64,000 nt of DNA, taken from positions 1,425,550 to 1,489,549 of the forward strand of contig OY725493.1 of NCBI GenBank assembly GCA_963281255.1, in the 5' to 3' direction. The notes under the pieces were generated by a model. The model did not search any database, was not told where the DNA came from, and saw only the letters and a list, made by a program, of their open reading frames with translations. Positions 1 to 64,000 of the stretch are shown here, one piece after another. The position numbers and the translations under genes are program-made. The stretch comes from Aphrocallistes beatrix (lineage: Eukaryota; Porifera; Hexactinellida; Sceptrulophora; Aphrocallistidae). Positions within the stretch are counted from its first letter, which is position 1. The number at the start of each line of letters is the position of its first letter.

Positions 1-422
1 AACTTAATCCTCGTGGTTACAAGCCACAGGGGAGTGGTCGTGACCACATTGACAATCCCAGCTAAGCTCGCGAGCAGGAGGTCCAGTGGCGCCGAGTGAG
101 CTAGGCCTCTCTTCCTAACCAGCAGCTTGAGTCCGTGGAAAGTGTAGAAGTAGATGAAGTTAGAGCAGTATAAGCTGACTAGCATCGGGCGGATCCCCTT
201 GTAGAAACAACTCCATCCTTCCTCACTTAAAACCTCAGCAGCCAAGGAGAGAACATGGACAAAATCCCGCCTGTCGTCCACCTGTAGCCTGATACGCAGT
301 ACTTCGAGAGGGTAGAACAGAGTCATGGCCACCACACTCCCGGTAGCACCGGAGAACGCATGCACGAGATTATCTCGCGAGAAAAGGATTGGCTTGTGAG
401 AGAGCAGCTTTACCTCGGACAT
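1..422 (-). CDS. SLC25A17: Peroxisomal membrane carrier PMP34-like (SLC25A17), 5' part
   Basis: This is a mitochondrial-carrier-family protein, most like the peroxisomal carrier PMP34, which moves CoA, FAD, NAD and related cofactors across the peroxisomal membrane. Read on the minus strand from the ATG at 420-422, about 140 codons are open to the window edge. They begin MSEVKLLSHKPILFSRDNLV and contain the first carrier repeat with its signature segment (FYPLEVLRIRLQ, the Px[DE]xx[RK]xR type), then EEGWSCFYKGIRPM, then SNFIYFYTFHGLK and the start of repeat two (TTPLWLVTTRIK). The SNFxYFYTF and VNVxxTTPLWxVxTRxK blocks are what I recall as typical of SLC25A17 rather than other carriers. No intron is visible in the part present. 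The 3' two thirds lies outside the window. Confidence 0.88.
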   Translation of the reverse strand, partial: MSEVKLLSHKPILFSRDNLVHAFSGATGSVVAMTLFYPLEVLRIRLQVDDRRDFVHVLSLAAEVLSEEGWSCFYKGIRPMLVSLYCSNFIYFYTFHGLKLLVRKRGLAHSAPLDLLLASLAGIVNVVTTTPLWLVTTRIK

Positions 423-1252
423 TTCTACACTTTTGATGGTGAAAGAAGGGATTATGGATGGGACTACTAACTACTGTATTTTAAATAAACCAAATGCTAA
501 ATAAAACTAGGGAAAATCTTCAATGCATACATAGTTGTGCCATTACACAATAGACTCAGCAGCAGCAATACCAGCATCAGTAATGCGCTGAGTTTACAGA
601 ACGCCAGCAGCTTGTCATCTCAGGAATTTCCCGACGCAGGGGCTGAGGTCCCCAACAGGGGGCCAAACCAGTCCAGTCCTTCCACAAGTGCAATCTTTTG
701 AGCGCCAGATTAGAAGTTAGGGGAGGGGGGCAAAGTTAAATGAGGGTAGAGGCGAGCGTATCGAGGGACCAATGGGAGGATCTGGGAAGCTTGCCCCTGT
801 GATGAAGTACACTCGGTGCGGCGCGTGGCATACACTAGACACAACTAAAGCGAGACAATGTTTTCTTTCCAGCTCTTCCAATTTGGTATTCGATATATTA
901 ATTTTTAAAGTGTATATGTTTATGATACGCATCGTCCGTTATATATGTTTTCTGTTCATCTTATTTGAAAGCCTAAGCAACAGAAAGTATGGCTAAAAAC
1001 AGTGTCGAAAAGAACAATTTCGGATGTAGCCAGAAATGTCAACTCTCACGGAGAAGCTATCCAATCTAACCGAAAAAGAGGCTTTTAAGTCCGACTTGGA
1101 CTTTTCCTTTTTTGGAAGGGCTTGGACTTGAATTTACTCCTAAAGATTACAACCATTAATTTTTGTATAATAATATGATATCCCTGCAGTGCCTGCACAC
1201 TGCAGACTAATAATTCAGAGACAAAATACAACGAAATCCTGTGAATTTTGAA
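423..1252. other. Non-coding stretch upstream of SLC25A17
   Basis: About 830 bases with the SLC25A17 promoter side on the left. Short open frames here lack Met-initiated conserved segments or splice context, and I see no recognisable gene. Confidence 0.5.
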
Positions 1253-1260
1253 ACATTTTG

Positions 1261-1573
1261 GGGTATGCCTAATTTCCGGGACGGGACAGGACCATGGTTG
1301 CATCTGGCCACCCCAGGTTAGCCCTCCCTGAAAAATGTTGACCTCTTTAACCCCTCCCCTGAGACCTGGGGCTGTATCCAACCCTGCAGTAGCCCCCCCT
1401 CCTCTTAAGTAACTCTTAAGTAACTGCTACTGCAGGGTTGGATAAAGCCCTAGACTCAGGGGGAGAGGTTAAAAGAGGTCTCAAGTATTTTCAGGGGGAG
1501 GTGCTAATCCCCCCTGAGGGGTAGCTAGATGCAACCCTGAGCCCTGCCCCCATCCCGGAAATTAGGCATGCCC
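1261..1573. mobile_element. Foldback/MITE element with about 140-bp inverted arms
   Basis: The left arm (about 1261-1392) and right arm (about 1427-1573) are imperfect inverted copies around a roughly 34-base centre. The ends read GGGTATGCCTAATTTCCGGG and, on the other strand, GGGCATGCCTAATTTCCGGG. The flanks ACATTTTG (1253-1260) and ATATTTTG (1574-1581) look like an 8-bp target duplication with one change. No coding capacity. The arms end in a sequence related to the neighbouring element at 1609-1779. Confidence 0.75.
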
Positions 1574-1608
1574 ATATTTTGTTTGTTTTTGTTCACAATA
1601 GGCTTAGC

Positions 1609-1779
1609 GGACATACCTAATTTACGGAATGGAACGGAACCATTCCGGGAAATCTGAGCGCCTAATTTACGGAATTTGACGGAACGGTTCCGGAATTTAA
1701 AATGCCTATTTTACGGAATATTCCATTTCGGATATTATAAATGCCTAATTTACGGATGTTCCGTAAATTGGGTATGTCC
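1609..1779. mobile_element. 171-bp MITE, 9-bp target duplication (Mutator-like type)
   Basis: The termini GGACATACC(T/C)AATTTACGGA are inverted repeats of 21 bp with one mismatch (1609-1629 and 1759-1779). The 9-bp direct repeat AGGCTTAGC flanks the element on both sides (1600-1608 and 1780-1788). A 9-bp duplication is the usual size for Mutator-like transposases, so the family is inferred from that. Inside, the motif CCTAATTTACGGAAT recurs several times in degenerate form. Non-autonomous; no ORF. Confidence 0.85.
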
Positions 1780-1788
1780 AGGCTTAGC

Positions 1789-3101
1789 TATGTAGAGTCA
1801 ACACATTTTGGAAGTATGAAAGAGGCTAGGTTTTAACGGTGTTTATCATGTGCAATCAGAGGCATAGCCTATTGAATTTTGGAGTGCGGCAAAGTTCCAG
1901 CAGAAAATTATTGGTTTGAGGCCTTGACACACAGAGGCGTAGCAACGGTGTCGCACCCTTGCTACGCCTCTGTGTGTCAGTGCTTGATCTGTGTAGTGTC
2001 ACCCAGGATTTGTATATAATGAGTGTTTTGACTTCGATCGGAACCACCGGGGGTACCCGGGTACCCCCATGACACACTGCCCTATAAACTTATGTTATAC
2101 TATATTATTATTATTAAGGCTAACTATTTTTGTCATTTTCAGAAATCACTAGGATATAATCCAATTCCAATTTTTTAGATACGGACGAGAGCAATTGTGT
2201 TTAACAGACAGACGTACGTATCAAATACTGATTGCCTTTTCATCATATGATGTTATCATTACTCGGCATGTAGTACCAGTGAGGTAGAGAGACATCGTAT
2301 TGTGCACAGTCCATTCAACCTGTCCACTTGCATAATCCTTAGTGAATGAGACTAAATTTTGCTTCTACTATATCGATTTCTCATAATGTTGAAGGAGAAG
2401 TATGTTATAAAAGCATTACAACATGCTAAAGAGTAAAGACAAACGAACAGTAGATCTATATCTTTTAGTCAAGAATATTCTATTTTGATTACCTTTGATA
2501 TTACCGCTAACATAACGTTACATAATTACAGGTTTGTTTTATCCTTCGGTATTTTTCATTGATTATTAATTTATAAATATTTTAGGCCACTGTTTGAACT
2601 TGTAAACTTGTTTCAGTTCCCACTCCCGTTCTATTTCCTGGACCACAACATAATGTCATGTTTGAATTATTCCTTCACATTTGCATGGTATTTTAACTTT
2701 TGGCAATTTATAGCTAGTGACACTCGAAACAAAATTTACGTTGCTTGAGTCTACCCATCTCGTGGCCTTGAATTCAAACATATTTCGGAGCTGGAACGAG
2801 TTTTTTATCAATTAATAATGACCTGACAAGAATGAATTGATGGGTATATGATTATCCTGCACGTCTTCAGTAAAATAACATTAATGAATAGGATGAATAC
2901 CTAACTTTCTCGTGCGTTTGCTGAGTACAATTACAAGTAGATTTTTGTGGTAGTCTTTTGGCATAATTCAATGCAGTCATACCAGAATGCTACGAACTGT
3001 GCAATTGATTCATGCATGAGTGCTTGTATTCTTCATCGATGATTTAGACTTGATTATTTATATAAAGATTTTATATTTATCAGAACATTATTCTTTAAAG
3101 A
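1789..3101. other. Intergenic region upstream of the RasGEF gene
   Basis: 1.3 kb without a supportable gene. It contains the hairpin at 1926-1978 and a GC-rich palindromic spot near 2049-2066 (GGGGGTACCCGGGTACCCCC). The rest is AT-rich and should contain the RasGEF promoter and 5' UTR. Confidence 0.5.
1926..1978. repeat. Perfect 20-bp inverted repeat, hAT-like ends
   Basis: Arms 1926-1945 and 1959-1978 (GACACACAGAGGCGTAGCAA and its exact complement) enclose a 13-base loop. A diverged relative of the arm, CAGAGGCATAGCC, lies near 1857. The CAGAGGCGTAGC core resembles termini of hAT-type elements. No clean target duplication was found, so the family call is weak. Confidence 0.6.
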
Positions 3102-6100
3102 ATGTCTGATTTGGAGATTAATATCGTTGAAGATGCTCTCTCTCCCCTTCCAAGCCCCACTAACCTCCAAAGTCCTTTTCACCTCAGTCCTGAGCACGGA
3201 AGATGTCTGAAGCAAACGAGGAGCTTCACTTTGTGTAGTGATCTCATCGACTATTTTGATAATAAGTTCGTACATCGAGCACATGACATATTAGAGGAAT
3301 TACGAGCGGAGCGATCCAAAGCCAGCGTTGCCTCTCGAGTCAACTCTCTTTGCGTACAAATGAATTCCCTCAATGAAATCCTCACGAGTTTGCAGCAAGA
3401 TCTGATTAAGCAGCTGCTGAAGAATGTGGACTTCGAACTCAGGGTCAGTATGATGAACATTCTAAAAAAATAATTTAGTAACCTCTGTAATCGAATATAC
3501 ATATGAAGTACAAATTTCTGAAGAATGAACTAGACCACTATCGACTAAATTATCCTATTCCTAAAATCTAAGATAAGCTACGTAGCTGCTTTGCCATCAT
3601 GTTTTTAGAATACAACTTGAGGATTTCTTTGAATTCTCTAACCAGCTTTCCATCCAGAACTTTAATTAAGCTCGAACTTGTCCAGCTTCACTTAGCTCTA
3701 GTCTGTTTTTACTGGGTTTAGATATCGTAACCAATACTATGTAAAATATGGTAGTGACCATTTTATTGTATTTCAGATATTTTAATAATATTTAATCTAT
3801 CTTAATGGAACCACTCGATAAATATTCCAAAAATATTTATCAATTTTTTAGCCATTAATTGAATATTTTTATCACACGTAATTCCAGCTGTTTAACTCCT
3901 CATTCGATTTGTACGAAGTTGTATGAAAGTGTGAAAGTGTGGTGAATTTATTACTCCACTAATGCATCTGTGGAGAACTATTTCATGGTTAGATGACAAT
4001 GATGACTTGAGCTGCTTCATTTAATGCCTTACAAGACACTTTGTTCATTCATCTCAGATTTATTAATTTAATTTATAACCAAATTATTGATACATTCATT
4101 CATTCGATTTATTTTCGCATAGATTTTTAACGACAGAATTCATAAGGCCAATACACAGGATGAAGTGAATAGGTACTGCATCGACATTATCCAGCAGTTA
4201 GTATTCCTTCTGGAGAGCATAATGCAGGCTGAGCAGAAGGACTTCTTAGAATCCAACGACCTCATCGATATTCCGGCCATTGCCAACCTAGAGTCTCACG
4301 TGTTCGATGAAGAATGGCGCAAGTACCTCAAACCGCGGAGCTTCTCCGCATTCCATCTATCCCCGCAGAGATCTTGCTCCCTGAGCATGGCGCGGTAAGT
4401 GCTGCATTGTATGTGAGCTACTTAGGACAATAGATTATTGTTCGATGGATAACATCGATCATGTGTCATAATCCCATTTGTAAGACTTTAATGCGAATCT
4501 AATATTCGGCCTTCTGAGCTCATAATAGAAGTATAGAGTTCAACTTCCAATATATAAATGCATTAATGAGGCTACGTAGCTATATTTCCATGATTTATCC
4601 TCAGGATTTCCCTCCAATATTTCCTTATACTATACTTAATCTAAATAAACAGAATTAGTATTGCATTTTTCTCTGTGATTTCAGGTTGAATCCGGAACAA
4701 TACTGTTCTAAACTGCTAAAATGACCTAAGCATAGAGTAATTATTTGATTGAATTTATTTCATTAAAATTCATTATCAGCTCGACTTATATTGTTCTTAC
4801 TATATGTGATTTACATCGAGCTAACTCGTGGTAAGTCAATATCATCCTGAACAGCATCATTACCTACCTCATTTCTTTTGAACTTTTTGTGAATTGAACA
4901 CTTTTTTCTATCATATACGTATGTAGAATTTCATTCCAATGAAATCACTAACCATACTATTTTTCAGAGAACTTATGACTCTATCAGTCAATACGTATCC
5001 ATAAAAAATCATTATTTTATTGTCCGTTCTTCTCATTACACCCAGTGATATGCATATAATGTTATTTTGGCTCCAAATAAGTTTATTTTATTACTCAAGT
5101 GCTAACATCTACTACTTCATCTAAATTAGCTAAAATGGCAAGATATATCATGTGAGTATCAGTCAATTTAACCTATCTATGAATATTAAACTTTCCCTAT
5201 GTATTAATTTCAAACAGATAATATTGTTGTGTATCATGATTATTTCTAAAAATATCCTATTCAAATATCGCAATTTACATGAATTACATGATCATACACA
5301 TCATTGTCATACTAGGGATAGACATCTTAGCATCTATCTTGTCCTTTATACACAAATATACATAGTATATATACACTATAGATATATAGTTGTATTATAA
5401 ATGCAGCTAGAACCTTCCATCTCCTTCATTCCATGCTTAAATTAGATTATTCTAATTATATAGTGCCAATTAATCACCTTTTATGAGCTATGAAATGAAT
5501 AAATGCTGAATTTGTGCAGTTTGATTCAGATTTATTGCATTTGTCCTTTACTTTGAATTGCAATATTTTCCTTAGAAAGAGCATCGATTTAAGAAGGTCA
5601 ATGCTAGCAGAGAACTTTACGATTAATGGCGCAGAGCTGCGCGCACCTGGGAAACCCAACAAAAGCATCCACGCGTCAGCACACAGGGACAGCGATGGGT
5701 ACGGATCGTCCACTTCCTCCTCCTCCCGTCCCGCTAGCCAGGACATAGAGGAGTACATCTCAGTGGAGGAGCTGAACAACGCCGACCACATGAGGATATT
5801 CAGCACTTCTACCGCCTCGCTTGACTCCGGTTTTCAGAATGACCAGCAGTTCCCTTTCCTTCCGCAGCTTGAGCTGCAGGAGTGGAGAAGTACTCCTTAT
5901 GCCAGAAGCACGTTCTCCCTCAACTCAGCGAGCACGGAGAGTGACGAAGACGGAAGCAATGAGTTGAATAGTTTGCCTCCTGCAATTAATCCAACTGAAT
6001 CAGTTACTCTGGGGAAAATGAACGCTTTTAAGAGGGGGACACTTAAAAGGGACCGCAGAGGATCCAGTATGGAAATGGGGATCGGTAAGTGTATTGATTA

Positions 6101-9100
6101 GTATGTCATTATGCAATATTACTGTATGATATGATAATTTTCCATTTTTAGCTCTCGAGTACATAAAGTTCCGAGTAAGCACAGCTAAGAAGCACCAAGT
6201 CGTCAGTAGACAAACAGGTAATTTTTATTATTATAATTTTGTCATATATTTACTACGATTCTGTTAGGCGAATGTTTGTGGTGAATTTATCTTACATAAT
6301 ACGGATTACCAATTTAGCTATGGAGAAATTATTTTCACTTTGTTGATTCTAAAGTTAGCAATGGGTGCTGATTCCTAGAATCATGAGCGCGCAATCATTA
6401 CTTGATTACAGACATAATTAGCAACTAGAGGTGTTTCTAGAATGTAGTTAGTATCATTTACGTGTGCTACTATCACCCAATACAATTGATATGATATATG
6501 AAAGGAAGTACATTCCTAACATTTCTTTCTGTTTCTGGGTATCGTTTTAAGAAAGTAATATCTCAGATTTCACATCTCCTCCCCCATTTTACTAATATCA
6601 GAAGCATTTTGTAGTAGAAACTCATTAAAACGAACACCAAGGGGCTGTCGAAATTTGTTCGTATTATCCGGTGTGATTACTTGCATTTCCCTCCGTAGGG
6701 GATAACCGTTCTTATTAACGAGGTTCCACTGTATCTGTATTTTTTTATTAACTGTACGTTTCCTTTTTAGATATTGACGTTAACAAATGCGTGACGTTCG
6801 TAATCCAAGTAGAATCTAATATGGAGGTTAGCTATTGTTTGTTTTATCGTTTGCATTGACCTTTGATGGACGCGAATTATTGTATTCTATGATAAGTGTT
6901 CATGTTCACGATTCTTTTTAGGATATTGTGCCTCATAACTTCGCTATTATTCGAACATTCGAAGAGTTTCAGTCCTTTTACTTGGATGTGCTGAATAAAC
7001 ATGGAAAAATTGGTACGAAAAGAATCCTTACTTATATATTAGCAATTTGATAATTTCTCGATTTGATGAAGAAATAACCTTTTGTTTCTGTAGATAATTA
7101 TCCGAAGCAGCTTAAAAGTTCGATTAAAACAAAAAACTTTGAAAGAAAGGTATGGTTTATATCAGTAACTTCCTTGCTTCTTTATTGAAACTCGTAGAGT
7201 TTCTCAAAGATGCGTCAGATATATTCCCTCTATACCTAGATTCTAGTCTCTGCTTTATCTCAATACTATCTCATAGTGACAACCAATCAAAATTAATTCA
7301 AATTCGCGCAATATTATGCTCTTTATTGAACTTGCCACCTAATTATTATCTATTAAACGAACAAAACAGCTGACAGCAACCTATTGCGACTTTTTCTTGT
7401 ACTAATTTTCTTTTATTTCGATCCATTTGTTTGGATTCGGCTAGACTGGCTTTGTAAAACAGAGGTATTGAATTTAGCACAATTTATCTTACATTTTCAC
7501 AACAGATCGACGATATTCTCAATGCATTAGGGAGGAATTCTCAGACACGAAATGCCGATTACCTTATTAAATTCATCAAGATGGACAACGGGCTAGGTTT
7601 GTTCATGTGACTTTTCAATTTTACTTAACTCGTCTTGGCATTTTACAGTCATCTCTCTCGATCACAAATTTGATATAGTAATTCAGGCCGTAGCGACCAG
7701 CAGGTTTGTGGTCCTAACCATACCGGTGCCACGAAAATCAACATCCCAAATCCTTTGTTTTGTCGGGAATGGCATTAATTATATTTCCTTTGATTTCAAA
7801 TTCCTATCTAAATTATTCTCATATCTAACCAGAAAGTAGTTAATTTTCTGCAAAAACGTTATCATTTTGCTGGGAGAAATACCAAGGTATAGACTAGCAC
7901 ATTCTATTCAGTATATCGTGGTGGATGCTATTTGAATTTATTAATTCAACATTATATTGCAAATATTTCTTCTCTCTAGTTCTCGCTACTGATGGAATTG
8001 ATAAAGTGAGTTTACACTAGAAGTCGATGATATTGTTATGAATTTAAAACGAATCTTTTTACCACTCGACAGTGAAAGCATTCCTAAGTTCACCCCAAAA
8101 TTATGCTTCAGATATTCCTTTATTAATTACATTGCGCAAGAATGTTCTCATAATGCGATCCACTCATTGATAATTTTAATTTTTTGATTGATTAAGTGCT
8201 CTGTGTTGTGTAATTGCTCTGTTATGATCCTTTAATTTATTTATGTATCATAATGAATAATACAGAGTATTACTCTTACTTCTCAGGAGCTTCAAGTTGA
8301 GAAGACCTTCTTTACACCTTCTAAAAACGATACTCCCGGGACTACTCCGCTGAGAGAAGTTTCTTGCAGACCTACCAGTAAGTTCAGGGCCGTGCGAGGC
8401 TATTTGTATCTGCCCAGGTCAAACCTAATTAGAGAGCATCAGTGCTCCCCATGAGTCAGAGTTAAATTCTTCTCAGGTTTGACCTGGTCAGTTTGCATTG
8501 CTGGCAAAGCCCTGAAGTTAAATAATGGGTTAAGATAATAAAAACCTTTAGTTGATAGTTAATATTGTACGTCATTTTAAAGTTTTATAAATTAAAATTA
8601 GTTGACTCTTTTGCTGTTAGAATTTTTTACTTTTTCATACTTAATCATTAATTGGTCTAGTCTAAATTTAGATGCGTAAATTATATTACTAATGAATATT
8701 TCGAATAGCTTGTAGACAGGCTTCCTACGCAGTTCGCATTGTTGTAGTCAGCGTTCCTTGTGCAACTGATCGGATCAGTTCCAATCTGTATGTTCATATC
8801 CTACCCCATTCATTTCTGATATTGATAAATCTGCCATTCGCTGTTTCAGTAAATGATTCAACTAATTTCAGTCAAATATTATCTCTCCAAGGAAAATACT
8901 ATTGAATGATTATCAGTTTTATCCAGCTTAGTATGTCACTTGTTGATCTTGACTCTAATTCTCGGTTTTCGGAATGAGAAATCTAGCTTTAATCACAGTC
9001 GCAAGTCTTCAAGTGGCATTGCATTTCTTGTCTTCGATATTTGATTTACTTCCAAGGACATTCCGTTGTCTCGAATAGCAGTGTCGAGCACCTCGTATTT

Positions 9101-12100
9101 TCAAAGTCTTATTATCCATGATGAATTATCTCAGAATGTCCTTTTACAAAGCAATTTTCTTCTGGCTCTGATTTCTTATTGTGTATCAAGTAAGGTGCAA
9201 AGTTCTCCCCAATTGGTTCATATGAACTAGTAATTGTCAGTTTGGTCTCCATTTAGGGTCAGGTAGAATATATTATTATGGTTCTCTCTTTATATTTTTT
9301 GTTGTTTGTCACTTCCTTTAAATTTTTGCATCGACATTGCAATTTACTATTGAATCAAGTTCATTTCGGTTTCTTGACAGCAACTTCAATACACATTTGC
9401 TAAAGCTGCTATGCCAGTCTACATGTGAGGACTGGTACCAAGTCTCCTCTGACATCATGGTTAATCTTCCCATATTCCTGTGATCATCTCTGCTACGCAT
9501 AGGCCATAGGCCTTGCCTCGATCAATTGTCAAACTATTAACTATGATACCAATATAGCCATTATGCAAACATTTCTCTTGAGAGAATAGCTAACTAATAA
9601 GTTTAGCTTGTGACATTTGGCGTAGATTAATAAATCACGCTTCATGCTTCATGCATCCAATGATACTTCAGTTTGATTGTACAGTTTCTTTACTCACTTT
9701 CTCATGTTAGATTCCCATCAACCATCTGTTAGAAAGGAATTGGATAAGAATGGTACACTGAAGAGAGAACCTCCAGCTCCAACCTCCCCCCCTCCTGCTG
9801 ATACTAAAACAATTAATCGAGTCAAACAGGGTACGTTTATGAATGCATTCAGAATGTTAAAAGGAAACATTGATCTCAAATGAATCGATTAGTGCGGAGA
9901 GCCTGTTTTTACATTCCCAATTTCTATTTACGGCGAATTATAGTTTTGCTCTATTAGGTGGACGTGAAGTGTTGATAACTACGACAGAGAGGAACCATGA
10001 ATTCATAGATGCAGCCACATTGGAAATCCTCGTTGAAAACCTCACGACATTGGACCAGTCTAGGGACAACTCAAGAGTACCAGGTAATCTATATGAGCCA
10101 ATTGGTGGATGTTTTGCATTCTGATGCAATGAATGAACGACCAAAGTTGTTTACTCTATCCTGTCCTTAGATCCTAACTTCATACAGCAGTTCATTCTTG
10201 GACATAGACATTTCTTGAAGAATGAAGAGTTTTTATCTATTCTGCTTAAAAAGTAAGTTACATTGAAGCTGCAGACCCAGCAAGTTTAGATAATGAAATC
10301 AGTGCGAGATGAATGTCGTTATCCTATCCTGAATCTAGATAGTCTGCTATCAGCTTATTTCCTCTCCAATAGATTCAAAGATATAAACGAAAATAATAGC
10401 ATGAAAGATCAACCCAAAACTTGGCAGATGTTAGCCAAGATTAGAATTCTTAATGTGATTATTCAATGGATAGAAACATTCTTCCCGGATTTTTATACCT
10501 CTCCTGAGATGGTGAGTTGAAGCAAAAGATCAATGCGTACATACCCTCACATGTTATTATGATTAACTCTGATGTTTAAATGTAGATGGTAGAGCTGGAA
10601 AAATTTATTGAAAATTTGAAAGAAATGAATGAGGCTAAGAGTTCGATCCAGAGGATGCAGAAAATAATACATGAACAAGTAAGCAATAAATTCTGAATTG
10701 AGCTATTCCTGTCAGCATTATAATGATATTTATATGTTCCTTTCTTTCTTAGCATAGCTACTTTGATTCAAAGATAGGAAGCAACGATAGGCGACTATCT
10801 AAGAATCCCTCCGTATTACTTGGCACTACTCTACTCAGCAATCACAAGTTCAAAGCTGAGTTTATTGCACAACAGGTAACTTCCTTATTTCTTTTTCATT
10901 TGTACTATTTAATGACATTTAATTTGTACTATTTAATGACATTTAATTTGTAATACAGTCGAAACCGTTTTTTTCTTACTATTTCTTTACAAGTTCAAAC
11001 AGTAAGAAAAAAACGATGGAAATTAATATAGATTTGGAATTTTTTACATAATTAAGATTCTGAAATAGTAAGAAAAAACCGATAAGTAAGGATAAACCGG
11101 AGTGAGAAAAAAATGGTTTCGACTGTCTCGTAATCTTCAATAATTTCTATTATTCTTGGCCTTTTGTTAAGATTGAGGGTTAATACATACGTAGCTTCCA
11201 TGAAAAATTCCATTGTGAATGAGCAAGACCTGAATTATTTCCTTTATGACTTGTATGTATGTGAACGCATGAATACGAAGTAGTACATGCAACTTTCTTT
11301 TATCTTTTATGTAGCTATCACTGATTCAAATGGATTTATTCAAGAAAGTAGGATTCTACGAAATCTGCATTAAAATATTGGAGGGCAACAATTCTAAGAA
11401 GAGTGAGTTTAATTCCCTATGCTTAGAATGGCTATTATCATAGGATGAAGTGATTCAATGTACATGTATCTGTTTAGATGGAATTTGCACACCCAATTTG
11501 GATGCATTCATCACCAGATCCAATCAGGTAGTCAAAAGTTTTACTTGGAGATCTTTTCAAATAGTCAAAACATTATTTTATTTTTTATGATTATTCGATA
11601 TATTTCAGGAGTCAACTTGGGTTATGAGTGAGATTCTTTTCGCTGAAACAACGAAAGTTCGGATAGAAGTTACAGAAATGGCGATTTCTGTCGCCAAGGT
11701 AATTTTAAAATGTTCTCCTTTAACATTTATCTCGCAGATAGAATAATTTATTAGCTAATGGTTCCCTAGCACTGCTATCGCCTGAAGAACTACAACACTC
11801 TGATGGCCATTCTTGCGAGTTTGCAAAACAGACTGGTGAATAGAACGAAAGTTATCAATGTATGTTCCATCTTCTGCTGTTTGATTTAATCTCTCGGATT
11901 GTTATACCGCTCCTTTGGTTGTAGGACATAAATGAAAAGTCTAAAACTACTTTCGAAAAATTGAAGCGTGTCATGGATTTTAGCGGAAATTTCAAAAATT
12001 ATCGACAAGAAACGAGAAAATTACTTTCAGAAGATAACAAGCCTTGTGTCCCATTCTTTGGTGAGTTTGAATCAACCCTAAATACGTATATACTTGTAGA

Positions 12101-12752
12101 ACTATATGATGTGTATCATTCCCATAGCCCTGTACATGAAGGATTTCACTCACATGAACGAGAACAAGAAGTATGTAGGAGACGGGCTCATCAACTTCTC
12201 TAAGATTAGGAGTATGCACAAATGCGTAAGTTGCACACAACACATTATTTCAGTTATCCTATTCACCACATTGTAGGAAGTCTTTATCGAGTCTATTCCA
12301 TGTGTAGTTGATTGAACTGAAGAAATTGCAAAGGTTCCCTTATGTTGACTTAAAAGAAGACTCAGACCTGAATATGCGGGTTCTCAACCTCTACACGCTA
12401 TCAGATGAGAAGTGAGTATACACGTATTCAATTCATATCTACCTCAGTCGCACTGTGCAGACTGTCGCTTAGATAGATTGCCTCCATGTGTAGGGTACTT
12501 GAATGGTTTGTGCTCATGCATGTTGTACTACAGCACGTATATCGGAACACCCACCACATAGTCTATGTAAACTAGTTAAATTGACCCTCAAAATTTTACC
12601 ACTGAAAGTAGCTTCTTAGTTCGCCCTGTAATCCGCAATTCCGCATTAGAATTCTATTTTTTCTGTTTACAGATTAAAATCATTATTTATTTTCTAACAT
12701 CTATTTTAGATTGGAAGATATTAGCCACAAATTCACCAAGAAAATTAGCTAA
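3102..12752 (+). CDS. Ras-family guanine nucleotide exchange factor with PX-like domain
   Basis: Activates a small Ras-like GTPase by nucleotide exchange. Twenty-four exons, all with GT/AG boundaries, join to 2,982 nt (993 aa): 3102-3443, 4123-4394, 5576-6084, 6152-6217, 6771-6826, 6922-7012, 7094-7149, 7506-7596, 7980-8005, 8287-8377, 9711-9830, 9958-10083, 10171-10252, 10373-10511, 10586-10678, 10753-10875, 11315-11402, 11478-11527, 11609-11698, 11770-11859, 11925-12060, 12128-12225, 12308-12411, 12710-12752. Residues 1-200 are helical and unrecognised, and 205-370 Ser-rich and disordered. Residues about 376-495 look like a PX domain (RTFEEFQSFY matches the R-x-[YF]-x-[DE]-F core). REM lies at about 575-720 (DPNFIQQFILGHRHFL; ARIRxLN-like KIRILNVIIQW). 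The CDC25 catalytic domain is about 760-993 (QMDLFKKVGFYEI, PCVPFFALYMKDF). REM and CDC25 are secure; PX is inferred. Which GTPase it serves cannot be told. Confidence 0.85.
6611..6731. mobile_element. Degenerate pogo/Tc1-like MITE in a RasGEF intron
   Basis: The right end (about 6705-6731) reads, on the other strand, TACAGTGGAACCTCGTTAAT, a typical pogo/Tigger-like terminus. The left end TAGTAGAAACTCATTAAAAC is a decayed inverted copy. Lies within the intron 6218-6770. Non-coding. Confidence 0.5.
8385..8514. mobile_element. 130-bp MITE next to a RasGEF splice donor
   Basis: The element begins CAGGGCCGTGCGAGGC and ends in the inverted form (CAGGGCTTTGCCAGC on the other strand). The inner arms share CCAGGTCAAACCT in inverted orientation, so the terminal repeats extend about 42 bp imperfectly. 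AAGTT is repeated directly at both borders (8380-8384 and 8515-8519), a possible 5-bp target duplication. The left border is 7 bases into the intron that starts at 8378, so the left duplication overlaps the donor GTAAGT. Confidence 0.75.
10897..10946. repeat. Short direct repeat in a RasGEF intron
   Basis: Two adjacent copies of a roughly 24-base unit containing TTTGTACTATTTAATGACAT, just left of the MITE at 10956. Confidence 0.7.
10956..11125. mobile_element. 170-bp pogo/Tc1-like MITE in a RasGEF intron
   Basis: The terminus CAGTCGAAACCGTTTTTTTC is matched by an inverted copy at the right end (CAGTCGAAACCATTTTTTTC on the other strand), about 23 of 25 bases. A TA precedes the left end (10954-10955) as expected for a TA target, but the right flank has lost it. 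No coding capacity. Lies inside the intron 10876-11314. Confidence 0.75.
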
Positions 12753-13705
12753 ACAAAGATGAAACTTCATACAACTCAAGCTTTTATTCAATTCGCCCCA
12801 CATATTTCTACACCTGCTACTTTATATGAACATCTGGCTGTTTAATATATATATAATTTATAGGATGTTGTTTTTGTTTGCCTGAGATGTTTATTTTTAT
12901 CTTTTTACGTATTAAAGTTTCAAATTCAATGCATTTATCTCAAATTATACTTCCAGTATATTGTACGTTAAAATTTAACAATTAAGTCCTGAAAGTCGGA
13001 CCAAGGCTAAACGAAATATTGTCAGAGAAACTTGAATAATTAACGCAGGAAATGAAGCTGGGAAATTAACGTCTATAAATCCAGGTGGCTAGTTGCAATC
13101 TTTGCCCTTGACAATCCAGTTTGTTATTTATAATTCGTGAAATGTCCAATTTTGTTAAGACTAAAAATTCTATGGGAAATACTTATTTATATTATGTCCA
13201 GTCTTATACAGTTTTAAGAAAGTCTTTTCTTTAAGGAAAGTAGTAAATGTTTTTGGTTTTCGTCAAAAATCCTCTGATCGCCATACCTCTAAACAAATTT
13301 AATGTTGCACTAGTTCTGAAATAGACATCGATCATCTAACTTCCCAAAATTAGATCTAGTTTAAAGCTTTTAAAAAGACTCGTTTAATTAATGAAAGCAC
13401 TCAGTCAGCTAAGTTTATTTGTTCTGGTATAATGTGCTTCCCATTCATGCGTAAGGAGGTATTCCTAAGTACAAATACGGTTTTATTGCATCATACAGCG
13501 TGAGTGTAGTACACAAAGGAGATGAGGACATATTCACGTCGTTTTTAACAAGTTGAATGATTACTCTCATCTAATTTTTAAAGGCTGATCCTAAATACTT
13601 TACATCACTGGAATTCAATACTCCTTTGAAACTCCATTTCATATTTGTGATGCAAGAACACGTGCTCACAATTCCACTTTTACGATTACTTAATAATTAG
13701 GGAAC
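12753..13705. other. Intergenic, RasGEF 3' side to UBL7-like gene
   Basis: 950 bases of AT-rich DNA. It should hold the RasGEF 3' UTR and the promoter of the next gene. I see no further gene or element. Confidence 0.5.
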
Positions 13706-14698
13706 ATGCTGAGAGTAAAGTACCCTGCTGCAGCTGATCCCCGTGAACTCAAGACCGCAGAGGTATCCATCCCGGATACTAGCCGCTCCCATTCAGACGT
13801 ATCAAGCTTGCCCATTAGCCAGGTTAGGAGGTTGGTGGAGGAGCAAGTGCACGTGAGTCTGACTTCGCTGGAGCTTATCTATGCGGGTAGGAAACTGAAT
13901 AAACCAGACAAACTGCTCTCTGACTATGGAGTCAAGCCTAACACGATCCCCACCATGCACCTCCTGCCCATCCCTAAAGCACGGGCTGTTAGCGATGGCC
14001 ACACGAAAAAATCGCAAACAGAGGATCAGCTCCTCAAGTTCGCCGCTGACTTCCCCCTCCTGCGCCAAGCCCTCCAGGACAAGCTGTTCCTCTCACAGCT
14101 GAAGGAGTTCGCTTCCACCATGTCCGTGCAGTACTTCGACATAATGTCCGCTCTCCTGCCCCCCGACACGCCACAGTTCAACTCCGCTCAGTTCCTGGAG
14201 CGCCTCCAGCAGCCAGAGACGCTGCCTGACTACCTCAAGGACCTCCCAGACCTGGCCGGCTTCCTCAACGACCTCTTGAAGCAGGACGCTGATGGAAGGT
14301 TTTCCCTGGAGTTGGAGAATCTTGGAGGCATTCCAGAAGCGCTTAACCTAGCAGAGGGAGAGGACGGACAGATGGACATAGACCCAGTACCTCAGAACCC
14401 AGGGCTCATCATCCCGCCTCTTCCTATCCTCTCCGCGCCCCCTGGGGGACCCACCGCCTCGGCTCCTCTCATCTCGGCGGAAATGCTGTCTCAGGCCTTC
14501 GCTCAGACAATGCAAGGACAGCCGCCAGTACCTGCCCCGCGAAACATAGCCACTCTATCTCCAGCCATGACCCAGCATCTCCAAACTCTCAAAGACATGG
14601 GATTCACCGACGAGCAGAAGTGTATCCGTGCACTACAGAGCTCGAATGGGGACTTAGAAGCAGCTATCAACCTTATGGTCTCGTCCGACATGTTCTAA
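13706..14698 (+). CDS. UBL7: UBL-UBA protein, UBL7-like
   Basis: Single-exon protein of 330 aa with an N-terminal ubiquitin-like domain (residues about 1-85; SLTSLELIYAGRKLNKPDKL corresponds to the LIYAGR-L-D-L strand and turn of ubiquitin-like folds). A helical/disordered, Pro-rich middle follows, then a C-terminal UBA domain (about 285-325; LQTLKDMGFTDEQKCIRAL and GDLEAAINLM). This order and size match UBL7 (BMSC-UbP), whose UBA binds ubiquitin; human UBL7 is about 380 aa. PLIC/ubiquilin proteins share the order but have STI1 repeats that I do not see. The start is chosen because the UBL begins at once after this Met. Coding DNA is markedly more GC-rich than the flanks. Confidence 0.78.
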   Translation: MLRVKYPAAADPRELKTAEVSIPDTSRSHSDVSSLPISQVRRLVEEQVHVSLTSLELIYAGRKLNKPDKLLSDYGVKPNTIPTMHLLPIPKARAVSDGHTKKSQTEDQLLKFAADFPLLRQALQDKLFLSQLKEFASTMSVQYFDIMSALLPPDTPQFNSAQFLERLQQPETLPDYLKDLPDLAGFLNDLLKQDADGRFSLELENLGGIPEALNLAEGEDGQMDIDPVPQNPGLIIPPLPILSAPPGGPTASAPLISAEMLSQAFAQTMQGQPPVPAPRNIATLSPAMTQHLQTLKDMGFTDEQKCIRALQSSNGDLEAAINLMVSSDMF

Positions 14699-15234
14699 CT
14701 TCTGAGTCCAAGGAAAGAATATATAGATGTGATGTCATTCTAAATTTTGATGTATTGACATTTTTGGTCTTGTTCTAATTGACACTTGTAGATCTGAAGA
14801 TATGTTATAATTCTTCTTAAACATTCAAAGTATTTTTATTAGAAATAATGACTCTGCAGTAACGTAATTGTGGTTTTCCTCAATTCCGTGACAAAAATGT
14901 GTCCATTCAATCATTTATCTCTTCTCGAGTAACTAATTAATTCAAATATGTAAATCTAATTCCACCAGAGCAATTGGAGTATGCCATTAGATTCAGTTTC
15001 AAACTAGGGATAATCTTCAATTAATGAAAATGCAGTTGATCATCTCATTTTGTTAGAAGAGAGATTTACTAAAATTTTTAATAAAAGTCTATTTCTATCA
15101 AATTTTAATCGCTTTCATTGTGATATTTTGATATTTAGTAACGCCCCTTTATTTGCAATTCTATTCTCTAATATACCCGCGTGATAATTCCTAATGGTAG
15201 TTATTTTAGCTCATTATTGTCTCTAAGCACAGCT

Positions 15235-15475
15235 ATGTCCAATCTCATCAGGACAAGAAGCGTCATATCCGCGAGGAAGTTTCTCTTCTTCAATCCTTCA
15301 ACGCGACCTTTCACGAACGGTATGTTCTTGTGCACTATACATTATTGCTTTATTTGTACGAACGTAATATTGCTACATATGTTTGCTTTTAGTTTGTCGG
15401 ACAATTCATGTTTTGCCTTTCACATTTTCTTCAGAACTTAATGCAATGATTGTTCCATTGAATGTCCACTTTTGA
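15235..15475 (+). CDS. Possible two-exon micro-gene, 41 aa, basic N-terminus
   Basis: Exon 15235-15319 and exon 15435-15475 join through a good donor (GTATGT) and acceptor (TTTTCTTCAG) to exactly 42 codons including TGA. The start is MSNLIRTRSVISARKFLFF and the end is MIVPLNVHF. AATAAA follows within about 20 bases. The Arg/Ser-rich start looks like a mitochondrial targeting segment. I do not recognise the protein. A chance frame is quite possible for something this short. Confidence 0.25.
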
Positions 15476-16122
15476 CACACTGTTACAAAATAAACCCACG
15501 GACCTTTCTTTTAAATTAAAAGCGTCCAACTTTATTTCTCGAGGCCATCTAATTGAACACAGTCAATGAACTATTGACTAAGAATTAATGTAATTACAAT
15601 GATGATACATAATATATATCTGAAGGTTCTGAACTGGCACATCGAATTGCTTTGTCTTCTTATTTGTATTAAATTGTGACAAATGTTTGGATTGTCATGT
15701 CAGGTCTATTTTCCTTTGAATCAAATTGTGTTAGGATAATGTCTCACTATTTTGGTGTAATATCCTCTCAGTTATAATCTGGTAGGGAAAAAGCATTCAT
15801 TAAAGAAGTATTAACGATCCTACAACACAAATCCATAATTAAGAATTTACGAATTGCAACGAATGTGTTTTAGTTCAGCTGCCACAGGGAGATACCCTTA
15901 TGGCATGGACGGCGTTCTACGAATGTCTGTACGTATGTACATATGCACGTATGCGCGCTGCTGTAGTAGTAACTTTCTCATCAATCTATTCGTTTAAATA
16001 TTGGGGGTTTAATATTTATTTTACAAATGTTTACTATCCCACGCTGAAGCATCCTAATAGTTCTCTACACCTTTTGACTTTTAGTTATATCTTTTGATTT
16101 GATTGGTTATTAGCTTCAAAAA

Positions 16123-16300
16123 CAAGGGTTCTCAAACTTTTTACAAACTCTGTACCCCTTGAGGCGGAAAACAAACGTCTATGTATCCCATTCAGGGTAG
16201 ATTCTGTATACAAAAATCATGATATCATTTATCAAACTATATCTGATAAATAACTATATTTTTACAAGCGCGCGTTCGCACTTGCGTAGCGCGGCTAGAG
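16123..16300 (+). mobile_element. Decayed hAT element end
   Basis: CAAGGGTTCTCAAACTTTTT followed by a TACCCCTTGAG-like segment matches the widespread hAT terminus (CAGGGGTTCTCAAACTTTTT...GTACCCC). The opposite terminus was not found, so the right limit given is arbitrary and the copy is probably truncated. Confidence 0.5.
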
Positions 16301-16396
16301 AACATTTAGTGTGCACAGAGTCGTCCTGCGGGCTCCTGGGAATGTCAACAAATTCAGAAGTCCCTACGGTTGCCAAATATTGATTACTTTCACTAA

Positions 16397-16505
16397 TCAT
16401 AATGCTAATTTCCCATCATGATCGAATTACGACCATAATAGTAATTCCTCAACTTGATCAAATTGTGATCATAATGTTAATTACGCACCATGATTAAATT
16501 CTATA
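16397..16505. repeat. Diverged 36-bp tandem repeat, about 3 copies
   Basis: Units of the form ATAATG-TAATT-C-C-TGATCAAATT-GACC recur at about 36-base spacing with substitutions. Not coding. Confidence 0.55.
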
Positions 16506-16926
16506 GATGCATATTTTAACAATTTTTATACAATTTTAAGTTTTAATTGAGTTCTCAATGTTATTAAGATACTTGTAGTAGTGTATTTCGCTATGCAGAA
16601 TCCGATTTTTGATCTGAAAGGTAAATATTACCGTGCGACTTGTCGCATGCTCGCATCTTTGGCATTAACTTATATTTTATGGTAGAAATGGGATCTCAAC
16701 TGTTACTATAGGTATCCAAATACTTATGTAGATTTCAAATGTATTCTTGGGCGCTCTAATACGAGTATTTTCCGAAGTATTAAGTTAATTAATTACATTT
16801 TGCAGCCCTTCGAGTCGATGTAGTTGCGCTATCGTCTGTCGACCGGCAATGTTTTATTTAAAAATCGTTATTAATGCTGTCACTGTTGAATTTAATTTTA
16901 ATTTATACTCTAATACGTTTAATTTC

Positions 16927-19900
16927 CTAACATTCATTTGCTACTAGTTTCCTCCGATACAGTTTAAACCTGAACCGTCCTCTGCTCGCTACTTTTCTTT
17001 TCCTCGCCAGTGACTGTCTCGTGTGTTTTCTAAGTTTAATATTCGCGAATTTAACTGGGTCTGTAGTGGCTAACTGAGAACGTAGACTCTTTCGCTTCAC
17101 TCGAATCTCTCCAGCTCTCGTCTGCAGACTCAACATGTGATGATTGAATACTTCGGTCCCTACCTTCTCCTTGATAAGATCCAAACACTCCTGTGCAAGC
17201 ACCTTCAGCTCTTCTTGTTTCTGCGTCATCACTTGCACCCTCCTGCCCCTCTCACTCCTCCGACTCACCTCGTAGAAGAGGGGCTTTAAGAACTTGGCCA
17301 GACTACTGCCTAGCACTGCTCTGTCCATGCTGACAGTGATGGCTGCTATCAGCTGGTAGGTGCTCCTGCGTTTTGTCACATGCTGTGGGTGGAGAACTGC
17401 TTCTAAGGTTGCTTTCTTCACCATCTGGCGTACCAGGAACTTGAGCGTACTCAGCTCCCCTCTTTCCAGCAGCAGACTGAACAGGGAGGTAAGGTTCTTC
17501 ACAACTTGTACCGGTTCCTCTGCCTCTAACTCCGAACTATTGATCCTATCCACAAAGACTTGAGCACATGTCACCAAATGTTCTTCACCTCTGAATAGAG
17601 ATATGCTGTTTGAGTGTTTGCGGTGTTTTGTTTGTGAGAAGAGAGTTCCAAACAGTTTTGCGGTCATTACTCTGATGTCCTTTTCCTCTGCATTGACCAG
17701 TGGGATACAACACTCAATGAGATCTGAAAGGAATTCGCTGTTCTTTTGACAGAGAGCAGTTATTCCGTGCATTCTCATCATCTTCAATAAGCACTCCACA
17801 CTAACTAGCTGGATTCTGTTCGAGAATGCGTCTTTATTCCTTTCTTTATGTTTCACAATCTCAACTAACCTCTTCAGAATCACACCCATCTTCTTGTTGA
17901 TGATACCGACCCCACTCTCTATCTGTACGAACAATGACGTCACACCCATGTAGATGAACTGGCAGTCTGCTCCCGCTAGCCACCCCCACCCCATCTGGTA
18001 GATGTTGTCCATGCGGCTAGAGTCCACTTTTGAAAAGAGAGATTTGAGAGCCAGCTGGAACAGACGCTTGCTCTCCTTCGACTCCTCGTTCGCCAGAGCT
18101 AGAGCTATCGGGAGGTAGAAGTATTCCGCCAGGTCGTTGAGGATTTCGCGGGGGAACTTCCTCAGGATGAGAGTGACTAGCCGAGCAGCAGACTGTCTGC
18201 CGGACTCCTCCTCGTACTCCAGATTGGTGAGGACGTAGTCCAGACACCGCTTCAGCTTCTTCTGACTGATGGGCCGCTCTGTGAGGAAGAGGAGTAGGGA
18301 ACTGCGTGCATGTCTCCTCGCCCCCTCGCCCTCCTCCTGGACGCAGAGCTTAGCCACCTCCAGCATCACTTGGTGGAGAGCCTTGCTGGCCACTTTGCAA
18401 TTGATGATGGCCTTGAGGAGAGGGAAGACAGTGGCGTGTCTGGATGTGTGGTGTATGTCCTCTTCTACCGACACCAGGAGCACCTGCACCTCCTCCTTGG
18501 AGAAGGTCACGCTCCTCTGTTGGTTGAGGAGATTGGTCATCACCTTGAAGCAGGTGCTGACCATGTCACTGCTAGCCGAGTCCACGTCCCGCTGTGTCCC
18601 CCCGTACCGCTTGAGGTGTGAGAACAGGTGCTCCTTCAAGGCCTGCGTGTGCTGCTTGAGGCTAGGCAGAGGCAGGTGTGACACCTGTCCCAGTATGCGC
18701 ACGGAGAGGGTTGAGATTCGGAGGTGCGGCGTGGGGAGCAGATGGGACAGAGTCTCAATGAATGGATCTAGCATCTCCTGGACTGATTGCTGGCGGATGT
18801 CCACCTTCCTGTCCGCTCGCAGCGCAGAGCTGAGTAGGCCCAGGCAGAACTCAGTCAGTACCTGGATGTTAGCAGCTGTCTGCACCTGTGGCTTCACTCC
18901 CCCTCTCTCCACCTTGGTCTGTATCAGGTAGCAGTCCCGCCTAACCTCCCCCAGGTACCTATTAGCCTGTGAGAGGGTGCCATTCTCGCTGACAGCTGTC
19001 TGTGAGTGAGACAGACTGGCAGTCAGCTGTTGATGCACGAATACGAGCAACTTCTGTGAGGTCATGGCTCTGTTCCTCAGCAGCCCTTGAGAAATTCTTT
19101 TCATCACTTCCCTCACCTTCTCGACCTGCGCACTGCTAGCGCTGTGCAACTTGTCCACGACCGGCTCCAGTAGACTGCACACGACTCCCGGACTTATGAA
19201 CGAACTGAGCAGTTCCACTATCTCCAGGGCTTTAGGGTGCTTCACTTCGAGTGTCTTAATCGCGATTTCTCTCACCTCTCGCTCCTCGGAAGGCCTCCCG
19301 AACAGGTCGTTCAGAATCACTTGACACAGGACAGGAATGCAGGTGTCCAGGTCCCCGGGTCTCAGCTTCTTCTTCGCCCCCTCCAGCACGGAGTGAATGC
19401 TGTAGGCCAGGACGTGCACCTGGTAGCCCCGACTCAGTTGCTGCTGCATCTCCGAGAACATCCCCCTCAACCCTCCCGCCCCCGCACTCAGCGCCACCTC
19501 CCGCAGCACCCTTCGCACCTCCTGGCGCAGCTCCCACTCGCGGGAGTGCAGGGCGCGCACCAGCTTCAGGAGGACGCCCGGGTAGTGGACCTCCCACAGG
19601 CGGGGCGGGAGCTTCGCGAGCAGCTGGACCAGGACGGACGCGATCGGGGCGCGGATCTCGCAGCCGCTCACTGCTGCGTGGCTTAGCTTGTGTCCTCCGG
19701 ACTTACTTCCGGTCCCCGCGTTAAGGAGCTCCTCCAGCTGGGGTAGGATCTGATTAGACATTATGTCCTCTATGGTTTGACTTGATTTGGTAACTGCGGA
19801 ATCTAACACCTGTTCATTCTCACTCTCACTGTCTCCTTCCTTCTCCGCACCACTCACCTCTCGAATGCAAGCTTCGAAATGGAAGTTCTGTATGATGGCT

Positions 19901-22900
19901 ATGATAACGCGGATCACGACACTCTCGTCCAGTTTACAGGAGTCCGCGGACACCATTCTGAGGTGTGAGGTGAGGAGGTGCGAGTACTGGCCCCACTTCA
20001 TCTGTCCCGCAGCCCGCCCCATGAACTGGATGGCGTTGGAGAGGAGGTTGTGCTCTCTGTCGTGCTGAGAGCAGTGCAGGAAGTGGGATACGATCGGGAT
20101 GAGGTATTGTCGTAGTGTTAGTGGGGAGAAGGTGTTACTTTCCGTGAGTTTTGTGAGTTTCGCAACTGCAGCTGTCCTTCTGTGTAACTGTATATGCACT
20201 ATATTCTCAAACACATCCACTTCCCTGTCCTTGCTAACAAGGGGTAACAGTTCGGAGAACTTCTCTTTGTGAGGGAATCGCTTCGTGACACAGGCTAGCA
20301 GTCCCACTGACTCTGACCTGGTGGCCTCTTTGTTCGATTTGATCCCTCTCTTAACAGCTGATAAGACACACCGACTAATCACACCTCTGTAGATGTCCAG
20401 GTAGTCCCAGTCTATCAGACTCTGTAGGAACTGCACTGACAGGTCTCGTAGAGACAGCTCATCGCAAGAGAACAAGAAGTGGACACAGTTGTGTGCCAAA
20501 ATCCGTAGAGACTCCTCTTCAAACTTGCCCTCTCTCAGCCCCTGACTCGCCTCCGAGAATCCCTCACCCCTCAACGCATAGTCAAGCCCCTCCACTTCAT
20601 CTTCCCTCCACGCGTTCAGCTTGCTGCTGATGCTAACTGCGAGCTGGACATAAGACAGCCTCAGAGCTATCTCGTTAAAAACCGCGAGCAGCTCCTTCCT
20701 CTCTTCCCTCCCGGTCAGCTGTGAGAAGAGAGCCCCTAGCTTACTCGACACCTTTTCAGGGGACTGCACCAGGGGCACGAGGCTCTTGACTGAAGTGAGG
20801 ATGTCGCAGATTATCTGGTTGTGGCGGGATCCTCGGGAAGTGAGGAAGAAGAGAAGATTCTCAGTCAGCACGTCGGCGTCTGCCCTCCCTACCCACTTGG
20901 AAGCGAGGGAGAGGATCTCCATCTCTCTGCTGTGCACACTCACTGCTCTCCGCTCCTTCCTGGCAGCTGTCAACACCTGGTTTATATACCTGAGCACCTG
21001 CTCAATGTGTGGCGCAATCATCTCTTCAGTATGTGAGTCTTGTAGCAGCTGTGACACTATCTCCATTATGCTATCAGCCGCTCGCTTGTTCACACCTTTC
21101 TCATTGAGGGTGTTGATGACGTAACCGATCACTGTGACCTGATCTGGCTCCAGGTCTCTCTGAAAGAACTGTGCATAGTCTGTCTCGCAGCTCCAAGCAT
21201 GCACTAGATCCAGCAGGGGTCCTCCCTGTGCCAGCTGAGAGGTGGAGCGAGAGAGCGCAGGGCTGACGAGAGAGGAGAATAGCTCCTCCTCTCGTGAGAC
21301 CATGACGTCACTAGGAAATGTTAAAGATACGTCTATGATGCGGGATATTGCCAGGGAGCGGATGGACTTGAGAAGAGGGATGGTCCAGTGCTGGATTACT
21401 CCGCGATTCTTCAGAAGTGAGCCGCACTGAGTGCAAGTGTTGAAGAGTAAGGTGATAATATCCGCGAGGTAGGCGTCTGGTATTTGCGTGGAGAGAGAAA
21501 AGAATAAATGCTTGAGGAATGTAAAAAATGACATCTGCTTTTTCAACGGCACCACTAACACTCGCTTCTCGCTCGTGTCCATGGTCCACTGTCGGTGTAG
21601 AAGAGGCTGCATTGGAGATAGGGAGAGTGCTAGGAACTGGGACACCTCTTCTTCACTGCAGGAGGCTAGGAACTGTAGGATGGCAGTCTGCGCGGGGGAA
21701 GCTCTCTCAGAGCTGCCTTGGCGTAGCAGCACACCGTACAGCAGGCGACAGAGAATGGGAATGACGTCGGCTCTGTGCTCCTCTTCCAACACACACACCT
21801 CACTCGTCTCAGAGCTGAAGAGAGTGAGAGAGGAGGACAGCTGTCTTTCTGTCGCTACAGCTGTCAGCTGGTCGAGGTAGGTGAGTAAGTGAGGCAGCTG
21901 GAAGGCGACCAGACAGGAGAGAGCGGAGGTTTGGATCTCAGAGAGGGGGTGTGATAAAAGCCGCAGGTAGAGAGCTCTCAGAGTGTCGGGTTGGTAGAGA
22001 CTCTTGGTGTGTTTGAAGTGTGAGAACAGCTCCAGCATTGACAACGTGATCTGCTTCCGCTTGGAGATCTTTGGCTCGCTACTGGACCTCTCTTCTTTCT
22101 CGCTGACTCCGCCTCTCTCTCCGATTTCTTGCAGGGTGTCCTGCGGGATGAACCATCGCTCCAGGAACTGGGTGAGGATGGGAACGAGGATGCGAGACTT
22201 GGACTCACAGTGAGTAGGAATTTGCAAGAGAGTTTTCCAGAGCTGTAGGCTGTAGTTGCCCTTGTCTATTCTCGCTCCTTGACGCCTCTCCTTCTCCTCA
22301 TTCTCTCTCCCCATGAACCATTTGTTGATGTCGTTAGGAGTGATGGAGAGATCCACAGGTGGACCGACTTCATCATCCTCCATACTGTGTGCACTCTTCT
22401 CCAGTTCAATGGAGAATACCTATGTACGAGGATCTGAGTTAGTTTGTACGCGGTTAGTAAGTTAGTTACCAAATTAGCAGTTAGTTACCTTCCAGAACAC
22501 AGAGTTGGTTCCTCCCACGGTGTAGCTGGTCACCAGGGGTCTGACTTGATCCCAAATGGGACTGAAGTTGAGGTAGAACTGACTCACGAGAATCCTGAAA
22601 CAGATCTCCAGCTCTACATCCCCTCTCTCATTCCCAGAGGTGTGAACGAGCCTCCTCAGTTGTCCCAGTCTCTCCTTGTACCGGATCGCGTCCACCCCTG
22701 CTCCCTCCGCCGCGGAGCAGACGGAGAGTGTCGCGGTGTGGGGAGAGATGGCGGACAGGATGGACAAGGTGTGAGTTCTGATGTGCGAGTAGGGGGAGGA
22801 TAGGGTGGGCAGGACAAGGGCCAGTATCTGCTCACTCACGTCCCGTGACAGAGCAGCATGTCTCGCATACGTGTCCGTAGCCTGCAGCAGAGAAGGGGAG

Positions 22901-24787
22901 TTGGGGAACTGAGAGAGGAGAGATGTCAGCTGGTAAGGAGGGAACGTGGCGGTCAGGTCTCGACACCTGACGAGTGTCTGCACGCAGTCTCGCAGTGTGG
23001 TGAGCAGCGCTTCTTCTCGTGACGTCATCAGCTGGTACAGCTGGGAGAGGCTGGCTTCTATCAGCAGGAGGGCGGGTTCGGGCGGGGAAATGACGCGCTG
23101 TGCGTAGAGACAGAGACAGGAGAGGCTGGCTGCTCTCTCGCGCGAGAAAGGTAGCCGTGACCTCTCTAGCAGCATGGGGAGGAGACTGGCTCCGAATGGA
23201 TCAGACGAGTCCAGTTTGATCCTCTTCTCTCCGCTCCCTCCCTCCTCCACCACCCCACCCAGCACCAGACTCCAGCTGTACAGAGCTCTATCTACGATTG
23301 TCGCAGGGGAACTTGGTTCCGTCAGAATTCTCTCACTTATTTCAATCCAGGAAGTCAGGACGTTGCTAGAGAACGAAGCTACATTCAGTGATAGCAACCC
23401 TTCCACCATGCTACAGCCCGCCTCAACGCTCCACTCCTCGCGGCTATTCACACTCCTCAGGACCTCTCCCACTCTACACCACAATCCTGACACCTCCACC
23501 AGCTCCACCCTCTCATTCGTCTTCACCAGCCTCACCAACACCTCCGAACAGCGCTTCCAGGATTCTCTCTTATCACTCACACTGCCACACAGCCCCAGCA
23601 AGCCACTGACACACCTGTCAAAGCTATCCGGACTGAGTCTGCACCTATCCGGGCCTACCCAGCAGCCACTCACCTCCACCAGCCCTCCCAAGCTAGCGTC
23701 ACCCAGCTCCGCACTCTCACTCAGTTTGTCTAGGAGTATATTTATACATTCTTGGGCCGTTCCCACGTTGCTATGCAGGACCATGAGTTCGCACGTCTTC
23801 TTGAGAGAGTGCAGGAATGCTGTCGCCAGTTCTGAGGTGTGAAGTGCTCCTGTGTCCAGCAGGTGGAGCAGGGCTCTGAGCAAGGAGGAGGCGCACGAGT
23901 GGAAGTGAGGTTGCGGTCCCTTCATCACTTCGAATAGAACAGACCCAATTCCGTCAGCCGTATCTTCTGAGAGAATCTAACAGGTTTCACAAGTTCATCC
24001 AGTAATCCGAACAAATATTTTGTCCGATTTTGTATCGTATGGAAACAAGAATAAGAGAAGCCCCAGCAGTTAGCTAATAATAGTGTAGTACGTACTTATT
24101 CCTAAGCATGGCATGGAATACCTTGAGCAAGTGGTTGAGTGTCTGCTCTTGGTTGTTCGCCAGACTTTTTCTGAGGAGGAAGGAGAGGCTCTCTGCTGCG
24201 AACCTCTGGACATAATCCCTCCTGGAAGCAGAGAGTAGTGAGGCGTAGCAGGTGCAGATCAGCTGATTCTCTGCCAGGAGGTGTCTCCAGAGGATCTTGA
24301 GGAGGTGAGAGAGACAGGAGAATACCTGCTCCAGCACGGCGGGGTTTGTAGAGGCTAGTCGGGCTGTGAGAGCTGAGAAGAGGCGAGAGAAGTGAGGCGA
24401 GAACTCTTGCTGCAGGTCTCTAGCCAGCTGTACCGACAGGTCCAGTAGAGGCTCTAGGCTGATCTCAGCTGCTTCTGAGATCGCGGTTATCGTCACCTCC
24501 AGCAGGAACTCCCTGTGATGCAGCAGCAGAGGGAGTGTCTGTATCCGGTCCTTTATTTGAGACAGATAGGCGGAGAAGTCTGCCGTGAGGTTCAGGTCCT
24601 TCCACTTCAGCACGCCTTCGAAGAAGAAGGTGTCTCTCTCACTCGGCACCTGCTGGGACAGGTCGCTCCTGGGCAGCAGGTCTATCCGGATCCTCTTTAT
24701 TCGATCTGTGAAAGATTCGAATTTCACCCTCCTATCCTTCTTGCGCTTGTTCGCACTCGTGTACTCTTCTTCTTCGCAAGTATCCAT
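16927..24787 (-). CDS. UTP20: Small-subunit processome component UTP20
   Basis: Giant HEAT/ARM-repeat scaffold of the nucleolar SSU processome, needed for 18S rRNA maturation. Three exons on the minus strand: 24122-24787, 22489-23976, 16927-22419, together 7,647 nt (2,548 aa; human about 2,785). The first donor (CTCAAG|GTATTC) and acceptor (TTAG|ATTCTC) were chosen because the join restores the spacing of the human protein around GIGSVLFEVMKG. The second join gives NSVFWK-VFSIELEK. N-terminal blocks FFFEGVLKWKDLNLT and PLLDLSVQLARDLQ, and PHFSRLF, match UTP20. The tail GRFRFKLYRRKL is basic, as expected for nucleolar targeting. The start MDTCEEEEY is preferred over an upstream in-frame Met at 24904 because it fits family length. 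The exon of 5.5 kb without an intron is unusual for an animal. Confidence 0.92.
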
Positions 24788-25116
24788 GGTTCCGAACACA
24801 GATTTCAATTGGTTCAGACAAGGGACGTGATTGTATACTAAATTGTTATGATACGTACAAGTACGATTTGTTTGGAGATCAAAATCTACTCTATTTGATC
24901 TCATTCATACAAACTTCTATCTACGTAGTTGTCAGCATCTTGTCAAAAGAACTGAAATATCATGCGACTTGTCTTATATCTATGTAACAGTATTTAGAAC
25001 GTGAGATCCGTTTAATTACCATAAAATCCAATTATAAAGAGTAAGCTATGGTACAATATCAAATAGTCTTAGCGAATAGAATCGCACACACGTCCACTCG
25101 ATTCATTGTGCGGTCC
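24788..25116. other. UTP20 promoter / DCAF8 3' side
   Basis: 329 bases between two minus-strand genes. It must hold the DCAF8 3' UTR and the UTP20 promoter. No distinct motif recognised. Confidence 0.5.
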
Positions 25117-26628
25117 TCACGAGGGGTCGCACCGCACGGGCAACTGGCTGTCCCCGTCCCCATCCGAGTCGTCTGAGTCGTGATCACTGTCGTCGTCCAC
25201 GTCCCCTTCATCCCCTGATCCCCTCCTCCGCATCTGTCTCCTCAAGATCTGGTTCAGTCGAGTCAGGTAGTAGACACGTAGATGGTTGTCATCTTCCCCG
25301 AATTGATCCTCCCGATCTTTCTCTCGCTCTTCCATGTTGGAACTCACAATCTCATCCAGGGTGCTCAGGTCTGTCGGGAGAGGGGAGCAGGGCATGAACA
25401 CTTTAACGTCGCTATCGAGCCCTGAGGTGGCTAGGATCGGGGCGGACGGGTGCGGCTCCAGACAGTTCACCACCCCCATCTGATCCCCTTTCATGCACTG
25501 GACGATCTTCTCGGAATTCTTGTCCCAAATGAAGACGTTACCGCAGTCACTTCCGCTCACCACGTACTCGCTACGAGGTCCGTAGAAGTTCACTCCCTTC
25601 ACCGTCTGGTTGTTCCTGTGTCCTTTAAACCGCTTGACGTAGTTGCTTCCGGACGAATGCGTGGCATCGAACAGGTAGATGTCATCGTCATTGTAGCTGC
25701 ACAGTAGCTCTTTCCCGTCATGCGAGTACACCAGGCAGGTTATGTTAGCAGAGTGGTTCCCGTTTTCGTTGACTAGATTATCCGGACAGAATTGTTTAAT
25801 CATTTTAGGTTCTGACTCGTCACTGGCATTCCTCCTGTCAAATATATACGCATACTTATCTCTGCCGCCGACCGCGAACTCGCATGTTTTGACAGGATTC
25901 ATGAATACGGAGTAGAGTGGGACTTTTCTGTCACGATCTTCGCTGTCTCTCTTCACGTGCAACAGCCGAGTGGGCGAGGAGGTCCTGAGGTCGATATCGC
26001 ACACCAATCCGTCCTCTCCACAGCTGAGGAGATTGTTGGGGAGGGAGGGATCCACTGCCAGTTTGTGTGCGGAGTCTTTGTGATAAGCGATTCGTCGCGA
26101 GCTGGCTAGCTCCCCGCTGGGTTGGATCATGTGAGCTCTGACCTGTCCGTCCCTCGCCGCCGACACCAGTAAAGAGTTGTTACTCTCCGGCATAAATCGG
26201 GACTGGAACACGTTGGAGGTGTGTTTGCTGTCGAATGAGGCGAGTGGGCGTTGTTCCATCCATTTCCAGACTACGATCTTTAGGTCATCACTTCCAGAAG
26301 CGAGGAGAGAACCGCAGGGGGAGAAATTAATCGCATTGACGCATCCAGTATGCACAGAATCCAGTTTATATTGCAATCTGAGTCTACGGACCATGTGGTA
26401 AGCAGATGCTGCATCGTTGCAGAGTGAATTTGGATTCGAACTGTAAGTTCCAAATGTGCGCGCATTCACAGAACGCAGTGGGTACCATTTAATGTGAGGA
26501 GCATTGCCTAGGCAGGTGGGAGACCTGTCGACTGCATCCTCGAATTGATCTGAACTGGTATCCGAGTCTGGTTCTTTCTCCGGCGAATCGTCGACGTTTT
26601 TCTCTTCTTTGCTTTTGGCGCAAGCCAT
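25117..26628 (-). CDS. DCAF8: DDB1- and CUL4-associated factor 8 (WD40)
   Basis: Substrate receptor of CUL4-DDB1 ubiquitin ligases, 503 aa in one exon. An acidic N-terminus (about 1-35) precedes WD40 repeats spanning about 90-415. The DDB1-contact DxR signatures are visible in DIDLRTSSP and YIFDRRNAS. Highly family-specific strings include HTGCVNAINFSPCGSLLASG, FAVGGRDKYAYIFDRR, ANITCLVYSHDGKELL, VKGVNFYGPRSEYVVSGSDC and VVNCLEPHPSAPILATSGLD. The C-terminus is acidic (GDVDDDSDHDSDDSDGDGD) and ends VRCDPS, close to the end I recall for human DCAF8. Divergent from the OSCP gene with about 300 bases between starts. Confidence 0.93.
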   Translation of the reverse strand: MACAKSKEEKNVDDSPEKEPDSDTSSDQFEDAVDRSPTCLGNAPHIKWYPLRSVNARTFGTYSSNPNSLCNDAASAYHMVRRLRLQYKLDSVHTGCVNAINFSPCGSLLASGSDDLKIVVWKWMEQRPLASFDSKHTSNVFQSRFMPESNNSLLVSAARDGQVRAHMIQPSGELASSRRIAYHKDSAHKLAVDPSLPNNLLSCGEDGLVCDIDLRTSSPTRLLHVKRDSEDRDRKVPLYSVFMNPVKTCEFAVGGRDKYAYIFDRRNASDESEPKMIKQFCPDNLVNENGNHSANITCLVYSHDGKELLCSYNDDDIYLFDATHSSGSNYVKRFKGHRNNQTVKGVNFYGPRSEYVVSGSDCGNVFIWDKNSEKIVQCMKGDQMGVVNCLEPHPSAPILATSGLDSDVKVFMPCSPLPTDLSTLDEIVSSNMEEREKDREDQFGEDDNHLRVYYLTRLNQILRRQMRRRGSGDEGDVDDDSDHDSDDSDGDGDSQLPVRCDPS

Positions 26629-26934
26629 TAACGAGCTACGGGAAAATGGACCATAATCATGTCAATGCAAATTACGTACATCCATGACGAATTACGGCCC
26701 AGATATTGATCAACTCCTGGCAATTAAAATTCAACACCAGATGCTACAGTAAAACATGACCCGATGACCTGATGATTATGTCCAATCTTCTTTTCAGTGT
26801 GTACCAATAATGATGCATCATAATTCACTCCCAACACGTTACACCCTTAATTCACTTAAAAAGCTAATTAAATGTGTCACAAGGTACCAGCTTTAAATTA
26901 TAGACTTGTTAATGACATACAAATCATTGTACTA
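26629..26934. promoter_or_regulatory. Divergent promoter interval, DCAF8 / ATP5PO
   Basis: The two start codons face away from each other across 306 bases, so the promoters of both genes must lie here or overlap. The sequence is AT-rich. I see no convincing TATA box or named element, so this is inference from gene orientation. Confidence 0.5.
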
Positions 26935-27835
26935 ATGGCGAGATCGAGTATCTCATATGTGAAGAGACACGAAGTAAACACAATTTATGTTATGACATGT
27001 ATACGCTGGGCACTTTTTTTTAACACCTACTTGTGCTTTTAATGCATTGACACACTTCAAACTTCACAAATAATATATTAATATTAATTAATTACGTAAA
27101 CAAGTTTAATCAACTGATTAATCTCATTATTTCAAGATTCGTTAAGCCATCTTGGAAAATTATCTAGACAAATTTAAGCATTTTTCAAAATGGACAATAT
27201 GGTTGGTGCTGCTAAATTTTATTTTTACCTCGCAGTGTATATTTAAATTAGGAACTGTGAAAGGGCCCTCGGTCAAGGCTCCCATCCAGATATTCGGACT
27301 TGAAGGCCGCTATGCACACGCACTCTACTCGGCGGCTGTGAAGAGTAAGAAGGAAGCTCTAGTAGAAGAAAACCTGAAAAGCTTCTCCTCTCTCCTCAAA
27401 CAGAACTCCCAATTGCAGGAGTTCGTGAATGACCCCACACTCCAGAGGAAGGAAAAACAGGAGAAACTCAATGATATCCTGGTCAAGCAAAATTTTGACA
27501 AATTGACTGTGAACTTTTTTGAGCTTCTAACTGACAATAACCGGTTGCCTCGATTCGGTGGCATTACTGGCGCCTATTCGCAGATAATGGGCGCTTCAAG
27601 GGGTGAAGTGGCGTGTACAGTAACATGTGTCGAGAAACTCGATCCAGCGAGTTCGAAAGCATTGGAGACAGCATTGAAAGGTTTCCTAGCGCCAAACGAA
27701 GTGATCAAGCTAGACATCAAAGTAGACCCTTCCATACTGGGCGGATTGATAGTGGAGTTGAAGGAGAAGTACATTGACATGTCAACCGCGACCAAGATAC
27801 GGAAACTGACCAACGTGCTCAAGCAAGCGATCTGA
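26935..27835 (+). CDS. ATP5PO: Mitochondrial ATP synthase subunit OSCP
   Basis: Stator-stalk subunit that joins the F1 head to the peripheral stalk. Exon 26935-26973 codes MARSSISYVKRHE, a basic hydroxylated presequence start. Its donor GTAAAC and the acceptor CTCGCAG join in frame to 27236-27835, giving 212 aa (human 213). The family blocks are IQIFGLEGRYAHALYSAA, LPRFGGITGAYSQIM, RGEVACTVT and DPSILGGLIVELKEKYIDMS, plus the C-terminal KIRKLTNVL. The reading frame is open further 5' of the acceptor, but with no ATG giving a sensible presequence, so the small first exon is the better model. AATAAA at 28004-28009 is a likely poly(A) signal. Confidence 0.9.
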
Positions 27836-28501
27836 TTCCGTATCACTGTATTCCTTGTAAGATGTAGCACAACGAACAGTACGTGCTATTAGGTTAGGTA
27901 TAGTAATCTCAGTGGCCGATAGATTATTAAAATAATTAAAATGTAACTGAGCATGGAATTGGGGGTCAGGTGTTCGTGCGTAATGGCAGTTTATTATTGC
28001 CGTAATAAAGTATTGTCTTCAAATTCTCCAATTCTCTTAATAATGACATAATTTGTGAAGACATTAAGAAATCCACAGATGTTTTATGAGAAATCAAAAT
28101 ATTTTAAATAAAGTATTAATTTCAACTTTAACTGTAAAATAATAGACTATTTATCATCCCGACGTTTCAATTTATCTTCTTCATGAAAAAATCACAATTT
28201 TCATGCTTAAACATGTGTGAATGTGATACAAGAGGGAATAATTAAAATAAATAAAGTAGAAATTATTACGCGCATAGGCTGAGCCCCCAAGCCAGCCATA
28301 ACAATCAATGATTAAACACCGCAACTGAATAGTTTTTCTAGAAAAAAAGATAAAGTTTATATTATCTAAAATTAGAAAATTGTTCTTTTTTAATTTGAAT
28401 TGGAAGATAATAAAATTATTAGAGGTTACCAACAATTTGTTTGTCTTGTAATCGGTTATGGTTCATCAACGCAATTATTAAACAATTAGATAGAGTCAGT
28501 T
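27836..28501. other. Intergenic, ATP5PO to CLUH
   Basis: 666 AT-rich bases with the ATP5PO 3' UTR (AATAAA at 28004-28009) and the CLUH promoter. Nothing else recognised. Confidence 0.55.
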
Positions 28502-31500
28502 ATGGCCTCAACAGAAGAGATACCGGATCAACCTTCTAATTCAGCGAATTCAGGAGACGATGATTTAGTTGAGAATGAACAAGGAAAGAGAGCAGAAATA
28601 TCTCCTGATATAAATGGTGCTAACGGAGAGAAGATATATGACAAAGAAATCACAGTGAAAGAGGATAAAAATGGGGAAGAACATTCCTTCAAACCGATCC
28701 ATTTGAAACTCTCCATCCAGGGAGTTTCTGGAGCTACTGACGTAACAGTGTATAGTCAGGACCTAATCGAGGGTCTGAGGCAAGTCCTGATGGAGAATCC
28801 TCAGACCTGTTTCAGGACGTGCATCGGCTTCTGGCACCACGGCTCACGGCTAGATGAGATTCAGGACTTCGGCTCGATCGAAGGACTAAAAGACGGAGAC
28901 ACAATTCGAGTGAGCGACGATCCTTACTCCCTGAGAGAGGCCCTCATCCACGTGAGGCGGCTAGAAGAGCTGTTGGGGAGTGGAATGGAGTCAGTGGGTC
29001 AGGAGCAAGTCTCCCCCTCATACCTAGCTCACATGCTCCCCCCAGATCTTGAGGAGATCGCCTCCCAATCTCTGCAGGGAAAGAAACAAGCAGTGGTCGA
29101 AGAGAAAGCAGTCGAGCCAGACTACATCAGTCCAGACCCCTCCAGGTCTTCCACCCCTCTCTCCCCTCTCCTCCCCCCACCTGCTGTCCCCCTGCCCGCC
29201 TGCCTCCAGTCTCTCCACTACTCAGGTTGGACCCCGCCCCCAGGGCCCCAGCGCCTCAAGGGAGACCTCCTCTACCTGGACATCTCCACGCTAGAAGGTA
29301 CCTCCTACTGTATTACCGCATCTCCTCAAGGCTTCTACCTTAACTCCAGTGATAAGGATCATTTTGACCCCTCCCCTAGCCCAGACCTGGGGACACGCTC
29401 CCACTCCCTGGCCGGCCTCCTCTCACAGGTGAGTCCCACTTTCAAGAAGAACATAGCTCTCCACCGCAAAGAGCTCCAGAGACGCCATGCATTCGAGTTT
29501 GTCCCCACCCCCTTTCAAGTCCACCCCTGGCTGGCCCACCCATCCAGACACACGTACAACCTGGTGCGCGCGCACGACTCGCTGCAGGGTCGACTGGGCC
29601 ATGAGGAGCACACGATGGGGCAGCTACGCGACTGGAATGCAGAGCTCGCCGGCAGCAGGGACCTCCCCCACGATACCATCTACCACAGGATGGTGCGGGA
29701 GCGGGCGGTCTACAAGGTGTATGCCGACTTCATAGAGGCAGCGACACAGGGTGCGCAGGCAGTGATTGATGGGAACATCCCTCCTCTCAACCCGACCGAC
29801 GATGAGAGGAGCTTCCTGTTCATCTGGAACAACGTCTTCTTCTCCTATCCGTACGACGGTAGGGACCTGTACAAACCGGTTGGAGGCGATAGGGCTGCAT
29901 ACGTTACGGCGGCGAAGGATCTGCAGGGCATTGCGGCCGTGGAGGAGCTGGACATAGACGGACTGCACACGCTGGCTACGGCTCTGGTAGACTACAGGGG
30001 ACATAGAGTCGTGGCTCAGTCGATTGTGCCGGGGATACTCCAGAGGGAGCAGGAGAACATTCTAGAATACGGAACACTTGATGGAAAGAAGCTCTCAAGG
30101 AGTGAGAAGTTTGCGAATCTCCTGAAGGCAGTGGGACAAGAGCTGAACATGAAAGTTACGAATGTACTCGACCACGAAGATAAAGTGGTCGAGATGCCAT
30201 CTTCAGTGGAATGCAAGGGAATCGTGGGAACGGACGGAAGGAACTATCTGATAGACTTGCACCGCATCACTCCTCCCGACCTGAACTTCGAGCAGTTTTC
30301 AGAACAGGAGTCAGTGGGAGAGAAGGGAGAAGAACTCGGACACAAGATGGCACTGCACAGGAGGGAAACGGTAGAGAGTTTCATTCAGTACAAGTACGGC
30401 CAGTTTATTCAGAAGTTCAGCAGGCTGACTTTAGAGGATCAAGAAAAGGAAAAAGCTGAGAAAGGAGAAAAAGGGGAGAATGAAGGTACAGAGTTGGAGA
30501 GTAAGACCATCTCTAAGGCCTCTCTAGAACAGATCCTAGAAAAAGATGTTTCTGAAATTGAAAAGAACCCAGTGCTCCTGTTGTCCACCAAGGATGATCC
30601 ATTCGGCGAGGAAATAGGCGGGAAAGAAGGAGCGAGTAAGAACGCACTCGAATCAACCTTAGAATCTGGTAAAACTGAAGACATCATTTCCCTCGTTAAC
30701 CCTAGCAGCCTGGAAGGAGATGTGGAATGCATGGATCAGCTGGATGTAGGAATGATACTCCCTGAAGCTAATGGGCCTGTGAAACTTCGTTTATCAGAAA
30801 AGAAGCTAGAATTGAAGTTGGATGAGAATAGAGAAGACAGTGAGCCTAACGGAGCAGAAGAGAGCAAAGAACAGAAGAAGGACTCCACTACGGTTAGTAA
30901 ACTGGATCAATTGAGAGTGATGGAGCTGCTGAAGATGTCACTGGAAGGGCTGGGCTCTGTGAGTGAAACAGACTTCGACATCCGTTTCAACATGGATCTC
31001 ACTTCACACCTCTCCAGGTCAGCTGAGGAAAAGGAGGAGTTGGAGCAAGATAGAAAACTGTGCCAAGAATTGTCTGAGTTCATCACTCAGTTTTCGATTC
31101 CGAGGTTTTTCATTGACTGCCTTCAGCTCCAAGCGATGCCAGTGGACTCGCTCTCCCTCACCCGAATCCTGCACTCCCGCGGCATAAACATGCGGTACCT
31201 AGGTAGCATCTGCCAGCTGGTCTCCAAACGAGAGGACTTGTCACATGTCACTACCATCTGTGTCTCTGAAATGATAACCCGCGTGACCAAGCGCCAGCTG
31301 AGGAGGGAACTGGGGGAGGCCCAACTCTCCGAGGTTCCAGGGGTAGTTACGAACGCTCTCAACTCTCTATTCGGTTACGTAGACCACCCTGCGAGTGACG
31401 ATGCCACGGGCAGTAAGAAGAAGAAAGGAAAGAAGCGGAATCAGAGGAGCAAGCAGGAGCACGGAGCCTTCACCACTCCCTCCCTTTGGACCGGAGTGCA

Positions 31501-32482
31501 GACAGAGGTGGAGTCCTACTTCGGGTATAAACTGGACTATCCCAACTTTCACTCGGCCTCAGAAACGGTCCCGTTCTCAAAGCTCTCCGTCCTACGGACG
31601 CTCTGTATCAAGCTGGGACTCCAGCTCCTGGCCAGGGACTACCAGCTGGATGGTAAGGGGCTACCTTTCACCGATAATGACGTCATCAACATCCACCCCG
31701 TCGTGAAACACATCCCCCCTACCCTACGTCTGCCCCAAGAGATCCACAAACTAGCCTCCAGTAGATTCGGACTGGGACTAGTGAAGGACTGCATTGAGTT
31801 GTGCCTGGAGGCTCTGAACCACTATCAGAACATAGCCGGGCCTAACAACGTGGAGACGGTGGGGTGTTACAAAGACCTCGCTAACCTCTACCTCGTCACC
31901 AAGGACGTGCTCAACTCCCTTAGTTTCCAACAGAAGGGAACCTTCATTCTCGAGAGAAACCTCGGCATGGATGACCCCAGGACCCTGACAGGGTTGATTG
32001 GGCTAGCCACTTCTTGCTGTAACGTGGGGATGCCTCACCTCGCACTGAAGGTGCTGTTCAGAGCTAGGTACCTCCTGCTGGTGATATTCGGAGAGAAACA
32101 CCCTCAGATGGCCACCATTGACCTCAACATAGGATACACGTTCCACTCAGTAGGTGAGAACAAACGCGCGGTGAAGTACCTAGAGAACGTGATTCGTCTC
32201 CAAGATGTGTTCTACGGGCCTCAGCACGTTCAGACAGGAATGACACGGCACCTCCTCTCCAAGGCATACAGCATGTCAGGGGAGTACAGACAGGCCATCC
32301 AGCAGGAGAAACTAGCCTACAACACGTTCAAGGAGAAGTATGGAGACGAGAGCGAGAAAACCAAAGTGATATCAGCCGCACTGAGCGAGTTAACGCAGAA
32401 AGCAGTCGTGTTTGAGAAGATGCAGCAAGGCACGAGAAAAGAGAGCGGGGAGTTGGGAGGAGACGCGGGGAACAAGAGTTAG
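28502..32482 (+). CDS. CLUH: Clustered mitochondria protein homolog CLUH
   Basis: Cytosolic RNA-binding protein that binds mRNAs of nuclear-encoded mitochondrial proteins and controls mitochondrial distribution. 1,326 aa in a single exon. The N-terminus is acidic and disordered (1-65). The CLU N-terminal ubiquitin-like domain is about 70-150 (DLIEGLRQVLMENPQTCFRT). The CLU domain is about 350-560 (LRDWNAELAGSRDLP, NVFFSYPYDGRD). An acidic/Lys-rich linker (about 630-800) follows, then the eIF3/CLU central part (HSRGINMRYLG), a Lys-rich insert (KKKKGKKRNQRSK) and C-terminal TPR repeats (about 1,080-1,290; GENKRAVKYLENVIRLQD). Length is close to the human protein. Several domains in one uninterrupted exon fit the intron-poor gene class of this window. 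Confidence 0.93.
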   Translation: MASTEEIPDQPSNSANSGDDDLVENEQGKRAEISPDINGANGEKIYDKEITVKEDKNGEEHSFKPIHLKLSIQGVSGATDVTVYSQDLIEGLRQVLMENPQTCFRTCIGFWHHGSRLDEIQDFGSIEGLKDGDTIRVSDDPYSLREALIHVRRLEELLGSGMESVGQEQVSPSYLAHMLPPDLEEIASQSLQGKKQAVVEEKAVEPDYISPDPSRSSTPLSPLLPPPAVPLPACLQSLHYSGWTPPPGPQRLKGDLLYLDISTLEGTSYCITASPQGFYLNSSDKDHFDPSPSPDLGTRSHSLAGLLSQVSPTFKKNIALHRKELQRRHAFEFVPTPFQVHPWLAHPSRHTYNLVRAHDSLQGRLGHEEHTMGQLRDWNAELAGSRDLPHDTIYHRMVRERAVYKVYADFIEAATQGAQAVIDGNIPPLNPTDDERSFLFIWNNVFFSYPYDGRDLYKPVGGDRAAYVTAAKDLQGIAAVEELDIDGLHTLATALVDYRGHRVVAQSIVPGILQREQENILEYGTLDGKKLSRSEKFANLLKAVGQELNMKVTNVLDHEDKVVEMPSSVECKGIVGTDGRNYLIDLHRITPPDLNFEQFSEQESVGEKGEELGHKMALHRRETVESFIQYKYGQFIQKFSRLTLEDQEKEKAEKGEKGENEGTELESKTISKASLEQILEKDVSEIEKNPVLLLSTKDDPFGEEIGGKEGASKNALESTLESGKTEDIISLVNPSSLEGDVECMDQLDVGMILPEANGPVKLRLSEKKLELKLDENREDSEPNGAEESKEQKKDSTTVSKLDQLRVMELLKMSLEGLGSVSETDFDIRFNMDLTSHLSRSAEEKEELEQDRKLCQELSEFITQFSIPRFFIDCLQLQAMPVDSLSLTRILHSRGINMRYLGSICQLVSKREDLSHVTTICVSEMITRVTKRQLRRELGEAQLSEVPGVVTNALNSLFGYVDHPASDDATGSKKKKGKKRNQRSKQEHGAFTTPSLWTGVQTEVESYFGYKLDYPNFHSASETVPFSKLSVLRTLCIKLGLQLLARDYQLDGKGLPFTDNDVINIHPVVKHIPPTLRLPQEIHKLASSRFGLGLVKDCIELCLEALNHYQNIAGPNNVETVGCYKDLANLYLVTKDVLNSLSFQQKGTFILERNLGMDDPRTLTGLIGLATSCCNVGMPHLALKVLFRARYLLLVIFGEKHPQMATIDLNIGYTFHSVGENKRAVKYLENVIRLQDVFYGPQHVQTGMTRHLLSKAYSMSGEYRQAIQQEKLAYNTFKEKYGDESEKTKVISAALSELTQKAVVFEKMQQGTRKESGELGGDAGNKS

Positions 32483-33956
32483 AAATTAGGTTAACAAAAT
32501 GGTAGGCGTCACTTATGGATAGTTTAGAGCTTCGAATAGATTTGTACTATTTTATACTTAACATAGTTTGATTTCTACAACCCTAGAACGTATCTAGTAC
32601 ATCCCATTAAATCCGATTTATTATTTTCTGGTCGGGGAACTTGTTCTAAGATAATCGCCCGTTTACAGTATGCAGTATCCATGCGTCGCCAAATTAAGAT
32701 TTGGGTACTGGCATTTCGACCATACTTCAGTTAATAGTAAATTTTCAGGTTTTATGGTGAATTCAAACTAGGATTAACACATTAGTTTTTGATTTATGTA
32801 TGACTCCATACTTAATTCGCAATGTACTTTATGCAGATTAGAGTAACTCATCTCGAGAATAATTGTGGTATCCTAGAGCACAGGAATCCGACCTGTTGTT
32901 TCGAACATTTGACCACAACTAATTTGGGGGAGAACTCATGATTGGTAAAAACGTGTCTCCTAAAGAAACAAACCAGTTTCGCACATGCGTGTTAGATGAC
33001 AAATTTCTGATTTTATAAAAACTAATTTTAGGAGGAAAGTCGTTTCTGCTGCTAAGGTACAAGAGTGCTGAAAAGTTTTGCGAATAATTTTGCCCCTAAC
33101 TATGGTTAGTTTTCAACAAAAAGTATATTTTCAAAATTTTAACATCAGTTTGACATCTTTTGTTACAAGGGAAATTCAGGTTATGCAGAGCCTGGAACAG
33201 AAATTATTAGCACTAAATGTGTGATTTGGCTGAGTGACTAGTATATAGTTAGAAAAATTGAAATAATAAACCCGATTGGGACGTGAGTTCAGAGAGGAGG
33301 TTGATACTACGTTTACGGTTAATGTCCCATTCTCACAAAGGTTCAATTATTCTGGAATTCAAGCGATAAAAAGTTGATTGTCTACCCTATTACTATATTG
33401 AAATTAATGTAATTATATCTGCTCTAGAATTAATAGAAGTATTACTTTCTTCGCCGAACTTTCAGCCACCTTTGTACTCCCTTAGACATAGGCGGACAGT
33501 AGTTATCACTTAATCACATCAATTAGCTGATATTGCTCCCCCTATGGTATAATATTAGTACGATATGAGCATGTTAATTTTGTCTATTGTGCAAGTAATA
33601 CGTACATCATAAGTTAGAAATAATTGTCAATTTACCATCATAAGTACAATGCAAAATGGAAATGTAATAATGAAGTCATGAATTTAGATAAGGGCAGGTG
33701 TAAACAAAGTATTTGCAAGCATAAATGTAGTTGAATTATCGTTTTGTTCGTCTACCAAAATGTTTGAGAAAATTGTCCTTCCAAGAAAACCCTTTACCTA
33801 CAGTTACTCGATAACACAGGTGTGTGCGTAGAAACGATATTAAGATTTGGAATGAGTAAAGCCTCAATTTAAGAGCAAAGTACATCAAAATTGAAATAAA
33901 AGCGTAAGAAAAAATATAACCAAGCCTTCTGCTAATTATATACAAATAGTGCCGTA
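32483..33956. other. Convergent intergenic region, CLUH / PPM1H-like
   Basis: 1.47 kb between two converging genes. Both 3' UTRs lie here. AT-rich, no gene or repeat family recognised. Confidence 0.5.
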
Positions 33957-35438
33957 TCAATGCTTCAGAGGGATGACCAGACAAGCTAGGCCAGGGTCTT
34001 GAGGGGAGGTTCTTGAATCTTCTAGAAGGTGATGCTCTACGTTTACGATCTGTCTCTCGAGGTTGGTGACGGCGACCTGGTTGGTGAGTGAGAGGAGGTT
34101 GTGTGCTTGCATCTGGCTCAGGTTGTGCTCCCTCTGCCGAGGGTCCTTCCCATTCGCGTAGCCCTTGCTCATTACGTTCTGAATCAGGTCTGCGCTGAGG
34201 AATTTCGAGCAATCGGGGGATGTGAGGACCACAGACAGAGACGTAGCCCCGTCCTTATCAAAATCTTTCAGAGAGGTAGAGGTAATCTCTGGAATGGGAG
34301 TGATGAAAGGTTTGAAAGGGATGCAACCAGGCGCTTTCTGCCCATAGTAACCAATACCACGCGATGGAATGTCTAAACCGAAAAGTCGGGATTTGTTACC
34401 AACCCCTGTGATAATCGGCACCTTATCAATATCCTCTTCTTTCACCTGCTTAAACGCCCAGCCGCCCATGTGCTTGTCTCTGTACAGAACCTTGCGTCCT
34501 TTATGCTCTTCTCGGAGTGTATGTTCAAATTGCAACCGTGTGTACTCCGGAGTCAGCAATTGAGGTTGCAGGTAAGCAATGGATTGGATGCGTTGTCGGT
34601 CGTAGTCAGGTGTCGAGTCAGCTGTTATCTGTGTGCAAGGGTTCTTGTCAGAGTAAAGGTAAGCTCGACACTTCCCTGCATTAGCGATGTAGAGAAATTC
34701 GTTAATCACAACGCACAGAATCACAGAACACCCGCCGGTTAGTCCGAACGAATGCCAGTTGTTACCAATGTACGTGTCAAGTTCGTAGAAACTCTGTTCC
34801 AACGCTCCCATTATAACCTCCTCCAACAGAATACGCTCTGTTTGACAGCAAGCGAAAGGCTCATGCGTCAGTTCGACCCATTCTTTCCCCGTCCTAAAGG
34901 AGCGAGAGAGTTCAGATTTAACATCTGAGAATTTTTCACTGATCTTCTCCATCATGAGACGGTCCACATAGTGCGATATAACGTTGTCGTTATGGCCACA
35001 AAACAACCCGAACAACTCGTACTTGAGGTCATCCTCAAACCGAGGCATCGATACCTGTACTGGAGGCGAGCTAGAAGTTTCGATGTCATCTTCAGAATAT
35101 TCAGTCTGGCCAGTTGGATTGGTCAATTCCTCTCCCTTCATTAGCTCCGACTTTGCAATAGCTGAGTTCGGACATTGCGATTTGTTAGTGTGTGCGAACG
35201 CAAACCCAGAATTCCTCGGAATTTTTAAAGTTGAATTATCGAACCATTTTCCTTTCGCGTCAGGGCAGATAGGGTTGGAATTGTGATAGGAAGAAGGCAT
35301 TTGTTTGGGAAAGAAGTGCGGCCATTGAGAGAGGTTCTTCGGGGTTTTGGATACAGGTCCGTTTGGAGAAGGCTGCTTGTTTAGAAGGGAGGTGAGACCA
35401 CCCATTAAACACTTATTTATGGCGCTACTCTTTGTCAT
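33957..35438 (-). CDS. PPM1H-family PP2C-fold protein, probable pseudophosphatase
   Basis: 493 aa, one exon, start MTKSSAINKCLMGGL, which resembles the PPM1H/J/M start. Membership in the PPM1H/J/M branch rests on its flap-region signature: DRQRIQSIAYLQPQLLTPEY, then KVLYRDKHMGGWAFKQV and VPIITGVGNKSRLFG, as well as IANAGKCRAYLY. PP2C phosphatases need metal-binding aspartates in fixed motifs, and here they are replaced: FDGHAG is FCGHND (Cys147), NAGDSR is NAGKCR (Lys256), GLGDHD is GIGYYG, ATDGLWD is LTSPDCSKF, and the last GDD motif is absent before LVIPL. The ORF is long and intact, so I read it as a maintained non-catalytic protein, as TAB1 is in another PP2C branch. Converges with CLUH. 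Confidence 0.82.
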   Translation of the reverse strand: MTKSSAINKCLMGGLTSLLNKQPSPNGPVSKTPKNLSQWPHFFPKQMPSSYHNSNPICPDAKGKWFDNSTLKIPRNSGFAFAHTNKSQCPNSAIAKSELMKGEELTNPTGQTEYSEDDIETSSSPPVQVSMPRFEDDLKYELFGLFCGHNDNVISHYVDRLMMEKISEKFSDVKSELSRSFRTGKEWVELTHEPFACCQTERILLEEVIMGALEQSFYELDTYIGNNWHSFGLTGGCSVILCVVINEFLYIANAGKCRAYLYSDKNPCTQITADSTPDYDRQRIQSIAYLQPQLLTPEYTRLQFEHTLREEHKGRKVLYRDKHMGGWAFKQVKEEDIDKVPIITGVGNKSRLFGLDIPSRGIGYYGQKAPGCIPFKPFITPIPEITSTSLKDFDKDGATSLSVVLTSPDCSKFLSADLIQNVMSKGYANGKDPRQREHNLSQMQAHNLLSLTNQVAVTNLERQIVNVEHHLLEDSRTSPQDPGLACLVIPLKH

Positions 35439-36204
35439 TACAAATTGTATTATGTCAAAGTTTATAATAAATGCCAATTACTCGGATAGCTAGCACATTC
35501 GAATTGTTCCTAAAATTGGACAAACTTTGCAATGACTTAGTCATTATGCCATCAAGTTGTGAGATCATGTAGATCTTGATAATTGTTTTTAAGAAATTAG
35601 AATTCACATTACGTCGCGTCGACACATGTATATTATTCCAATAAATGCTCTCAAAGAGTAATTGATTTGAAATGCTTGCCAATTAAGCTAGAATGATTGT
35701 TTTGCTCTATTTTATGTGGTCTGTAGATGCCAATTTGTATGACATTATTGAATCAAGATAAATTCACGAAAATAGACTATCATTGTCAATACACAACACC
35801 GAGACTAGTGAGCGTAGGTGGAGTGATCTCATGATATATAATAGCTTATGTGACGCTCAGAAAACTTAAGCTTTTCATATTGCTCTACCCACTTTTGGCC
35901 CTACCCACTCACTTTGTAGAGCAATTTATTCTATGGAGGAATGTAACTCTAATGGAGTAGAATGGTAATTCACATTCCGTCTTGGCGAACGTTTCAACTA
36001 ACTGCACGAGTTCAAGTTTAAATTGTTTGAGACTTTGGAGATTCTCAGGTGTCTATTCACATACTACTCTAGGCTGTTTGAAATTATTTAAGTGAATTAT
36101 ATCTTAAAATTCGGTCGAAAGGACCAATTTATCCATACTGAATAAGGCGCGAAACTATTTTCACTAAAAACTCTAACAATCTAATTAGAAAATATAATCG
36201 GAAA
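35439..36204. other. Intergenic, PPM1H-like promoter side to NOP56 3' side
   Basis: 766 AT-rich bases. No gene supported. Confidence 0.5.
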
Positions 36205-39174
36205 TTAGCTAGTAAGTGTTTTTTTCTGCTTCCGGGGTTTACACTTAGAAGGTGTGGGAGAGTCTATGTCTTTCGGTTGTAGGTTCTCTTCTTCGAGAAT
36301 CGATTGGTGCGATTTCTTCTTTTTCAAACCTTTCTTCGGAGTTGTAATTTCCATCTCTTCGCTTCCATTCAGTATCTCAACCCCATCTTCTTGCTCTGTT
36401 GCTTGCTGCTTATTTTTCTTTTTCTTCTTCTTCTTCTGCTTCAGACTCTTGATGCTATCATTGTACTCTGCAACTGCTTCTCTCATGACTTCTTCATTCG
36501 TCTTAGTAGCAACGCCTGTCTCATAGAACGCCAGTCTCTCCTCTACCTGTTGGCACATCTTCTCACCAAATAATTTCGTTGAATGTTCAGCAAAGCAATC
36601 GATGCGACTAGCAAGAGAGCATTTGTTGGCGAGGAAGCGAGATATCCTGCCCTAAGGGAAAAAATACTGTTCACATAGCATTATTAGATGAAAGTTTGTG
36701 GATCAAATTTCAATGATTCAACAAACAAATGTATGTTAAATGGAGAAGTAAATAGCTAAGAGCTATAATCATATTTAAATAGAGTTGAAGTAGGAGTGAA
36801 GGTATGTCATTTGTTAAATGAGATTTCCAAATTAACCAAACAATTTAAATTGAATACCTCAATCGTGAATATCTTCAAAAGTATCCAGTCATATATCTGT
36901 ACGCCACTCAACTTGCAATATAATCAATTAATTTTAATTGTGTATTACTAATCTCGGAATCTGAAGTGATTATGTGGAAATAAACTAGTTGTAATGTCAG
37001 TTACAAGATAAGATGAAATATTTTACAAGGAAATTCTCGAAAAAAAATACAATTGAATCATCTCACACCAATTGAAATAAGTAGCATACGTCCATGTGCT
37101 ATGCTATCTCGAGTATGCTAGAATGAATTAGGAATAAATTGGCAAATTCACAAGTAAACTGGAATTCACACAACCACGCATATAGTTCAAAATATGAATA
37201 TTTAAACTTGGGGGTTAAATCCTTAATCATTTTTTTCTAAATTTTTTACACCAGATACGATGCATGTAATATTTGAGTGGTTATTTTTTTCAGATTTGGT
37301 TAGAATTAAATACCTTGTGTTGCTTAGGCGCTTTGCCAATGAACGAAGAATTGAAGATAAGTCCATACTTGGGAGTGTTTCCTCGCGTTTTCAGGGCTCT
37401 AAACAGAGCTTTCTCTGCGCCAAGTATCTGCACAGTACTGGCTGGGTACTTGGCCAGATTGGTGAGTGAGCCCGCGTGAGAAATGAGTCTTGCCCCAACC
37501 ACCTCCCCGACAAGCGCGGCCAGATTTGGCGCGATCTGATTCATCTTGGCCTGGAGGTACTGGTGCAACTGCTCTCTGTACTCGGCCAGGGAGACCACGC
37601 GGGCTGCGAATATCTCAATGTTGAGGAGATCTATCTCTGAGATGTCCATGCCTATGGATGCTTTGGAAGCGGCTAGAATGGCCTGGGCCTTTTCTTCGTC
37701 AGAGAGAATAGCAATCAACCCTTCCAACTTCTCTTCACTCAATTCATTGCGAGAGCGCATGAAGCAGGCAATCCTCGCATAGAGGTAGTTGTCAGGGACG
37801 ATCTTGTAGAGTTCTGGGAAGTGGTAGGAGTACCACTCCCTGATGCGCATCGAGAACGTGTTGATGTCTTTGTCCAGTTGATCCAGTAGCGAGATGGACT
37901 GGATGACCATGTTATCAACACGATTCACATTGAATTTAACCTAAATGATAATAAGTATGGTTGAGATATCGCATATGTAATGGACATTTTCTGACCGATA
38001 TTTTTTTGCTGATAAGCAATATTCGTTTCTGATAATTTTACCAAAGCAATATTTAATCCCACTAAAATATTTGATGATAATGGTGCTGAAATGTTTTAAG
38101 ATTAAATATTTTTATATCGCCTCTGTTCACAAAGCATTTCAGGTACACAGACTCACTTACTATGAATTGGTAAATTAAATCAGGAAATTGCGGGTAGAAT
38201 GTTTCATCGAGGAGAACATAAGCAGTATTGAAACGATTAACATTAAATATTCAAGTGGCAGTCTACTTCTGGTATCAGTTGTTAATGAGTCTGGTTGATC
38301 CTTGCTTGGTTCGGTTCATTCTATCGTAATATTAAAGTTTCAATTTGGCCAAGTAATTAGAGCAATTAGGATGTGAAATTGTGAATTAAGTATCGAAAGA
38401 AGCTCAAATTTCTGGCGGGACGATAATGGTATGTGATGCTTTGATTTCAACAATTCAATTAATATTCTAGACAAGTTTGAGAGAGCAAAGAAATGGGAAA
38501 TAGTTTTGATGAAGACAGTTTAGAAGACTACTTTTATGTCTCTAAAACTGTTTTCATCAAAGAACACTTTTTGAGTAGAGTAATTCTTAATTTGGTATTA
38601 TCTTGAGCCAGGGTATATCTACATGTATTTCCCTATCTAAATACTTATGAAATAATAACAACAAAATTTATGACTCGACCCTCTAACAAGCTCGGATCAA
38701 AGCTTGATGACTGACCTTAGCCCGTGAGTAGCTGTGTCCTAGCCCGAGCTGAGCTTGGTCCTGAGCAGACTTACTCAGCCCCTCCACCAGCTGGTGGAAG
38801 TGTAACCTGATACCTCTTATAAGATCTGGAATGGCGCCCATAGTGGAACATCCGAACCCCAGGCTCTCTTGAATGGTTGCTCCTAGCTTACTATCTGCCA
38901 CTCCGAGTGTCAGATCAGCTTCTTTCGAGAGGTTCAACTCTAAAAATGTCCTCAGGTCATCGTGGATAATGCCTTCTGAAATACAATTCATGTTCTCGAG
39001 TGCATTTGCACCAGATTTGAAGGGAGAGAAGCCCTCTAACTTGACGATTTGTAAGAAGGATGAGAAATGGAGGATTGCCTCTTGCACCTCTTGCTGGTGA
39101 GCTCCGATCTCCTCAGATTGTGTGGAGAGAAAGAGCGCATAACCAGATGCGTGTTCAAATAGAACGTACAGCAT
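36205..39174 (-). CDS. NOP56: Box C/D snoRNP core protein NOP56
   Basis: Scaffold of box C/D snoRNPs that guide rRNA 2'-O-methylation. Three exons on the minus strand, 38716-39174, 37314-37940 and 36205-36651, join to 1,533 nt (510 aa; human about 594). The N-terminal domain has [14 protein letters not shown] and [12 protein letters not shown]. The second exon carries the coiled coil and Nop domain ([24 protein letters not shown]-type [38 protein letters not shown]). The last exon gives [20 protein letters not shown] and a Lys-rich tail ([18 protein letters not shown]) shorter than in mammals. Donor and acceptor choices are fixed by these conserved joins. No box C/D snoRNA could be confirmed in its two introns on this strand. 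Confidence 0.95.
38505..38561. repeat. Near-perfect hairpin in NOP56 intron 1
   Basis: Arms 38505-38524 (TTTGATGAAGACAGTTTAGA) and 38541-38561 (its near-complement) around a 16-base loop. One arm includes TGATGA, but no CTGA box D partner was found at the right distance. Confidence 0.65.
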
Positions 39175-42100
39175 AGAGCTATTGGAGCTAGTGTATTACA
39201 TAGGATAATGATTTATTGTACTCGAATTCATTCTGATAAATATGAAATGTTAGACATGATTAACGAATTTCCTTCTTGGATTCTTGATTCAGGTTTCAGT
39301 TTAAACCCCTGAGGCCTGGATCCCGGAAATTGTGAGTAAAAGTCAATCCAGCCAATCAGTACGTCATATTTTATGATATGTTAAGCGCAAAGGTAGTTGA
39401 AATCAATTAGAGTGATACCAGAAACCATTATAAGCTGATAAGAGTCAGCTCATTATGATGAAATGATCATTCTGCAAATATGAACCGTTGTCTTAGCAGT
39501 GAGCTAAGCAAGTTTCAGAGTTACAGGATCTACATATTTAATAAGCAGCTCGAAATAAGCAAGCTGTTTGAATTAAAATAGAAATAGAAATATATGTTGG
39601 AAGTTATGTAATACCGTATCTACTACAAGAATCAACAGTTTAATTATATGAATAACTCAGAGGGCAGTTAGAGTTAGGTACGCCACTGGTTTACTTTGTC
39701 ACATCAATGGCCTGCATAGTGCATATTAAACATACTGAGGGAGTGGATCTTGGAAGGGGATATGGAGGAAATATATAGCCATAAGTATATTGTATGTGGT
39801 TGCTAGTGCTTACGAATCTCCGTGATCACTGAGTACTATAAACTGTTCATATTCTCAAATTAATATTCTCAAATTAGGAAGGAATTCTGAAAATCTGTAA
39901 ATAAACTAACTATAAAACTAGCTAACAAACCAAATAGATCATTATTGGTAATTTATTTCCGTAAACACTTTACTTGTGTAGTGTGTGGGCATTCAATTTT
40001 TTTCAGAAAAGCAAGGTATAAATTTCAGGTCAAGGATAAACAATTAATATTACAGACACACTCTTTCCCAGTAATTAGTATCTCAGTTAGTCATCACAAC
40101 TCCGATAAGAGTTAATAGGTCGCGTCTTGTTGACCTTCCTCCCTACTCATGGCAAGCAGGTGGAGTGAGAAAATATTATTAGCAAGTGATAATATAACTG
40201 AACTCAGGCACTAATTGAGTAATAATTTTATTTATGAAATTGATGCATACATTAATGTATCTTGAACTCCCTACTAATAAATTATAAATAACAAAAGATA
40301 AGAACAGACAAATTTTGATTGAAAGCAAGATGCAATATGAATTTAAGTGCTCTGTGCCCAACCTAGACAAATCATATATAGTGTAGTGTGAAAATCTTAT
40401 CATTTACTATATGGGGGTATAGCATAATACACTAATTGTCTCTTGATGCAAGTTGATAATTGAACAATAACTAAAGATTTATGTTAAAATGCTCTTCATC
40501 ATTAAATGTGAGCACGTCATTTAGCAAAAGGCAGAAGATAATCATCAATTCAAAAAGCTCCACAGAGAGTAATATGATATTAACTAACTCATTAAACTTT
40601 CCATATTTAAAAATAATTGAATGTTGTGGATTTCTTTGTGAGCAATATAATTTGACTAAAAGCAGTTTATCAGCTTTTAGTGCGAACATGATTTTAGTTA
40701 AACCACTAAACACATCAGCCGAAATATTACAATATCAAGAAATGGGGATTCTGGGTCTAGCTCTAAAATTTTAGACTCCGGTTAATGGGAGGGGTTCACA
40801 GCCTTTGGAATAATTGCAATAGAGGTCCAAATAGTTTTAAAACCCACTGATGTAGGGAATAGTTTGGGGTGCGAAGAGTTATAACTTGAACTCAAAAGAC
40901 CAAATGAAATATGCATAAAATCAGTTGACTCGTTGCATGATTAACATATTTGCTACATAATATTGATGAGTTTGGAACATACTACTTCCAAAAATAGTTT
41001 CCGTGAAGTATATAAAGGTTTCTAGTTTAATTTTCATATTTTTAATGAAATCTCGCGCGGACCATGAGGAGATTATGACGTAACACCTAGCATATCAATA
41101 AATTCGTTATTTGTTTTTAGTCTGTAGGAAATCCCGAAAAATTTAGGTGACCCCAAAAACATATCTAGCCCCTTCAAACATCGTTAGCTGGTACAAACAT
41201 GACATCCGTACTTCCATTCATCGGCGCGATACTGCAAAATATAAAGACCAATTCTTGGCAAATTATAACCTATTTATGATTTAAATCTGCACTTATTCAT
41301 TTCGCTTTTAATTTTTAATTTTCATCCCATGTTTTTTGTATTCTAAGGTATATACGACATCTCAACAGCTAACATAAGGCACTTCATTATGTATAATCAG
41401 ATTTTTAATCTGATTAGACATACTAAAGTGCCAAGTAAAATATTAAAATAATAGTTTTTAGGTCCGTTGCAACCTCTAATGTATGATCCTATCAAATCCA
41501 ACTTCATCGTAAACCTCTGTGATTTAGATAGAATACCGAATATAAAATGTATGATGACGCTTGATTTAACAGTGGTAATACAGGCAACTCGTTATTTTTT
41601 AACGAGAGTTGATTTTAGTATTTTTAAATGAAGAAAATATGATCTGAAAGTATGCATTACCTGAATGATATTGGTAAACACCTTAAATAATTAGAAATGT
41701 TTATGGCAAATTAAGTACCGCGAAAATATGTCGAGTATGCATTGGGGAATTTAAAATATCCAGCTAGCTTCTTAATTACAAAATATACATACGTAAGTTT
41801 TTTACAGAGTAATAAAACGTATTATTCGTTTAACAATATTGGAATACGGAAGAAACATAAAATAGTCAGTTAGGAGGTTTGTGTGCTAGATCTGTGGATG
41901 GAGAAACTGCTCCACCTACAAGTTGACAAAGGGGTCGATGTATACTCATGATGGAACCACTTTTTGGATCTAATTAGATACCCATAATGGATATAGTTAC
42001 ATGCCCAAATTTTGTAGGATTTGTATTACTTAGGAAACAAACACGTATTAAATTTCTCTTACAAGCAATAAATTAATTAATGTAACAACTCAAAAACATT

Positions 42101-42247
42101 TTGTTAACCAATCCAAATATTAACCGTTTTGGGGTTACTATAAATCTCTTGAAACTTGAAACTTGATTATTTATTTAATTTTTCGGTGCATTTTAACAAA
42201 TTTAATATTTAATTTTAAAACAAATTATAGGAATAAAAGTTGGTAAT
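39175..42247. other. 3-kb intergenic region, NOP56 to Maf-like gene
   Basis: AT-rich. It contains the hairpin at 41378-41432. Two open frames of 75-97 codons near 40200 and 40500 look like chance frames: they are AT-driven, hydrophobic/asparagine-rich and without domains. Confidence 0.5.
41378..41432. repeat. 55-bp snap-back repeat
   Basis: Arms 41378-41403 and 41407-41432 pair over 26 bases with three mismatches, separated by TTT. The core is TAATCAGATT-TTT-AATCTGATTA. The loop is too short for an ordinary pre-miRNA. Confidence 0.75.
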
Positions 42248-42604
42248 TCAGTCTACGACCACATACTCTCCATATTCATCATCTTCACCATCAGCAGGCG
42301 AAGCGTACATCTTTTGGATGAGATTATCCCTACTGCTCCTTAAGAAGACAACTTCCCTCTTCAACCCATAATATTCTTCCCAGAGGAGCGCGCGCTGCTC
42401 TATCAGCTTGTCATATTCGCTGGCTTTGCGCATGCGGCTATCCTTGCGATATTTTTTCATTTTTATTTTGCGCCTTTGCTTTTTTATTTCCTGCTGCTCG
42501 CGTTTGGAAATATTTCTTTGCTTTAATTTTTTATTGAGGTCTTTTATATCAAGACCCATGATGTCTGCCTCAGTCAATATTTCCCTCAGTTGTATTTCTG
42601 CCAT
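42248..42604 (-). CDS. Divergent small-Maf-like bZIP protein
   Basis: 118 aa in one exon. The order matches small Maf factors: an extended homology region (LTEADIMGLDIKDLNKKLKQ; compare the family's L-S-x-x-EL--LN-L), a linker SKREQQEIKKQRRKIKMKKY, a basic region and a zipper. The DNA-contact core is altered. Where Maf has N-x-x-Y-A-A-S-C-R, this protein has M49-K-K-Y52-R53-K54-D55-S56-R57, so only Tyr and the final Arg are kept and the usually invariant Asn is Met. The zipper (about 60-97) has few Leu at heptad positions. There is no transactivation domain, and the tail is acidic (DGEDDEYGEY). Maf-class membership is well supported by the extended homology region. DNA binding by this protein is uncertain. 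Confidence 0.75.
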   Translation of the reverse strand: MAEIQLREILTEADIMGLDIKDLNKKLKQRNISKREQQEIKKQRRKIKMKKYRKDSRMRKASEYDKLIEQRALLWEEYYGLKREVVFLRSSRDNLIQKMYASPADGEDDEYGEYVVVD

Positions 42605-44535
42605 GTTATTCCTTTAGAGTTGATTGCTTTTTCTTCTGATTTGATGTTCTTTTTAAATTATGGAAATCTTGCTTAATTTATATACTTTTTTCGTCTATAT
42701 ACTACGTGTAGCTCTATGTTGAAAATTGATATCTTCAGAAATCCACCATAAAACACTATACATGATCTGTGTCTGGTACTAATTAATAATACTTTTTGAG
42801 AAAAGAAAAAAATTCTTAAAAAAAGAAGTACAAATTTTTTCTTCAAATCCTAGAATCGTAAATTTATAAGTATAGGAAAATATAATGCAATAATAAAATA
42901 AAATATTTTAAAAAATGCAGCTCCTAGTATAGGAGATGCCTTATATCGTGATCGGCGTGTAACGTACGTACGTACGTCTGCTCGCTCGTGGAAATTATAT
43001 TGGACCAAATTGCACCAAATTTGGAATATAAATTCCTTATGTGGTGGAGATTTGGCCCAGGCACAAATTCTGCAAAATCTTCACACTTTTTCACAAGGTG
43101 TTAAAATGTTTAGCCAATCAGAATCAGGGATTAAACATTACAGTTGGCTTTTATTTTATTGACTAATAAGGATTAGACCAAACTCAATGCATATAAATGA
43201 ATCATCATGATTCCCTAAAATTGAAATCTCTTGACATGGAGAAAATATTTTAAAACACAATTAAGGATGTATATTATGCCCTACGAGTCATTTAATGGAG
43301 CTGCGCTAGCAGTCTGTCGACTGACATTTTTGAGATAATATTCGTAAATAAAGTAAATATAGATTTTGAAAAATTATAATTATAACAGTATCAGAAATTG
43401 AGAACACTACAACCTTCATCGAATTATAATTAGTTCAGCTGTTTGATCGTCTAATGGATAGGATTTGTTAAACATTTACTAATTTTAGTAAAAACTATTA
43501 AAACTTTCAGCACGAATCTATTCAAAAGATCTATCTTATATAATAATATGTATGACCTGTTTACATTTGTAATATTTGTAACTGTAATTTTACTTTTTAA
43601 TGAATCTATAATGAGCGTTAATTTTCAGTATTCAAGTAAAAATTGGATCGATCAAGTTTATTCTAATTCATATCATATTTATCAGTAAATTTCGAATTTA
43701 ATTGTAACGTAAAAAAATAATTCTCAGACAAGGTTATGTGGTGCACGAATGGAAAATTAGGAAGAGAGGAAAGGTGTTTTGAATGATTGAAAACAAATAA
43801 AACTAATATTATGTACCCTGTTTTTTACACCGTCTTGCCGTCCCTAGTAAATTGGACTTGACTACCTGGGTATATGGTAAATTATAAACATTACAGTTGC
43901 ACGGACAGATTGATACAGAACGCCGCTCTGCCATAAACTATTGCCCTTAAGAACTGTCAAAAAAGTATTGATGATATAGACTGAATCATAGATGGATCCG
44001 GTCTGGCAGTCGATATCTGATCTACATTTTGTATGCTGTGATCAAGGGCGTGAAGAGGAAGCAGTTGTCACCTCCCAGTCTAGATTATTTATTTACTGAA
44101 GACGAATTAGCCAAGACTATCGAAATTTTGTAGCTGGATGCGCTTTTGGCTATGATGCTATATTATTTGTATGATTATCTACAGTTGTGCGGTTAACCGG
44201 TCCGGCCGGGTCATGAAAATGATTTCATCTCTGGTCTGAAGGGTTAGCACATTTGAATCAACGAATGTATGATCACACATTATAACTTACATATAATTTA
44301 TAACTAGTAAAATATAATATAGCTGCCCTTGGAAAACTTATAGAAATATTTTGAAATGTTCTGAATAGCGGGCAAAATAATTGAAAGGAGGGCAGGAGCT
44401 TCTTGAAAGTGTTTAGTATGCTAACACAAATAAATTAATACTGTACACCCTCCCTGCTAACCCGAGATCTAAAAACATAATCTTATTCACTTCTACGTTT
44501 TGAATCGACGTGTATAATCTTCAATCTTTCAATTA

Positions 44536-44696
44536 GATAGAGAAACCTCGTTAATAGCGAAACGATAATCTCTTTCATATTCTAACATTACAAGGTCGCA
44601 TTATTTCACTATAGAAGGAACAAGTTCACTAATCCGAAGATTTTTTCGGTCATTGGTACAGAGTTGTTCGGGTAATGAAGGGTGTCTGAATTACAA
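44536..44696. mobile_element. Decayed pogo-like MITE, tentative
   Basis: The left segment AGAGAAACCTCGTTAATAGC resembles pogo-type termini (CAGTGGAACCTCGTTAAT at 6731). The right segment, read on the other strand (CAGACACCCTTCATTACCCG), is a weak inverted counterpart. Family and limits are uncertain. Confidence 0.3.
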
Positions 44697-45350
44697 TACA
44701 TATTTGTATTAGTCAAGAAATACAAAACTGGTTGCCACATTAATTATATGTATAATGTCATATTAACAATCTAATTTGGGACTTTGACATTGGAATTTGT
44801 ATAAAACACAAAATCATTTAAAACTAAAAGTTGAATGGAATTCCGTAAAAATTCATCAGTATAACAAATAAATTTATCAATCATACTTCCTTCCACACGC
44901 TGGTTTATTCTCATTGGAATTTGCCTCAGGTGTGCTGGGCGCTATAACAGTATTTATTTAAATCTTTTAAATTCTTCAAAATCTGCTATGTGATACTAAT
45001 TTATGGCGGAAGTTACGGATAATCTTGATTACATATTAATTTATCAACGAAAGATAATTTTGTGCAGCACAGCAATTTGGTTTTTACAATTTCTCTAATT
45101 TATTTCACCTTTTTCCATTTCTAGTAAAGTTCATTTATGAATGGATAATTCATTGTTCAACCCGATCGCTGTTTTCTATTCCTATTCTTTTACTATTGAC
45201 CTCAAATCTCAGAACTTTTAATTAATTATTCATAAAGTCTTTCTAAGAGTAGAGCAAATTTTGAACCCTAGACATCATAAAAGTCCAATTTTGTTAGAAC
45301 AGATATCGAGAATCATGAAATAACATGAATATCACACAGTGTTCTAGAGG

Positions 45351-45406
45351 AATTTAGTATTAATATCACATTCCATGTGAATGGAATGTGATATTAATAC
45401 TAAATT
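45351..45406. repeat. Perfect 26-bp inverted repeat with GTGA loop
   Basis: The left arm 45351-45376 starts AATTTAGTATTAATATCACA. The right arm 45381-45406 is its exact complement without any mismatch. The four-base loop is GTGA. No coding context. Perfect pairing in otherwise drifting AT-rich DNA implies recent origin or constraint. Confidence 0.95.
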
Positions 45407-46454
45407 ACTCATTTAAATTCATTAAACAGATCAGAGTGCGAATCTAGTCAGATGATTAGCTTGCAAAAGTGAATATTTAGCCCAATAGCTGACTCTTGCT
45501 TAGTACAAGAAAGCATCTGAACATGAATATTCACAACTGATAACATCTGGATTAGTTAGAATAATAGTGTTAAGAAAAGCTAGGAGACACGTGGGAACTT
45601 AAATAATGTCCAGAAATCAACTTTTAAATTAAAAGACTCATTTTCCTTTAATCGAGGATAATTAGCAGATCGATAGATTCTTATAGAATATACAAATACA
45701 TTAATTATGTTTGAATAGCCGCGCTTAGGTAATCACAATAATTATAGTAGAAACAATCAGTGAATAAACAACAAATACTGCAGAGGACTATAAGGAATAA
45801 CAAGAAATTGTAATATATTCGGTTATTATCTGATCGAACTAACAGTAACTAGTGAATCTCCATTTATGGCTTATTAAGCAGTAATCACCTCAATTAGTGC
45901 TACATATACTAGGAATATTGATGTTTAACATTTCACAATTTCGTTGAGGAATTTAAAATGATAATTTATTCATATAATATTAAGATTTGGGCTCAATGAA
46001 CATATAAATTTAATTTCGTCCAAATAAATGAATTCTGTATTTCGGTAAGACAAAGAAACAAATGTTTTCCTGTTTCAAGGTAAAGTACTCACTTGATTAC
46101 TTGATTTAATAGTAGTACCCGAGTACAATGTTTTCTTCAGGATTTTTGAAAAGCGCGTTAATTTTGCAATTTTTGTGCGATTTATTCGGCAAATTGCACT
46201 ATTTTACAACAAAAGCACGTTATTTGACGAGCTAAGCGTTAGATATCGCGCTTAACGAGCTCTGCGAGAAACACTGCTCTAATATCTGATAAAGTATGAT
46301 CACAATACGTATACTATAAGGATTTAATTTCTGGCCATTTTGTTACAAATGGGTTGGGAGTGTGTCTGTTTATTTTGGAAGCGATGACACATAAATTTAC
46401 TTTCGCGACTATGCTCTATAAAGTAATCAACTTATTAAAAACGCGAATACTTAC

Positions 46455-46513
46455 ATGTTCTTCATGGAAAATCCGTTACGGAAAATTCCGAACGGATTTC
46501 TCAGGAAGAACAT
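46455..46513. repeat. Imperfect inverted repeat
   Basis: ATGTTCTTC-TG--AAATCCGTT occurs at both ends in opposite orientation around a short AAAATTCCG-like centre. Probably a small foldback remnant. Confidence 0.6.
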
Positions 46514-47910
46514 AATATGTAACCCAATTGTGTCAGTTTGTGTTTATTCATGTTTATAAGTAAGCAATATAAAGTATTTCGAAGTTGACTTAATCAGATA
46601 AAACAAATAATTCTGGGAAAGGCTGCCCACGATCTTTTCTGATCTTTACCAGATATTCAAAAATTTCTCAACTCAAATTATACTATTACATTCAATCTGT
46701 CAAAACAATGATACAAGTGATACATCGGAAGACCCCTAGCTCGTAAAATAGTAAGAAATAATGTAGAAAATTGTTGCAAACTATTTCCATTAAATTTATT
46801 CCATATTTCTTATATTACTTTTCTAAACCGAAATATACATTCTAATATATCTTGTTTCGAATATAAAATATAGTGATTTTGTAATTTATCTTTGTAGATG
46901 ATATTATATAACTAATTCAATCTGAAATTTGATTAATGTCCATTCGTAGAAAACCTCAACAAGACTAATTCGGATAATTATTAACCTAAATTCTAATTAA
47001 GAATAGTTTTGGTAACTTTTGGTACAGGAATTATTCAGAAGTGATAAAAATCGGACACTGACTCCCATAGAGATTATTCATCATTCTTTGAGAAAAGCAG
47101 ATTTTGTAGAGTTGAAAGTTTAAGTCATTATGGTTAGAATAACCAAACCATGCGTATAGTTTTATTCTATCAAGAAATAAACAGATTCAATACGTGAAGT
47201 GAAATTGGAACTAGATAAATATTGAAGTTCATGAAAAAAGTATACTCGACTATTATGGAGAATTTCCATCTAAGACAATACGTAAATGCGAAACAATGAT
47301 ATACGTAATTCAATTGGCTTGCTACAGATACACATGAAGATTGGTAAGTCACGCCAGCGAATTCCATGATGATACAGATGGACTGTGAGATCAGTAAGGT
47401 GAGACATATTAAAAACTTAACAGTTGAGGTTTCATTTACAGTAGGATACTAAAATGAAAAAGTATTCACATGCACACCTTAGACAAAATAAACAACTCTG
47501 ATATCTGGTAAAGGATAGTTGTGTTAAGTTGTCTAATGATCATAGCCCGAATTATTAATAGAATATAACAGATTGATCAAAATATTCAAAAGTAATTTTC
47601 AGGATATAGGATAGTATATATAAATAAATTTTAACACCTTCTTTAGAGAGGGAATTAATTGAGTTAAGCCTACATTTAATTATATACGCCATGTTTTCCT
47701 CCAAGATGATTTGGGTTTTCTGTACAAAATATCTGTGAAACACTCTATCTGTGAAACACTCAAAAACCTGTTCGGGTGATGTTGGAATTATTTCAAACTC
47801 ACTTAAAAAAACTAGAATGTTAATTTTGAGTAAAAACTACATATTAACGGTAGTGAGAGGATAAAGAAGTAAATTATTGGAAAACACTGATACCTTGAAG
47901 ATATTAGAAA

Positions 47911-50111
47911 TTACTGTAATTGTCCACAGTCTTCAATAACTACTGGCCTTCCAACTTTACCGCTCTGACTACCAACTTGTTCCATCGATCTGAGAACATC
48001 CAATCCTACAAGAAGTTGACTCATAATGGGGCACTAGGAGCATGTTACAGAAATTAACAAAGTACTCATTATACAAAAACTGTATAACTTCTGGAAGTGT
48101 AAATACAGTTTGAAAATCCTTGCTATATCTCAAATCTTTACTTTGTGGAATTATTGAAATAATGTTTTAGCATCTGCTTCATTGGACTTCTCTTATTATC
48201 GAAATACAGTCGAATCCGCTTAATCGGTCAGAGGTCATTTACATCGATCAGAGGTCATTTTGGCCCGATTAAGCGGAGAACCCTATTAATTAACCGAAAA
48301 TATTTTGTATTAGCTTCTATATGTGAGAGCTATTCCGGTCCTGCCAAAAGTGGGCCGATTAAGCGGTTGACCCCATTAAACAGTGACCCTATTAAGCGGA
48401 GTCGACTGTATTACACAATGATTCGTTTAATAGTCAAAATAATATCCAAATGTTAAATTACATATCATGATGATCACAAACGATATGGAATACACATACC
48501 AGCCTTTCTGTTGTTTACATGATGGGATTAACATGATTAGAAGAGATGGATTACCAAACAAAGTAGGCAGGTGTGTATAACAGAAACAAGATAGTCGAGA
48601 TTATGACTGGACAAGACCGTGACTAGATTGTCTGATAATCAGTCTACAAAGCTGCAATTAAAGGTTTACAAACACAATTACGAGTGCTGAATTTATATTT
48701 TAATGGAATTATTTGTTGAAAAGATATCATGTTGGTTTACTCCTAGATCCTAACAATGAGTATCAGATGTCCAAACAAAAAATATGAATTGAATTCGCTC
48801 CTAAGTTATTGTGTCTAAGACGAGCTCAATACACCCTACAAGAAATTGGATACATGATCCGACACTCGCTGGGAAATGAAAAAACTATTGGATCACCAAA
48901 TTGTCGGATTATAGAGCGCAATTTGCACTGTCCAACGGTAATAGTTGTCGGATTATGGAGAAAAACAAAAACTTGGATTATTTGTATATTAAATGATAAT
49001 GACTACAATCCTACCTTCTTTAACAATTCCAAATACCACATGCTTCCCATCCAACCACTCCGCATTTTCGAGAGTAATGAAGAATTGAGAACCGTTAGAA
49101 TTTGGTCCCGAGTTAGCCATAGACAGAACCCCCGCATGGGAGTGTTTTAATTCAAAATTCTCGTCAGCAAATTTTGCACCGTAAATTGACTTTCCCCCAG
49201 TCCCGTTTCCTTTCTCATAGTCCCCTCCCTGGCACATGAACTGGGGGATGATCCGATGGAACTGAGACCCCTTGTACCCGAACCCTTTCTCTCCAGTGCA
49301 GAGCGCCCGGAAGTTCTCACTCGTCCTGGGAGCGATGTCTGCTCGGAGGCGGACGACAATCCTGCCGACTGACTTCTGACCTATCTTGATATCGAGATAT
49401 AACTGAGGCAACTCTTGATCGTTGCTCGTATTCGGAGCTTCTGCAGTTGTATCCATTATTTCAGACTCAATGCCAGTCTATAAGATACGTTCTAAAGGTT
49501 AACATTTCAAACATTGATTAGAATTATCGTAAAATGCCATACCATCTACATACATACCAACCGTCCCGTTTTTAGCGGGACGTCACGCTTTTTTCACTCT
49601 TCCTTTGAGCTAATTTTGAGTGTCCCGTTTTTATATCAAATTTTTCCATTATGTCCCGCTTTTGGGATACATATAATACTTTTCTACTGCGTCCCGCCAT
49701 GTCCCGCGGAATTTAACGCCGCTTCCCGCATTTATCATGACTCAGGTTGGCAGGTATTCATCTATATCTGATACCTACCGTTTCCACTCCTTTTCCGGCA
49801 TGCTTTTTCAGCCAACTGTCTTCAGTCCAAACTGCGCGCATCGAGCCCTCCTTCAATTTCATAGGTTTAGCAGAATTTACATGTAACGTGCGCCCGAATA
49901 GTTCTGCTTCGTCCATGTTGTCAATAGCCGCGAGGGCATCTTCAGCAGACTCAAACTCGACGAATGCAAACCCTCTGTGCTTCTGAGTAGCATAGTCCAT
50001 CGGGATGTTTATATCTGTAATGTCTCCGAAAGGAATAAATGCAGCGTGGAGCACTTTCTCATCTACATCTTCACTCAACCCTCCCACATAGAGGATGCGC
50101 TTGTTTGTCAT
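47911..50111 (-). CDS. PPIE: Peptidyl-prolyl isomerase E (RRM-cyclophilin)
   Basis: Nuclear, spliceosome-associated cyclophilin with an RNA-binding domain. Exons 49779-50111, 49015-49477 and 47911-48005 join to 891 nt (296 aa; human 301). The RRM is at about 5-82 (RNP2 ILYVGGL, RNP1 [24 protein letters not shown]). A linker of about 40 residues is followed by the cyclophilin domain at about 130-295. Catalytic and substrate residues are present in [31 protein letters not shown] and [10 protein letters not shown], so it should be an active isomerase. The last exon supplies [12 protein letters not shown] and [10 protein letters not shown]. Joins are fixed by phase: ET-TG at the first, split Gly (G/GA) at the second. 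The first intron is largely filled by a MITE. Confidence 0.95.
48207..48408. mobile_element. 202-bp pogo-like MITE in PPIE intron 2
   Basis: The termini are CAGTCGAATCCGCTTAAT and, inverted, CAGTCGACTCCGCTTAAT (one mismatch), flanked by TA on both sides (48205-48206, 48409-48410). Internal direct repeats carry GATCAGAGGTCATTT-like and ATTAAGCGG segments. Non-coding. Confidence 0.88.
49553..49758. mobile_element. GTCCCG-rich MITE filling PPIE intron 1
   Basis: Begins ATACCAACCGTCCCGTTTTT and ends CAGGTTGGCAGGTAT, giving weak inverted ends (ATACC-----CAACC). GTCCCG recurs six times or so, mostly before pyrimidine runs. It occupies about two thirds of the 301-bp intron (49478-49778). Similar AATACCTGCCAAC-type ends occur in MITEs of many animals, but I cannot name the superfamily. 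Confidence 0.55.
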
Positions 50112-51042
50112 TATTCCCGATTATTTTGAGAAATAATCTAAATTAATCTAAATTAAAACATGTAGGAGTAAACACATAAGATTGTGATTGGTAGAACAAC
50201 AATTGTAAATTTGTACTGAGAGTGAATCAATTGTAGATCTGTGATCTAACAAGTCTACTGTATGCGAGAATAATATCGATTGACAAAGGTCGAAGCCGAG
50301 TTCATCTACTTGTCTGTTGCACTAGCTAGCCTACGCTAACATGGTTGCTACACTTACACCCCCATTCTTACATATCATTCACTATTCTAACTTTAGTTTT
50401 GATTCCGAATTGACCTTTAAGACCAATTTAAGCATATTATAGGACTCCTTGTGCATCAACAAATTCGGGACAAACAAACAAACAAATCATTGAGGTGTTT
50501 AAAGGTTGTGATGAATGCCTGAAATGTCATTGTTGAATTAATTCAACGGTTGAAGAGAAACACTAGTAACCTGTTATGCTATCAAACAAGACATTGCGGC
50601 GGGTACGGTATGCCATTAAGTGGCTGCATTAGGGCGAGTGGGGTAAATGGCGAGATTAGCAATATCCCTCTAAACTGTAGATGTAGTCAAAATTTAACTA
50701 TCATTATGATAGTTAGTTGCTATAGACATGTAAAATGACCGTACTATTGCAATATTCAAGAAATAACATATTTTTATTAATGGATTTTTTTGATGTGTAA
50801 ATGTGCAAATTAATAAGAACATATCACTTCTACTTCTGTATTCTAAAGAAATAACATTCTCAATTCAAAGTATCGGTTTTCCGAGAAAATGCTTGGCAAA
50901 ATCATAGTAAATTAATTTGGCACTTCACCTTCATTCTATCACCTACATTCGTACCAGAAGATTCAGAGTTTAGCAATCGTGTATCTAGTTGATCAGTACG
51001 TAATTAATCATTCATGAGTCCTGTAATTGTTTATTGCAATCG
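50112..51042. other. Intergenic, PPIE promoter to ANAPC10 3' side
   Basis: 930 bases, AT-rich, with no gene or repeat family recognised. The PPIE promoter should lie in the first few hundred bases. Confidence 0.5.
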
Positions 51043-51618
51043 CTACTTGATATAGATAAACTGCTGTACTTCTGGCTCGGAAAATTCTGCTAAGTCCTTA
51101 GGAATCTTCGACTCGGCGACAGGAGAGTATATCTTAACCTGGCGCAGGTGGGTATCTCTCCCGTTCTGATGGTTATTAGTTATTTGTATTAGAATGATAA
51201 AAGCACGGATATAGTGATGTCGAACATCGTACAGTTCGATGAAGCGCCATCCCTTAGGCTCATGGAGTTCCAGTTCAACTTCCTGCTTTAAGTGTTGGAA
51301 TGAATAGCCCGAGAGGATGGAGATTTTGCTAGGGGTGTAGCTCTCATCCTGAATGTAGTCCATGTAGATCCCAATCTTTCGAATATTCGTTTTCTTAGGA
51401 AACTCCACTGCTACCCAATGAGGCTGGACTCCGTCTGATTGCCAATAAGTTTCAAGTGAATCATCCCTCAGGTTTCTGACTCCGTATCCTGATTTGCAGG
51501 AAGACACACTCCACACGCCAAGCGTACCGATCTCACGAGTTTGAATGACGGATTCTTTTTTCACATAGTCGAAACCCAGGTCTAATCCAACTTCATTGTA
51601 AATCTGCAGCTGGTCCAT
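51043..51618 (-). CDS. ANAPC10: Anaphase-promoting complex subunit 10 (DOC1)
   Basis: DOC-domain subunit of the APC/C that helps form the degron receptor with CDC20/CDH1. 191 aa in one exon (human 185). Family blocks: REIGTLGVWSVSSCKSGYGV, NLRDDSLETYWQSDGVQPHW, DESYTPSKISILSGYSF, NHQNGRDTHLRQVKIYSPV. The DOC domain covers about residues 28-170. Most orthologues end in an Ile-Arg tail that docks on the APC3 TPR groove; this one ends IYIK, so the last residue is Lys. The start is the only Met upstream of the domain in this exon. An additional 5' exon is not needed. Confidence 0.95.
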   Translation of the reverse strand: MDQLQIYNEVGLDLGFDYVKKESVIQTREIGTLGVWSVSSCKSGYGVRNLRDDSLETYWQSDGVQPHWVAVEFPKKTNIRKIGIYMDYIQDESYTPSKISILSGYSFQHLKQEVELELHEPKGWRFIELYDVRHHYIRAFIILIQITNNHQNGRDTHLRQVKIYSPVAESKIPKDLAEFSEPEVQQFIYIK

Positions 51619-54026
51619 TTCTTGAGGGTAATTCTTATATTAATTAAAGTAAATGTTAACTACAAATAATTGTTATTGGTGTATTCCATAGTTACATACA
51701 AAGGGTGGCAGTTGTTAAGAGGAGAGGTAGCATTTGAGTTTGCATTACTGTGTAATATTATTAACTTGAATTCGGGATTAGTGAAGTTAATTAAAATTTA
51801 GCCTCTGTAATCCTTTCATACCACTCAATTAACCATATCACACATCAGCAGGTCCAGATAATCAAGATTTCGTTTATTCTTGAAATTTCTGAAAATGAAT
51901 CACTTATAAATTTTGTCCTTTTAATTCCTTTCATAGAAATACAAAGTACCTGATATTCCTTGTCGTAAGGATGGTTGTGTGTATTCCTAACAACAGATGC
52001 AAGGTGTTAAAATATGTACATATATCGACCATAAATATTTTTGTGATTATTGGACGATGACGAAAAATAATAAAAATCCATGCCAACTTAATTAGGAAAA
52101 TATGCAATTGAATTATCATGAAAAAATCATGGAATTAGACGCAAATTTGAAATTAGATTTGTGTGAAGTCTAAATAAATATTTAATAAGGGGAGCATATA
52201 GATTGCAACACACATTTGGTAAAATTTCAGAAAATCTGTACAACGAAACACTCGGACTTATTATTTGGTAAATTGTCTCGAGTAATTAATGGTCAATACA
52301 GATTGTATAATAAAGCAAGGTAATGATTTGGAATTAAAATTTGTCTAGAATAATTCAATTATTTTTACAAAACTAGACTGGTGTCTCTACCCTTCGAGCA
52401 TCTAAAAATACAATTCATTATTATCGTACTGGACCTTAAGGTCAAGCGTCAAGAGGAATTAGCTGTCTAATTAATTATCAGTCTGAATAAAGGAAGGCGG
52501 CTGTAGCAACACCCTGCAGAAACCCGAGTACTTTCTCCATCGTCTAGATAACCCTTATAGCAGCAATTCACTCACTTAGGAACGATGATGGAGATGTTAC
52601 GACTCCGAACCAGAAGTGTAGATACGGTAAAGTGATGAAATTAAATTATGGCGCATCTCGCGTCTGAATGTCCTGGATATTATTCACAACTTAAATGATT
52701 CAATATTTCCAATAAAATGCGCTTATAATTCATCCTAAATGATCAAATATACTCATTATGTTCCTATTTTAGTTATAATTCAGTAATTTTTGGTCCACTC
52801 GTGGATATGAATGCATAATGGACACACGGAGTTCAGAGCCTGCTGTTTAACGACAAGACTAACAGCAAAAACAAACAAACTTATGAAACACTTATGTAGT
52901 TGTTAAAACAGTTTTCTTTCGCTTAAGCCAAAAACCCAGGTGCAATTGTCCAACTCTTTGTTTTTTGAACGTAAATTCTACCTAATCCTCCACAATATAC
53001 CCAATATTAGGATTATAATTGTGATGTAATCTTCTCGAAATTTCGTTACTCCCCCCCGGTCTTTTTTTAAGGTACAAGCACGCTTCGCCCACGTCCATGA
53101 TTTAAGATTACACTAATGATCGATCATTTGGTCGCATGAAAATTATTTAAATTATTGCGATTACACTCACTATTGGTAATAAGCTGCATGAAGAAGACAG
53201 GTTCTACGGTGCAAGAAGAAATGAGTCGGGTGTTGGAGATAGGGAGAAATTATGAAAAAATATCTCTATTATTATCAACAAATAGTTAGACTCTACAATG
53301 ATTTATTTATACCTTCTAATCTGAAAACATTTAAAGATGTTCAAAACTTTGAGTGTCAAATACCGTAAAGAGCTAGTTCACATTTTGGCTGACCCCACTA
53401 GTAGTGCTACTGCTCGGGCATATTTTCCTTGGTGGATGGGTTGAATCGTTGCTTACTCTTTCCACTCTGCACCATAGTACGCGAGTGAGAATGGACCATT
53501 GTCTCGTTAAACGGTATTAACAAAATAAGAATGCTTTAAATCACTGCCCAACCCCCCCCCCCCAAATAAATGATTAAGCGCACGTCGCGTTGAGAATTGA
53601 AGTTGGAACAACTTAAGGATTCAATGTTCTACTGGTATCGCATTATAATATCAATAAATCATCATCGTTCTTAATCAAAATTTCAAATTCCATTTGTACA
53701 TTCTGGTATATTTAAGAAAAAGTATCAGTATTTTCTCCCAAATATATTGATGGTCCCGACATTTAATTGAAATGATTACAAGGTAGCGTATTGAATTCAC
53801 ATTTTACACAAGGTACATAGAACATTAGAATTATTCGATTGAATATGTCATACATTATACTGGAATTGAATAATAGAATAAAAATTCTAGGATTTAATAA
53901 CAATAATACACAGAATATATATGCTAACTGTTTACCAAAATATAATTCTTAGGGTTGAAAGAAGACGGAGTAGACAGATGAGAGGAATGTGAAAACTCGA
54001 CTTCTTCCGTCTAGAAGCTGGGGAAG
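51619..54026. other. 2.4-kb intergenic region
   Basis: AT-rich with short homopolymers (C run near 53560, T run near 53065). No gene supported. Confidence 0.5.
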
Positions 54027-57000
54027 CTATACATGTGTGGAAAAGTTGTGCTTAATGCATAGCTGTGTCAGTTTACAGGGCAGTCTGTCATCGAACGAAC
54101 TGTAATGCTGTATCAACTCATCTACTGATATAAAGCGAGGCCCATCGTCTATACCGTAGAGAGGGTTGCTTACCGCCCCATGATTCTGAATTTGGAAATT
54201 TCTTAGCTGTCCATGCGATACCATTGTTAGGACGTAGCTGCCCTTATACGTAGTGCTCTCTCGGATCAGATAGATGCCGTCCACACTCCCGACGGAGAAG
54301 ATACGATGAGCTGCTTCATCTCTGCTGATTTGCCCGTGGAACCAGGACTTGTCTTGAAATACGTGTGCTGCAGCCGTTTGAGGTTTAGGCGGGGAAACAA
54401 TTGGTTGTATCGGTACTATGGGTCTTAGACCTGGAATTTGGTGTTGAATTGGCTGTACCAGTGCTGTGCGCGTTTGGTGAGGAACTGGCTGTACCGGCAT
54501 TGAAGGAATTTGGTGAGGAACTGGTTGTACCGGCATTGAAGGAATTTGGTGAGGAACTGGTTGTACCGGCATTGAAGGAATTTGGTGAGGAACTGGCTGT
54601 ACCGGCATTGAAGGAATTTGGTGAGGAACTGGTTGTACCGGCATTGAAGGAATTTGGTGAGGAACTGGTTGTACCGGCATTGAAGGGATTTGGTGAGGAA
54701 CTGGCTGTACCGGCATTGAAGGGATTTGGTGAGGAACTGGTTGTACCGGCATTGAAGGAATTTGGTGAGGAACTGGCTGTACCGGTATCGAGGTCTGTAG
54801 TGTAGGGTTTTGATGGGGAGCAGGTTTCTTTCTCTTCTCAGGAACAAAAGGTGTCGGAATATGAACTATTTGCTGAGGGTGTGGCGGTGATACGTTAGCT
54901 TGCTGTGGCATTGGAGGTTGAACAGAGTTGGGTGCATACCTGGAGTCCTGTTCTGATCTCGGAATGAACAGAGGCTTTTTAGAGGGTTTAGGCGCGACAG
55001 GTCTCGGTTGGAAGGCGGGAGGTTGCAGGATAGGAGCAGCGGGTTCGGGGGGTCGGATGTTGAGATTCGGCTCCGTCTGTTGCTGACTGAGGGTGTGCTG
55101 TGGCGAGCGGATGGGGAGTTGCGAGGTTGGAGGAGGGAGGTGCAGGGCACCGGGGTGTTGAGAGGGAATGAAGGGCTTCGGATCCTCGGTGGGACTTATG
55201 ATGGAGAGTCTGTGTGGACTGAGAGTGTATGGAGTTGGCACAGAGGGGGAATGGTCCCGCGTTCCCGAAAGGGATTGGGTGAGGGGTGTTTTAACCTCCA
55301 TGACAGCTGAGGCGGGGGCAGAACTCCTTCTGTTGAGCTGGGAGTTGGGGGTGGGGGTCTGGTGAGGGGGACTGCCGCTATCTTGCAGAGGTTCGTCCCT
55401 CTCCATCTGAGCCAGCTTGAAGTCCTTGTTCTGCATGGACACAAAGTTCTCCTTCAGTTGGGGACCGCCGTGCTTGACGAGTCGGATTCCTGAGAGCCAG
55501 GAGTACATGAGTCTCTTGTTTGGCGCACAGAAGCACTTGAGATCCCCCAGGCCAACATTCAAATGGCGCCCTTGCGGCTTGAGAACGAAGCAGTAGTTTT
55601 TAGGCGCGGAGTAGAGCTTCCTGTAGTTGTCAGCAACGTAGATATCATGGTCATTGATGGAGCAGAATGACACGAGGTGCTTGGACTGCTTGGACTTGCC
55701 ACGGTTGGAGTAGTATATCCCGGAGCCCCGGAGTAGGACGAACAGTCTCTTCCAGGGCTTCTTCCCGTCCTTAATGACCAGCAATCCCTCCAACTCAGGG
55801 ATACGGCCCTGCTCGGAAAAGTATTCGTTGATGAGCATCTTTCTCGCTCGGTCCGTCCGAGCGTCTTTGGTACTCTTGGCCTGCTCGCTGGACAGACAGA
55901 GCTCTGCGGGGAAGTACTCGTACGGCCGATGGAACAGATCGTACTTGTATTCGTCGTTCTTGAATATGAACATGTTCTTTGTATCCCGAGGCCAGGCCTG
56001 GTAGGCGTCAATCACAATCTCGTGGTCCTCTAGCATCCGGTGCAGAGAGAACTCGGGAAGAAACTCGACCAGTCCCCAGTTGGGCGAGTCCGAGGTGTGA
56101 TTCTTCATGATGAGGGTCTGTGCCACATACCACGCCTGCATGTCATCGTCCACCACCACAGTCTTTGCGCTCATGTCCTCGTTAAACGCCTTTATCACGA
56201 TCTTCTGCTTGCTGGCCACCTTCATCTTCTCAAGAGCGATTTTGATCTTCTCCTCCTTCAGCATCTGATCCTTCTCTGCCAAACTGAGGTTAGCGTCCAT
56301 GTCCAAATCCTTGCTTAGCTCCTCTAGCCGGGACTTCACTTGGTCCGGTTGCAGGTGCTGCGGGGTGGCGAGGAGTCGTGTGGGGTCCGTGTTGTCGGAG
56401 GTGGGTTTGCTGAGGGTTTTGGAGCGGGTCATAAAGGCAGGAAGAGAGCTCTTCGGATCTAGCAGCAATGGGTCTTGCCTCGATTCATTCACTTCTGGAA
56501 ATTCCATTGAGATGGACTTTCTGGGGGATAAGACGGTTTGTGAACGAGGGTGCAAGTTCGAATCTGAGAAATCTTCAGAGGGGTAACTCTTAGCGGTGGA
56601 GAGAGAGGGAGGGATGTAGTTGAGAATGGGAGCTTCTTTTTCAACCTTCCCCTTATTCTTTTCAATCTTCTCCAGTTCTGCCACCGGGTTGAAGGAGTAG
56701 AGGTCCTCCAACAGGTCGTCAAGGTCGATGTCCTCTCCTCCCACCTGCGTACTCTCCTGCAGCGTGTCCGTCGTGTACACGGAGCTGCGCACGGCCGGTG
56801 AGGTGGGGTTTGGACTCTTCATACGCGTGATTTGATTCGCGAGGGGAGGTGGGTCATCAGCTGATTCACCATCTGTGTACTCGCTCAGCTCACCGAGGAG
56901 AGTGCCCAAATTCCAGATCGCAGCGTTCAGGTCCTCTCCTTCCTCTGGCTGGCTGACAGGCTGCTGCGAGGGCGGCGGTGCCTCTTCATGGCTGGTCTGA

Positions 57001-57212
57001 GTCCCCCAGTCCCCTTGCACGTCAGAGGAGAACTTGGCCGCGTTGTGGAGGATCTTCTTACGGTGGCCTGGGAGCGTGACTCCGATGGCATCCAGGTCAT
57101 CATGGTTCAAATCCCAGAGACTGTCCATGTCATCATAGCCGTTCTGCAGGAAGTTGTTCAGGTACTGAGGCAGTCCTATGCTCTCCAGCCAATGCTGCAC
57201 TTCGTCTGTCAT
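54027..57212 (-). CDS. SAM-RA-PH-SH2 adaptor, RIAM/lamellipodin and Grb7 relative
   Basis: 1,061 aa in one exon. Order: SAM domain (about 5-65; HWLESIGLPQYLNNFLQNGY, LPGHRKKIL), acidic linker with two short helices like talin-binding sites of RIAM (about 94-110 NAAIWNLGTLLGEL; about 160-180 DIDLDDLLEDLYSFNPV), helix KIKIALEKMK, Ras-association domain (about 336-423), PH domain (about 474-585; IPELEGLLVIKDGKKPWKRL, RGSGIYY), long Pro-rich region with a 12-residue tandem repeat (IPSMPVQPVPHQ, eight perfect copies), and SH2 domain (about 955-1061; WFHGQISRDEAAHRI, phosphotyrosine pocket YLIRES). RA-PH is most like the MRL family (RIAM, lamellipodin, MIG-10), and the SH2 is Grb7/10/14-like. Likely role: linking active Ras/Rap and phosphotyrosine signals to membrane, actin or adhesion; this is inferred. 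Confidence 0.88.
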   Translation of the reverse strand: MTDEVQHWLESIGLPQYLNNFLQNGYDDMDSLWDLNHDDLDAIGVTLPGHRKKILHNAAKFSSDVQGDWGTQTSHEEAPPPSQQPVSQPEEGEDLNAAIWNLGTLLGELSEYTDGESADDPPPLANQITRMKSPNPTSPAVRSSVYTTDTLQESTQVGGEDIDLDDLLEDLYSFNPVAELEKIEKNKGKVEKEAPILNYIPPSLSTAKSYPSEDFSDSNLHPRSQTVLSPRKSISMEFPEVNESRQDPLLLDPKSSLPAFMTRSKTLSKPTSDNTDPTRLLATPQHLQPDQVKSRLEELSKDLDMDANLSLAEKDQMLKEEKIKIALEKMKVASKQKIVIKAFNEDMSAKTVVVDDDMQAWYVAQTLIMKNHTSDSPNWGLVEFLPEFSLHRMLEDHEIVIDAYQAWPRDTKNMFIFKNDEYKYDLFHRPYEYFPAELCLSSEQAKSTKDARTDRARKMLINEYFSEQGRIPELEGLLVIKDGKKPWKRLFVLLRGSGIYYSNRGKSKQSKHLVSFCSINDHDIYVADNYRKLYSAPKNYCFVLKPQGRHLNVGLGDLKCFCAPNKRLMYSWLSGIRLVKHGGPQLKENFVSMQNKDFKLAQMERDEPLQDSGSPPHQTPTPNSQLNRRSSAPASAVMEVKTPLTQSLSGTRDHSPSVPTPYTLSPHRLSIISPTEDPKPFIPSQHPGALHLPPPTSQLPIRSPQHTLSQQQTEPNLNIRPPEPAAPILQPPAFQPRPVAPKPSKKPLFIPRSEQDSRYAPNSVQPPMPQQANVSPPHPQQIVHIPTPFVPEKRKKPAPHQNPTLQTSIPVQPVPHQIPSMPVQPVPHQIPSMPVQPVPHQIPSMPVQPVPHQIPSMPVQPVPHQIPSMPVQPVPHQIPSMPVQPVPHQIPSMPVQPVPHQIPSMPVQPVPHQTRTALVQPIQHQIPGLRPIVPIQPIVSPPKPQTAAAHVFQDKSWFHGQISRDEAAHRIFSVGSVDGIYLIRESTTYKGSYVLTMVSHGQLRNFQIQNHGAVSNPLYGIDDGPRFISVDELIQHYSSFDDRLPCKLTQLCIKHNFSTHV
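54474..54786. repeat. 36-bp coding minisatellite in the adaptor's Pro-rich region
   Basis: Eight complete 36-base units encode IPSMPVQPVPHQ, with degenerate units on both sides (SIPVQPVPHQ before, TRTALVQPIQHQ after). Copies differ mainly by a few single-base changes that are largely silent (GGCTGTACC/GGTTGTACC; GAAGGAATT/GAAGGGATT). Because the unit is a multiple of three, other frames also stay open here, which produces false ORFs. Confidence 0.95.
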
Positions 57213-58806
57213 CTCACTACCTCGCTACTCCGATAGCAGACTTTCTAATGTCCACGCCAAAATAGTAAATAATAATGACATTACGAATTAATTATGTAAA
57301 GAGTGGAGAGAATACTTAGCAATTATAAAAATATTTAGATGACTCAAGCAATTGTATTTCACTATAGGTAAAAATTGAACCTTCAAATTTCCACCTCAGC
57401 ATTTTTACTCAATATGTTGACTAATCAGTCTAATTGACTGGGGAGTACAAGGTGTTCTAATTAACGTTCCTCTGCATATTAGCAGTCAAAATAGAGCTGT
57501 TGAATGAACTTTATTTCCGTTTCAAATAAAAGTTTACTGAAACAAGATTGGACTTCATGATAAAGAAATATTAGTACTGCGGCCATATAAATTAATTATG
57601 TATTTTGCAGAATAGAAATCAGTTTCAAGTATATTTGCATTAGCAGCAAGATGTGAAGATGGTATCAAAGTAAGGAAACCAACGGAACCAATTAATGCAT
57701 AATGGCTCATCTAAATCAGATTGAATTCAGAAATGAGAATAGAAAGTGTCCATTTGAATTCGGAAATTGTCTATTACGCTAAAAATGCAAAATAAATGAT
57801 TATACATTCGAGTAGCAATGTCGATCTAAAAGTGCTTAGCAACCGTAATTTCCTTTGTATAGTACATCTCCACTGCAATAATTTGAGGTCTAAATAATTA
57901 TAACTGGTGGGAAGAGGCGTTAGGTCTGGAATGTAGGTAGATGCGAGTTAACTATGGTAGTTAGCGAGAATTCCGCTTAATAATTTATAGTGCAATGAAC
58001 TCAGAAGTAGAGTGTAACTAATTAGTCGTATATTGTGCAATCATTACACTTAATTGCATTAATTGATTTGTGAGCAGTTAACACCCAGGCTGCGAGATGT
58101 CGCAATCTCAAGCTGTGACCAAAATAACACCAAATTCAAAACAAGTTATTAATCTTGGCGATGATAGATGGTTTTAAATCGAATTAATGTTCATAATTCA
58201 ACATTTTTCCAAATAAAGCTAAATAAACAATATTCCGTGGCTGTAATTACCCTCACAAAGGCCTTGGAAGATTAAATAGCACTCACACACATATCATATT
58301 GATTATCCATCAGAATTCAACGAGGCGCTCAACGACTAAACTATCCAACATAGAACCAAAGTTTAGATTATTAAAATCTGCTCCCATATGTTCGCTGTCA
58401 AACTTTTAATGATATTCAGAGATATGTAGATACAAATCAATAAAGTACACATATTCATATCAGAGAAGTTTAATTAAATTTTCAATTACTTCTTTCCAGA
58501 GTAAAAATTTTAAAGTGATTAAATAAATCATAAAAAGCTTGTGCTATTGGCAGACAAGAAATAAGGATAGAAGCATCTAATGAGAACATATTCCAAGTAT
58601 AGAATGAGATCATTCAATCATCACAATAGACATGTCCTACGTAGAAAAAAGTTTTGACTGTGACAACTGTGGACTAATACAAATTTCAGCTTTTGCCATC
58701 TATGGCCTTCTAATTAATTATGAACAAACAAATTTTTTTAGTTTTTACAGCCTAGAGATCAAATATTGTCTGAATTAATAAATTTGAATATTATTCTGAA
58801 GTGTTA
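57213..58806. other. 1.6-kb intergenic region
   Basis: AT-rich. Promoter side of the adaptor gene on the left and 3' side of DNAJC28 on the right. No gene or mobile element recognised. Confidence 0.5.
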
Positions 58807-59883
58807 TCAGACTTTATGAGTGTTATTTATTTCACAGAAAATCTCTTCGTAAATTTTAGTAAATTCGTAATGAAATTTTTGCTTAAAAAGAATTGGTACC
58901 TGCAGATTGTAATCGTCTATCATTTTGTTGATTTCCCTAAAACGTTTTTCAAAAATTTTGCAAACATCCTTCTGTTTTGTTTCCTCTCCCAAATGCTTCT
59001 TTAAGCTCAGAAGGAATTCTCCTCTAACTCTCTCGTATGTCTCCCGAATTTCTTTCTCCATGGAAATCCAGTCCAGCGTATACCCAGAGTTGATTAGGAA
59101 GTTGTTAAGGTACTTGGTATGCGTGTCGACGTAAGGGTTCGCAGTTGAGAAGTTTAACGGTTGCCCAGCTCCTTTCAAGTTATCGAATTCTCCTCGCTTA
59201 ATCGCCTGTGCGATCAGATCGTCAGCTAGCTGGACTAAGGTCTGAGTTGTTCTGTGTCGTTTTTGGATATCAATTCGTTTCTTTCCTTCTCTGTCATGGA
59301 ATCCGACCGCAGTCTCTTCATCATTTACTAAAGATTTATTGGCACGATGCTCTAGAACGGAGTCAAGGGCATCCGAGAATCTCTTTTTCTGGGCAGATTT
59401 CTGTCTCTGACTTACAGAACCAGGGCCTACACCATCTAACTCTAGGAATTGCCTGTGTTGCGGTGCAGTGTGCTGAATGTCAAACATCAGATCTGGATTC
59501 AAATCCTCTTCCTTAGCAGCATGCCACTCCTTCATGCGCTGTTTATACTTAACGATGGTTGAAAATGATTTACGCAACTCAGAAAACTGTTTGGAATCTG
59601 CTCGAGAGCTCCTTGAATCGGGATGGTAGATCTTGGCTAGACTGATATAAGCATTTCTAGCTTCTTCCAAGCTGCAATCTTCATCTAACTCCAGCTGTTC
59701 CAAGCACCTCTTGTATTCATTCCTAGCACTTCCAGTATTTCCTGACAAGATCCACTCGCTACTCAAGCATCGACCTGTTCTAATCTCACTTGAATGGATT
59801 GTTAAACTGACGTAAAGACGAGATCTGATAAAAGGAACGTATCTAGTATGCAAGAACCAGGGATACCATACTAGCCACCGCAT
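58807..59883 (-). CDS. DNAJC28: DnaJ homolog subfamily C member 28
   Basis: 358 aa, single exon. A basic, hydroxylated N-terminus (about 1-45) suggests mitochondrial import. The J domain is at about 55-120, with the HPD catalytic tripeptide at 87-89 (LAKIYHPDSRSS). After a linker, the DUF1992-type domain lies at about 205-290 (LVQLADDLIAQAIKRGEFDN, LKGAGQPLNF, and LNNFLINSGYTLDWISMEKE). Helical C-terminus. This two-domain order is specific to DNAJC28. HPD should let it stimulate an Hsp70 partner; its client is unknown. Confidence 0.93.
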   Translation of the reverse strand: MRWLVWYPWFLHTRYVPFIRSRLYVSLTIHSSEIRTGRCLSSEWILSGNTGSARNEYKRCLEQLELDEDCSLEEARNAYISLAKIYHPDSRSSRADSKQFSELRKSFSTIVKYKQRMKEWHAAKEEDLNPDLMFDIQHTAPQHRQFLELDGVGPGSVSQRQKSAQKKRFSDALDSVLEHRANKSLVNDEETAVGFHDREGKKRIDIQKRHRTTQTLVQLADDLIAQAIKRGEFDNLKGAGQPLNFSTANPYVDTHTKYLNNFLINSGYTLDWISMEKEIRETYERVRGEFLLSLKKHLGEETKQKDVCKIFEKRFREINKMIDDYNLQVPILFKQKFHYEFTKIYEEIFCEINNTHKV

Positions 59884-60690
59884 TAACCAGCTAATCCAAA
59901 GTTCAAAAACATCTTAATTAGGTACATACAGTCAGGGTCGCTTATTATGAACCCGCTTAATATGAACATTCGTTTATTATGAGCTAACCTCCTGGTCCCA
60001 ATTTCATTTTTAGATAGGATTTGTATTGAATCAAGTTCGCTTAATATGAAGTATCTCTATTATGAACAGATTTTTTGGTCCCCTGGTGGTTCACAATAAG
60101 CGACCCTGACTGTATGTTACTTACGATTGTTATTCATTTTCTGAAAAGCTTATCCATTGTTAATCTAATGAATAGCGATCGTACTTGGTTTATGCACGGT
60201 CCTGTGCGTACCAGGAAATTCAAGGATCACAAAACGGGCATTTATCACACAACCAAAGTAGAACACACAGGAGTAGAGTTTTGATTTTTTACAAAGAGTG
60301 GGGGAGGACGATATTCGGCCCTCAGTCATTGGTGAACTGTTAAAGCTCAGTGAATGACTTTGATTCAAAATTTACCAAATCAACTAGTGAGATAAAGGCA
60401 CTAAACGTCCATGAATCCCATTCTTAACCATTGAGAGAACCTACGATACTTCTATTTTAGAGATATGAAAAATTTATTTCCACTCATACACTAATTCTAT
60501 GCCTATGAGCACAGATATAAAGAGTTTAGTGATAAAACTGAACAAATACATAAATTGCTAACCATTAGTCCTACTCAATCACAAATACATCACATATCTA
60601 TCATTCATTAAAACAGAACAATAATTATCCGCAAATCGGAAATACCTAGTACTTAAATTTTGAACTCACGTTCTTCTCTTATCGAAAGAA
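59884..60690. other. Intergenic, DNAJC28 promoter to LCLAT1 copy A 3' side
   Basis: 800 bases containing the MITE at 59929-60112, which begins only about 45 bases upstream of the DNAJC28 start codon. Otherwise no features. Confidence 0.55.
59929..60112. mobile_element. 184-bp pogo-like MITE close to the DNAJC28 start
   Basis: The termini CAGTCAGGGTCGCTTATT are exact inverted repeats for 18 bases and continue with few mismatches (ATGAAC / GTGAAC). TA lies on both sides (59927-59928, 60113-60114). Internal segments CGCTTAATATGAA and TTATTATGA repeat the terminal motif. Such a clean duplication suggests recent insertion into the DNAJC28 promoter or 5' UTR. Confidence 0.9.
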
Positions 60691-62480
60691 TCATGTTTCT
60701 TTTTTATTAAAATTCTTTAAAAAGTTGCGAGCAATGAACCTCTCCACTCCGTCATACTTGACCTGGACGTAGTAGAAGAGAGGAATGAGGAGGTAGTAGG
60801 CTAGTGCGTAGCGAGGCCAGACAAACCAGTGGAAGTAGGTGATGATGAAAGGAGAAGTCCAGAAGAGAGCGACCAGTACTTTCTTCAGCAAGCTCTTTTC
60901 CGGCAGGTGTCTAGCCTCTGTCCCGAATGAGAAGTCCCCTTCATAGAACCGCTTCAGTCTCTCCTCCTTCTCCCTCCACACCTCTCTCAACCAACCCTCT
61001 CTCCCCTCCTCACTCGAAGGAATGTCTGACAGTTTGTACTGCTTCAAGTGGAAGTGAATCTCTTTAGGAATGTAACCCTAGTAATTCGCGTTAATATGGT
61101 AGGTATTTTAGTATTAAATGAGAACACATAAAATCCCACACAAACCTTGAAGAATACCCACTGATTGATAGGAATGTTTCCTTTGTATCCTAGTGTTACG
61201 TCTATGACTGTGTCGAGATACACGTCCTCGGATGTAGGCGCGCTTGTGCAGGGGTAGAGCTTCTCTAGGAAGTAGAGGAAGCCAGTGCTGCGAGGGTGGA
61301 GTGTGTATTCGTATCCTGGAAGGCCATTTGCCTCGGCAAATTTTTTAGATTTGGGCTAAAGTAATAAATGTATTAATCAGTTTGAGGCTTAGCTCTACTA
61401 TCAACAAGCACGCTTTGCGCACTTACGTATCGAACACTGTGTTTCCCCTGCAAAGTGCTAATATGGTTTACAATCACTAAACCATGGATGCATAAGTAAA
61501 TATAAAGAGTTTCATCGATGTGTCGAGCTTGTGATTCTTACCTCAGTGAGAGGGTGGAGGTTGGTGCCTTCTGGGAAGATGAGGAGGTGATACGGCTCTC
61601 CAGAGTGCTTGTAGTAGGAGAGCATATCATCCACGTAACCCTTGTCTTTATCCCACGACCGCTTCAGGAAGATAAAAGCACACTGCTGCATCCCCCAGCC
61701 TAGCATGACAACGAGATAGTAGCAGGGATATGTAACAATTATAATCAAAATAGCTGCAAACTAAAAGTAAAATTGATTTATTTCCTAAATAAATAATGTC
61801 GCAGAACCCATTCAGTCCCAAATACTCGTAGATAGAATCAATTGAATAACCAAACCCACCAAAGCCTGGAACCATTCTGAGCTCATTCTTGAGGACAATC
61901 TTGGTATACATGTGGGACCCTAGCTTGTCCACTAGACACCAGTAGTACATCCAGTCCAGCATGGTTCTGTGATTCATAATCAGAAAGCTCCTCCTCGGAA
62001 AGTTCTGAGCATCGCCTGTTATTATAACTTTCGAACCGAGAAGAGCTAGAATTCAATACAGTATAGTCAACATCCTACACAGTTAAACACTAGAATTAAA
62101 ACACTGAAGAGATTTGTCAGGTCCCCCCAGGCCATCATCAGCTCATAGCTTTCAGCTATAACTCACATAGTATATTCTTTGTAGCAGCAAGCGAGCATAG
62201 AGGAATAGAGAATGATAGAATAGGATAATGAGCGGAGAACAGAGATAATATCACTCACAGTAGAGAACTCGAGCCACAGTCCAATGAACAGCTCACAGAG
62301 CCTCCGATGCAGAGGCTGGTAGATGTATAGCAGTGGAATCCAGATCATCTGGAAGTAGAATGAGGAGAGAGAGGTGATGAAGAATAGGATGAAGGAGAGA
62401 GTCACCTTTACACCACTGAGGAACGCACCCACAGGGCCTTTCCTCTCCACGATGACAACCTCACAGTGACGTAGTGGCAT
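60691..62480 (-). CDS. LCLAT1: LCLAT1-like lysophospholipid acyltransferase, copy A
   Basis: Membrane acyltransferase of the AGPAT8/LCLAT1 branch, which reacylates lysocardiolipin and other lysophospholipids at the ER and mitochondria-associated membranes. Five exons on the minus strand: 62255-62480, 61860-62045, 61542-61699, 61146-61355, 60691-61077, total 1,167 nt (388 aa). The first donor is GTGATA; the GTGAGT four bases upstream would give a frameshift. An N-terminal membrane helix comes first, then KVIITGD and the catalytic NHRTMLDW (H-x4-D), then VPGFG and LLIFPEGTNL (glycerolipid-binding motif), HPRSTGF, EIHFHLKQY and EKEERLKRFYEG, and two C-terminal membrane helices. All key motifs are intact. 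The last exon is almost identical to that of copy B, although the others are diverged. Confidence 0.9.
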
Positions 62481-62579
62481 TGTAAACTAATGTAACTGAC
62501 ACAATTGATCGAAATAATACTAAAGATAAACGATTATTTACAATTGTAAAAATAATTATATCAAGTGCATCGAATTAAT

Positions 62580-63844
62580 TTAATTTGTTTTCGTGTTCTT
62601 TTTAAGAAATTTCGCAGCAATGAACCTCTCCACTCCGTCATACTTGACCTGGACGTAGTAGAAGAGAGGGATGAGGAGGTAGTAGGCTAGTGCGTAGCGA
62701 GGCCAGACAAACCAGTGGAAGTAGGTGATGATGAAAGGAGAAGTCCAGAAGAGAGCGACCAGTACTTTCTTCAGCAAGCTCTTTTCCGGTAGGTGTCTAG
62801 CCTCTGTCCCGAATGAGAAGTCCCCTTCATAGAACCGCTTCAGTCGCTCCTCCTTCTCCCTCCACACCTCTCTCAACCAACCCTCTCTCCCCTCCTCACT
62901 CGAAGGAATGTCTGACAGTTTGTACTGCTTCAAGTGGAAGTGAATCTCTTTAGGAAAGTATCCCTACAACATTCAGATTGAACAGACCCTGCGGGGTTCA
63001 AGTTATATAAATCCTACTACAAACCGCGAGGAGTTTCAATTCGTCCACCATGAAGTGTCCCTTGTACCCGATAGTGATGTCTATGACAGCATCGAGAGCA
63101 GACTCATCCGGATCTGAAGAGTTCCTCTCAAGCTTGTCGAGCATAGAGATGAACCCGGTGCTGCGGGGGTGCAGGGAGTAGGCGTACTCAGGGAGGTTGC
63201 AAGACTTCGCGTATTTATTCGAGTGACCCTGAAGAGGTGTTAATCAACAGAAACTGACCTTGTTGTTAAATTGATAAAATTGAATACACAGAAGTCAGAA
63301 CTAATACAATATAAATATCAAATTATAATCTTACCACAGTATTCGCAGTTAGATTAGTTCCTTCCGGGAATATCAGGATATGGTACTGGATGTTTGAGAG
63401 TTTGTAGTAAGAGAGAATCTGATCTAGGTAGGCTCTGTCCTTATCCCAGTCTCTCTTCAAGAATACGTACATGCACATCTGCATTGCCCATCCTAAAACA
63501 GAATGCGTGCTTTAATTATCAGAAATAAATTAGGAATTATCTTCTCAATTACAATCAGCAGACAAAATAAAATTTCAATACAATTTCAAATGTACAAATC
63601 CTAAATTAGTGAATGAGAAATTATCCATAAATGCATACAAAGCAATCTCACAGCTCACCAAATCCAAGTTGCAACTTCAGTCCTTCCTTGAGGACGATCT
63701 TAGTGTTTCTGTTAGAGGCGAGAAAGTCCGCTAAATACCAGTAGAACAGGAAGTCCCACCTAGTTCTATGGTTCATTATAACCAAACTTCTAGGAGGAAA
63801 GCGCCTGAAATCTCCTGTCAAGATATGCCTGCAACCAAACGTAG
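62580..63844 (-). CDS. LCLAT1-like lysophospholipid acyltransferase, copy B (5' incomplete)
   Basis: Tandem paralogue upstream of copy A with the same exon plan. Visible exons: 63659-63844, 63335-63492, 63025-63228, 62580-62963. Exons two and three have exactly the same lengths as in copy A (186 and 158 nt) and all phases agree. Motifs: NHRTRWDFLFYW (H-x4-D kept), LGFG|WAMQMCMYVFLKRDWDKD, ILIFPEGTNL, HPRSTGF, EIHFHLKQY. The exon starts in phase 1. The first exon is not settled: the stretch 63921-64000 has a donor-like site but a stop upstream in the needed frame, so the first exon is probably beyond the window. No disabling change in the visible part. Confidence 0.85.
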
Positions 63845-64000
63845 CTAAAATATACATAAATAAATCCACTATATATTATGCTGTGGCAGATCCTAACTCA
63901 ACTAATATGACTCGACTTACACAACAAAATCTGTGAGAGGAACCATTGGAGAAATAGAATACAGAAGAATTAAGCATGGAAAAATCTAGAATTTTTGAGA

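Follow-up and report, generated by a model that had tools for sequence, protein, structure and literature searches.

The acyltransferase gene pair

The window, a 64,000-nucleotide stretch of Aphrocallistes beatrix DNA, covers C7:1425550-1489549 (C7 being contig OY725493.1) in an assembly of 100.5 Mb and 28 contigs. At its far end, two genes, here called A and B, lie head to tail on the minus strand, with 99 bp between the stop codon of gene B and the ATG of gene A. Gene B starts beyond the window end. Splice models of both genes were placed by hand from open frames and splice signals (Table 1), and the spliced models predict proteins of 390 residues for A and 388 residues for B. Exon number and phases are common to the two models, and two exons have identical lengths of 186 and 158 nt. 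The preliminary description had read these shared lengths as a sign of an old duplication, and the models confirm the lengths.

Both predicted proteins carry PF01553 (Acyltransferase) followed by PF16076 (Acyltransf_C), each above the curated cut-offs, which is the domain order of LCLAT1-type proteins. PF16076 occupies residues 261-335 of protein A, nearly all of them encoded by the last exon, and residues 259-334 of protein B. The genes are putative LCLAT1 copies, a name that comes from the preliminary description and from known motifs. A search of solved structures (E up to 10) returned three matches, one of which was a distant acyltransferase, 5kym (E 0.0013); the other two (E 0.23 and 2) were taken as chance. 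The proposed microexon has the same length (10 nt) and phase in both genes, and its acceptor context in gene A is weak by eye. Two repeats were also seen in the window. At 59924-60117 there are 30-nt inverted repeats that are 97% complementary and 134 nt apart, possibly the remnant of a short DNA transposon, and at 54361-54863 there is a tandem repeat with a period of 36 nt, which is divisible by three, with ten registers among those listed.

Table 1. Positions of gene features (window numbering), and of neighbouring families and families set aside in the survey (C7 coordinates)
Feature	Position	Strand	Remark
Gene A last exon (exon 5)	60691..61077	-	387 nt including stop codon; AG acceptor, frame open to TGA
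Gene A near-identical tract, read as converted	60730..61070	-	3 mismatches/341 bp, all synonymous
Gene A exon 4	61146..61355	-	splice model
Gene A exon 3	61542..61699	-	158 nt; splice model
Gene A exon 2	61860..62045	-	186 nt; holds NHRTMLD motif; splice model
Gene A proposed microexon	62167..62176	-	10 nt; hand-placed as an in-frame link between exons 1 and 2
Gene A exon 1	62259..62480	-	from ATG; splice model
Gene B last exon (exon 5)	62580..62963	-	384 nt including stop codon; splice model
Gene B near-identical tract, read as converted	62616..62956	-	3 mismatches/341 bp vs gene A
Gene B exon 4	63025..63228	-	splice model
Gene B exon 3	63335..63492	-	158 nt; splice model
Gene B exon 2	63659..63844	-	186 nt; splice model
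Gene B proposed microexon	63921..63930	-	10 nt; hand-placed
Gene B exon 1	64028..64252	-	beyond window end
FMN_dh-type trio	C7:1490387-1495074 (L004:387-5074)	+,-,-	three open frames
MFS pair (PF07690)	C7:1510450-1514160 (L035:450-4160)
Set aside: duplication	C7:1534547-1537330/1541736-1544511		94.9% nt identity, ~7 kb apart
Set aside: flank of that duplication	1533476/1539492		94%
Set aside: palindromic/repeat stretches	near 1495.5-1496.6, 1514.6-1515.4, 1520-1522, 1561-1562.6, 1568.6-1569.6 kb
Set aside: distant pair	1515703/1532114		30% protein identity, ~15 kb apart
Set aside: distant pairs	1515703/1546256, 1425066/1544571, 1467800/1563121, 1538194/1568103

A near-identical tract inside the last exon

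Within their last exons, A and B share a tract whose two copies align throughout at an offset of 1886 and differ at just three positions, 60784 (A/G), 60904 (C/T), and 60960 (T/G). By NG86, 3.0 of 70.7 synonymous sites differ across its 112 codons (dS 0.044) and there are 0 nonsynonymous differences (dN 0), leaving the two proteins identical across the tract. The longest run with at most three differences was 113 codons, compared to a maximum of 27 when codon columns were shuffled. None of 10,000 shuffles reached the observed run and, thus, the tract is longer than expected from randomly spread differences. GC3 was considered as a possible sign of GC-biased conversion; in the tract windows it was 0.68-0.76, within the spread of the rest (0.40-0.84). 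A whole-genome DNA search with 60731-61070, in which counts are lower bounds, gave no third copy of the tract among the matches listed.

Outside the tract the genes are very different. Exons 1-4 have 46% protein identity and 57% nucleotide identity in the NG86 codon alignments, and their pS of 0.765 is saturated, too high for a finite dS. Protein identity was 30%, 52%, 62%, and 44% in exons 1, 2, 3, and 4, respectively. When the region was compared to itself by blastn (E 1e-10), the pair gave one match, the last exon (366 bp, 97.5%), and no alignment between introns was found at that sensitivity. These results bear out most of what the preliminary description had reported: a near-identity of about 340 bp with three differences and the same protein, other exons about half identical in protein, and introns that do not align. 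It had also proposed comparing synonymous divergence exon by exon, and this proved not to be uniformly low. Local near-identity that includes synonymous sites, between paralogs diverged elsewhere, is the pattern by which a conversion tract is recognized, and it was found here.

Next, A and B were compared with three acyltransferase paralogs from the same genome, located on C1 (7.725 Mb), C6, and C3; PF16076 matches nine places in the genome, and these three paralogs were the ones aligned. In each of exons 1-4, the fraction of residues identical between A and B (21/74, 33/65, 33/53, and 30/68 in the paralog alignments) was greater than in any comparison with the three paralogs. A and B are thus closer to one another than to these paralogs outside the tract, which suggests that they arose by tandem duplication rather than being unrelated genes with one exon in common. 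An old age for the A/B duplication is well supported.

The same paralogs bear on whether purifying selection on the C-terminal module could have kept the two last exons alike, as the preliminary description had suggested for the C-terminal membrane module. The identical proteins would fit with this, but the synonymous sites are near-identical too, and constraint on a protein cannot hold them. Moreover, when A and B are set against the three paralogs, their last exon does not clearly stand out as better conserved than exons 2-4. The first part of exon 5 of A had 19/69, 18/66, and 19/72 identities with the C1, C6, and C3 paralogs, and the second part had 6/32, 11/40, and 9/27. For A, this amounts to 19-33% in exon 5, against 22-36% for exons 2-4; the corresponding values in B were 19-33% and 22-30%, with the top value for exon 5 (9/27 with the C3 paralog, a small sample) slightly above those of exons 2-4. 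Protein constraint was therefore rejected as the explanation, and we consider it extremely improbable. On these two grounds, conversion is preferred over constraint. Non-allelic gene conversion between A and B is well supported, and the low dS of the tract against the saturated exons 1-4 supports the recent conversion that the preliminary description had put forward.

Another possible explanation is partial duplication or insertion, in which the original last exon of B (or A) was lost and a fresh duplicate of the other gene's exon took its place. This would account for the last exon being the only similar one of the five main exons. A fresh duplicate, however, would be expected to bring flanking intron or 3' sequence along, and both ends of the tract lie inside the exon. 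On the acceptor side, 7 bp of exon sequence remain outside the tract in each gene, a limit close to the splice site as the preliminary description had said; on the stop side, where it had placed the limit just before the stop codon, the end is now refined to 36 bp (A) and 33 bp (B) before it. The first two codons, the last 11-12 codons, and the flanks beyond them are outside the tract and diverged. At the diverged exon ends some residues remain identical, but the ends are too short for this to prove old homology. Diverged ends inside the exon, short as they are, argue for replacement within an existing homologous exon and against an inserted exon copy. We regard a fresh duplicate as very unlikely.

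Patchwork in neighbouring families and the wider survey

Two further families within 30 kb of A and B have a similar patchwork. The first, made up of the next genes upstream, is a trio of open frames without apparent intron, with pairwise protein identities of 78%, 79%, and 86%. The second frame, the one scanned, matched FMN_dh (PF01070), and the frames are presumably hydroxyacid oxidases. Two blocks with pS mostly 0.00-0.17 surround a middle of ~75-125 codons where pS is mostly 0.35-0.91. In the first two frames, GC3 is higher in the blocks (0.44-0.72) than in the middle at residues 152-228 (0.08-0.48). Just past the trio, at C7:1495486-1496578, lies a palindromic repeat of ~1.1 kb that matches its reverse complement at 89% identity. 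The second family, the MFS pair, has 182 identical codons in a row, and the flanking 25-codon windows have pS of 0.50-0.96, except for one transitional window at 0.11. GC3 in this block (0.24-0.64) showed no clear rise compared to the flanks. For all four pairs from the trio and the MFS family, the observed runs were reached by 0 of 10,000 shuffles.

Because one family has inverted copies and no introns are seen in the frames of either, such patchwork needs neither exon borders nor unequal crossing-over. The preliminary description had called the A/B conversion confined to the last exon. The wording is accurate, but the exon itself probably does not cause the confinement, since both neighbouring families are patchy inside single open frames. 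The two families also bear on the concern that the A/B tract is an artefact of assembly or polishing, given that polishing can go wrong in near-identical repeats separated by 1.9 kb. Polishing is expected to homogenize only sequence that is already close. In A and B, the flanks of the copies differ, three sites within the tract differ, and both frames are intact; a similar pattern in two families of other lengths and orientation also speaks against an artefact, to which we give hardly any weight.

On C7 the survey extended over 150 kb, and on C1 over a single region of 60 kb. In the C7 part, frames of at least 40 residues were compared at E up to 1e-5. Coding families were counted if their copies lay no more than 5 kb apart and their frames had partly diverged, a rule that was set after the families had been seen; 3 of 3 such families are mosaics. 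The listed duplication, repeat stretches, and distant pairs were left out of this count by judgement (Table 1). In one of the distant pairs, 1515703/1532114, no near-identical nucleotide tract was present among the matches listed.

On C1, an AGPAT-like cluster at 9.77-9.80 Mb was considered as a parallel and rejected, since its pieces are 87-96% identical in nucleotides among the first 60 matches listed and look like recent copies. A five-copy array near this cluster has frames of ~393 residues, one of them 273. Across its 10 pairs, the number of shuffles (out of 2000) that reached the observed longest identical run varied between 0 and 355, a mixed result, and the array thus offers only mixed support for conversion patchwork elsewhere in the genome. 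It is possible, though we hold it tentatively, that ectopic conversion is unusually active in this chromosome stretch or in the whole genome and turns old, close tandem pairs into sharp-bordered mosaics of identical islands and saturated flanks.

Proposed mechanism and known systems

We propose, with a probability of roughly 90%, that A and B stem from an old tandem duplication and that the interior of their last exon has been kept alike by ectopic conversion, the latest event leaving it near-identical. In this model, exons 1-4 and the introns would have diverged past the reach of homologous recombination, while the interior of the long last exon would have stayed alike enough to act as a template for ectopic (non-allelic) conversion. 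The most recent event may then have left the tract nearly identical. As read from the sequence, this conversion would be what caused the near-identity. One difficulty is that a single exchange between exons ~57% alike, the value for exons 1-4, would be unusual, as 57% nucleotide identity is far below the usual homology needs for exchange. We therefore assume repeated conversion, with the tract as the last survivor and the one most recently renewed. Homogenization would have recurred since the duplication, rather than in one late event, and divergence itself could form the barrier at the tract ends. Stretches still alike would be kept alive by conversion and diverged ones would drop out; in A and B, the survivor would be the longest exon. 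Conversion probably continues wherever homology remains and is blocked by introns and diverged exons.

This would have consequences for dating, as ages given to these duplicates, or trees built on the last exon only, would come out wrong. The three unrelated adjacent tandem families, direct and inverted, with and without introns, would also make up a compact natural test, both of the homology required for ectopic conversion and of the sharpness with which divergence brings it to a halt.

A literature search on single-exon conversion in tandem duplicates, the last exon, sponge genomes, and LCLAT1 duplication found nothing on the A/B gene pair among the records listed. Similar cases are described for other genes. 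In the account of GOT1Sd and GOT1Sr from the copepod Tigriopus californicus, conversion between the paralogs is largely restricted to exons, because a large intron can no longer be aligned; the intronless GOT1p1 and GOT1p2 have diverged regions beside regions kept alike in a single exon (PMC3728101). The likeness lies in conversion bounded by an unalignable intron and in diverged islands within one exon. In contrast to A and B, which come from one genome, several Tigriopus populations were compared, and the coding sequences of GOT1Sd and GOT1Sr are, in the same account, not substantially diverged, whereas exons 1-4 of A and B are saturated at synonymous sites (PMC3728101).

For Caenorhabditis paralogs, the sections of a review that deal with them describe tracts shared by duplicates that lie close together, whether direct or inverted, usually reported for exons and tending to 50-200 nucleotides (PMC3966223). 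Tract means there run from 58 to 416 bp, and tracts in a genome-wide set of 7,829 pairs span 12-2,958 bp (PMC3966223). The A/B tract is likewise short, exonic, and located between nearby duplicates. Some C. elegans conversions enter introns, 15% of the detectable ones in a study cited by that review, whereas the A/B tract reaches none (PMC3966223). Judged by analogy, A and B would be a further example of a known, ordinary process, one that fits both the Tigriopus and the Caenorhabditis precedents.
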